Positions 1 to 39,912 of a DNA stretch of 39,912 bases are shown here, one piece after another. A program made the translations under genes and the position numbers. The stretch's first letter is position 1; each line of letters begins with the position of its first letter. Origin of the DNA: Bacillota bacterium (GTDB lineage: Bacteria; Bacillota; DTU025); assembly GCA_019136685.1 (NCBI GenBank), contig JAGVTS010000241.1:1-39912 (forward strand), given 5' to 3'. The notes beneath the pieces were generated by a model. It was not told where the DNA came from, ran no database searches, and worked only from the letters and a program-made list of their open reading frames with translations.

Positions 1-158
1 GCATTCAGCACTCCGGCGGTTATGGTCATGTGCTCCTCAGAGGATGTGGAGAAGGTGTATCTGCCGGGCTCCATTACTCCAACGGTGGCATTCACGCCGT
101 CGACCACCAGTGCGAGGCTCTGAACTCGCCCGTTGAAGTAGCTGTTGTGCTTCAACAT
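1..158 (-). CDS. ppnP: Pyrimidine/purine nucleoside phosphorylase PpnP, N-terminal part (cut by window edge)
   Basis: The minus-strand reading from the ATG at 158 gives about 52 residues before the window ends. It contains NSYFNGRV, then GVMEPGRYTFST and EEHMTITAGVLN. These match my recollection of the start of the small single-cupin PpnP/YaiE (DUF1255) family: an N-x-Y-F-x-G-x-V opening, G-V-M-x-x-G-x-Y-x-F, and E-x-M-x-x-x-x-G. PpnP phosphorolyses nucleosides to free base and ribose-1-phosphate in the cytosol. An AAGGAGG ribosome site lies just upstream on the minus strand (plus-strand tcctcctt near 162-170), which supports this start. The gene diverges from the GntR operon. The family is normally about 95 residues, so roughly half is missing here because of the window edge and not because of decay. 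Confidence 0.88.
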   Translation of the reverse strand, partial: MLKHNSYFNGRVQSLALVVDGVNATVGVMEPGRYTFSTSSEEHMTITAGVLN

Positions 159-334
159 GGTATCCTCCTTCCAGTATTGGCAGTATTCTGATATTCTGCA
201 TTTCGACATCCTCATGCGTAATCCTCCATCAATGCGGTTCCAATCGCATAGCGCATTTAACGCCGGGGCCAGCTTGCCGGCATCGACGTCTTGGGTTTCG
301 GGATAAAGTTTCGGGTTGCTCCGGGTGAGGGGTG

Positions 335-363
335 TTGACATCCCCGCGGCTGCCGAGTATAGT
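335..363 (+). promoter_or_regulatory. Sigma-A-type promoter of the GntR/ABC operon
   Basis: TTGACA (335-340), a 17-base spacer and TATAGT (358-363) form a near-consensus housekeeping promoter. It would start transcription at about 370, some 30 bases before the regulator's ATG. The operator dyad overlaps its -10 element and start site. Confidence 0.85.
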
Positions 364-382
364 GTATATAGACAATATGCAC
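362..382 (+). promoter_or_regulatory. Dyad operator, probably for the GntR/YtrA-type regulator
   Basis: GTGTATAT (362-369), five bases, then ATATGCAC (375-382) form an inverted repeat with 7 of 8 positions paired. It starts inside the -10 box and covers the expected start site. A repressor bound here would block the promoter of its own gene. YtrA-type GntR proteins are known to control the ABC operon that they head, so autorepression is the natural reading. Confidence 0.7.
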
Positions 383-399
383 AGTAGTGGGGTTTGCGT

Positions 400-786
400 A
401 TGGACGTCACCGTATCGCCGAATAACCCAGTTCCCCTGTACGAGCAGATTGTGGAACAGGTGAGGGCCAAGATCCTCACCGGCGAGCTCAAAGCGGGGGA
501 TCCTCTGCCTTCCATCAGGCAGTTGGCAGGCCAATTGCTTGCGAGCGTAATTACGACGAAGAGAGCCTATTCTGAGCTGGAGGCGGAAGGGTTGATCATC
601 ACGAGAACAGGTCTGGGCACCTTCGTGGCGGATCTCGGTCCGGAGACCATCATCAAGCTCAAGAAGGAAGTAGTGATGGAGCATCTGGAAGAGGGGGTCC
701 GCGTGGCTAGGCAGCTTGAACTTGCAAATGAGGAAATCAACTGCCTGTTTCGACAGGCATTGGACGGGAGTGACGAGCGTGTCTGA
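400..786 (+). CDS. GntR-family transcriptional regulator, YtrA type
   Basis: A 128-residue protein with an N-terminal winged helix-turn-helix. It carries PLYEQIVEQVRAKILTGEL, then GDPLPSIRQLAGQL and YSELEAEGLI, the order typical of GntR proteins. Only a short helical tail of about 50 residues follows instead of a ligand-binding domain, which is the mark of the YtrA subfamily. The ATG at 400 is preferred over the in-frame TTG at 394 because the AGTGGGG site is better spaced. The stop overlaps the GTG of the ABC ATPase gene by 8 bases, so the two are translationally coupled. The protein probably represses the whole operon until an antibiotic or cell-envelope signal relieves it. The signal itself cannot be read from the sequence. 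Confidence 0.9.
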   Translation: MDVTVSPNNPVPLYEQIVEQVRAKILTGELKAGDPLPSIRQLAGQLLASVITTKRAYSELEAEGLIITRTGLGTFVADLGPETIIKLKKEVVMEHLEEGVRVARQLELANEEINCLFRQALDGSDERV

Positions 787-1510
787 AAACGTGCTGACGC
801 TTGACGGCGTGTGCAAGAGCTATTCTGGGTTCGATCTGCGAGGCGTTTCATTTGAGCTTCCCCGCGGCTACATAATGGGGTTTGTGGGCCCGAATGGCGC
901 TGGGAAGACAACAACCATCCGCCTGATAATGGATTTGGCGCGGCCTGATTCGGGGCGAATCACGGTGCTCGGCAAGCAGATGGCGACGAATCAGATAGAG
1001 CTGAAGCGGAGGATCGGGTACGTGCCGGAAAACCACGAGTTCTACTCTGACATGACGGTGAGCTGGACTGCGCAGTTCGTCGGGCGCCAATATCCGAACT
1101 GGAACGAGGCGAGGTTCGGGGAGTTGCTGCGCAGGTACGATGTGGATCCGCGAAAGAAGGTCGGGGCTTTGTCAAAAGGCACAAGGGCTAAACTAGCGAT
1201 GGCTCTGGCTCTGGCGCATCATCCTGAGCTGCTCATCCTGGATGAACCCACAAGCGGGCTGGATCCTGTCGTGAGGCGCGAGCTCCTGTCCGACCTGTTG
1301 GAGTTCGTTGCAGACGGCGATCGATCGGTGTTGTTCTCCACGCACATTACCTCCGATCTGGAGCGGGTGGCCGATTACGTTACCTTCATCGTCAATGGGC
1401 AGGTAGTGGCGAGCGACGAGCGCGAGGCAATGCTGGAGCGGGCCCGCGCCTCAAACCCGACGGCATCGATTGAGGACTTACTATGGACGTACGCTAAGGG
1501 AGGTCGCTGA
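779..1510 (+). CDS. ABC transporter ATP-binding protein (YtrB/CcmA type)
   Basis: The GTG at 779 sits 8 bases after GGGAG (766-770) and overlaps the regulator stop. Earlier in-frame ATGs lie inside the regulator gene. The 243-residue protein has Walker A GPNGAGKTT (37-45), an LSKGT signature (131-135) in place of LSGGQ, Walker B LLILDEP (151-157) and a switch histidine near 189 (STHI). The degenerate signature LSKGTRAKL is common in YtrB-like ATPases that work with small ABC-2 permeases. It powers the membrane partner encoded next. With a GntR/YtrA regulator in front, the set is most likely an exporter involved in antibiotic or envelope-stress defence, though no substrate can be assigned. Confidence 0.93.
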   Translation: MSENVLTLDGVCKSYSGFDLRGVSFELPRGYIMGFVGPNGAGKTTTIRLIMDLARPDSGRITVLGKQMATNQIELKRRIGYVPENHEFYSDMTVSWTAQFVGRQYPNWNEARFGELLRRYDVDPRKKVGALSKGTRAKLAMALALAHHPELLILDEPTSGLDPVVRRELLSDLLEFVADGDRSVLFSTHITSDLERVADYVTFIVNGQVVASDEREAMLERARASNPTASIEDLLWTYAKGGR

Positions 1511-1511
1511 T

Positions 1512-2168
1512 ATGCTCAGCCTCATATGGAAGGACTTCTACATCAACCGGTCGCAGCTCGTGTTCCCGGCGATTGTGTTGTGCGCCATCGCCCTGCTGGC
1601 AGCCATGGGGAGATCGTCCCAGGCCGCAGTGGATTACGCGGTTCCCCTGCTATTCACATACTCCGGCATGATGGTGCCCTTCTTCGCGCTCAACTCGGCA
1701 ATGCTCGAAGAAAAGAACAGAACGCTTGCGTTTCTCCGATCACTGCCCATGAGCACTGATGCCATAGTCGCCTCAAAGTTCGTGGCCCCGTTACTAGTGG
1801 GCGCGCTTTGGGTCGGGGCATCTGCTCTGGCGGCGATCATCATGAAAGCGAACATGGGCGAGAATCCCGTGTCCATCATGTCGGGAATGCTTCTGGTCTG
1901 TGCCACATTGCCGGTGGCGGCTATCGAGCTCGTCGTGTTCTTCAGGTTCGGGGCCAGCGCCGCGCGTACGGCCTTGATCGTTACGGTGGGCGCAGTGTAC
2001 CTAGTGCCGCTGCTGGCACAGGGCCTGGTTGCGAAGATGAGACCTGTGGTCACAGCCATGATGGATCCTCAGCCAGTTCAGACTCTCCTTTTTGCCGGCG
2101 GCTCGCTGCTGCTGTACCTAGCGGGCATGCTGATTGCGCAGGCGATATTCAGGCGCCGCGAGCCGTGA
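1512..2168 (+). CDS. ABC-2 type permease, small six-helix subunit
   Basis: The ATG at 1512 follows GGGAGG (1498-1503) by 8 bases and lies 1 base after the ATPase stop. The 218-residue protein begins MLSLIWKDFYINRSQ. It has about six hydrophobic segments, with the paired segment PLLFTYSGMMVPFFALNSAM and then EEKNRTLAFLRSLPMS, an arrangement typical of ABC2_membrane_5-like permeases. In that family the cytoplasmic E-E-K-x-x-x-x-x-x-L-R-S-L-P loop faces the ATPase. It is the membrane half of the GntR-controlled exporter. The gene ends 26 bases from the convergent MFS gene, with no obvious terminator between them. Confidence 0.88.
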   Translation: MLSLIWKDFYINRSQLVFPAIVLCAIALLAAMGRSSQAAVDYAVPLLFTYSGMMVPFFALNSAMLEEKNRTLAFLRSLPMSTDAIVASKFVAPLLVGALWVGASALAAIIMKANMGENPVSIMSGMLLVCATLPVAAIELVVFFRFGASAARTALIVTVGAVYLVPLLAQGLVAKMRPVVTAMMDPQPVQTLLFAGGSLLLYLAGMLIAQAIFRRREP

Positions 2169-2194
2169 TACGGCGGTTCGCCTCGCTCCCCGGG

Positions 2195-3496
2195 CTACAG
2201 ATCAAGCGCAGGGCTGTTCATGGCGCGCGGTTCCGGCACTGCAGCGTGCAGGATTGCGAATGCCGCGGCTCCCGCGACGAGGGCCGCCCAAAATATGGCC
2301 GGAAAGCCCCAAACATCGGCTATCCACCCGGCCACGACCGGGGCCGCGACGCGGAACGGCATTAGGAAAAGCAGTGAGACCGCAGTATACATCGGGACAT
2401 CAGCATGCGACGGAGCGAACTCGGCCCATATCACGTTCTGGCTCACCGCCAGCCCAGTGGAGCCTAGGCTTGCCAACACCAGGACTGCAGAGATGCCATT
2501 CACTGAGCTCGATGCCAGCGCAAGCGCGGCTGCGGCAGCGTAACCCATTGCCGCGACCTGCAGAACTCGTTTGTGTCCGTGCCGGTCGGCGATCCTGCCC
2601 AGCACGGGGAAACTGACAACGCTCGCTCCGACTGTGATTGCAGCGAAGCGAGCTACTTCTGTCGCGCCGGCGCCGAGGTTCCGCACTGCATATGTGCTGT
2701 AGAATGATGCCGCCATGAGCGCAAACGACATCACCGACAACGCAGATATGGCAGACGAGTATCCCTTGTTCGATTTCACGGCCCCCATCGCATCGCGTAC
2801 GTACTGCCCTACGGAGCGCGGCTCCTCCGGAGTCTGGTCGGCCGGCTCGCGAGTTGCGAGGAATGGAAGTATCGTTGCTGAGAGGATCACGAACGCTGCG
2901 ACGAACAACATGGAGTAGTTGACTGGAAACGGCATGTGCGAAAGAACGGCGCCGGCGGCCTGAGCTGCAAACACGCCCCCGATTCCAGCAAGCGCGCCGC
3001 TCCAGCCTATCATGCCTCCACGCTGTTCAGGTCGGATGCACTTGGCCATCATGGAATGAAAAGCGGGGAGGATAAACCCTGCGACCAGGTTCATCATAGT
3101 CCAGGAAGCGAGGATCCATGTCACGGCAACATGCGGCCGGTCGGCTGCCCAGAGCATCAGCCCCACAGCCATAGAGAGCACAAACGTTCGCTCTACCATG
3201 CCGAATGCCACCAGCATGTGCTTCTTCACCGGAATCTTCTGAAGGTAAGCCGCAGACAGCAGGCCCGGCAGGAACGCCCCAAGCGACGCGAGAGCCGGCA
3301 GCATCCCGATTGCAAGGTTGGAGGCGCCCAGCTTGGTCAGGAGGAGCGGCATGATAGTTGTTGGCGATATGAGCGAGAACGCCAGCGGGTAGCCGAATGA
3401 GTCTGCGAAGAAGATCGCATAGTTGATCCGGTCATCCCGAAGATGGCTGGGCCGCTGGCGACCGCGAGTACGTGCTGCCACGACTAGCTCCTCCAT
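2195..3496 (-). CDS. Major facilitator superfamily transporter
   Basis: A 433-residue protein with about twelve hydrophobic segments. The N-half opens RINYAIFFADSFGYPLAF and the inter-helix loop after TM2 carries KIPVKKHML. The C-half has GRIADRHGHKRVL, a good MFS motif A. The ATG at 3496 is chosen because residues before it do not look like transporter sequence and because it lies only 14 bases after the GH116 stop. Purine-rich AGGTAGGCGGG precedes it. It is the last gene of the lacI-permease-GH116 unit and may move a sugar or the aglycone product. Substrate specificity is not visible. Confidence 0.88.
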   Translation of the reverse strand: MEELVVAARTRGRQRPSHLRDDRINYAIFFADSFGYPLAFSLISPTTIMPLLLTKLGASNLAIGMLPALASLGAFLPGLLSAAYLQKIPVKKHMLVAFGMVERTFVLSMAVGLMLWAADRPHVAVTWILASWTMMNLVAGFILPAFHSMMAKCIRPEQRGGMIGWSGALAGIGGVFAAQAAGAVLSHMPFPVNYSMLFVAAFVILSATILPFLATREPADQTPEEPRSVGQYVRDAMGAVKSNKGYSSAISALSVMSFALMAASFYSTYAVRNLGAGATEVARFAAITVGASVVSFPVLGRIADRHGHKRVLQVAAMGYAAAAALALASSSVNGISAVLVLASLGSTGLAVSQNVIWAEFAPSHADVPMYTAVSLLFLMPFRVAAPVVAGWIADVWGFPAIFWAALVAGAAAFAILHAAVPEPRAMNSPALDL

Positions 3497-3510
3497 TTCC
3501 CGCCTACCTG

Positions 3511-5895
3511 CTATCCGAAGTGCTGCACCATGCCTGCGGCCGCCCGCGGGATCGGGCCGACGCCATACGACCATTCTACCGGGATTTCGCGTGCGGCGCC
3601 AGGCCCGCGGGCAGCGATGTCCGCTCCGACCGCGAAAGGGCGCAGAGGGCCCGCTCCACGCGGCAGTCGTGCTTTGTAGTGATCCCCGAAGCCGTATTCG
3701 CCGGTGAGCGAGTCGATCACGTCCGGCTGGTCCCATGGATTTCGGATACGGTCAGCGATGTTGGACCACGTCTTGCATGCCAGTCGCAGTCCTTCGTCAA
3801 CAAGCCCCTCATAGATCGCCAGCGCGGCCAGGGCATATGTCTCACCGGGCCACACGTTTCCGGAGTGTGAGTTGGTCATGTCCACGCTCCCGTCCGGGAA
3901 CACTGAGTTGACCGCTCCATACTCGGAGGCTGAGCCGTTAATATCAAGCATTGTGCGCACTGCCGACGCTACATGAGCAGGCGGAAGGATGTAGCCCAGC
4001 CCTAGCAGGTGCGCGTACCATTGCCCATTGAGCTGGCCCACAGTACATTTCGGCTCATTCGCCACGGCCCGGTAGAACCGGCCGTTCCAAAGCTGCCTCT
4101 CGAATGATCGCTGCCCGCGCGCGAATGCGCGGCGGCACTCATCAGCGAACTCGGCGTCGCCGGCGGCCTGTGCCATCCGCTCGCACGCAAGGAGCGAGGC
4201 CAGGTAGATGCTGGACGTATAGGAGTTAGTGCCGTGAAAGCTCCAGTTGTCGAAGGTCTGGTCGGCGCCTTCGTTGTCGGGCAGGCCGTCGCCGTTGGCA
4301 TCAGTGCCCATCTCCCAGAGCATTGCACGCTTGGCTGCGGCATAAATCCCGTCAAGTAGGCGCTTTCCGCCCCACCAGACGTAGTCGCGATAGACCATCA
4401 GCACGAACTTGGGGCACAGGTCCTTCCAACGCGGAGGGGATGTCGTGCCGTCGCTTGGGTAGTCGACTCTACCGCGCCCGAGGTCATGGGGGATGTACCC
4501 GTCGTCGCGTTGGGCTGCGGCTATCTGAGTGATGCATGATTCTTGCAGGTCGGGGTAGCACCATGACACAGGGATGGACGCATAGTACAAGACGTCCACG
4601 GTGCTCATGAGCTGACATGTCCTTGACGCTTCGAAGAGAGCGAACCGTCCGTCCCGGTCCCGCCAGCTTCCCGAGGAGAGGACGTAGAGGTTGTTTCGAA
4701 GGGCGTCGTCGAGCCAAGCAGGCAACGTGCGTCGCGAAGCAGCGCCGTCAATGGAGACAAGCGCGTCGCCGGCCCCGGCTCCAGCCCCGGTCGCGTTCCC
4801 TTCCAGGCAGGACTCCCACAGGCCGGCGCCTTCCCGGATGGCATGCGTGTTGTGCAGCGCGGCCGCGGCGACGCTCCAGGCGTCGTCGTAGTCACGCTCA
4901 TATGCGTGGCCGAAGTGCGTCTGCGGCATGTGCCAAGCTAGGACGAATGGGATGGATCGAGTTTCGCCGGGGCCCAACGTGGTGGACACGCAGATCGCCG
5001 CCCCCAGTTCGACGCCTTCGCCGCTGACTGCATCGGAAGCTATCGCGGAAGGCTCGGCGGCCCCGTGATCGTAGCCGGGCTTGGGTCTGGGCGTGAGGGC
5101 GCGATCGACGTCCAGCGGCAGCCTGCCGGTGTCGGCGAAGGCGCTCCACGGCGCCAGGTCTTCGTTTGAGAGGGTGAGGCTGAAGGGCTCGGCGGTCTTG
5201 AGGTTCCATGCCGGCTCGCAGCTGATCTCACCTGCAGCTCTGGCTGTCGCAAGGCAGACGGTGCCGGCGCGGGAGTCGGTGGGGAGGGGGGAGTCAACAC
5301 AGAAGAGCACTCCGGCCATGTCTCCCTCAGCGACCGCCTGGTTGAAGCGACCGACATTCCACGAGCCTACAGTGTTTCTCGCAGTCGCCATGATGGCTAC
5401 GTCTGATCCTGCGCTAGAGTCGGTGTTGGTCACGTGGAAGACGAACAGCGCCACAGGCATGGCGGATAGCCCCGAGTCGCCTGGCACGATGGGCGAGAAG
5501 GCCTCAAGGCGCACCCTAACCGGCAGGTCCGGATCAGCGTAGTTGAGCCTCGCGAATGGGTAAGCCCCCTCGTACTCGATACGCTGCACGCGCGGCAGCC
5601 CTGCGACGTCCACGGTTTGAAGCAGTCGGGCGATAGGTGCGCCGTGGCCTGGGCCTTCGCCTGAGCTCGCGCGGCTGCGTGCCCAGATGGCGAAATGGTG
5701 ACCCACCCGGGCATCTCCAACGCCGGGGCCGGGCCCGGCAGCGGGGTCGGTTGCGGGGCCTGACGGAGCGTCCCAGTTGTTCTGGTGCGTGAAGTTGGCG
5801 TAAGTCCCGTCTGGGAATACCTCGAGCTTTCCTGCCCCGATCCCGCCGAGGGGGACCCCGGAGCACAGCTTGTCATCGGATGTGTAGTGAGGCAA
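3511..5895 (-). CDS. GH116 family beta-glycosidase (GBA2-like)
   Basis: A protein of about 794 residues that opens with the family hallmark CSGVPLGGIGAGKLEVFPDG. It has an N-terminal beta-sandwich and a C-terminal (alpha/alpha)6 barrel. In GH116 the nucleophile is a Glu and the acid/base is an Asp. The matching residues are E422 in FALFEASRT and D549 in DQTFDNWSFHG (numbering from the TTG). No signal peptide is seen, so it should act inside the cell on imported beta-linked glucosides or similar sugars. Start choice: the TTG at 5895 follows GGAGG by 9 bases. An in-frame GTG at 5961 would add 22 residues but has no ribosome site. It sits between the sugar-binding protein and MFS genes of a LacI-controlled operon, so it is the catabolic enzyme of that set. 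Confidence 0.92.
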   Translation of the reverse strand: MPHYTSDDKLCSGVPLGGIGAGKLEVFPDGTYANFTHQNNWDAPSGPATDPAAGPGPGVGDARVGHHFAIWARSRASSGEGPGHGAPIARLLQTVDVAGLPRVQRIEYEGAYPFARLNYADPDLPVRVRLEAFSPIVPGDSGLSAMPVALFVFHVTNTDSSAGSDVAIMATARNTVGSWNVGRFNQAVAEGDMAGVLFCVDSPLPTDSRAGTVCLATARAAGEISCEPAWNLKTAEPFSLTLSNEDLAPWSAFADTGRLPLDVDRALTPRPKPGYDHGAAEPSAIASDAVSGEGVELGAAICVSTTLGPGETRSIPFVLAWHMPQTHFGHAYERDYDDAWSVAAAALHNTHAIREGAGLWESCLEGNATGAGAGAGDALVSIDGAASRRTLPAWLDDALRNNLYVLSSGSWRDRDGRFALFEASRTCQLMSTVDVLYYASIPVSWCYPDLQESCITQIAAAQRDDGYIPHDLGRGRVDYPSDGTTSPPRWKDLCPKFVLMVYRDYVWWGGKRLLDGIYAAAKRAMLWEMGTDANGDGLPDNEGADQTFDNWSFHGTNSYTSSIYLASLLACERMAQAAGDAEFADECRRAFARGQRSFERQLWNGRFYRAVANEPKCTVGQLNGQWYAHLLGLGYILPPAHVASAVRTMLDINGSASEYGAVNSVFPDGSVDMTNSHSGNVWPGETYALAALAIYEGLVDEGLRLACKTWSNIADRIRNPWDQPDVIDSLTGEYGFGDHYKARLPRGAGPLRPFAVGADIAARGPGAAREIPVEWSYGVGPIPRAAAGMVQHFG

Positions 5896-5997
5896 CTGTG
5901 TCGTCCTCCATTTCGTAGCCGTCGCTGATTCGGGCGAGGCGCGGGCCGGCCATGCCGACACATGCCGGGAAGCGTATCGGCCCGCGCGCCGTCTCCA

Positions 5998-7263
5998 CTA
6001 CCTCTCGTTCTTCAGCGACGCATCTACCCGCTGCGCCGCGATGTCGAGATGATGCTGCACCCCGTTCGGCCCCAGCTGACCTGTGACGTGATCTGTGAAG
6101 ATCGCCTTGAACTCGCCTGTAATGTCGTTCTCAATGGATCCCCATACGCCCAGCGGCGGGTATGCTGTCGCATACTCCAGAGCGGCCTTGAAGGCCCGGT
6201 TGACGCCGACGCTGAAGAATGGGTCTGCAAAGGCTTCCTTGGTAGCCGGCAGCATGTGTGTAAGGTCCTTGGTGTAGGAGATGAGAGTGTCTTTCCGGAT
6301 CAGGTACTTGATCCAGGCCTTGGCATCTGCCTGCTTCTTGCTTGCAGCGAGGATCGCAAGGTTGCTTCCGCCTGAGAAGGCGGCCCGCCCCTTCGGACCT
6401 GCCGGTGGTTCGACGATGTCGTAATTGAGCGACGGGTTGTCGTGCATGATGCCGGCCACATTCCACGGGCCCAAGAAGGCCATGGAAACGTTCCCGTTGA
6501 TGAAGGCCGCATCCGCATTGGGCTGGTTGTACTCCGCGCACGCCTTGGACGCGAGCCCGGTGCGCACAAGGTCAACATACCAATTCATGGCCTGAGCGCC
6601 TTCAGGCCCGTTGAAGGTCGCCTTCTTGAAGTCGGGGCTGATCAGGTTGCCGCCGAAAGCCCAAAGAATGATCGCCCAGTTGTGTAGGAGGTCCCACGCC
6701 TGGTTGCCGGCGATTGCGATGGCGGTACCGGCCCCGCGCGCCTTGACCAGCGCCTCGCCGACCTCCATCAGCTCAGCGTAGGTCTCGGGAGGCTTCACCT
6801 TCGCTTCGGCGAAGTGGTCGGTGTTATAGAATAGACAGCGAGTTTCGGCAAACCATGGCACGCCATATGCTGCGCCCTTGTAGGTGGCGGACTCGTAGTT
6901 GGCGGGCATGAATGCTCCCGTGCCCCCGTACTCGGCAACGTCGAGCTTCGCAAGCCCCTTCATCGCCGCAAGCTGTGGGTTCCATGTGGTTCCGACCTGA
7001 ACAACGTCAGCGCCTTCCCCGCTCGTGATCGCGGCCACAAGTCTGTTCCATGCATCTCCCCATCCCACGATTTCGTAGTGGACGGTGATACCAGTCTCTT
7101 TCCGAAACTCCTCGATTCGGGACTCCAGCCACGCCGTGTGCGTGTCCTGTGGTGCGTTGGGCATCACCCAGAACGTGATCTCTCGAGTTGCGCCGGATGT
7201 CATCGATGTCAAAATGCCCAACAGAAAAACGAGCATCGCGATCGCGCGTAGACACCGTCTCAT
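5998..7263 (-). CDS. Sugar ABC transporter substrate-binding protein (family 1)
   Basis: A 421-residue secreted protein. A basic start (MRRCLRAIAML) runs into a hydrophobic stretch and a likely signal-peptidase I site near TSGA. There is no lipobox cysteine, so anchoring is unclear. The mature part has the ReITFWVMPN opening and the solute-binding core typical of MalE/UgpB-like proteins (ADVVQVGTTWNPQLAAM, GNVSMAFLGPWNVAG). The ATG at 7263 follows AAGGAGG by about 8 bases. It supplies the two permeases encoded upstream in the transcript. A 111-base gap separates it from the permease gene, which could allow separate expression. Confidence 0.93.
   Translation of the reverse strand: MRRCLRAIAMLVFLLGILTSMTSGATREITFWVMPNAPQDTHTAWLESRIEEFRKETGITVHYEIVGWGDAWNRLVAAITSGEGADVVQVGTTWNPQLAAMKGLAKLDVAEYGGTGAFMPANYESATYKGAAYGVPWFAETRCLFYNTDHFAEAKVKPPETYAELMEVGEALVKARGAGTAIAIAGNQAWDLLHNWAIILWAFGGNLISPDFKKATFNGPEGAQAMNWYVDLVRTGLASKACAEYNQPNADAAFINGNVSMAFLGPWNVAGIMHDNPSLNYDIVEPPAGPKGRAAFSGGSNLAILAASKKQADAKAWIKYLIRKDTLISYTKDLTHMLPATKEAFADPFFSVGVNRAFKAALEYATAYPPLGVWGSIENDITGEFKAIFTDHVTGQLGPNGVQHHLDIAAQRVDASLKNER
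7198..7211. promoter_or_regulatory. LacI-type operator look-alike inside the binding-protein gene
   Basis: TGTCATCGATGTCA differs at one base from the perfect palindrome upstream of lacI (10309-10322) and has the same central CG. It lies in the signal-peptide codons, about 55 bases inside the binding-protein gene, where a bound repressor could act as a roadblock or looping partner. Confidence 0.4.
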
Positions 7264-7374
7264 TTGGACTATCCTCCTTCTTTTTCGGGACTCTGTGATC
7301 GCTATGGAAGCGGACGCGAACGCAAGACCACTCCGAGCGGTGTATTCGTGTTCCGTGGCATCACCTCCATACCT

Positions 7375-8244
7375 CTAGCCTTTGGTGGCTCCGGCCACGA
7401 GGCCTTCCACGATGTAGCGCTGCATCGCTGTGAAGAGGATCAGGACCGGTATGCTTATTACAATGCATGCTGCCATCATCCCGCCCCAGTTAGAGCTGGT
7501 TGCCGTGATGTAGTCCATGATGCCCACCGATACTGTTCGTGTGACTCGGCCCGTCAGCACCGACGCGAACAACACTTCATTCCAGGCCATGATGAACGCA
7601 TAGATGGCCACTGCGGCTATGCCGGGAGTTGCGAGCGGGACAATCACGCTCCAGAGGGCGCGGGCCCGTGTGCATCCGTCTATCATGGCCTGCTCGTCGA
7701 TTTCAAGCGGTATGCCGTTTATGTAGCTTCTCAGCATGACGACGGAGAATGGCAGCGCAAAGGACGTGTACGTGAAGATCATACCCCAGTAGGTATCGCG
7801 GAGCGGAATGCCTGTTCTGCGCGAGATCGTAGTGAATATCAGGTAGTACGGTATGAGGAATAGAATGCCGGGAAGCATCTGTGTGGCCAGGACCGAGACT
7901 GTGTAGGCTTCTCGCCCGCGGAAGTTGAACCTCGACAAAGCATACGCCGCCAGTAGGGCGAGTACCGTTGCGACGGCCATCGTGCCCAGGCTGATGAGTA
8001 TCGAGTGTCGGAAATACGACAGCATCGGGACGGAGCTATTCACTTCTCTGTAGTTGCGCAGCGTCGGGCGTCTGGGGATCCACGTCGGCCTGAGCCCGGC
8101 CACCGTGACGTCGGAAGACTGCAATTCCAGCGTCTCCTTGAATGATCCGGAGATCATCCATGCATAAGGCACGAGTACCACCAGCACTACGAGCCCCACC
8201 GCCAGATACAGCAGAATCCGTTGGACTACGCGCCGGGGACGCAT
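7375..8244 (-). CDS. Sugar ABC transporter permease, MalG type
   Basis: A 289-residue protein with six predicted membrane spans and an N-terminal ILLYLAVGLVVLVVLVPYAW helix. The EAA loop reads EQAMIDGCTRARALWSVIVP and PLATPGI, the docking site for the ATPase, at about residues 190-215. An MPGILFLIPYY-like core precedes it. The ATG at 8244 is preceded by GGAGG inside the end of the MalF-type gene, and the two genes are 3 bases apart, so translation is coupled. No ATPase gene is present in the cluster. In many Bacillota such importers borrow a shared MsmX-type ATPase encoded elsewhere, which is the likely arrangement here. Confidence 0.94.
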   Translation of the reverse strand: MRPRRVVQRILLYLAVGLVVLVVLVPYAWMISGSFKETLELQSSDVTVAGLRPTWIPRRPTLRNYREVNSSVPMLSYFRHSILISLGTMAVATVLALLAAYALSRFNFRGREAYTVSVLATQMLPGILFLIPYYLIFTTISRRTGIPLRDTYWGMIFTYTSFALPFSVVMLRSYINGIPLEIDEQAMIDGCTRARALWSVIVPLATPGIAAVAIYAFIMAWNEVLFASVLTGRVTRTVSVGIMDYITATSSNWGGMMAACIVISIPVLILFTAMQRYIVEGLVAGATKG

Positions 8245-8247
8245 CCT

Positions 8248-9210
8248 CTACACCTCCTCGGCGCCTGCGGTGGCCCGCAGAACGCGCAGGTAGACTACTG
8301 TTACAACCAGAAGAACCAGCATGAGGATTATAGACAGCGCGGAACCAACGCCGTATCGAAGGTTCGTGAACGCCTCCCGCAGAATTAGGGTAGACGGAAC
8401 CTCTGCAGCTACTCCGGGATCGCGCCCAAGCATCACGTAGAACTGGTTGAAGGCGTTGAAGTTCCAAAGTATCGACATCAGGAGCAGTGTCACGGTGACC
8501 GACTGCAGGTGCGGTATGGTAATCCATCTGAACTGCTGCCAGGCGGCGGCGCCGTCAACGCGCGCAGCCTCGTAAAGATCCTGGGGGATCTTCTGCAGCG
8601 CCGCCAGGAGGATCAAGGCGGAGAACGGCCAGCCCTTCCAGACGCTCGCCACAACCACTGCCCATAGCGCCGCAGGACCTATGAGCCAGATGGGAGGTTC
8701 GGCCGCCAGGCCCCATTGGAGCAGGTAGCGGTTGAGTATTCCGATCCTGGATTGGAAGATGAATGTCCAGATCTTGTAGGCCACTGAGTCCGGCGTTATG
8801 TAGGGAAGCAGGATCAGTCCTCTCACGAAGGTTCTGCCCCAGAACTGCTGGTTGAGCAAGAGAGCGACTGCGAGTCCAATCAGGTAGCCCACGCTGATTG
8901 TCACTGCCGAGTACACCGTAATGTTGAGCAATGCCCGCAGCGCGCGGGCGCCTGTCGTAGTAGACGGGTTGAACCCGTCAACGAAGTTGCGCAGCCCGAT
9001 GAAAGGGGCGTGCATCCAGTCGGCCATGGTGAACAGGTTTACATCGTGCAGACTGATGTAGAAACCCCACAGCATCGGAATGTAGTGGACCAGCAGCATT
9101 GCGATCACAGCCGGCGAGATCATCCAATAGGCCGTTTGGTGTTGGCGCCTAGACCATCCGGAGAGCGCGCCGGCCTTGCCTCCCGAAGGCCCGCCCGACT
9201 GCCACATCAT
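8248..9210 (-). CDS. Sugar ABC transporter permease, MalF type
   Basis: A 320-residue membrane protein. After a hydrophilic, glycine-rich tail of about 25 residues it has YWMISPAVIAMLLVHYIPML, a typical first span, and then the EAA motif YEAARVDGAAAWQQFRWITI. It ends close to the MalG-type gene. Its start codon overlaps the lacI stop by 1 base (TGATG), so the permease is translated from the regulator's message. A second in-frame ATG at 9207 is equally possible. Together with the MalG partner it forms the channel for an imported oligosaccharide or glucoside. Confidence 0.94.
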   Translation of the reverse strand: MMWQSGGPSGGKAGALSGWSRRQHQTAYWMISPAVIAMLLVHYIPMLWGFYISLHDVNLFTMADWMHAPFIGLRNFVDGFNPSTTTGARALRALLNITVYSAVTISVGYLIGLAVALLLNQQFWGRTFVRGLILLPYITPDSVAYKIWTFIFQSRIGILNRYLLQWGLAAEPPIWLIGPAALWAVVVASVWKGWPFSALILLAALQKIPQDLYEAARVDGAAAWQQFRWITIPHLQSVTVTLLLMSILWNFNAFNQFYVMLGRDPGVAAEVPSTLILREAFTNLRYGVGSALSIILMLVLLVVTVVYLRVLRATAGAEEV

Positions 9211-10253
9211 CAGCCCAACCCCTCCCTTGTCCCACTGCGGGACCGCACTGACTCGCGAACGATCAGCTCTCCCCGAAGCAGCTTACCCGGGATTTCCTTG
9301 CCCGACTGTATGTAGTCTACAATCATCATGCCCGCTTGGTAGCCCTGCTCGTACAGGGGCGTCCTGATAGATGTGAGTCCTGGCCACATCGCGCGCGTAG
9401 TGGGGAAGTCATCGCCTGCGATGACATCGATGTCGCGACCTGGGACCAGCCCCTTCTCCCGCATAGCCCGCAGTGCGCCCAATGTCATCGGGTCGCTCAC
9501 GCATATGACTCCGTCCACTGCCGGTTTCGATGCGAGCAATCGCTTAGCCATTTCGTAACCTGACTCGATCGAGTAGTCGCCGGCGAGGATCAGTGATTCA
9601 TCCACCGCGAGGCCGGCCTGCTCGTGGGCGAGGCGGTAACCGGGCTCAGAACCGGCTTTGGCCGAGTAGAAGAACCGTTCGGGCTCTCGAATTAGGCCGA
9701 TGCGCCGCGCGCCCTGGTCGATCATGTATTTGGTTGCGAGGTGAGCGGTGTGCGGCGAGTCCATGTCGACAAAGTTGTTCTTCTGCTCGGGGTAGCACAT
9801 CGACAGCGACATGTACCTGATGTTGAGCCGACCGAACTCACGCAACAGGACGTCGGCGCCTTCCATGGCATAAAGTATGACACCGTCCACAGTGCGGTTT
9901 CGCGTGAGCCTGTTCAGCTCCGCCAGGACAAGCTCCGGAGTCTCGGGCACAGCCAACACCAGATCGTAACCGCGCTCGGCCAATGCCCTGTGCGCTCCGT
10001 TCGTCTGCATCCACATGCCCTGATCCTGGAAGACGAAGTCGCTGCCGTATGGAATCACAAACCCCACTGACTTTCGGCTCCGCTGGCGCAGGCCTTTGGC
10101 TGCCGAATCGGGGTGGAAGTCCAGTTCGGCGATGGCAGCCAGTACTCTGCGCCTGGTATCCGGTGCAACCAGAGGCGAGTTGTTGATGACCCTCGATACA
10201 GTCTTTGCGGATACGCCTGCGCGTTCGGCTACGTCATATATCGTGCTGTGCAA
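9210..10253 (-). CDS. LacI-family transcriptional regulator
   Basis: A 347-residue protein with an N-terminal DNA-binding domain (TIYDVAERAGVSAKTVSRVINN, residues 4-25) whose hinge helix lies near residues 50-58. It is followed by a periplasmic-binding-protein-like sensor domain (KSVGFVIPYG, GVICVSDPMTLGALRAMREKG, DIDVIAGDDFP). The start is a TTG at 10253, supported by GGAGG about 9 bases upstream. It heads its own sugar operon. A perfect CG-centred palindrome lies upstream and a one-mismatch copy lies inside the gene, so autoregulation is likely. The effector is probably the sugar taken up by the adjacent ABC system or a breakdown product. Confidence 0.95.
   Translation of the reverse strand: MHSTIYDVAERAGVSAKTVSRVINNSPLVAPDTRRRVLAAIAELDFHPDSAAKGLRQRSRKSVGFVIPYGSDFVFQDQGMWMQTNGAHRALAERGYDLVLAVPETPELVLAELNRLTRNRTVDGVILYAMEGADVLLREFGRLNIRYMSLSMCYPEQKNNFVDMDSPHTAHLATKYMIDQGARRIGLIREPERFFYSAKAGSEPGYRLAHEQAGLAVDESLILAGDYSIESGYEMAKRLLASKPAVDGVICVSDPMTLGALRAMREKGLVPGRDIDVIAGDDFPTTRAMWPGLTSIRTPLYEQGYQAGMMIVDYIQSGKEIPGKLLRGELIVRESVRSRSGTREGLG
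9422..9435. promoter_or_regulatory. LacI-type operator look-alike inside lacI
   Basis: TGACATCGATGTCG matches the upstream palindrome at 13 of 14 bases. It encodes the D-I-D-V stretch of the sensor domain, so it may be partly forced by the protein sequence. Confidence 0.35.
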
Positions 10254-10308
10254 TTGATGGCACCTCCGGCAGAGTGTACTGCAATGTATTCCGAATTGGC
10301 CCGGGTTA

Positions 10309-10322
10309 TGACATCGATGTCA
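10309..10322. promoter_or_regulatory. Putative LacI-family operator
   Basis: TGACATCGATGTCA is a perfect 14-bp palindrome with the central CG typical of LacI-family sites. It lies 56 bases upstream of the lacI start, between lacI and the divergent ABC pair. Its placement suggests that it controls the lacI-sugar operon. Confidence 0.65.
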
Positions 10323-10443
10323 CAGCCGTGCGATGAGTCAGTTCGACATGGCGAACCAGATTCCTTCCGGCGGCGCAAGTTTTCTGGGGCGGCGGACACC
10401 ATCAATAGAATTCACACAGGCATTGATATTAGCAACAAAGGCA

Positions 10444-10472
10444 TTGACAATACTGATGTCAGCGTCTAGCAT
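10444..10472 (+). promoter_or_regulatory. Sigma-A-type promoter of the ABC-2 pair
   Basis: TTGACA (10444-10449), 17 bases, TAGCAT (10467-10472), about 60 bases before the GTG start. The preceding 60 bases are AT-rich and contain GGCATTGA twice. This and the LacI site are all that I see in the 280-base intergenic stretch. Confidence 0.6.
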
Positions 10473-10533
10473 TGACTCATGGAAGCGCCGCACAATGCAG
10501 CTGCGAAAGCATCGTTTAGGAGGTGCCCCACAC

Positions 10534-11508
10534 GTGAGCATGTCGGCCGGTGCGCTACAAGTGCAGTCACTGACGAAGGTCTTTCGAGACAGAGGCGGGG
10601 TGGCAGTTCGGGCAGTTGATGATGTTTGCTTCGAGGTGAAGCGTGGCGAAGTCCTGGGTCTCTTGGGGCCGAATGGGGCGGGAAAGACCACGTCAATCAA
10701 GTGCATTCTCGGGCTAATGCGACCCGATTCAGGGCGGATCACGCTGTTCGGGCAGGATATCCAGGCAGCCTATCCGCGGATACTGGGGAAGATGAGTGCG
10801 GTTCTTGAGGGAAGCCGGAACCTCTACTGGAGAATGAGCGTGTGGGAGAATGTTGCGTTCTTCTCAGCCCTCCATGGTGTTGGGTCTCGTGAGGATAGAG
10901 AGTATTTCGGATATCTTCTCAAGCTCTTCTCGCTGGATGAGAAGCGCCACACTGAGGTGAGGAAGCTCTCGCAGGGCATGAAGCAGAAGGCTAGCGTCGT
11001 ATGCGCACTGGCCCGCCGCACTCCGCTGGTCTTTCTGGACGAGCCCACCCTGGGTCTTGACGTCGAAACCTCGCTAGAGCTTCGAAGCGTTCTGAAACGC
11101 CTTGCCCGAGAGGAGGAACGCACTTTCGTAGTGAGCAGCCACGACATGGATGTGATTCAGGATGTATGCACGCGCGTGGTCATAATGTCCTCCGGGCGGA
11201 TAGTCGTTGATGACCAGGTTAGCCACTTGATGAGTCTGTTTCGAACGAGGGCGTATCGGATCCGCCTTCGTGGGCCGGCCCCGCAGGCACTCGAGGAGCG
11301 ATTGACGCAGGAGTTCGCAAGCGTGCGCGTCACAGACGCGGAAACGGACGCGGAGATCAGAGTTGCACTAAGCGAAGACGGCGACATCTACCGGCTCATG
11401 GACGCTTTGCGTGGCGAAGACGCGGTCATAGACGAGATCTCCCACGAAGAGGTCGACTTGGAGAAGGTGTATCTGGAGATCGTGAGAGGGGAGAGGATGC
11501 GCTCATGA
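10534..11508 (+). CDS. ABC transporter ATP-binding protein (ABC-2 exporter type)
   Basis: A 324-residue protein. The GTG at 10534 follows AGGAGG (10518-10523) by 10 bases. Upstream in-frame ATGs have no ribosome site and overlap the promoter. Walker A GPNGAGKTT is at 45-53, the signature LSQGMKQK at 145-152, Walker B VFLDEP at 166-171 and the switch His at 203 (VVSSHD). After about residue 230 there is an extra C-terminal domain of some 90 residues, as in the NatA/CcmA-like exporter ATPases. The stop overlaps the permease start (ATGA), so the two subunits are made together. The cargo is unknown. Confidence 0.93.
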   Translation: MSMSAGALQVQSLTKVFRDRGGVAVRAVDDVCFEVKRGEVLGLLGPNGAGKTTSIKCILGLMRPDSGRITLFGQDIQAAYPRILGKMSAVLEGSRNLYWRMSVWENVAFFSALHGVGSREDREYFGYLLKLFSLDEKRHTEVRKLSQGMKQKASVVCALARRTPLVFLDEPTLGLDVETSLELRSVLKRLAREEERTFVVSSHDMDVIQDVCTRVVIMSSGRIVVDDQVSHLMSLFRTRAYRIRLRGPAPQALEERLTQEFASVRVTDAETDAEIRVALSEDGDIYRLMDALRGEDAVIDEISHEEVDLEKVYLEIVRGERMRS

Positions 11509-12284
11509 AGCTCGTGAGTGTGCTCGGCGCCGTCTTCAGGCGCGACTGGACGATGATGAAACGATACATAGTGAACTCCGTATCGACCTTGGTATCGATA
11601 TACATGATCTTCATACTGATCTTTGCAGGGCTTCAGAGCATGTCCGGCTATGTGAAGACAGGCGCGCTCGAAGGCTCGCTTGAAGGCACGATCATTGGGT
11701 TCTTCGTGTGGACCTTTACAATCTACGCTTTTTCGAACCTGGCATGGAATCTTACGAACGAAGCGCAGACAGGCACGCTCGAGCAGCTGTATCTTGCTCC
11801 GTGCGGGTTCAAGTGGGTGGCCGCTTCTACTCTCATCTCCGACTTTGTGTTCAGTTTCGTCCCGATCATGTTGCTGCTCGCTGCGATGATGGCTACTACC
11901 GGCAAATGGCTCAGAGTCGACCTCGCCAGCCTGGTTCCCCTGTTGCTCATCACGCTGCTCGGGGCGTACGGGGTTGGATTTGCTTTGGGCGGGCTGGCTC
12001 TGGTGTTCAAACGAATACAAGCGCTATTCCAGATCATGCAGTTTGTGTTCGTCGGGCTGCTGGTGATCCCTATGCGCGTGCCGGCGGCGAAGTACATGCC
12101 GCTTGTTCTTGGAAATGACCTCATACGCAGGGCGATGGTGGACGGTGTCCGTATGTGGCGCCTGCCGCCGGGCGATATACTCACCGCCGTCGCAGTGGGC
12201 GCGGCCTACCTGGCAGTGGGCGTAGCAGTATTCTCGTGGTGCGAGCGCGTTGCGAAGAATCGGGGGCTGCTCGGGCACTACTAG
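11505..12284 (+). CDS. ABC-2 type permease
   Basis: A 259-residue protein with six predicted spans. It opens MKLVSVLGAVFRRDWTMMKRY, a usual ABC-2 cytoplasmic lead. The loop NEAQTGTLEQLYLAPCGF is the conserved E-x-x-x-G-T-L-E-Q-L-x-x-x-P segment that contacts the ATPase. Its ATG overlaps the ATPase stop by 4 bases. It completes a two-gene exporter. A GGGGCT/AGCCCC pair spans the stop codon (12263-12288) and may form a weak hairpin. Confidence 0.92.
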   Translation: MKLVSVLGAVFRRDWTMMKRYIVNSVSTLVSIYMIFILIFAGLQSMSGYVKTGALEGSLEGTIIGFFVWTFTIYAFSNLAWNLTNEAQTGTLEQLYLAPCGFKWVAASTLISDFVFSFVPIMLLLAAMMATTGKWLRVDLASLVPLLLITLLGAYGVGFALGGLALVFKRIQALFQIMQFVFVGLLVIPMRVPAAKYMPLVLGNDLIRRAMVDGVRMWRLPPGDILTAVAVGAAYLAVGVAVFSWCERVAKNRGLLGHY

Positions 12285-12429
12285 CCCCACAGAGCCCGCA
12301 TACCTCTTTGGGATCCCGGTTATCGCAATCGCCGTGGACTTCCTTATCTGCCTTAGCCCGACGCTCTCTGTCGCGTACCGCGCATAAACCATCCGCTTCC
12401 GAACCACACTTGAACCGGAGGTGGATGGT

Positions 12430-12930
12430 GTGGCATTCAAGCTTACGCAGAAGGAACAGCAACTCCTGGGTGATCAGCTGAACCATGAGAAGGTGTGCAT
12501 CCAGAAATACAGCAGCTATGCGCAGCAGGTACGAGACCCGCAGTTGAAGCAGATGTTCAATCAGTACGCGTCCGAGGAGCAGAACCACTACGACACGGTG
12601 AGTCAACTTCTTTCTGGGCAGCCTGCCAATCTTGGCATGAGCGCGGGCCAGGGTAGGCAACAGGGCCAATTCCAGCGGCAGGGCGGGGAAGCCGCCGGAT
12701 TGCAGGGCAATGTGGGCGCCGCGGGTATGACGAATCAGGAAGACGCGACGATACTCGGAGACATGCTGATGACCGAGAAATTCGTCTCGGGCGCCTACGA
12801 CACGGCTGTTTTCGAGTCGGCCAATTCCGACGTGCGTCAGGCGCTTCAGCACATCCAGAAGGAAGAACAGCAGCACGGCGAGGGAATCTTCAACTACATG
12901 TCTCAGCACGGAATGTACAACCCGAAGTAA
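12430..12930 (+). CDS. Spore coat protein, CotF family
   Basis: A 166-residue hydrophilic protein with two ferritin-like helical halves. The first reads LGDQLNHEKVCIQKYSSYAQ and the second ILGDMLMTEKFVSGAYDTA. They are joined by a Gln/Gly-rich linker at about residues 75-105. A repeated E-x-x-H in SEEQNHYDTV and KEEQQHGEGIF is the usual CotF-like (PF07875) layout. The GTG at 12430 is chosen because GGAGG (12417-12421) sits 8 bases ahead. The GTG at 12421 overlaps that ribosome site. Members of the family are deposited on the spore surface late in sporulation. It stands alone here, with a hairpin after it. Confidence 0.9.
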   Translation: MAFKLTQKEQQLLGDQLNHEKVCIQKYSSYAQQVRDPQLKQMFNQYASEEQNHYDTVSQLLSGQPANLGMSAGQGRQQGQFQRQGGEAAGLQGNVGAAGMTNQEDATILGDMLMTEKFVSGAYDTAVFESANSDVRQALQHIQKEEQQHGEGIFNYMSQHGMYNPK

Positions 12931-12956
12931 CTGCCTTTCACACTACATTCGCAGAG

Positions 12957-12983
12957 GCTCCGTCCGCTCAGGTGGGACGGGGC
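12957..12983 (+). terminator. GC-rich hairpin after the coat-protein gene
   Basis: GCTCCGTCC (12957-12965) pairs with GGACGGGGC (12975-12983), a 9-bp stem with one G-T pair and a 9-base loop. Only TTGC follows, with no run of T, so termination would have to rely on the stem itself. Confidence 0.5.
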
Positions 12984-13039
12984 TTGCTGCTGTAGACGTG
13001 CCGGCCGCCTGAAAAAGGAAGCGCCCTCGCCGGTTGCGC

Positions 13040-13068
13040 TTGAAGCTTTAGGGAGATGGTGGTATGAT
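13040..13068 (+). promoter_or_regulatory. Sigma-A-type promoter of the SLC13 transporter gene
   Basis: TTGAAG (13040-13045), a 17-base spacer, TATGAT (13063-13068). This gives a leader of about 95 bases before the GTG at 13169. Confidence 0.65.
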
Positions 13069-13168
13069 GCAGCCGGCGAGAGTCGTTCGCTGCTTAGGTG
13101 TGGGCCGGAGCAGCGATGTTGCGGCGATACATCACCGCTATACGTCACCGTAGTGAGGATGTCGAGGT

Positions 13169-14611
13169 GTGTCACACAAGAAAAGCAGCATTCTCATTGT
13201 AGCTATTGGACTTGCTCTGCTCAGCCTAGTCTTGGTTGCGCCGCTTCCGGGGGTATCCACACCGTCTGGGGAGGAGATTGTACTCGACTGGCGAGGCCGG
13301 GCTTCGCTGTTCGTTTTGGGTTTTGCGGCTCTGCTCTGGGCGACTGAAGCTCTCCCCGTTGCTTTCACAGGCCTGGCGGCCGTGGCGCTTCTACCGCTGC
13401 TCGGCGCCATGCAGTGGGATCAAGCCGTGCGGGCCGGCCTCACCAGCGACGCTATCCCCTTCCTTGTCGGGATAATGATCACATCTGAAGCTATCGGGTC
13501 TTCGGGGCTCGCTGACAGGATGTCGCGTGCTATCGCCGCCCGAGTAGGCAACCATCCGAAAACTGCAGTATTCATACTGCTTGTAACAGGGGCCGCGCTG
13601 TCTATGTGCATTGGCAACCTGTCTGCGGCGGCGGTCGTCACGCCCCTCGGGCTTGCCCTGCTCGAGGCCAACCGCGCGCCCAAGGGCAGGTCCAATCTGG
13701 GCAAGGCTGTGATGATAGCATGCGCCTGGGGCCCCCTAATAGGCGCTGTGGCTACGCCGGCTGGTTCCACTTCCAACGTGCTGGCCATGGGGTTTCTCAG
13801 CGAGCTGGCGGGCGTGAACATCAGTTTTCTCCAGTGGATGGCCGTGGCGTTTCCAGCCGTTCTGGTGATGATCGTTCCCGCCTGGGCTATCCTTGTTACC
13901 ATGTATCCTCCTGAGCCCGATGCACTGGGCGCCTGCATGGCAGACGAGCGTACGGATGCCGGTCGAACCTTATCGCGGGATGAGTGGTCGGTAGTCGCCG
14001 GAACCGTGGCGATGTGGGGGATGTGGCTTGGCGCCGGCATCTTGGAGAGGGCGACGGGCATGCGGGTATCGCCATCGCTCGGCGCTATCTTGGGCGCGCT
14101 GGTCACCCTGTCGCTGCGCAGCGGCGGGATAAACTGGGCGGATGTCGAGTCTTCGCTCAGCATGGGTACTATCATTACTGTTGCGTCAGGCCTGTCGCTG
14201 GGTTCGGCCATTCACGGGTCCACCGCCGGCAAGTGGCTTGCGAGCATCTTGTTCTCTCCCATCATAGGAATGCCTCTGTTTCCTCGGGCACTCCTGCTGG
14301 CCGCAAGCATCTGCCTACTCAAGACCATGTTTTCCAGCAATACCGCCACCGCTGCGATCCTGATGCCGGTCCTGATCTCGTTGGTCGCGGGCCAGCCGGG
14401 TCAGGACTCAATTGAGGTCTGGCAGCTAGTCGCGCCGGCAGCCATGGCTACGTCTCTCTCGACCATCCTTGCCACGTCTTCTCCCACCAGCCTGCTGGCA
14501 TACAGATCCGGCTACTTCACTACTGCCGACATGGCCAGAGCAGGGCTTCTCTTCCTGATTCCCGCTAGTGTGAGCTTGGCGGCGGCTTGCGTGCTGCTTA
14601 TTCGTGCATAG
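13169..14611 (+). CDS. SLC13/DASS-family anion:sodium symporter
   Basis: A 480-residue polytopic membrane protein. LLWATEALPVAFTGLAAVAL near the N-terminus and the second substrate loop KTMFSSNTATAAILMPVL (about residue 385) are family hallmarks. The latter carries the Ser-Asn-Thr that binds carboxylate or sulfate with sodium. The first-repeat counterpart reads MCIGNLSAAAVVTPLGL, so the usual Ser-Asn-Thr is Gly-Asn-Leu there. That could shift ion or substrate use. The GTG start has GAGG (13155-13158) 10 bases upstream. It should import dicarboxylates, sulfate or similar anions. It has its own promoter and no catabolic partner nearby. Confidence 0.88.
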   Translation: MSHKKSSILIVAIGLALLSLVLVAPLPGVSTPSGEEIVLDWRGRASLFVLGFAALLWATEALPVAFTGLAAVALLPLLGAMQWDQAVRAGLTSDAIPFLVGIMITSEAIGSSGLADRMSRAIAARVGNHPKTAVFILLVTGAALSMCIGNLSAAAVVTPLGLALLEANRAPKGRSNLGKAVMIACAWGPLIGAVATPAGSTSNVLAMGFLSELAGVNISFLQWMAVAFPAVLVMIVPAWAILVTMYPPEPDALGACMADERTDAGRTLSRDEWSVVAGTVAMWGMWLGAGILERATGMRVSPSLGAILGALVTLSLRSGGINWADVESSLSMGTIITVASGLSLGSAIHGSTAGKWLASILFSPIIGMPLFPRALLLAASICLLKTMFSSNTATAAILMPVLISLVAGQPGQDSIEVWQLVAPAAMATSLSTILATSSPTSLLAYRSGYFTTADMARAGLLFLIPASVSLAAACVLLIRA

Positions 14612-14742
14612 CAGGGCGCGTCTGCCCGAATGCTCTGGCGACACCATCTGCGCTATGCGATCGCTTGCAGGGATTGGCAGAGTGCTATCGAATTGCTCCG
14701 GCTAGGCAACGAAGAATCCTGATGGAAGCGAGGTCGGCCTAG

Positions 14743-15390
14743 TTGAAGCAGGCCCTGATCATAGCGGTCAATTTCCTCCTTGGTTCGGTTCCGTGGGCCG
14801 TCATAGTTGGACGAGCGCTTCGGGGAGTGGACATCACCGCGTATGGAGACCACAATCCCGGCACGTACAATGCATTGCGGGCCGGCGGCCTCAAGCTTGC
14901 TGCGCCTGCCATGATACTGGAGTTCGCGAAGGGTTTCATCGCCGGGCGGCTGGCACAGGCCATGCTGACAGCCAGTCCGGCAACGGCGCCCTGGGTGTGG
15001 GCGGCCGCGGTGGCGGCGCCCGTTGCTGGGCATGGCTTCACCCCGTTCCTACGCTTCCGCGGCGGCAAGGCGCTGGCCGTGACTTTGGGAGTCTGGGCCG
15101 CCATCGCTGGGTGGCCCGCAATGCTTGCTTATGCGGGAACTCTATGCTTGCAGGAGCTCACTTGGCCCAAAGCCCCGGATGCGCTCAAGGTCTCTCTGGG
15201 CATGGCGGCCCTGGGGACTGTGGCATGGCTGATGAAGTTGCCCGCACGGTATGCCGCGGCATGGATCCTTACCTTCATGGTTATTATCATCAAACAGTGG
15301 CAGTACGAGACGGTGTTTCAGTGCACGGCAGACAGGTACGGCACTGGCATCAACGACAACTGGCCGGGCGCCGGTGCGGGGAAGGCCTGA
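14743..15390 (+). CDS. Glycerol-3-phosphate acyltransferase PlsY-like membrane protein
   Basis: A 215-residue protein with about five spans, the normal PlsY size. LLGSVPWAVIVGR opens it. The two loops that bind substrate are recognisable: DHNPGTYNALRAGG (compare S-G-N-x-G-A-T-N-x-x-R) and GHGFTPFLRFRGGKALAV (compare G-H-x-x-P-x-F-L-x-F-x-G-G-K-G). Two changes stand out: Ala replaces the last Gly of GGKG, and D-H replaces the usual S-G. True PlsY moves an acyl group from acyl-phosphate to glycerol-3-phosphate to begin phospholipid synthesis. This divergent copy may be a second paralogue. The TTG start is supported by GAGGT 8 bases upstream. Confidence 0.8.
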   Translation: MKQALIIAVNFLLGSVPWAVIVGRALRGVDITAYGDHNPGTYNALRAGGLKLAAPAMILEFAKGFIAGRLAQAMLTASPATAPWVWAAAVAAPVAGHGFTPFLRFRGGKALAVTLGVWAAIAGWPAMLAYAGTLCLQELTWPKAPDALKVSLGMAALGTVAWLMKLPARYAAAWILTFMVIIIKQWQYETVFQCTADRYGTGINDNWPGAGAGKA

Positions 15391-15426
15391 GAGAATCAGC
15401 CACGCTGTGTGAACGGCCAGTTGGCA

Positions 15427-15519
15427 ATGAAGGGTTGAAGTCGGTTCGCGTTGCTGTTTGTCGCGATCATACTGGTAGTCCTTCCGCTCGCGATAGGCAG
15501 CGCTCACAAATCTCCGTAA
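15427..15519 (+). pseudogene. Short hydrophobic remnant with in-frame stop
   Basis: The frame from ATG 15427 reads three codons and a TGA, then a membrane-helix-like stretch (SRFALLFVAIILVVLPLAIG) and a TAA at 15517. It looks like the first helix of a lost membrane gene, perhaps part of the decayed sugar permease system just downstream. It is too short for firm identification. Confidence 0.25.
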
Positions 15520-15577
15520 ACAGAGCCCGCTCGCCACATTGGAACGGGGCTTCAGGCTCATTGGAGTCAGTAAGGTA

Positions 15578-15939
15578 CACCTTCACCTAATCTTGTTTAT
15601 GGTGTCGCTGGTATCCTCAACTCCGTACCTCTGGGCGCTGTCCACCTCACTGAAGCTTCGAACTGATGTGTTCACTTTCACGCGATCATCGTTCCCAACT
15701 ACCTTACCATGAGGAGGCTGGGGCTTCTTGACACCCGCCTTGCCATGATGATCCCATTCTGGGCAAGCGGGTATGGGACCTTTCTGTTGCGCCAGGCGTT
15801 TCGTCAGATACCGCAGGACTTTGAGGACGCTGCCCTCCTAGACGGTTGCTCCGCCTTGCGTTTCTTGTGGCAGGTATTGGTGCCTCTGGCCAAGCCAAGT
15901 ATTGCGTATATTGTATCAGTATGTCATGATATAGGATAA
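15578..15939 (+). pseudogene. Decayed MalG-type sugar ABC permease
   Basis: Two pieces of one permease family lie in different frames. From 15578, frame 2 gives HLHLILFMVSLVSSTPYLWA and LSTSLKLRTDVFTF, the typical first helix and loop of MalG proteins. From about 15682, frame 1 gives AIIVPNYLTMRRLGLLDTRL, MMIPFWASGYGTFLLRQAF, and the EAA loop FEDAALLDGCSALRFLW with VPLAKPSIA. About 60-100 residues between the two pieces are gone, the frame changes, and the protein stops right after the EAA loop. This is an internal deletion plus 3' truncation. The ORF starting at ATG 15709 is only the remaining middle part. It is not a copy of the intact MalG gene at 7375-8244. Confidence 0.82.
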
Positions 15940-15971
15940 AGACTGAAGATTCTTAGGATTCCGATGGGGAG

Positions 15972-16376
15972 ATGAAAGCGTCAATGGTTGTGCAGCCAAA
16001 CGCGTCCGGGGAGAGCGGGTTCAGCCTTGCCGAAGTGATCGTGGTGGTCGTTCTCCTGGGGCTGGTGGCTGTGGTAGTGTACGTAGGCGCCAAATGCGCT
16101 GTGAGGATCAGCGAGACCGGCAAGAGAAAGGCGGAGGCCGTTGCGATAATGAAGGCTGTGGCTGAAGATCTCAGCGGGCGCATTGGCGACCTGGCTTCAG
16201 CGGGCGGAGAAGGCGAACGTGACTACACAGGCGGCGTCGGCATTTCGCCGCAGTACGAGGTCAAGTACACCCTGAGCGACGCGGGCCTAGGAATCTGGCG
16301 CCTTGAAGTGAGGGTGGTGCGAGATGATGACACCTTGGCATCGGACGCTCTCCTCTTGCAGGCCCCCGGCACCTGA
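15972..16376 (+). CDS. Type IV pilin-like protein 1 (prepilin leader)
   Basis: A 134-residue protein with a 16-residue hydrophilic leader ending in Gly. FSLAEVIVVVVLLGLVAVVV follows, with Glu at +5 of the mature protein, a classic class III signal cut by prepilin peptidase. The rest is a short soluble head of about 95 residues. The purine run GGGGAG (15966-15971) directly abuts the ATG at 15972, so the ATG at 15984 (12 bases away) is an alternative that keeps the cleavage site. It begins a three-gene pilin-like set and may be a minor pilin or pseudopilin. No pilus ATPase, platform or peptidase gene is in the window. Confidence 0.82.
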   Translation: MKASMVVQPNASGESGFSLAEVIVVVVLLGLVAVVVYVGAKCAVRISETGKRKAEAVAIMKAVAEDLSGRIGDLASAGGEGERDYTGGVGISPQYEVKYTLSDAGLGIWRLEVRVVRDDDTLASDALLLQAPGT

Positions 16377-16878
16377 CGCAACGAGGCGAGATGCCGGCAT
16401 TACTCTGGTGGAACTCATGATAGCCATCGTGCTCATGAGTGTAGTCTTCGTTGGAGTGCTTGCCTATTTTCAGCTTGCAATGGCCGCCAATCTGAGAGTC
16501 TCTACTCAGGCTACATACTCTCAGGAACTCTCACTCATGGCATCGCTGATCCTGGATGGATCGGACGGGCGATACCGCGGTCTGAGGCAGGCAAGGGCCG
16601 TTCATGCTTCACACGGACATGGCTACGTGTCATACACCTTCGTCTACGGCGGATCCGATGCCGGTCACTCGGAGACCTACTGGTCGAGCAATGGACAACT
16701 GTACAGATCACGCGGCGCGGGGATTCCGGAAGAAATGGGGAGCGCGACAGGGCTCGAGATTACCGCTGTGGACGGCGTTGGCAACGGAGTGTACTCCCTG
16801 GTGATCACAGGCGCAACCGGCAAGGTGGGCGGAACTGAGTACGCCACGTATGTGCGGTTGAGAAACTACTCCCCTTGA
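16324..16878 (+). CDS. Type IV pilin-like protein 2 (prepilin leader)
   Basis: A 184-residue protein. A 25-residue leader ends in Gly and is followed by ITLVELMIAIVLMSVVFVGV with Glu at +5. The soluble part is rich in Ser, Gly and Tyr, ending VRLRNYSP. The start overlaps the previous gene by 53 bases. AGGGTGG lies 7 bases ahead of the ATG at 16324, and no later in-frame start precedes the leader, so the overlap appears real. The overlap implies co-translation with pilin-like protein 1. It resembles PilW/PulG-like minor pilins in architecture only. Confidence 0.83.
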   Translation: MMTPWHRTLSSCRPPAPDATRRDAGITLVELMIAIVLMSVVFVGVLAYFQLAMAANLRVSTQATYSQELSLMASLILDGSDGRYRGLRQARAVHASHGHGYVSYTFVYGGSDAGHSETYWSSNGQLYRSRGAGIPEEMGSATGLEITAVDGVGNGVYSLVITGATGKVGGTEYATYVRLRNYSP

Positions 16879-16939
16879 GCCTAGCTGCGCTTGGTAGCCG
16901 GCTAGAGCTTCTTGCGAATGTACGGGAGGGCGGTCAGTC

Positions 16940-18256
16940 GTGTCGTTTCTTCGAGACGAAAAGGGTAGCGCGCTTGTGTACACCTTTGTCTGCCTGGTCG
17001 TGCTGAGCTTCATCCTCATGGGAATGCTGCAGACGGCTGCGATGGCCTACCGGGCAGCAAGGTTTCAGGAGAATCGGCAGAGGGCTTTCAGTGCGGCTGA
17101 GTCGGGATTGGCCATTGGCCTCGCCGCCATGACCAGTGGGATTGTGCTGGAACGCCGGGAATACGACGTTGAGCCTCCAAGCATAGACCCGACCGCCGAT
17201 GACTGGCTGGGCGGCGGCAGCGGGGGCGCGCCGGGGAGCGTGAGTTTGCCTAACGGAGCAAGCTACGGAGTGTGGCTGTCGGCTCAGGATGACACGGGGC
17301 TGTCTACTCTGACATCCAGGGGCACGTGCGGCTCATCGGCAAGGGCAGTCGAGGTGACGGTGCGCGAGCCGAGGATTCTGCCGGCGCAGGCCTCAATTAC
17401 CGCTGCGGCCAGATCGCCGGGGCATGCGGTTCATCTCAAGGGTGCGACTTCAGTGGAAGGCGATATTCGAATTGAGTCGGCCCATCTTGATTCGCTCAAG
17501 ATTGAGCCGCCGCTTGGCTGGGGCTTTCTGTCGTTTCTGGTTGACCTGGAGGGTGATTTGACCGTCGGCAAGGGGGCTCGTAGGGCAGATTTCGTGGAGA
17601 AGTTCAAGAAGTACATTCGCGACGAGCGAATTCTCGTGGCCGATGACGCGCGAACATATCCGGTGGCGATAGCACCGGATGGCCTTCCGCCGAGGGAGGG
17701 AATCAAGAAGAAATCCATAGAGCGGATTACCATATCAGAAGACGGCGACTACCCGTTCATCGATCTTGACGGCATTAACGAACTGCGGTTCCAGACGGGA
17801 GACACCGGAGACCCCGCCACAGACGACATCACGATCCGGGTTCGCGGCGATTTCAAGATGAAGGGCATTTCGTCGATCAAGGTTTCGGGCCAAGGCAAGG
17901 TGACAATGTACGTCGACCGTGATGTCAAGGATCTGGGGATCAGCTTTGTTGGCGGCTTATTCGGCAGTGCCGATCCGCTGAAGCTCTGGATCTATTGCTC
18001 GGGCAAGCATGTCAATCTGCTAAAGGGCGTGGGGTTCCTCCCCGGCATTGGCATGACGTCATGCATGGTGTACGCGCCTGATGCCAGAGTGACGTACGAG
18101 GATTTTGGAATACACCACGGATCCATCGTATGCGACCAGTTCAAGGCGGAGGGAGCTACCACTTTCGAATGGGATGAGCGGTGGCGCCAACACAACTTTG
18201 AGCCGGAGGGCCGCGCCCCCAAGGTGATACCCGGCTCCTGGCGGGAGAGGCACTGA
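16940..18256 (+). CDS. PilX-like pilus-associated protein with large C-terminal domain
   Basis: A 438-residue protein. The GTG at 16940 follows GGGAGG (16924-16929) by 10 bases. It starts with a short leader (MSFLRDEKG) and the helix SALVYTFVCLVVLSFILMG. RAFSAAESGLAIGLA comes next, matching the A-A-E-S/A-G-L motif of PilX-type minor pilins. The +5 residue is Tyr rather than Glu, as is frequent in PilX-like proteins. The C-terminal 300 residues carry strands such as VRGDFKMKGISSIKVSG and end with VYAPDARVTYEDFGIHHGSI, which resembles the DUF7305-type domain of Bacillota/archaeal pilus proteins. It is presumably a tip or adhesive component exported with the two preceding pilin-like proteins. 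Confidence 0.8.
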   Translation: MSFLRDEKGSALVYTFVCLVVLSFILMGMLQTAAMAYRAARFQENRQRAFSAAESGLAIGLAAMTSGIVLERREYDVEPPSIDPTADDWLGGGSGGAPGSVSLPNGASYGVWLSAQDDTGLSTLTSRGTCGSSARAVEVTVREPRILPAQASITAAARSPGHAVHLKGATSVEGDIRIESAHLDSLKIEPPLGWGFLSFLVDLEGDLTVGKGARRADFVEKFKKYIRDERILVADDARTYPVAIAPDGLPPREGIKKKSIERITISEDGDYPFIDLDGINELRFQTGDTGDPATDDITIRVRGDFKMKGISSIKVSGQGKVTMYVDRDVKDLGISFVGGLFGSADPLKLWIYCSGKHVNLLKGVGFLPGIGMTSCMVYAPDARVTYEDFGIHHGSIVCDQFKAEGATTFEWDERWRQHNFEPEGRAPKVIPGSWRERH

Positions 18257-18296
18257 GCGACGCAGTACAGCTCACGGCCGAGCCGGGGCGTTTGTG

Positions 18297-19646
18297 TTAG
18301 CTAGCGTCTCCCCTGCGCTGGTTGAGGGCTGCGGCGATGCGCGCCCGCCTTTGGCCGTCGATGGGGTAGTAGTAAAGCGCAATCATGGCAAGCGCCAGCG
18401 AGACCAAGGGGATTACCGTCATCAGCAAGCGTAGGCCCAGCGCTACCGTGGCAGGCTGGACCAGAAGCGTGGGATTGTATCCATGTGTGCCCATTACTAC
18501 GCTGAACGCGATGGCCTCCAAGGAGACGCTGAACCTCATGATGAACGCGTTGGCGCCGAAATACGCGCCCTCTCGCCGCGCGCCCGTGTTGACCTCGTCT
18601 TCATCGATGATGTCGGCGATAAGCACATCCACCAGCACCAGGACTCCAGCCAAGCCTACGCCGGTGAATGCCGTGGTGATCATCACAGTCGCGAGGCTGT
18701 TTACGAACGCGAATGGTACTAGGGCGAGCGCAAGCACTGCCACTGCCAGCAAGCTTGTGCGGCGCGGCCCCAACCGGTTTGTGATGCGCCCCCATACCCA
18801 CACCATCGGTAGGGCAACGAGGAAGATCGGGGCCAGCACCAGCGTGTTTTGGGCGTCGCTCAGGCCGAGCACGTACTTGCAGAAGAAAGGCAGTGTGGCC
18901 GGGAGCAGCACGAAAGTGAACTGCACGAAGAGATTCATGATGACGAACGTGAGAAACGACTTGTTGACGAACGTATACTTAAATGCTTCGGCGATCGGCA
19001 GGCCCTGCTCATTGCTGAACTCGGGACGTTCCTTCGATCCGAGCAGGCTCAGGAACATGGCGGCGAGGCCCAGAGCGCCGAAGATGATACCCATTCCTGT
19101 CCATCCGAGTTGATCGCGGACTGCAGGCGCCAGAGCCATTCCCACGATCATGCCCACAATTCCTAGTGCCTGCTTGGTGGCAGAGACGCTGGAGCGTTCG
19201 CCCAGCGACGGGTACATCTCCGGGAAGAGGGCGGTCCAGTTCAAGACGACGACAGTGAATAACCCGTCAAACAGGAAGGCCATGGCAAGGAAGTATGCGA
19301 ACAGGCTGTTCGCGCTGGCTTGCACCGATTGGGGCACGGTCCATACGAGGACGAATATGACGCAGAATGGAACCGTGCCGAACAGGATGAACGGAATTCG
19401 CCTGCCCCATCGGGTGCGAGTGCGATCAGACCACTGCCCCGCAAGGGGATCGTTGATCGCATTCCAGATGCCATAGATCGTCATGCCAGTTCCATACAGC
19501 ACGAGGGGCAGCTTGAGGATGTCCACATAGTACAGCTGCGCCCAGGAGTTGAACGCCTGCCCCAGCAGCGCGGCGGTGAAGGAACCCAGGCAGTATAGGA
19601 ACGTGCCCGACGGAGCGCCGTATCTGCTACCTATTCGCAACCCCAT
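18297..19646 (-). CDS. GPH-family sugar:cation symporter (MelB-like)
   Basis: A 449-residue protein with twelve predicted spans. It has the glycoside-pentoside-hexuronide hallmarks: IYGIWNAINDPLAGQWSDRT in helix 2 and the loop TRWGRRIPFILFG. A later DIIDEDEVNTGARREGAYFG is the signature before helix 10. The ATG at 19646 is chosen because GGGGAGG lies 7 bases upstream. The longer reading to 19691 adds basic residues without a ribosome site. It imports a glycoside, pentose or hexuronate with a proton or sodium ion. No enzyme gene is adjacent. Confidence 0.9.
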   Translation of the reverse strand: MGLRIGSRYGAPSGTFLYCLGSFTAALLGQAFNSWAQLYYVDILKLPLVLYGTGMTIYGIWNAINDPLAGQWSDRTRTRWGRRIPFILFGTVPFCVIFVLVWTVPQSVQASANSLFAYFLAMAFLFDGLFTVVVLNWTALFPEMYPSLGERSSVSATKQALGIVGMIVGMALAPAVRDQLGWTGMGIIFGALGLAAMFLSLLGSKERPEFSNEQGLPIAEAFKYTFVNKSFLTFVIMNLFVQFTFVLLPATLPFFCKYVLGLSDAQNTLVLAPIFLVALPMVWVWGRITNRLGPRRTSLLAVAVLALALVPFAFVNSLATVMITTAFTGVGLAGVLVLVDVLIADIIDEDEVNTGARREGAYFGANAFIMRFSVSLEAIAFSVVMGTHGYNPTLLVQPATVALGLRLLMTVIPLVSLALAMIALYYYPIDGQRRARIAAALNQRRGDAS

Positions 19647-19803
19647 TCCATCGCCTCCCCGTGAACGTCTGTTTCGAAGCAATTTCGACAATCAACTCCG
19701 CTCACCTCCTTGGCAGGTGGGGAAATCATCCTCGTGTAGGATATCTGTGGTAGGGGTCGAACTACTGCAAAGACTCTGTGTCGGGCAGGTGAGATTCCGA
19801 AGG

Positions 19804-20715
19804 ATGGCCAATTCAGCACGTTTTCGGGCGGCGACTGCCGTGATGCTTGCGGCGGCGTTCATGGTTATGCTGGTGATGCCGCATGCTTTCGGTTCCGAAT
19901 CTGGTTCTGAAACCCGGGGCAACGGCGCCTCCGCCGATCTTTCATACTCGATTGAAGAGCGCCGGCGGATCTGCGAGGAGGTCTGGCGCAAGATAGCCCT
20001 GTGGTACAGCTACTTCGACGACAAGGGCATCGATTGGGAATCCGTGAAACCCCGCTATCTTGATTTGGCCGCCGGGTCAAGGAGCGACCGCGAGTTCTTC
20101 GCCTGCATAACCAGCCTGCTGCGTGAACTTCACGACGGACACTCGTACGTCTACGAGTACCCTAAGCTGGTTGCCGGCATGGGCAATAGAGGTACACCTC
20201 GCATGCGCGTGACCGAGACGGCCGGCAGGCCAATCGTGGCGGAGGTCGCTTCGAGCTCGGATGCTGAGGATAAGGGCATCATACCTGGCCTGGAGATCGT
20301 GTCGGTAGATAGGCAACCCGCAGAGGAGCGGATTCGTTCGCTGGTTCCTCTTATCACGGCTTCGACGTCATGGTATGCGCGGAGCGCTGCGGTGGCCGCG
20401 ATCCTAAACGGCGATCTGGATCAGGCTGTGCACGTTGAGCTGCGCCGCCCGGATGGGACCGTGTTTGGAGTGTCGCTCGCGCGCGAGCCTTTTGAGCGAC
20501 GGCCGGAGGCGATCACCGCCCGGGGCCTTGATGAGGGCATCGGGCTGCTGCGCCTCCCGTCTTTCTCCGCGTCCAATCTGAGGCTGAAATCGGGAGACGC
20601 TCTGGTTCGCGCATTCGACGATGCTCTGGAGCAGCTCCGGGCGACGAAGGCGATCATCGTCGACCGAGTACTGGCGACTGCCATAGACTACCTCGGCCGC
20701 CCAGCGTCGAGGTGA
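19804..20715 (+). CDS. S41-like secreted protein lacking its catalytic end (probably broken)
   Basis: A 303-residue protein with a clear signal peptide (FRAATAVMLAAAFMVMLVMP). A helical N-domain reads WRKIALWYSYFDDKGIDW, and SLLRELHDGHSYVYE is typical of tricorn/CTP-like S41 proteases. A PDZ-like part follows (EDKGIIPGLEIVSVDRQPAEE). The family then continues into A-x-I-I-D-V-R-x-N-x-G-G and the nucleophilic Ser. Here the text runs ATKAIIVDRVLATAIDYLGR and stops, so the Ser/Lys domain is missing. It is most likely a truncated gene, although the part that remains could be secreted and stable. AGGTGAG (19787-19793) lies 10 bases before the ATG. Confidence 0.7.
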   Translation: MANSARFRAATAVMLAAAFMVMLVMPHAFGSESGSETRGNGASADLSYSIEERRRICEEVWRKIALWYSYFDDKGIDWESVKPRYLDLAAGSRSDREFFACITSLLRELHDGHSYVYEYPKLVAGMGNRGTPRMRVTETAGRPIVAEVASSSDAEDKGIIPGLEIVSVDRQPAEERIRSLVPLITASTSWYARSAAVAAILNGDLDQAVHVELRRPDGTVFGVSLAREPFERRPEAITARGLDEGIGLLRLPSFSASNLRLKSGDALVRAFDDALEQLRATKAIIVDRVLATAIDYLGRPASR

Positions 20716-20736
20716 GGCCAAGCTGAGGCAAGGGTG

Positions 20737-20761
20737 AGGCAGGGGAGAGGTTCCCCTGCCT
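20737..20761. terminator. Perfect 10-bp hairpin between convergent genes
   Basis: AGGCAGGGGA (20737-20746) pairs fully with TCCCCTGCCT (20752-20761) around a five-base loop. It sits 21 bases after the S41-like stop and 20 bases before the convergent gene's stop, so it could serve both. Neither side has a T-run. GTGAGGC-like words repeat just before it (20711-20740). Confidence 0.6.
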
Positions 20762-20781
20762 ACATATTGCCCGGAGCTTCT

Positions 20782-22434
20782 CTATATCTCCCCTTCGCCT
20801 GCTTTCGTCGCTCGGTCAAGCGCCTGGTTGATCTCGCGTCTGACCGCGGCGCTAAGCACGTTTCCACCTTCTTCGAAGGCCTTGAGGGCGTCCAGAGCTG
20901 CCTCGGCTGAAGGTGTGCCGGGGTAAGCTTTGGTATAGGCCTTCAGGGCCTCGATCACGTCCGGCCGCACACGCTTCGTGGTGTAGTCATAGTGAGGAGT
21001 GTTGCTGGTCCCCATGAGAAGAGCAGATAACGCTCTCTTGAAGTGGGTTCCGGCCTCTTTGGCGAAAGCCGAGTCCGGATACTTGGCCAGGTACGCCTCC
21101 CAGGACGCCACACGGCTGCCCAGCTCGGCCAGGGGAACTACTATGGCAGCGTCGTACTGCCAGCGCTCGTTGCGCTCACGGTCGTCGAGGCCGACAAAGT
21201 CGGCAGCGGCCGGAGGCAAGAGTCGGCCGAACTGCTCAGCGCTTGATCCCGGACGCGGAACGACTGTCCACGTGCCTTCACCGTCATAGACCGCGTTGAG
21301 TCCGGCCTTTTTGTACTCGTTTGACGCGTTGAGCTGCGATGCGAGCCTCGGAAGACGCTCGTATGCTGCCTGCGTCGCCTCGCCAGTCTTCGGGGGGTCC
21401 GCAAGTCCTGCTCGCTTCTCTAGCGACATGCCCTCTGCTGCGGCTATGGCTAGATGGAATTGCCTGAACTCGCGGAAAGCGTCTTCGCGGAAGTACGGCG
21501 GCGCCAGTTCGAACCGGGCCTTGTACTCCGCCACGGCCTTCTCCACCGCCTCGGCAGGCTTCGACTTGTCGAATGATGCGATGTATTCGGCGTACGCTTC
21601 GGGGGTGAAGAGAGGAGTCACGTCGACTGCGGCGATTGCCAACTGGCGACCGGTCCACCGCCACACGGTCCTGACCATCCCGATGGAGTTGGCATGAGCC
21701 ACAGCCCACACCTTCTGGTATGTTACCAGCTCATTCAAGCCCGTGCGGGAAATCGGAGCAACCTCAAGTCCGCCCACGTCATCGATACTGATGTCAATAG
21801 GCTGGACGAGCTTGCCCGATTTCGAGTATATGCCGTCGTAGTAGTCAAGCTCGGGTCCGGAGGTCGAGCCGGGCCCGGGAAGCCCCAGCATGAACTGCCG
21901 ACCCCGCTCGGAGTCGTTGATTCTCACTCTGAAGTGGTCGAGGCCGTGAGCGTCAAGCTGCGCGCCGTGAGCCAGGGCCTGTGGATCACCCAGGAAGCGG
22001 GGCTTGCCGCCTTGGAATGACACGACGTACGGGTTAGTGATCCCTCCGGATCCGCCCGTGGGAATAGCAACGACTACATCGAGCGCGCGATCGTCGTCGA
22101 TTCGCCCGACGAAGAGTGTGCCGGGGTATCCGCCGCTCGTGCCGCCCAGAACCATCGTGATTCGATCGCCGGTCACGCCGTCGTACACGACTACATCGTG
22201 CGACGTGCAGAACTGGCTGTCGTCGCTGTATGGATGTCCTACGAGTAGAATGGAGTCGTCTACACCGTCGCCCGTGACGTCTGCCTGAGCGCGGGCGTGG
22301 ATTCGGTCGTCCGCAGGCAGCGTTTGCGCCGCAGACGCCGGCAGCGACATGAATCCTGCAACCGCCGCAAATGTGATAGCGATTGCGACCGTAATCGCGG
22401 CTGATGCTCGCAATCGCGTATCGCGCATCCGCAT
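20782..22434 (-). CDS. Secreted protein of unknown function with FG-GAP/VCBS-like N-terminal part
   Basis: A 550-residue protein. A basic start and a hydrophobic run ending PASAAQ form a signal peptide. RAQADVTGDGVDDSILLVG and DDRALDVVVAIPTGGSGG follow, resembling D-x-x-x-D-G-x-x-D calcium-type loops of FG-GAP/VCBS repeats. The C-terminal half is helical (EKAVAEYKARFELAPPYF, EAALDALKAFEEG) and looks TPR-like. No catalytic motif is recognised. Start choice: the ATG at 22434 has AGAGGTG about 6 bases upstream. Codons further upstream only read through the duplicated start region. It is likely an exported cell-surface protein. Function cannot be stated. Confidence 0.75.
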   Translation of the reverse strand: MRMRDTRLRASAAITVAIAITFAAVAGFMSLPASAAQTLPADDRIHARAQADVTGDGVDDSILLVGHPYSDDSQFCTSHDVVVYDGVTGDRITMVLGGTSGGYPGTLFVGRIDDDRALDVVVAIPTGGSGGITNPYVVSFQGGKPRFLGDPQALAHGAQLDAHGLDHFRVRINDSERGRQFMLGLPGPGSTSGPELDYYDGIYSKSGKLVQPIDISIDDVGGLEVAPISRTGLNELVTYQKVWAVAHANSIGMVRTVWRWTGRQLAIAAVDVTPLFTPEAYAEYIASFDKSKPAEAVEKAVAEYKARFELAPPYFREDAFREFRQFHLAIAAAEGMSLEKRAGLADPPKTGEATQAAYERLPRLASQLNASNEYKKAGLNAVYDGEGTWTVVPRPGSSAEQFGRLLPPAAADFVGLDDRERNERWQYDAAIVVPLAELGSRVASWEAYLAKYPDSAFAKEAGTHFKRALSALLMGTSNTPHYDYTTKRVRPDVIEALKAYTKAYPGTPSAEAALDALKAFEEGGNVLSAAVRREINQALDRATKAGEGEI

Positions 22435-22496
22435 TGTATGCACCTCTGTTTGGAACGGAGCGCATCCGCATTGTATGCACCTCTGTTTGGAACGGA
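22423..22496. repeat. Perfect tandem duplication of a 37-bp unit covering a start region
   Basis: Bases 22423-22459 are repeated exactly at 22460-22496. The unit contains the ribosome site and ATG of the minus-strand secreted-protein gene. The upstream copy therefore offers a second ribosome site and ATG (at 22471), but 37 is not a multiple of 3, so that start is out of frame with the protein. Confidence 0.95.
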
Positions 22497-22524
22497 TTTT
22501 GGGGCATGAGATGCCCACAAACAG

Positions 22525-22533
22525 ATTGTATCA
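22525..22533 (-). promoter_or_regulatory. Extended -10 promoter element for the secreted-protein gene
   Basis: On the minus strand TGATACAAT is an extended -10 (TG-n-TACAAT). No good -35 is seen. A small hairpin (GGGCAT 22502-22507 with ATGCCC 22511-22516) and the 37-bp duplication lie between it and the ATG. Confidence 0.4.
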
Positions 22534-22624
22534 GCTGTTTGACCGGTTTTGGCAGGTAGTATGTGGAGACGGTTCCCATACAGTGCCCGTGCAGGGTCGT
22601 TTATCGTTATACGTTATATACTTG

Positions 22625-22654
22625 TTGACAAACGGAAAACATGACTGCTATCAT
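22625..22654 (+). promoter_or_regulatory. Sigma-A-type promoter of the mini-regulator/ferritin genes
   Basis: TTGACA (22625-22630), 18 bases, TATCAT (22649-22654). The expected start is near 22661, about 20 bases before a small leader ORF and 100 bases before the HTH gene. Confidence 0.75.
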
Positions 22655-22680
22655 GTACCAAAGAAGACTTAGGAAGGCAG

Positions 22681-22770
22681 ATGGGAGTTATCTTCAGGGC
22701 GAATACGATGCAACCCTGTAGTGGAGGCACATATCTTGCGAGGAAGGGCCGGTGGAGCCTATGGCCATAG
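22681..22770 (+). CDS. Possible 29-residue leader peptide
   Basis: The ATG at 22681, preceded by AGGAAGG (22671-22677), opens a 29-codon frame ending at TAG 22770. It overlaps the first 10 bases of the HTH gene in another frame. In the overlap, the ribosome would stop just inside the next gene, a typical coupling arrangement. The peptide is basic and Trp-containing (ARKGRWSLWP) and matches nothing that I know. It could be chance. Confidence 0.3.
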   Translation: MGVIFRANTMQPCSGGTYLARKGRWSLWP

Positions 22771-23000
22771 TGATCAGGCTCGACAGAGTGCTTGCGGATA
22801 GAAAAATGCAGCTCACGCAGCTTTCGAGCCGGATCGGGATAACTCTCGCTAATCTGTCGAATATCAAGACAGGCAAGGTGCGTGCGATCAGGTTTACGAC
22901 CCTTGACGCCATATGCAGAGAGCTTGGCTGTCAGCCAGGCGACATACTCGAATACGAGCCGAGCATCGGCGAAGAGGAATGGGACGACGATGCTGAGTAG
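22761..23000 (+). CDS. Small XRE/YozG-type helix-turn-helix regulator
   Basis: A 79-residue cytosolic protein, almost all of it one DNA-binding domain. IRLDRVLADRKMQLTQLSSR comes first, then ITLANLSNIKTGKVRAIRF and LDAICRELGCQPGDILEYE. This is the standard YozG-like layout, in which the domain is commonly paired with a DUF2975 membrane protein. No such membrane gene is next to it here. The ATG at 22761 matches the usual M-A-I-x-x-R-L-D-R-V start. A GTG at 22752, nine bases earlier, is also open. It ends 79 bases before ferritin, with which it may be co-transcribed. Confidence 0.88.
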   Translation: MAIVIRLDRVLADRKMQLTQLSSRIGITLANLSNIKTGKVRAIRFTTLDAICRELGCQPGDILEYEPSIGEEEWDDDAE

Positions 23001-23079
23001 CCGCACGGGCAGGAATGCGGCGCCCGGCAGCGCGACGTATGATATCGAGCATACTACTGGAACAAAAGGAGGCGTTCTG

Positions 23080-23607
23080 GTGTTAAGCGAGAGACTAATG
23101 TCGGAACTGAACCGTCAGATCAACTACGAGCTGTACTCGGCCTACCTGTACACTGCGATGGAGACCTACTTCCTCGATAGGGGCCTTACCGGTTTCGCGA
23201 ACTTCTTCAAGGTGCAGACTCAAGAAGAGTTGGCGCATACCCGGATCTTCTTCGAGTACGTGTACCGCAAGAACGGTCGCGTAACCCTGGAGGCCATCGA
23301 TAAGCCTGAGGCCGACTTTGCGAGCATCCTGGACTTGTTCGAGAAGGCTCTTGCCCACGAGCGGTTCGTGACGAGCAGGATTTACAAGCTGGTCGATATT
23401 GCGGTCGAGGAGAGAGAACACGCCACCAACAGCTTTCTGAAATGGTTTGTCGATGAGCAAGTGGAAGAAGAGGAGTCGTTCCAGGGTCTGGTGGACAGGC
23501 TGAACCTCATGGGCGACAAGCCCAGCAATCTGTTTATGATCGATGCCGAACTGGCACAGAGAGTATTCACCCTGCCGGCGCCGCTCGTGCCGACGGCACA
23601 GGCATAG
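23080..23607 (+). CDS. Ferritin (non-haem iron storage)
   Basis: A 175-residue four-helix protein. The GTG at 23080 lies 7 bases after AAAGGAGG (23065-23072). Ferroxidase ligands are in place: E17 (NYELYSAY), E50 and H53 (EELAH), E94 (AHERF) and the E-Q-x-x-E-E element at 126-131. The length and the C-terminal MIDAELAQR fit bacterial Ftn. It oxidises Fe(II) and stores it as a mineral in a 24-mer in the cytosol. It follows a small HTH gene and is closed by a hairpin terminator. No Fur-like box was recognised upstream. Confidence 0.94.
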   Translation: MLSERLMSELNRQINYELYSAYLYTAMETYFLDRGLTGFANFFKVQTQEELAHTRIFFEYVYRKNGRVTLEAIDKPEADFASILDLFEKALAHERFVTSRIYKLVDIAVEEREHATNSFLKWFVDEQVEEEESFQGLVDRLNLMGDKPSNLFMIDAELAQRVFTLPAPLVPTAQA

Positions 23608-23678
23608 TAGACGGCAGAGAACGCAGACCCCTGTAGGCCCAGATAGAGCCGCCAGACTACCATGGCGCCCGCGCCGAT

Positions 23679-23712
23679 GCGCCCCTCCTACACACCATGT
23701 GGGGGGCGCTTT
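23679..23712 (+). terminator. Intrinsic terminator after ferritin
   Basis: GCGCCCC (23679-23685) pairs with GGGGCGC (23703-23709), with CACA/TGTG pairing in the interior, and is followed by TTTCT. It is one of only two hairpins in the window with T residues after it. Confidence 0.7.
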
Positions 23713-23776
23713 CTCCATTCCCACACGGCCAGGCCGAGGCATTCTGTCACATACTGCTCCGAGAGGCAGGAGGTAG

Positions 23777-23807
23777 TTGAAGTACCGTCGAATTTCGACA
23801 CTATAGA
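23777..23807 (+). promoter_or_regulatory. Promoter-like element enclosing a 13-bp palindrome
   Basis: TTGAAG (23777-23782) and TATAGA (23802-23807) are 19 bases apart, a little wide. The spacer holds GTCGAATTTCGAC (23787-23799), a perfect odd palindrome that would be a natural repressor site. Confidence 0.4.
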
Positions 23808-24186
23808 GGATAGAGTTTCCTGTTAGGCCATCGAACACTTGCCGATTAGCGGTTTTCGTCTATCGCCTAACCAACCCAACTACTGATTGTTGCCAGGAGC
23901 ACGAAAGTCATCTTGCATTGTTTCCCTTCGCAGGAGAAATGGCATCTAGGTCGAATTCATCATGCCAAGTTTGCACATGGGTGGTTGCATCTGTCGATGT
24001 GTAGCCCGGCTTGTGGCGGTGTGAGAAAGGGAGGATGCCATGTAAGATCGAGCAGAACTGGTCATCGGTTCGGGAGCTGAACCATTCCCGGCGAACGCCG
24101 CGGCTCAGCTGTGTGTTGCGATCATGGTACACTCGATTGCATGGGCTGAGATGAACGAATACCGATGGAAGTGGGGTCTGATAGGC
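23808..24186 (+). other. Long leader without a recognised gene, upstream of the NhaC-type gene
   Basis: No coding sequence is convincing here. Two inverted repeats are present. GTTAGGC (23822-23828) pairs with GCCTAAC (23865-23871). A nested structure near the gene start has AGCTGA (24075-24080) with TCAGCT (24105-24110), enclosing CGGCG/CGCCG. The region might be a structured RNA leader, but it fits no riboswitch class that I recognise. Confidence 0.35.
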
Positions 24187-25761
24187 ATGGAGTTTGGTTG
24201 GTGGACCATTGTGCCGCCGCTTGTGGCAATCACATTGGCGCTCGTCACGAAGAAGGTCATACTGTCGCTGGGAATCGGAATCCTTTCGGGCGCCCTGATT
24301 GCATCGCATTTCAGCATTGTCGGCATGTTCACTATCGCTGCAACGACCTTTTGGGAGAAGATCACCGACATGTGGAACGTGTCGATTCTGATCTTCCTGG
24401 TGTGCCTGGGCGTCCTCACGTATCTGGTGACTATTGCCGGGGGTGCTAGGGCATATGGGGATTGGGCCGCCAAGCGGATCAAGTCGCGAGCCGGCGCCCA
24501 GCTTGCAAGCCTGCTATTGGGGATTTTGATCTTCATCGACGACTACTTCAACTGCCTTACTGTGGGCACTGTAATGATCCCGGTGACCGACAGGTACCGC
24601 GTATCACGCGCGAAACTCGCCTACATTATCGACGCAACCGCCGCTCCGGTGTGCGTGATTGCTCCGGTGTCGAGCTGGGTTGTGACCATAATGTCCACGA
24701 TGGGCGACAAGTTCAGGGCCACCGGCATCGAGATGGAACCGTTCGTCGCATTCCTGCGAACACTTCCTCTCAATCTCTATGCCTGGCTGACGCTGGGCAT
24801 GGTGGCCGTCGTCGCGATTTTGGAACTTGACTTTGGGCCGATGGAGAAGTTTGAACATGAAGCCAGGACCACAGGCAACGTGAATGCGGCCAAGCCGGCC
24901 GGCACTGCGCGGCGTCAGCCCGCGATCAGCCCCAAAGGCACGGTGTGGGATCTGCTCGTTCCCGTCATAGGGCTGATCATCTTCGCCATCATCATGATGG
25001 CGTACACCGGCGGTTACTGGTCCGGCGAGGGGATGTCTTTCCTCGACGCCATCAAGAACACAGATTCGGCCACGGCCCTGATGTACGCGGGTTTTCTGGG
25101 CCTCGCGCTTACTCTTGTGGTTGTGCTACCTCGAGGAGTGGTACCGATCAGCCGGATACCTGAGGCCATATGGGGCGGGTTCCTGGCCATGCTGCCCGCC
25201 ATCATAATCCTCATCTTCGCCTGGACAATCGGCGGCGTCATCGGCCAGCTGGGCACGGGCGAATTTCTGGCGCATCAGGTAGGAGTGCACCTCAATCCGG
25301 CGTGGTACCCTGTGATCATGTTCCTGCTGGCCTGCCTGATCGCGTTCTCTACCGGCACTAGCTGGGGCACGTTTGCGATCATGGTCCCGATCGCAATCGA
25401 CTTCGCAGTGCTGCTGGCGCCCGAGATCATGCTGGGCATGATCGGCGCAGCGCTGGCGGGCGCGGTATACGGCGACCACTGCTCGCCCATATCCGACACT
25501 ACGATTCTCAGCTCCACGGGCGCGCAGTGCAACCACATCGAACACGTGTCCACGCAGTTGCCGTACGCAACAGCTGCCGCGGCCGCAGTTGCGGTCGGCT
25601 ACGTTTTCTACGGGTTCTTCGCGCGAACCGGGGCTTCGACAGGGCTGACGGCAACCCTGACTCTTCTGGTCGCGGCAGCTGTGCTATATATGATTATCCG
25701 AGTGCTGCACACCCGATCCATTAGGAAGGAGGCAGCTACAGGCAGAGCCGTAGGTAAGTGA
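24187..25761 (+). CDS. NhaC-family Na+/H+ antiporter
   Basis: A 524-residue membrane protein with about eleven spans. Family landmarks are IVPPLVAITLALVTKKVILS at the start, IFIDDYFNCLTVGTVMIPVT, and the C-terminal AVYGDHCSPISDTTILSSTG. The last motif holds the charged and polar residues thought to bind the ion. The ATG at 24187 is chosen because GTGGGG (24171-24176) is 10 bases upstream and the family usually begins close to x-W-x-x-x-P-P-L. ATGs at 24124 and 24151 would extend it by 21 or 12 polar residues with no clear ribosome site. It exchanges sodium for protons across the membrane; some relatives carry organic substrates instead. Confidence 0.9.
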   Translation: MEFGWWTIVPPLVAITLALVTKKVILSLGIGILSGALIASHFSIVGMFTIAATTFWEKITDMWNVSILIFLVCLGVLTYLVTIAGGARAYGDWAAKRIKSRAGAQLASLLLGILIFIDDYFNCLTVGTVMIPVTDRYRVSRAKLAYIIDATAAPVCVIAPVSSWVVTIMSTMGDKFRATGIEMEPFVAFLRTLPLNLYAWLTLGMVAVVAILELDFGPMEKFEHEARTTGNVNAAKPAGTARRQPAISPKGTVWDLLVPVIGLIIFAIIMMAYTGGYWSGEGMSFLDAIKNTDSATALMYAGFLGLALTLVVVLPRGVVPISRIPEAIWGGFLAMLPAIIILIFAWTIGGVIGQLGTGEFLAHQVGVHLNPAWYPVIMFLLACLIAFSTGTSWGTFAIMVPIAIDFAVLLAPEIMLGMIGAALAGAVYGDHCSPISDTTILSSTGAQCNHIEHVSTQLPYATAAAAAVAVGYVFYGFFARTGASTGLTATLTLLVAAAVLYMIIRVLHTRSIRKEAATGRAVGK

Positions 25762-25797
25762 TGACTGAGCGCCGGTGTGCACGCAACATGGCTGTAA

Positions 25798-25830
25798 CGG
25801 ACGAGGCGGGGCGGAATCCCCGCCCGTCCG
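25798..25830 (+). terminator. Very stable GC hairpin after the NhaC-type gene
   Basis: CGGACG (25798-25803) and GGCGGGG (25805-25811) pair with CCCCGCC (25818-25824) and CGTCCG (25825-25830). That gives 13 pairs with a single bulged A and a six-base loop. AATGTACG follows, so there is no T-tract. Confidence 0.65.
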
Positions 25831-25931
25831 AATGTACGAGCTCTCCTCACGCTTGTGGCTGTGATGCCCAGACGGTAGAATGAGAAAGGGCGTCAAGCTA
25901 CGCCCCCCGGCAACTGGAAGGGGATACCTAC

Positions 25932-26819
25932 ATGGCAGGATTCGGAATACATCTTTCCATATCAGGCGGGGTCGCGCAGGCGGCGGCGCGCGCTCGCGAA
26001 CTCGGTTGCGACACATTCCAAATATTCAGCCGCAATCCTCGCACACTCAAGGCCAAGCCCATCGATCCCGATGACGCAACCGCCTTCCGTGCGATTGTCG
26101 GGGAGTTGGAAATACGCCCCGTCGTGATACACGTGAACTACCTGATCAACGTGGCAAGCCCCAAGGATGACACTTATCAGCTTTCGGTAGATGCCCTCAC
26201 AGACGAGCTTGTCCGCGCCGATGTCCTTGGAGCAGAGCTGGTAGTGATGCACCCAGGCAACCATCTCGGTAGCGGTGTTGAGGCCGGAGCGGCGCGCATT
26301 GCCTCTGCCATCGACCGCGCTTACGAGTCAACGGGCGCCCGTGCGCGCCTATGCCTTGAAAACATGGCGGGGGCCGGCACGGAGATCGGCACTACGTTCG
26401 CCGAATTGCGCACAATTATCGACATGGCTCGGCTTGGACCGACCCTTGGCGTGTGCTTCGACACGTGCCATGCCTACGGAGCGGGCTACGATGTGTGCAC
26501 AGCCCGCGGCCTCCGGGCAACTATCGAAGAGGCCCGAAGCGCTGTTGGCATTGAACGTATCGTGGCGGTACATGCAAACGACTCCAAAGGGCAACTGGGT
26601 GGCCGCAAAGACCAGCACGAGCACATCGGACACGGAGCAATCGGGCTTCCGGGTTTCCGGAACATCCTTGCGTGTCCGGAGTTGGCCGGCCTTCCCTTCA
26701 TACTCGAGACGCCCGTGGATTCCCCAGAAGACCAGGTGCGAGACCTTGCCGCCATCAGATCATGCGCACAGCAGGATGAACATCGGCAACTGACAGGGAG
26801 GATGCGAGTTGAGGTCTGA
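25932..26819 (+). CDS. nfo: Endonuclease IV (AP endonuclease)
   Basis: A 295-residue TIM-barrel enzyme. All metal-site segments are present: H67 (VVIHVNY), H107 (VVMHPGNH), E143 (CLENMAG), D177/H180 (GVCFDTCHAYGAGYD), H214 (VAVHANDSKG), D227 and nearby His (KDQHEHIG) and E259 (FILETP). It nicks DNA 5' of abasic sites in base-excision repair, using three zinc ions. The ATG at 25932 has GGAAGGGGA upstream. Its last 11 bases overlap the start of the JAMM-helicase gene, so the two repair proteins are probably made together. Length is normal. Confidence 0.96.
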   Translation: MAGFGIHLSISGGVAQAAARARELGCDTFQIFSRNPRTLKAKPIDPDDATAFRAIVGELEIRPVVIHVNYLINVASPKDDTYQLSVDALTDELVRADVLGAELVVMHPGNHLGSGVEAGAARIASAIDRAYESTGARARLCLENMAGAGTEIGTTFAELRTIIDMARLGPTLGVCFDTCHAYGAGYDVCTARGLRATIEEARSAVGIERIVAVHANDSKGQLGGRKDQHEHIGHGAIGLPGFRNILACPELAGLPFILETPVDSPEDQVRDLAAIRSCAQQDEHRQLTGRMRVEV

Positions 26820-29466
26820 GCCGGTTGGGGCGATAGCCAACTACATCTCGGCTGAAGCCGCCGAAGTGCTTCGACGCGAGATTGAGCAGACTGACGGGGC
26901 TGAGGTCTTTGCCGTGGGGCGATGCGATTCGAACTACGTGGTGTGCGATCTATCTGTGCTGGCTAGAGGGAACAGAGGCGCCGCCCCGGTGGTCGATCCT
27001 ACCCTTATTCGTGGACAAGTGGTCATACACAACCATCCGTCAGGAGACCTTACGCCTTCCGACGCCGATGTGACGGCAGCGGCCACCCTGGCCGCACGGG
27101 GCATTGGCTTCTGGATCGTCGACAACTCGGTTCTGCGTATTCGTTCGGTCACTGACCCGTTGGCCAACGAGATGGGTTCGATCATCATCGATCCTGCCGA
27201 CATCAGTCACCTGTTTTCACCCGCCGGGCCGTTCGCGGCACGATTCCCTGGGTATGAGACACGAGAAGGGCAGATAGAGATGGCGCTTGCGGTCGCGCAG
27301 GCGTTTTCCAACGGCGGGCACTTGGTCGTCGAAGCAGGCACGGGCACCGGAAAGTCCCTGGCCTACCTGGCGCCGGCCTTCTTGTGGGCCCGGCGCAACA
27401 GCACACGAGTAGTCGTGTCGACTAACACCATCAACCTGCAGGAGCAGATGATCCACAAAGACATTCCTGCCATCTCCGATGCACTGGGTGAGGAACTCCG
27501 TGCCGTGCTGGTCAAGGGCAGAGGCAACTACCTGTGCATGCGCAAACTCAACCGGGTGCTCGCCGATCAGGACAGGGCGCTGGAACCCGCCTTGCGCGGC
27601 CCATTCGGGCAGGTGCTGGAGTGGGCATACGCAACCGACACAGGCGATCGCTCCGACATGAACTTCGAACCCAACCCGGAAGTGTGGGAGATGGTCAGCT
27701 CAGAGTCGGATATGTGCCTTCATGCCAAGTGCCCTCATTTCGGCGAATGCTTCTTCCATCGGGCGAGAAGGGAAATGGACGATGCCGAAATATTGGTGGT
27801 CAACCACCACATCTTGTTCGCCGACGCATCGATCCGAAGCCAGCTGGGGCCGGATGCCGAACGCGCTGTTTTGCCGCGCTACCGAGCAGTGATCCTGGAC
27901 GAGGCTCACAACGCTGCTGATATCGCCACCGAGTACTTCGGGCGGATGGCCTCCCGGATCGGTCTGATCCGGCTGATCAACGCGGTCTATCGTAGGGAAG
28001 GTAGGCCTGGAGCGACCGCGGGCGGCCCGGGGCAGGCCGACTACGGGGCTCTGGTGCGCCTGCGCGGCGCGCTCTACAGCGACTGGGCCGACACATCAAA
28101 GCAGGGCCGGATTCGCGCCGCCCTTGACCTGATCGACATGGAGGCCGCTGTGTCTGCCATCAGGCTCCGCGAGGTGGGCGAGACCTTCTTCGAGGAAGCT
28201 AGGCAGTTCGCGTTGCGCTCAGCCGGCGAAAGCGGCGAACGCACACTGCGCATAACAGATGAGATCCGGTCGGGGCAGGAGTGGGACCGGGTGATTTGGC
28301 CTGCCCATGAGCGCTTAGCCGCCGCGCTCGAGGACTTTGCCGAGTGCCTTGTGCGGCTGGTGAAAATCCTCCGGAGCGAGGTCGACAACACGGGCGATGC
28401 CGAGAACGACGGGAGCGGCGGGACCGGAGGGGAGGGTCCCGGCAGCAACAACTCCACAGGCAGCGGCGGCACGGACGTCTACGCCGAGACCGTGGAGCTG
28501 ACGGCCTACGCCAACCGTGCGCGGGGGCTTGCCGATTCGCTGCGGTTTGCGGTTGCGGCCGATGCCCCTGGCCATGTGTACTGGATCGAGACCGCCGGAG
28601 CCGGACCCAGATCCAATGTGCGTGTGGTTGCGGCGCCAATCGCTGCCGGCGAGGCCATTGCCCGCTACCTTTTGGAGGGGCAGGAGTCGGTCATCTTCAC
28701 CTCAGCCACGCTTGCTGTGGGCGAGAGCTTCAATTACATCAAACGCGATGTTGGCTTGGATCTGGCTGACCCAGGGCGCGTGAGCGAGCTGCTCGTGCCG
28801 TCGCCCTTCGACTTCGAGCGCCAGGTGCTGCTGGCTGTGTGCGACAACCTACCCGACCCCGACACCGCGCGTTGGGAAGACGCACTGGCCGAAGCGCTCA
28901 GCGGGGTGTTGGAGGCCTCAGGCGGACGAGCGTTTGTGCTGTTCACCTCGTACAAGCTCCTGGGCGCCACCGCGCGCCGCATGGAGGGATTCTTCCGGCA
29001 GCACAGGATGAGGCTGCTGCAACAGGGCGAGGCGCCCCGCCATACACTTCTCGCCGGCTTTCGCCGGGATGTGCGCTCAGTCCTATTCGGAACCGACAGT
29101 TTCTGGGAAGGGGTGGACGTGCCCGGTGAAGCCCTGTCTTGTGTTGTCATCCCGCGGCTTCCATTTGCTGTACCCACAGTGCCGCTGGTAGAAGCGCGAA
29201 TCGAACACCTTCGCGCCGGTGGGGCCGATCCTTTTCGTGAATACACCCTGCCCGCCGCAGTTCTCAGGTTCAAACAGGGATTCGGACGCCTCATCCGCAC
29301 CACTGCCGACCGCGGGGCAGTGGTGGTGCTCGACTCGCGCACGGCCCGTCGCAGCTACGGTCGGAGCTTCATCGCGGCTCTCCCCGGCTGCACAACGTGC
29401 TTGGGGGGTATCACCGAAGTCTGCACTCGCCTGGGAGAGTGGTTGGGGCGGCCCGAGTACCAATAG
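26809..29466 (+). CDS. JAMM/RadC-like domain fused to DinG/XPD-type helicase
   Basis: An 885-residue protein. The TTG at 26809 follows GGGAGG (26796-26801) by 7 bases. Residues 25-115 form a JAB/MPN-like domain with a complete JAMM metal motif: E32, then HNHPSGDLTPSDAD giving H74, H76, S84 and D87. From residue 150 it is a superfamily-2 helicase of the DinG/XPD group. Walker A is EAGTGTGKS (175-183). Four cysteines suit an iron-sulfur cluster (C243, C303, C308, C314). DEAH is at 364-367, GTDSFWEGVDVPGEA lies near 765, and a final QGFGRLIRTTADRG box lies near 823. A Gly/Ser/Asn-rich insert lies at about 526-558. DinG-type enzymes unwind D-loops, R-loops and G-quadruplexes 5'-3'. The role of the metal domain is unknown; it may bind or cut a protein or nucleic acid partner. 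Coupling to nfo supports a repair job. Confidence 0.93.
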   Translation: MRSEPVGAIANYISAEAAEVLRREIEQTDGAEVFAVGRCDSNYVVCDLSVLARGNRGAAPVVDPTLIRGQVVIHNHPSGDLTPSDADVTAAATLAARGIGFWIVDNSVLRIRSVTDPLANEMGSIIIDPADISHLFSPAGPFAARFPGYETREGQIEMALAVAQAFSNGGHLVVEAGTGTGKSLAYLAPAFLWARRNSTRVVVSTNTINLQEQMIHKDIPAISDALGEELRAVLVKGRGNYLCMRKLNRVLADQDRALEPALRGPFGQVLEWAYATDTGDRSDMNFEPNPEVWEMVSSESDMCLHAKCPHFGECFFHRARREMDDAEILVVNHHILFADASIRSQLGPDAERAVLPRYRAVILDEAHNAADIATEYFGRMASRIGLIRLINAVYRREGRPGATAGGPGQADYGALVRLRGALYSDWADTSKQGRIRAALDLIDMEAAVSAIRLREVGETFFEEARQFALRSAGESGERTLRITDEIRSGQEWDRVIWPAHERLAAALEDFAECLVRLVKILRSEVDNTGDAENDGSGGTGGEGPGSNNSTGSGGTDVYAETVELTAYANRARGLADSLRFAVAADAPGHVYWIETAGAGPRSNVRVVAAPIAAGEAIARYLLEGQESVIFTSATLAVGESFNYIKRDVGLDLADPGRVSELLVPSPFDFERQVLLAVCDNLPDPDTARWEDALAEALSGVLEASGGRAFVLFTSYKLLGATARRMEGFFRQHRMRLLQQGEAPRHTLLAGFRRDVRSVLFGTDSFWEGVDVPGEALSCVVIPRLPFAVPTVPLVEARIEHLRAGGADPFREYTLPAAVLRFKQGFGRLIRTTADRGAVVVLDSRTARRSYGRSFIAALPGCTTCLGGITEVCTRLGEWLGRPEYQ

Positions 29467-29605
29467 CCGGTCGATGGGGTGGGCCCGGTCCGGCCGAAGG
29501 GTGATGGAACCTTCCGGGCTGATTGATCGGCCTTGGGCCGAGATTCTATCCTCCACGAACATGCATATGTACTAGGGGCAATCCAGCGAAGGAGGAAGTA
29601 TTCCA

Positions 29606-30508
29606 GTGCTTGTCTTCTACGTGGGCGCAAGGAGCAGAGTTTTGGTCTTCGCAGTCGCCGTGTTGATGCTGGTCTCGTTCGCGGTTTCGGCTATCGGGAG
29701 CGTCGCCGAAGACGGCCTGGGAAGCGCCATTCTGAGCGCCGCGGGCGTAGGGAGAAATGCCATCGCTGCGGTTACCTCAGGCAGCAGGCTGGTGCCGATC
29801 TACTGCGTGGCGCGTGATGACCGAGTCTGCGCAGTAACCGTCGATGCCACCTGGGGCGATGACAAGACCATGGCGCTTCTGGACCTGTTCGACAGGCACG
29901 GGCTCAAGGTCACGTTTTTCCTGGCGGGGCACTGGATCAAGTCGTACCCCGACAAGGTTCGCGAGATCGCTTCCCGTGGCCACGAACTGGGCAACCACTC
30001 CTGGACTCATCCTCACATGAGCGCGCTCTCGCGCGACAAGATCCGCGACGAGCTGGAACGTACCCAGCAGGCCATAGCTGATCTCGTTGGAAAGCGCCCC
30101 GCAGTTTTCAGACCTCCGTTCGGCGACTACAGCAATACCGTGATCACCGTGGCCCAGGAGTGTGGTCTCAGGACCATTCAGTGGAGTGTCGACTCGCTGG
30201 ATTGGAAGGACCTGAGTGCCGCGCAGATTCGCGAGAGAGTGATGAAGCGGGTACGCCCCGGCGCGATCATTCTGTTCCACAACGCGGGGAAGAACTCGGT
30301 GGAGGCCCTAGACTGGATCATTCGCGACCTCAAGACAGATGGTTATGTAATGCTGCCTGTGTCGGAACTATTGCTTGACGGCGAGACCTACATAGACCGT
30401 AGCACGGGCGAGCAGCGGTCTGTGGAGCCCAGAACGCCTGTACCCGGTACGGGCATACGCGAGACGCCGGATCGCCGACCGGCGGTGGACTCGCCGGGGC
30501 CACTGTAA
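29606..30508 (+). CDS. Polysaccharide deacetylase, PdaB-like (sporulation type)
   Basis: A 300-residue protein with an N-terminal signal anchor (VLVFAVAVLMLVSFAVSAIG) and a NodB (CE4) domain at about 74-255. Motif 1 is VTVDATWGDDKT, with the W-G-D/E signature of the PdaB group. Motif 2 is GNHSWTHPHM (His131, His135), motif 3 RPPFGDYS, motif 4 WSVDSLDWK and motif 5 ILFHN. It would remove acetyl groups from a cell-wall polymer outside the membrane; in Bacillus, PdaB is needed for stable spores. The GTG at 29606 follows AAGGAGG by 10 bases. A disordered Pro/Arg-rich tail ends the protein. A related deacetylase follows 32 bases later. Confidence 0.9.
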   Translation: MLVFYVGARSRVLVFAVAVLMLVSFAVSAIGSVAEDGLGSAILSAAGVGRNAIAAVTSGSRLVPIYCVARDDRVCAVTVDATWGDDKTMALLDLFDRHGLKVTFFLAGHWIKSYPDKVREIASRGHELGNHSWTHPHMSALSRDKIRDELERTQQAIADLVGKRPAVFRPPFGDYSNTVITVAQECGLRTIQWSVDSLDWKDLSAAQIRERVMKRVRPGAIILFHNAGKNSVEALDWIIRDLKTDGYVMLPVSELLLDGETYIDRSTGEQRSVEPRTPVPGTGIRETPDRRPAVDSPGPL

Positions 30509-30540
30509 GTCCGGAGCAGGGAGGGCAGGGAGGAGAGGAC

Positions 30541-31542
30541 ATGATCATCGTGACGGTCAAGCGGCGGACTGTGATACTCGCGATAGCGGCCATCATTCTC
30601 CTGGTTGTGTCTGCGTGCGTGGCGATGAGTATGCCCAGGTTGAAACGGATGACGACCGGCGTGAGGCCGGGTGTGACCTTAAGCGGCGTCGCGGTGGGCG
30701 GGCTGTTTGCCGACGAAGTGCGCCAGGTCGTGCTCGGCCTAGCCCCCCGCGTCGAGCGGATGCCCCGAGAGGCGATATACCATTCGGAGACGGGCCAGGT
30801 GGTGCCGGAAGAGCCGGGCGTAGCGGTTGATGTGGATCGGACGGTGATAGCAGTGATGGCAGCGCCGCGGGGGGCCAGTGTTGAGGTGACGACCAAGCAG
30901 GTTCCGCCCCAAGTCACAGCTGCGATGCTTGCGCCCGTGTACCGGGTGGCTACTTCTGAGCGCGCCGTGGCCTTGGCGTTCAACGTGGCCTGGGGTGAGG
31001 AATGGCTCCCCCAGATCATGGACGGGCTCGCAGAGGCGGGCGTGCATTGCTCGTTCTTCATCACCGGCACTTGGGCGAGGAAGTTCCCTGAACTGGTCCA
31101 GGCTCTCGCGTCCGCCGGGCATGAGATTGCCAACCACGGCTGGGACCACCCCAATCCCGCGCGTCTTGGCGAGGCCGACCTCACCGACTTGATTGAACGG
31201 AACGAGACGCTTCTGCGCGAGTTGACCGGGGTGCGTACGCAGTTGTTCGCTCCGCCCTACGGCGAGGTGAACCAAAAGGTGTGCAAAGTGGCGGCGCGCC
31301 TGGGCTACACTACGATCATGTGGACTGTGGACACCATTGACTGGCAAAGACCGGCGCCGGAGATAGTGGCCGAGCGTGCCATGAAGAGACTGGCCGGCGG
31401 AAACATCATACTGGTCCACCCCACCGAACCCACAGCGAAAGCCCTTCCGTCGATTCTGACCGGCCTATCGCAGCAGGGTTATCGCGCTGTCACTGTGTCG
31501 GAGCTGCTGCGCTTGGGAGAGCCTGCCCATGACAGGGGATGA
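30541..31542 (+). CDS. Polysaccharide deacetylase-like protein, YlxY type, altered motif 1
   Basis: A 333-residue membrane-anchored protein. After a signal anchor (ILAIAAIILLVVSACVAMS), residues 40-105 form a YoaR/VanW-like half-domain (GVTLSGVAVGG). A NodB domain covers about 140-325: ALAFNVAWGEEW, then GHEIANHGWDHPNP, FAPPYGEVN, MWTVDTIDWQ and IILVHPTEPT. Asn148 stands where the catalytic-base Asp normally is, and Ala237 replaces the Arg of R-P-P-Y, while the histidines remain. Deacetylase activity is therefore doubtful. In Bacillus, YlxY lies just upstream of the asd-dapG-dapA/spoVF region, and the same neighbourhood is seen here. The ATG has GGAGG about 8 bases before it. Confidence 0.85.
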   Translation: MIIVTVKRRTVILAIAAIILLVVSACVAMSMPRLKRMTTGVRPGVTLSGVAVGGLFADEVRQVVLGLAPRVERMPREAIYHSETGQVVPEEPGVAVDVDRTVIAVMAAPRGASVEVTTKQVPPQVTAAMLAPVYRVATSERAVALAFNVAWGEEWLPQIMDGLAEAGVHCSFFITGTWARKFPELVQALASAGHEIANHGWDHPNPARLGEADLTDLIERNETLLRELTGVRTQLFAPPYGEVNQKVCKVAARLGYTTIMWTVDTIDWQRPAPEIVAERAMKRLAGGNIILVHPTEPTAKALPSILTGLSQQGYRAVTVSELLRLGEPAHDRG

Positions 31543-31559
31543 CGCACGGTTGGGCCGTA

Positions 31560-32897
31560 TCACTTGAGCAGCTCCTTCTGGATTAGCTTCCAATAGCCTG
31601 CGTCCTCCTGTCCTAGCCGCCAGATGGCTATCCCGCCGAGGCCGTACTTTCCAACCAGCTTCAACTTGGCCCTAAGGCTGTCGGTGCTCTCAAACCACAC
31701 TTCCCGCGTCACACTCCCGGACTTGTAGCGGTAGTGAGGGGTCGCTGCTTCCGCGTCCCACTGTATCTTCCTGCCGTACTTGGCCGCATTCGCCACCGCC
31801 TGCTGGTACGTTACGGCTCTGGCCCTATTGGTACTGGTGTTCCAGTCGTAGCCGTATGCCGCCACACCGAGCAGGATCCTTCGCTTCGGCATCTGCGTGG
31901 TAGCATACTTGACCACCTTTTCCACCCACTGCAGAGAAGCTATGGGTCCCGGCCGGGTGCCCGACGTGTGTTCATCGTATGTCATGATCATTACCTGATC
32001 GCATACGCGGCCAAGTTCGTAATAGTCGAAGGCTCCTACCCACGCTGATGTGGGAGCGTCCTTGTGTTTAGCCGGCACCGACATGGTGACCCTGTATCCC
32101 GAAGGCGCCAGCGCGGCGCGGAGTTCTTTCATGAATTGAGTCAATCTTGCACGGTCGGCAGGGGGCACGTTCTCGAAGTCGATATTGACCCCTGAGTAGC
32201 CGTGCGTCTTCACGATTTCGAGGATATCGCTGATAGCTCTCTGTCGCGCTGCACGCGAGTTTAGCATGGTTGATATCTGGCCCTTGTCAAAAGACCGCCC
32301 GGTCAGGTTGTGTATGAGCGCCAGATTGGCCAGCCCTTTTGAAGTGGCCAGAGTCATTGCGTCTGTGCTGTGGTCGCCTCGCACGTTGCCCGACCCATCG
32401 ACGACGAACGAGAATGGCGCGATCGCTGTGAGCGAGTCGGAATACGCATGAACAACGTCGTACGACGACCTATCGCCGGGATAGTTTACGGTGTAGTACC
32501 CGACCACATCATGCTTGGGCTGCGTCACGCTGCCGGCAGACGGCGCCACTGCCAGGAGCGAACCGGCTATCCATCCGTAGCCGCCTCGTGGCAGTGCCAC
32601 CTGATACCACCCGTTCACCTCTCCTACCAGGCGTACATGGGTGTTCTTGGCAAGCGTGCGAACCTTGGAATACCGGGTGCCGGGGCCTGAGCGTACGTTG
32701 GCATTGTCGGATACAGCCGCGCTGCGGCCTGCAAGATCCTTAGGTGTATTGTTTTGTGTTTGGGGGGTGGGTACAGTTTCGTGGACACCGGGAGGCTCAG
32801 GTACCTGGGAGCTCGGTTTACTGGCGCGCATACCTGTTATGGAGCTTGCAATGTACAGGAGAACAACCAAAGCTGTGACTGTCGTGTTCGGCTGCAC
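31560..32897 (-). CDS. Secreted SH3b + GH18 hydrolase (spore-cortex/cell-wall type)
   Basis: A 445-residue protein. The GTG at 32897 is 6 bases after GGGAGGG (plus-strand 32904-32910). The longer reading to 32996 has no ribosome site. Domains: a signal sequence (TALVVLLYIASSITG), a Pro/Thr/Gln-rich linker, a bacterial SH3 domain at about 58-117 (NANVRSGPGTRYSKV, GYGWIAGSLL), and a GH18 barrel from 130 to the end. The active loop GYSGVNIDFENV gives D240 and E242; YDWNTS and WRLGQEDAGYW are typical of the YaaH/SleL/YdhD group that trims spore cortex muropeptides. It probably acts on peptidoglycan during germination or growth. It is convergent with the YlxY-type gene, 17 bases apart. Confidence 0.9.
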   Translation of the reverse strand: MQPNTTVTALVVLLYIASSITGMRASKPSSQVPEPPGVHETVPTPQTQNNTPKDLAGRSAAVSDNANVRSGPGTRYSKVRTLAKNTHVRLVGEVNGWYQVALPRGGYGWIAGSLLAVAPSAGSVTQPKHDVVGYYTVNYPGDRSSYDVVHAYSDSLTAIAPFSFVVDGSGNVRGDHSTDAMTLATSKGLANLALIHNLTGRSFDKGQISTMLNSRAARQRAISDILEIVKTHGYSGVNIDFENVPPADRARLTQFMKELRAALAPSGYRVTMSVPAKHKDAPTSAWVGAFDYYELGRVCDQVMIMTYDEHTSGTRPGPIASLQWVEKVVKYATTQMPKRRILLGVAAYGYDWNTSTNRARAVTYQQAVANAAKYGRKIQWDAEAATPHYRYKSGSVTREVWFESTDSLRAKLKLVGKYGLGGIAIWRLGQEDAGYWKLIQKELLK

Positions 32898-33252
32898 CTG
32901 GTACCCTCCCTTCCGCAGTGTCCCGGATGATGTTACGTATGCCGCAGCGCAGCTGAGGAGGGATTTCGCTGCCTCCTCGCATTTACCTTCAAGCAAATAG
33001 GGGGACGAATGGGTGTAGATTCCACATTATGCAGATGCCCTTCATTGGGCATCGGGTGAGGCATGCGCTGTATTTCGCCTTGATACGCAGGACTTCGACG
33101 TACGGGGGCGAATGGATAACGAAACATACTGGCCAGCCTGGCACGGCACTGAGAGGCATGGCAGAAAAGGTGAACGAGAAGTGGCGCGACACATGAAGGA
33201 ACGCATAAGGCAGGGCATGACGCAAGGCACGGCGCCGGAGGCCGCGGCGCCC
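32898..33252. other. Intergenic stretch between divergent GH18 and dut genes
   Basis: No convincing gene. A small hairpin, GATGCCC (33034-33040) with GGGCATC (33047-33053), lies near the middle. A frame open from 33112 into dut has no good start and ordinary-looking polar residues. No confident promoter was found on either strand. Confidence 0.4.
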
Positions 33253-33747
33253 GTGAAAAGCCACTGCAGCACAGGGAGCGTGCGAGTGGAGGTGCTATGC
33301 GGGTCGACCTGTCCCCGCCCGGGCATGCCGCGCTACATGAGCGAGCACGCATCCGGTTTCGATCTCGAGGCCTGCTTGGCTCAGGACGTGCAACTCGCCC
33401 CAGGTCAGCGGGCTCTCATACCCACGGGGCTGCGACTTGCGATTCCTCGGGGCTTCGAAGGACAGGTCAGGCCACGAAGCGGGCTTGCCGCCAAGCATGG
33501 CGTCACCGTATTGAACGCCCCGGGCACGGTTGACTCGGACTACAGGGGCGAGGTAGGCGTGATCCTCATAAACCTTGGCTCCGAACTGTATACTATCAGG
33601 CACGGCGACAGGATTGCACAGCTTGTGATCGCTCCTACCGCTCGGGCAGAACTGGTCGAGGTAGAGTCGCTTGACACTACCGGGCGCGGCGAGGGCGGGT
33701 TCGGCAGCACAGGCGTGTCAATCGGGGAGGAGTCTGGGAATGCATGA
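33253..33747 (+). CDS. dut: dUTP diphosphatase
   Basis: Converts dUTP to dUMP and keeps uracil out of DNA. All five trimeric-dUTPase motifs are visible: SGFDLEA (motif 1, usually A-A-G-x-D-L), RPRSGLAAK (2), [17 protein letters not shown] (3), RIAQLVI (4) and [10 protein letters not shown] (5). The first strand VRVEVL marks the true N-terminus. Start choice is uncertain. The GTG at 33253 has GGAGG 11 bases upstream and is taken here. GTGs at 33280 and 33286 are closer to the family start, and 33286 has AGGGAG 7 bases upstream but cuts the first strand. The stop overlaps the next gene by 8 bases. Confidence 0.93.
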
Positions 33748-33952
33748 GGAGATTGGCGACAGGATCTGCGAGCTCAAGCGGGAGATAGAGGCGCTCAGGG
33801 GCGAACTGCGCCATTCAGTGTTGCGTGAGGAATCAGCTGCCGGGCGAGAAGGCACGTATGCCATCGCAGATCGGCTGGACAGGCTCATTGTAGAGTTCAT
33901 GAGGGTTCGCGACCAGGTCGGCGAAGCCGATCGCCTCGCCGAAGCAGAATGA
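33740..33952 (+). CDS. Spo0E-like small protein
   Basis: A 70-residue helical protein. The ATG at 33740 has GGGGAGG (33724-33730) 9 bases upstream, inside the end of dut. [16 protein letters not shown] forms the first helix and [19 protein letters not shown] the second. The second corresponds to the S-x-E-L-D-x-L-I-x-x-Y/F signature of Spo0E-type phosphatases, with A-D-R-L-D in place of S-Q-E-L-D. Such proteins dephosphorylate Spo0A~P and hold back sporulation. The signature is imperfect, so the call is tentative. A generic coiled-coil protein is the alternative. Confidence 0.6.
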
Positions 33953-33969
33953 ACTCGGGCCTCCTGGGT

Positions 33970-33985
33970 ACACTAGCTGTAGTGT
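33970..33985. promoter_or_regulatory. Inverted repeat before the stress-protein gene
   Basis: ACACTA (33970-33975), GCTG, TAGTGT (33980-33985) form a perfect six-base inverted repeat 33 bases ahead of the next ATG. It may be an operator. No clear -35/-10 pair was found around it. Confidence 0.35.
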
Positions 33986-34017
33986 CCAAGCTTTCCAGCT
34001 TCTAAGGAGGTCGAGTC

Positions 34018-34515
34018 ATGTCAAAGATAATCGGCACGTTCTCGTCGCGCGATTCCGCTGAGTCGTGCATTCACGAGCTGCGCAACTCCGGCTTCGACAA
34101 TAACCGCATATCCCTAGTGGCAAAAGGCGATGGGGCACAGGCGCAGGGGCGAGGCGATCGAGGTGGGGGCGCCGCTACGATGGGTATGGGCGGAGGCGCG
34201 GCCACGGGTGTCACAGCCGGGGGGGTGCTTGGCGGAGTTGCCGGCCTGCTGGCCGGGCTGGGCGCGCTCACGATTCCGGGGCTTGGGCCGATTGTAGCTG
34301 CAGGACCCATTGCGGCCACTCTCACCGGCGCTGTGGGCGGCGGGCTCGTCGGTGGCCTGGTGGATATGGGAATTCCTCAGGAAAGAAGCCAGTACTTCGA
34401 GAGCAAGGTGCGTGAGGGCCGCATCCTTGCTGTGGTCGACGCGGATTCCGACAAGGTGGACAAAGCTGCGCGCACCATGCGCGATTTCGGCGCCTCAGAC
34501 GTAGAGACCCACTGA
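34018..34515 (+). CDS. YflT/GSP17M-like stress protein with glycine-zipper helices
   Basis: A 165-residue protein. Residues 4-38 (IIGTFSSRDSAESCIHELRN, GFDNNRISLVAK) match the general-stress-protein 17M (YflT) N-terminal domain. The centre (about 50-120) is nearly all Gly/Ala with G-x-x-x-G spacing and hydrophobic runs (LGGVAGLLAGLGALTIPGLG), a glycine-zipper hairpin likely to sit in or on the membrane. The C-terminal 40 residues (YFESKVREGRILAVVDADSD) repeat the alpha/beta pattern of the family. AAGGAGG precedes the ATG. In Bacillus, relatives respond to general stress; the exact function is unknown. A 14-bp hairpin follows the gene. Confidence 0.85.
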   Translation: MSKIIGTFSSRDSAESCIHELRNSGFDNNRISLVAKGDGAQAQGRGDRGGGAATMGMGGGAATGVTAGGVLGGVAGLLAGLGALTIPGLGPIVAAGPIAATLTGAVGGGLVGGLVDMGIPQERSQYFESKVREGRILAVVDADSDKVDKAARTMRDFGASDVETH

Positions 34516-34534
34516 TCTCTGAAGAGTAGAGAGC

Positions 34535-34573
34535 GGCTCGCCGGCGGCAAGGCAATATGGCCGCCGGCGAGCC
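34535..34573 (+). terminator. Perfect 14-bp GC hairpin after the stress-protein gene
   Basis: GGCTCGCCGGCGGC (34535-34548) pairs at every base with GCCGCCGGCGAGCC (34560-34573) around an 11-base loop. CGATTGG follows, with no T-tract. It lies 20 bases after one gene and 94 bases before dapB, so it would separate the two transcripts. Confidence 0.7.
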
Positions 34574-34667
34574 CGATTGGCCGGACCGCATGGGCGGAGC
34601 GCGCTGCTGGGGTGCACCGCCGCAATGCACGGCGAAGTCTGAAGAATGCGACGGGAGGCGCTTTGAG

Positions 34668-35456
34668 ATGGATGACGGGATAAGGGTGCTGGTAACAGGG
34701 GCTGCCGGTAGGATGGGCCGTGAAGTGGTGAAGGCGGTGTGCGGCGCCGATGGGCTTGCCCTTGCGGGCGCGGTTGATATCGCGCTGGTCGGGCAGGACG
34801 CCGGCAACGTTGCCGGCATCGGATCAATCGGCATCCCCATTCGTGCTGATCTCGAAGCGGCTTTACGTGACTTGCGACCGGATGTGATGGTGGACTTCAC
34901 CATAGCCCGGGTTGCACAGGCCAACATCATGATCGCCATCGATCACGGAGTTCGCTTCGTCGTCGGCACATCCGGGATGGGGTCGGAGGCAGTGGAGGCC
35001 ATACTGCATAAGGCGGCTGTACGCGGCGCGGCAGGCGCCATAGTGCCCAACTTCGCGCTAGGCGCAGTCTTGATGATGCGATTCGCGCGGGCTGCCGCCA
35101 AGTACCTTCCGGACTGCGAGATTATAGAGCTTCACCACGACGGCAAGATCGACTTTCCTTCGGGCACTGCTAAAGCCACAGCCCACGAAGTGGCCTCGGC
35201 CCGCGGTGACGCCGTTGGGCATGCGCGCGGCCTCGGAACTCGCGGGGTTGAGATAGAGGGGGTGCCCGTTCATTCGGTGCGCCTGCCGGGCCTAGTTGCC
35301 CACCAGGAGGTGATATTTGGCGGTCCTGGGCAGACGCTGACCATCCGCCACGACTCGCTGGGCAGAGACTCATTCATGCCCGGAGTGCTTATGGCTATTA
35401 GGAAGGCCGTGAGCCTAGATCGAGTGGTTCTGGGCCTCGACCCGCTGCTGGACTGA
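34668..35456 (+). CDS. dapB: 4-hydroxy-tetrahydrodipicolinate reductase
   Basis: A 262-residue cytosolic enzyme of the diaminopimelate/lysine pathway. It reduces the DapA product to tetrahydrodipicolinate with NAD(P)H. The nucleotide-binding loop is VTGAAGRMGRE (9-19); VVGTSGM follows near 98-104; and the active-site segment ELHHDGKIDFPSGTAKA (154-170) has both histidines and the Lys. The ATG at 34668 has GGGAGG (34653-34658) 9 bases upstream. It lies directly before dpaB, in the place where dpaA is found in Bacillus. The same DapA product feeds both lysine synthesis and dipicolinate, so this gene sits at the branch point. Confidence 0.96.
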   Translation: MDDGIRVLVTGAAGRMGREVVKAVCGADGLALAGAVDIALVGQDAGNVAGIGSIGIPIRADLEAALRDLRPDVMVDFTIARVAQANIMIAIDHGVRFVVGTSGMGSEAVEAILHKAAVRGAAGAIVPNFALGAVLMMRFARAAAKYLPDCEIIELHHDGKIDFPSGTAKATAHEVASARGDAVGHARGLGTRGVEIEGVPVHSVRLPGLVAHQEVIFGGPGQTLTIRHDSLGRDSFMPGVLMAIRKAVSLDRVVLGLDPLLD

Positions 35457-35467
35457 TCAGCCGTCCA

Positions 35468-35511
35468 GACACCTCCCTGTGCCATCGGCCATATACTGCA
35501 TGGGAGGTGTC
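35468..35511 (+). promoter_or_regulatory. Hairpin that would mask the dpaB ribosome site
   Basis: GACACCTCCC (35468-35477) is perfectly complementary to GGGAGGTGTC (35502-35511), with a 24-base loop. The downstream arm includes the whole GGGAGG ribosome site of dpaB (35502-35507) and ends 2 bases before its ATG. In the mRNA this would hide the site. Confidence 0.65.
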
Positions 35512-35513
35512 AC

Positions 35514-36110
35514 ATGATGAGCCTCGAAGGGAAAACCATCGGGGTGGCCTTGACCGGTTCGCATTGCACAATACCGGAAGTGCTTCCCCAGATCGAAGCG
35601 CTGATCGAACGGGGGGCCTCAGTTATTCCGGTACTCTCGTATTCGGTGGCTCACACCGATACGCGTTTCGGCCGCGCCCAGGACATACGGCAGAAGCTGG
35701 AGGAGATGACGGGGGCGGAGGTGATCGACACCATCTCCAAGGCCGAACCTATCGGCCCCAAGCGACTGCTGGACTGCCTGGTAATCGCCCCATGCACAGG
35801 CAACACCCTGTCCAAATTGGCACTGGGCATCACTGACACTCCGGTGCTGATGGCCGCCAAGGCGCAGTTGCGCAACGGCAGGGCCCTGGTCATCGGTATT
35901 GCCACCAACGACGGGCTGTCGGGATCAGCCCGGAACATCGCCACTCTGCTTGCACGCAAGAACGTGTATTTTATTCCATACGGGCAGGATGACCCGAAAG
36001 GCAAGCCTACATCGCTGGTAGCAAGGATGTGCGATACCGAGAGGACAATAGAAGAGGCTCTGGCTGGGAAGCAGGTTCAGCCCTTGCTGGTTGAGAAATG
36101 GAAAGACTAG
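35514..36110 (+). CDS. dpaB: Dipicolinate synthase subunit B (flavoprotein-like)
   Basis: A 198-residue protein, the normal size for SpoVFB. Recognisable segments are KTIGVALTGSHCTIPEVLPQ at the start, AEPIGPKRLLDCLVIAPCTG, and NTLSKLALGITDTPVLMAAK, then YFIPYGQDDPKGKPTSLVA. This is the flavoprotein (HFCD) fold. With DpaA it oxidises the DapA product to dipicolinate, made in the mother cell and stored in the spore core. The ATG at 35514 is 6 bases after GGGAGG; an ATG at 35517 is also possible. No dpaA is present in the window. A separate 111-base gap precedes asd. Confidence 0.95.
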   Translation: MMSLEGKTIGVALTGSHCTIPEVLPQIEALIERGASVIPVLSYSVAHTDTRFGRAQDIRQKLEEMTGAEVIDTISKAEPIGPKRLLDCLVIAPCTGNTLSKLALGITDTPVLMAAKAQLRNGRALVIGIATNDGLSGSARNIATLLARKNVYFIPYGQDDPKGKPTSLVARMCDTERTIEEALAGKQVQPLLVEKWKD

Positions 36111-36221
36111 TCTGCGACGAGCAGGGAAATGAGGAGATTTTCGCCCAGCGAGCAGGAATACGACCGGCTGCGGCCAATATACTTAGTTTAATTTTACCTG
36201 ACACAGGGGAGTTGATATGCA

Positions 36222-37238
36222 ATGCTTAACGTAGCAGTGGTGGGTGCGACCGGCGCCGTGGGGCAGGAGATGATCTCGGCCATATTCGAGCTTGGATTGC
36301 CGGTGGATGACCTGATACTGGCGTCGTCCGAGAGGTCGGCAGGTCGGGTAGTGTCGACGCCGCGGGGCGACATCGAGGTGCGCGAAGCTACACCCGAGCT
36401 TTTCGACGGCGTGGATGTGGCGTTTTTTGCAGCTGGAGGGAGTGTGAGCCTAGCGCTGGCGCCGGAGGCGGCACGCCGCGGCACGCTGGTGATCGACAAC
36501 TCCAGCGCTTTCCGAATGGATCCTGACGTACCCCTTGTCGTTCCGGAGGTCAATATCGAGGCGGCCCGCAGCCACAAGGGGATTATTGCCAACCCCAACT
36601 GTTCTACTATAATCGCCATCGTGCCGGTGGCGCCTATCTACCGGCGGTGGGGGATGGAGCGGATGATTGTCTCCACGTACCAGGCGGTATCGGGGGCAGG
36701 CCATGAGGCCATGGAGGCACTTACAGTCGAGAGCCGTGCAGTGCTGGCCGGCAAGGTTCCTGAGCCGTCGGTGCTGCCCGTCAAGTCTGCCAGGGTGCAT
36801 CATCAGATCGCATTCAACCTAATCCCGCATGTAGACTCGTTTGGTCCCGATGGCTACACTCGCGAAGAACACAAGATGACCGACGAGACCCGAAAGATAC
36901 TGGGCGACCCCACACTTCGCATAAGCTCGACCACGGTCCGAGTGCCTGTGTACCGCTCGCACTCTGAGTCGATAAACCTGCAAACACGCGAGCACGCCCC
37001 CATCGAAGAAGTGCGCGAGCTTCTGTCGACCGCTCCCGGGGTCAAGGTCGTCGACGACCCGGAGAACTTCGCGTATCCGATGCCCGTACACACCTCCGGC
37101 ACTGACGACATTCAGGTGGGTCGGCTACGTGAAGACCCTTCGGCGCCCAACGCGATGTGGCTATGGGTTGCCGGAGATCAGCTCAGAAAGGGCGCGGCGT
37201 CCAACGCGGTTCAGATCGCTGTGGCACTTTACAAGTAG
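36222..37238 (+). CDS. asd: Aspartate-semialdehyde dehydrogenase
   Basis: A 338-residue cytosolic enzyme that reduces aspartyl phosphate to aspartate semialdehyde with NADPH. The N-terminal VVGATGAVGQE is the nucleotide loop; the catalytic cysteine is C127 in ANPNCSTI; the substrate loop YQAVSGAGHEAMEAL follows; and RVPVYRSHSESIN holds the second catalytic His/Arg segment. The ATG at 36222 follows GGGGAG (36206-36211) by 10 bases. The next gene, dapG, starts 14 bases after its stop, so the two are co-transcribed. A slightly AT-rich stretch before it (36176-36200) shows no clear promoter. Confidence 0.97.
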   Translation: MLNVAVVGATGAVGQEMISAIFELGLPVDDLILASSERSAGRVVSTPRGDIEVREATPELFDGVDVAFFAAGGSVSLALAPEAARRGTLVIDNSSAFRMDPDVPLVVPEVNIEAARSHKGIIANPNCSTIIAIVPVAPIYRRWGMERMIVSTYQAVSGAGHEAMEALTVESRAVLAGKVPEPSVLPVKSARVHHQIAFNLIPHVDSFGPDGYTREEHKMTDETRKILGDPTLRISSTTVRVPVYRSHSESINLQTREHAPIEEVRELLSTAPGVKVVDDPENFAYPMPVHTSGTDDIQVGRLREDPSAPNAMWLWVAGDQLRKGAASNAVQIAVALYK

Positions 37239-37252
37239 GGGAGGCGGCAAAG

Positions 37253-38470
37253 ATGGGGATTGTGGTTCAGAAATTCGGCGGTACGTCCGTCGCCAGCGAG
37301 GAGTCGCGCGCGAGGTTGGTGGCGAAGATAATCGAAGCGCGGCATGACGGAAAGGACGTAGTGGTTGTCGTGTCGGCTATGGGCCGCAAGCCCGCGCCGT
37401 ACGCCACTGATACCCTGCTTGACCTAGTCGGATCGGTATGCAAGACGGCGCCTCCGCGCGAGCGCGACGCAATCGCTGCCTGCGGAGAGATAATATCCAC
37501 AGTGGTGGTAGCGACCGCCCTTGAGGCCGCAGGGTGCCCAGCCGTGTCGCTCACAGGTGCTCAGGCCGGGATCAGCACCGACAGCAACTACACAGACGCG
37601 CGAATCACGAAGATAGAGCCCAGAAGGATTCTGGAGGTTCTCTCAGACGGTAAGGTAGCCGTGGTCGCGGGCTTCCAGGGAGTGACTGAGGCAGGCGACA
37701 TCACCACATTAGGACGCGGGGGAAGCGACACGACAGCCGCCGCTCTAGGCGCAACGCTGGGCGCCGAGATCGTAGAGATATACACCGACGTGGAGGGCAT
37801 CATGACTGCCGATCCCCGCGTGGTCCCCGAGGCCAGGTTCCAAGACACCATGTCCTACACCGACCTCATAGAGATGGCCAACCAGGGCGCCAAAGTCGTT
37901 CACCTGCGGGCAGTCGAAATCGCCATGCACTCTCGAATACCGCTGGCCATCAAGAGCACATTCTCCGATTCGCCCGGCACTCTAGTCGCAGATGTTGCCC
38001 ACCGTGCGGTGGCGACCTTCGCCCCGCCTCGAGTGGTGTCGGCGGTTACCACAGTTGGCGAACGGACACAGCTGGTCATGGTCGGCGATGCCTACAGCGA
38101 CACAGGGTCGGTGGTCGGAGTCTTTTCCACTCTGGCCGACCGGCGGATTTCGGTGGACATGATCAACGTCTTCCCCGACAGAATCGCATTCATCGTGGCA
38201 TCCAGAGAGGCGGCAGAGGCCATCGCGACCTTGAACGAACTGGGGATCGACGCCGAGGCCAATCCGGGTTGCGCCAAGGTATCGGTGGTTGGTGAGGGCA
38301 TGCGCGGCGTTCCCGGCGTCATGGCCAGGGTAGCGCGGGCCCTCCACGACGCGGCTGTTCGCGTGCTGCAGACCTCTGATTCGCACTACTCCATATCCTG
38401 CCTCGTACCTGAGGCTGACATGGAACGCGCCGCGCGCGCGTTGCATGCCCAGTTTGAGCTGGGGAAATAG
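37253..38470 (+). CDS. dapG: Aspartate kinase (DapG type)
   Basis: A 405-residue enzyme that phosphorylates aspartate, the first step to lysine, diaminopimelate, methionine and threonine. The N-terminal VQKFGGTSVAS and TTLGRGGSDTTA near residue 153 are kinase hallmarks. The last 150 residues carry two ACT domains (TQLVMVGDAYSDTGSVVGVF and CAKVSVVGEGMRGVPGVMAR) for end-product control. A DapG enzyme would be expected to respond to diaminopimelate. The ATG at 37253 is 8 bases after GGGGAGG (37238-37244); an in-frame start at 37157 lies inside asd. A hairpin separates it from dapA. Confidence 0.97.
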   Translation: MGIVVQKFGGTSVASEESRARLVAKIIEARHDGKDVVVVVSAMGRKPAPYATDTLLDLVGSVCKTAPPRERDAIAACGEIISTVVVATALEAAGCPAVSLTGAQAGISTDSNYTDARITKIEPRRILEVLSDGKVAVVAGFQGVTEAGDITTLGRGGSDTTAAALGATLGAEIVEIYTDVEGIMTADPRVVPEARFQDTMSYTDLIEMANQGAKVVHLRAVEIAMHSRIPLAIKSTFSDSPGTLVADVAHRAVATFAPPRVVSAVTTVGERTQLVMVGDAYSDTGSVVGVFSTLADRRISVDMINVFPDRIAFIVASREAAEAIATLNELGIDAEANPGCAKVSVVGEGMRGVPGVMARVARALHDAAVRVLQTSDSHYSISCLVPEADMERAARALHAQFELGK

Positions 38471-38472
38471 GT

Positions 38473-38516
38473 GCGGCAGGGCAGGCGCTTTCGTGGGCGC
38501 CGCCGCCGCTCCTTTT
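38473..38516 (+). terminator. Hairpin plus T-run between dapG and dapA
   Basis: GGCGC (38484-38488) pairs with GCGCC (38497-38501), and outer GCGGC (38473-38477) with GCCGC (38505-38509). TCCTTTT follows (38510-38516). It could be a partial terminator or attenuator that lowers dapA relative to dapG, or an RNA-processing site. Confidence 0.5.
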
Positions 38517-38547
38517 ATCTACTTCGCGATTGCAGGAGGTGAAGACA

Positions 38548-39453
38548 ATGAACGCACTGACAAGAGACGGCAAGCTAGCCCGAGTGCTCACAGCGATGGT
38601 GACGCCGTTCGCGGAGGATTTGTCGGTTGACTACCGGAAGGCCAGGGCTCTCGCGCGGCGACTCGTACAGAGCGGGTCGGACGGACTCGTGGTGTCGGGA
38701 ACCACAGGCGAATCACCCACCCTTAGCCATGAGGAGAAACTCAAGCTGTTCGAGGCCGTGCTGAACGAGGTGGGCAACGAGGCAGTGGTCTTCGCCGGCA
38801 CAGGCACCAACGACACCCGTGCCAGCATCGAGCTGACTCGCGATGCCGAGCGTGTAGGAGTCCATGGCGCGATGCTTGTCACGCCATACTATAACAAGCC
38901 GCCGCAGGCCGGGCTGTACCGGCATTTCGCCGATATCGCCGAGTCTACGGGCCTGCCCCTGCTGGTCTATAACGTGCCCGGGCGCACGTCGGTGAACCTG
39001 GCAGCCGATACCATGGCCCGTCTTGCCCGGGACTTCGACAACATCGTGGCCGTGAAAGAAGCATCAGGAGTGCTGGAGCAGGTGGCCGAGATTCGCTCCA
39101 AGGCTCCCGACGACTTCATAATCTACAGTGGCGACGACAACATGACTATTCCCATCATGGCAGTGGGCGGAGACGGCATCGTCAGCGTGGCGTCGCACGT
39201 TGCCGGCCCGGCGATGCAGGAGATGATCGCCGCGTTTGTGGCCGGCGACATTGCACGTGCGGGCGAGCTGCACAGACGCCTATTGCCTCTGTTTAGAGTG
39301 ATCTTCGTCACCACTAATCCCATCCCGGTGAAGGCGGCGCTTGCCCTCGCCGGATTTGATGCCGGCCCCCTCAGGCCCCCGCTGGTCGAGGCCACTGAGG
39401 CCGAGCGGGCGCAGATCCGTAAGGTCATGGAATCGCTGGGATTGATCGAGTAA
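38548..39453 (+). CDS. dapA: 4-hydroxy-tetrahydrodipicolinate synthase
   Basis: A 301-residue TIM-barrel lyase joining pyruvate and aspartate semialdehyde. SGTTGESPTLS (about 50-60) is the pyruvate/aldehyde-binding loop, Y141 in LVYNVPGRT is the catalytic tyrosine, and K170 in IVAVKEASG forms the Schiff base. The ATG at 38548 follows AGGAGG (38534-38539) by 8 bases; a TTG at 38530 overlaps that site and is rejected. Its product is the shared precursor for DapB and dipicolinate synthase, both encoded just upstream. Length is normal. A GC hairpin follows about 100 bases later. Confidence 0.97.
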   Translation: MNALTRDGKLARVLTAMVTPFAEDLSVDYRKARALARRLVQSGSDGLVVSGTTGESPTLSHEEKLKLFEAVLNEVGNEAVVFAGTGTNDTRASIELTRDAERVGVHGAMLVTPYYNKPPQAGLYRHFADIAESTGLPLLVYNVPGRTSVNLAADTMARLARDFDNIVAVKEASGVLEQVAEIRSKAPDDFIIYSGDDNMTIPIMAVGGDGIVSVASHVAGPAMQEMIAAFVAGDIARAGELHRRLLPLFRVIFVTTNPIPVKAALALAGFDAGPLRPPLVEATEAERAQIRKVMESLGLIE

Positions 39454-39554
39454 GGGCCCACCGCCGGGAAACGCAGCGTACGTTGCCGGCATCCTCAGAA
39501 GGAACAGACGTCCCTGCGCGGGTGGGCATGAACCAACCTGAGCGTGAAGGAAAG

Positions 39555-39580
39555 GGAAGCCGCCGTGTCTGGCGGCTTCC
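39555..39580 (+). terminator. Perfect 10-bp hairpin downstream of dapA
   Basis: GGAAGCCGCC (39555-39564) pairs fully with GGCGGCTTCC (39571-39580) around a six-base loop. GAACCTG follows, with no T-tract. It is the likely end of the dap transcript. Confidence 0.6.
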
Positions 39581-39685
39581 GAACCTGTGGGTTGTGATCG
39601 GGGATCCGTGTTTCACCGGGTGTTTTCAGCTGCGCGTTTGTCGGCCTGGTCCGGCGGTGGACTACCCGGGAAAAGCAGCGCCACA

Positions 39686-39711
39686 GGCGAGCGCCGTAGG
39701 CGAGCGCCGTA
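39686..39711. repeat. Two tandem copies of a 13-base word
   Basis: GGCGAGCGCCGTA occurs at 39686-39698 and again at 39699-39711, with the first four bases of a third copy after it. Within the copies GGCG and CGCC can pair. The meaning is unclear. Confidence 0.8.
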
Positions 39712-39831
39712 GGCGGTCGTGTCCCTACAAATGGGTGTGGGCCGCTCATCGCGATCAGCGCCATCGGATGCTCACCGGCCAGCGATTGCGAGCGGATGTC
39801 GGCATGGGGCGGTTCGCCATGATTCGGCAGT

Positions 39832-39847
39832 ATACCCCCGGGGGTAT
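39832..39847. promoter_or_regulatory. CsoR-operator-like palindrome
   Basis: ATACCCCCGGGGGTAT is a perfect 16-bp palindrome. Copper-sensing CsoR-family repressors bind sites made of an A-T-A-C-C-C-C half and its mirror. Sites in the family usually have a few bases between the halves, and here there are none, so the match is not perfect. Any controlled gene would begin beyond 39912. Confidence 0.5.
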
Positions 39848-39912
39848 TCGATCAGTGATACCGTCAGTTTTTGCCGATAGTTTTAGCGAAAGACGCAATT
39901 TCTGAGTACATC

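Follow-up and report, generated by a model that had tools for sequence, protein, structure and literature searches.

Dipicolinate synthase draws on an intermediate from which lysine and peptidoglycan are also made, and the dpa genes that encode it lie among dap genes required in growth. We analysed a locus in the window (the whole stretch of 39,912 nucleotides, from a Bacillota bacterium), where dapB, dpaB, asd, an aspartokinase gene and dapA are consecutive on one strand, the last three being growth-phase lysine/DAP genes that form the downstream part of the dapB-dpaB cluster. The first-pass annotation had proposed that in mRNA reading through from dapB a hairpin covers the ribosome site of dpaB, and we consider it probable that dipicolinate synthase is under a read-through latch formed by this element. 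The features concerned are the following.

34668 to 35456, forward strand: dapB, 4-hydroxy-tetrahydrodipicolinate reductase (NCBIfam TIGR00036, 238 bits against a cut-off of 122)
35468 to 35477, forward strand: first arm of the hairpin (anti-SD box), GACACCTCCC, overlapping the -35 region (ACACC) of a local promoter
35490 to 35497, forward strand: -10 element CATATACT of a SigmaE/SigmaK-type promoter, in the hairpin loop, 16 nt past ACACC
35502 to 35511, forward strand: second arm, GGGAGGTGTC, including the dpaB Shine-Dalgarno (SD) sequence GGAGG (35503-35507)
35514 to 36110, forward strand: dpaB, dipicolinate synthase subunit B, 198 aa
36222 to 39453, forward strand: asd, dapG-type aspartokinase gene and dapA (NCBIfam TIGR01296, NF006068 and TIGR00674)

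The upstream gene dapB is the presumed source of read-through mRNA, and the identity of dpaB rests on NCBIfam NF006161 (E 4.7e-89) and TIGR02852, both above their cut-offs; its start reads ATGATG, which makes 35514 and 35517 both possible. Directly upstream of dapB, a glycine-rich protein of 165 aa (MSKIIGTFSSRDSAESC..., 34018-34515) is conserved in several class members and had no match in the NCBIfam search, and between its gene and dapB lies a perfect 14-bp hairpin, GGCTCGCCGGCGGC/GCCGCCGGCGAGCC (34535-34573), with no T-run after it. Within the asd coding region, TTGCCA-16-TATAAT (36586-36613) matches a Sigma-70-like promoter at 11 of 12 positions; it is a possible internal promoter for aspartokinase and dapA and could be a chance match (2 found, 1.8 expected).

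The two arms are 10 nt each, 100% complementary and separated by a 24-nt loop, and they form the sole inverted repeat of at least 8 nt between 35380 and 35600. The first begins about 11-12 nt after the dapB stop (35456); the second consists of GGGAGG plus TGTC and is followed by AC and the dpaB ATG at 35514, so the coordinates confirm the earlier description of a perfect 10-bp stem that takes in the ribosome site and four more bases and ends 2 bases short of the ATG. The best SD helix at dpaB stood out from dinucleotide shuffles (p = 0.016), and the calculated energy for opening GGAGG was 11.5 kcal/mol in the read-through transcript, compared with 5.5 +/- 2.3 after shuffling of the upstream sequence (3 of 400 shuffles were as high) and with 1.9-5.6 kcal/mol in local transcripts. 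In duplex energy between SD and upstream sequence, dpaB ranked 8th among 703 genes with an SD, taken from 1.18 Mb of the window genome and three related genomes. Taken as a whole, the 91-nt segment has an unexceptional global minimum energy (z -1.22, 22/200), so that single-sequence folding is only suggestive and not decisive, and the strong evidence for the predicted hairpin is comparative. Two familiar kinds of element were rejected at this site. An intrinsic terminator does not fit, as the stem is followed by ACATGATGAGC, without a T-run, and is absent from the terminator scan, which listed no terminator-like site between dapB and dpaB; for a known riboswitch or other cis-regulatory RNA, Rfam gave no hit, whether over the window or, with E values up to 1 allowed, over 35380-35600.

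The -10 in the loop of this hairpin belongs to a putative promoter, ACACC-N16-CATATACT, which by motif carries the AC in the -35, the CATA-type -10 and the spacing of a SigmaK promoter. According to PMC3789822, SigmaK promoters have AC at -35, the -10 is common to SigmaE and SigmaK, and dpaAB is driven by SigmaK in C. difficile and B. subtilis. The CATATACT promoter therefore appears to be SigmaK-type, with SigmaE also possible because of the shared -10, and the window genome encodes sigK (TIGR02846, 326 bits against a cut-off of 298.65). Since arm 1 overlaps the -35, transcripts from the local promoter, whose predicted start lies downstream of that arm, should lack it, and both arms would be present only in read-through from dapB. 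The -10 is kept as CATATACT or CATATATT in all eight dpaB loci of the class. It lies 28-65 nt before GGAGG in six of them, where the SD falls well within the predicted local transcript, and only 13 nt before it in the window genome and its congener (G000 and G001), which makes the predicted start (about 35502-35505) coincide with the SD or fall inside it; the local leader in these two genomes would be about 9-12 nt long and part of the SD might be missing. Box and promoter together are uncommon: exact ACMCC-N15/17-CATATACTG occurs once only in the window genome, and GCACCTCC plus spacer plus CATAT occurs 0-5 times per genome in other genomes, the matches with a fixed 13-nt spacer including the dpaA promoter in many of them. 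As both patterns are rare, the box does not belong to promoters in general, and its interpretation as a general SigmaK -35 extension was rejected.

These observations suggest a mechanism in which the region between dapB and the dpa gene or genes holds a SigmaK-type promoter overlapped by an anti-SD segment. During growth, RNA running in from dapB would carry the segment, whose pairing with the dpa SD would keep ribosomes out; once the mother cell has active SigmaK, transcription would start downstream of the segment and give an mRNA without it, in which the SD is free. The growth-phase read-through, the drop in translation and the start downstream of the arm are steps that we infer. Among the opening routes considered in the first-pass annotation, a shorter sporulation transcript without the first arm is favoured, because the SigmaK-type promoter overlaps that arm, while a ligand found no evidence and no Rfam match. 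In most families with the putative latch, dpaA lies in between, and the -35 box would pair with the dpaB SD over ~950 nt and the -35/-10 spacer with the nearby dpaA SD; in the window's class, where dpaA is found at another place in the genome, dpaB would have its latch as a local hairpin.

Within this class we compared 12 genomes, 8 of which have dpaB. Complementarity between promoter core and SD was present in 8/8 of these genes, weakly in one (G002/L005), and arm 1 corresponds to CAGACACCTCC in three loci (L003, L004, L006) and in position to ACAAGCACCTCC in the dpaA promoters of other families. The arms are GACACCTCCAT/ATGGAGGTGTC in G007 (11 bp), ACACCTCCAT/ATGGAGGTGT in G006 (10 bp), AGACACCTCC/GGAGGTGTCT in G008 (10 bp) and GGTACCTTC/GGAGGTGCC in G004, with more pairs beyond one bulge and a similar arrangement in G005 (the arms compared for covariation in these two being GGTACCTT(C)/GGAGGTGCC), and dpaB of G001 has 12 pairs with one bulge. 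Loops vary among the loci, and the tenth pair of the stem covaries, C-G in the window genome and A-U in G006 and G007. The canonical arm is absent from G002 dpaB (z 1.4), which has only a shifted, wobble-rich alternative. When relatives were checked for loss of pairing with drifting arms, which the first-pass annotation had named as the contrary outcome, pairing was clearly weakened in one of eight class members and was not detected in a minority of other families. No dpaB match was present in G003 or in G009, G010 and G011, which belong to the same order (family f3). In family f3 no full-length match to dpaA was present either, and dipicolinate may not be made there; G003 has dpaA, and its missing dpaB may reflect assembly gaps.

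The gene dpaA is absent at the dapB-dpaB locus and is placed elsewhere in this class (G000:C63, locus L031, in the window genome, with 297 bits to the DpaA model, a good match yet under the curated cut-off). These unlinked genes have an SD-covering arm of their own around their own -10 in G000, G001, G002 and G004 (L031, L121, L123, L126) and none in G003, G006 and G007. The helices of G004 (13 bp, perfect; TCCCCCTCCTTCA/TGAAGGAGGGGGA, the strongest of these arms) and G002 (14 bp, one G.U) beat all 703 background genes and are stronger still than the dpaB helices, and dpaA ranks first among 703 in G001 and in the top 4% in G000. The same arrangement was observed elsewhere in the window genome, at L211:19097-19139 (G000:C3:60097-60139), where CCTCCTGCA...TGCAGGAGG flank CATACAATG and the second arm includes the SD; its counterpart in G001 (L157, C55) has GCAGGGGG on the SD side and keeps the pairing through one G.U. 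We take the gene to be YlmC/YmxH-like, and by its arms it looks like a second unlinked case of the latch design. Genome-wide, the pattern CCTYC..CATANNNT..GGAGG showed little excess over a reversed control (8 against 6 in the window genome, both unlinked dpa genes being among the 8), and for this reason the latch is not widespread in simple pattern form. Two strong matches in the genome sample with CATA in the loop, L180 and L214, were set aside, as they look like ordinary intrinsic terminators.

In many other Bacillota the gene order is dapB-dpaA-dpaB. The dpaA promoter is there typically ACAAGCACCTCC-N12/13-CATATATTG, with ACAAGCACCTCC in the -35 region, and the dpaB SD GGAGGTGCTT, ~950 nt downstream, is the reverse complement of ACAAGCACCTCC, with pairing that runs to 13-16 bp. 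Examples of this long-range pair are CAAACAAGCACCT/AGGTGCTTGTTTG (L301), CATGACAAGCACC/GGTGCTTGTCATG (L028) and GTGACAAGCACC/GGTGCTTGTCAC (L338) and, with one G.U each, TCTGCACCTTCTTTA/TAAAGGAGGTGCAGA (L356), AAACAAGCACTTCC/GGAGGTGCTTGTTT (L331) and CCGCACCTCCC/GGGGGGTGCGG (L268); further pairing with the dpaB SD was found in L030. At L096 (family f71) a second element, GCAGCACCTCCGTTAAG, upstream of the dpaA box, outpairs the -35 box with the dpaB SD (GCACCTCCGT/ACGGAGGTGC). No clear dpaB pairing was seen in several families (e.g. f80, f50, f94, f6 and f49), and in Paenibacillus loci a box was not evident, while a hairpin resembling a terminator often precedes the dpaA promoter. It also weighs against the latch that long-range pairing must withstand ribosomes finishing dpaA beside the dpaB SD.

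The complementarity was evaluated by permutation, which only approximates phylogeny, with the -10 of dpaB upstream regions located independently of the box and GTDB Paenibacillus loci excluded. The initial energy permutation (z -7) was open to GC-content bias and was therefore repeated GC-matched and by clade. Across 72 GTDB families, the cognate duplex energy was -18.96 compared with -16.70 for GC-matched partners of other families (z -6.3, 0/4000), and the unbroken Watson-Crick run that includes the CACC/GGTG anchor was 6.93 compared with 6.20 in 47 families (z 4.3, 0/4000). With one locus per dpaA-protein clade, the dpaB SD gave z -5.7/-5.1/-4.0/-3.4 in 57/47/33/27 clades; the dpaA SD, tested against the same promoter segment, gave z -5.2 in 66 families and z -4.4/-4.0/-3.4/-3.4 for these clade sets, and its helix lay closer to the -10 more often. 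The signal is specific to that segment, which lies over the promoter, as control segments just upstream and downstream of it gave none (z 0.27, -1.0, -0.33), and pairing is stronger where dapB lies upstream (48 against 24 families, p 0.0016). In a fixed 12-bp register across 41 families, two-sided compensated cells numbered 25 compared with 14.1 +/- 3.2 in shuffles (0/500), and pairing reached 77% compared with 37-49% when the register was slid; over all anchored loci, flank positions alone gave a modest signal (z 2.2). Compensating changes in relatives, put forward earlier as a check on the stem, are thus present both within the class and across families. Base pairing of the anti-SD segment with the dpa SD appears well supported, and the earlier claim that dapB read-through mRNA would hide the dpaB ribosome site gains comparative support from the recurrent pairing, the compensating changes, the variable -10 to SD distance (13-65 nt) and the long-range form elsewhere.

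The same data bear on the possibility that the box is conserved only as DNA, as a SigmaK -35 and perhaps a site where an activator or repressor specific to dpa binds, and that the SD is kept for its ribosome-binding role alone, the complementarity being a by-product of CACC resembling the -35 and GGTG the SD. The box lies exactly over the -35, the near-invariant CACC/GGTG explains 4-5 pairs without selection on RNA, and core positions +4..6 show no cognate excess (z 0.1). However, in families and in clades alike, cognate partners pair better than GC-matched non-cognate ones, changes compensate on both sides, pairing extends beyond both core motifs (e.g. L356, L301, L338 and L272) and, weakly, G.U is preferred over C.A at family level (p 0.027), so that we judge this explanation unlikely. 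That the 3' end of the dapB transcript acts instead as a trans antisense RNA against dpaB and dpaA mRNA seems to us very unlikely: the same complementarity would suffice and the arm begins 12 nt past the dapB stop codon, but a perfect local hairpin exists in cis at dpaB, no terminator-like site is listed between dapB and dpaB, and pairing in cis should have the advantage. SD-covering stems are the usual output of riboswitch-like or autoregulatory leaders, and a leader controlled by a ligand or protein is nevertheless highly improbable here, given the lack of Rfam matches noted above, loops of variable length made mainly of promoter sequence, and a partner arm that can be ~950 nt off. A chance inverted repeat or decayed terminator, compatible with the ordinary segment energy (z -1.22), can hardly be credited when no T-run follows the stem, few shuffles or other genes have the SD hidden to this degree, the pairing recurs across families and the covariation tests disfavour it.

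If the read-through latch is true, one cluster would serve growth and sporulation without a terminator, as the SigmaK transcript would be translatable and the read-through silent, and selectable long-range pairing across a whole gene is predicted. More tentatively, and with rather more doubt than confidence, we suggest that anti-SD latches in sporulation promoters could be a general device for sporulation genes behind growth genes, in which, in much of the Bacillota, read-through RNA would have both dpaA and dpaB (the latter over ~950 nt) silenced by one promoter-overlapping segment of ~25 nt, and similar latches would guard others, such as the YlmC/YmxH-like gene of the window genome.

Related arrangements are known. 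In phage T4, long early transcripts of gene e (lysozyme), soc, 49 and I-TevI sequester the SD by folding, and a late promoter just upstream gives transcripts that lack the 5' strand of the helix and are well translated; translation from the long gene e transcript was measured to be ~100-fold lower (PMC3014915, PMC2988022). As in gene e, the dpaB SD would be taken up in a helix when transcription has begun further upstream, here according to folding and comparison, and a local stage-specific promoter whose transcript omits the 5' strand is present by motif. Unlike the T4 cases, dpa is an operon for sporulation of a cell and has a promoter of SigmaK type, its arm reaches a second cistron ~950 nt away in many families while the same segment pairs with the SD of the first, and its effect is predicted whereas that on gene e was measured. 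In B. subtilis, a large hairpin has been proposed to block translation of sigG in read-through from PspoIIG and cannot form in PsigG transcripts (PMC5942855). That case shares with ours a sporulation gene and a blocking hairpin confined to read-through; it concerns another gene and sigma factor, the forespore and not the mother cell, and a local hairpin of 20+ bp (PMC5942855), whereas the dpa latch involves metabolic enzymes behind a lysine/DAP gene, covariation across families and long-range pairing. The SigmaK-driven dpaA-dpaB (spoVF) operon has the same genes and promoter class and, in the passages of PMC3789822 consulted, is described at the transcriptional level only. A limited literature search, with subscription journals mostly outside it, found no paper describing a dpa latch. 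The mechanism is of a known kind; what appears to be new is the set of genes concerned, the wide recurrence among spore formers, an overlap with the promoter that is accompanied by covariation, and pairing that spans an entire cistron. The latch, if true, would extend the T4 mechanism and the sigG proposal to a core operon of spore metabolism.
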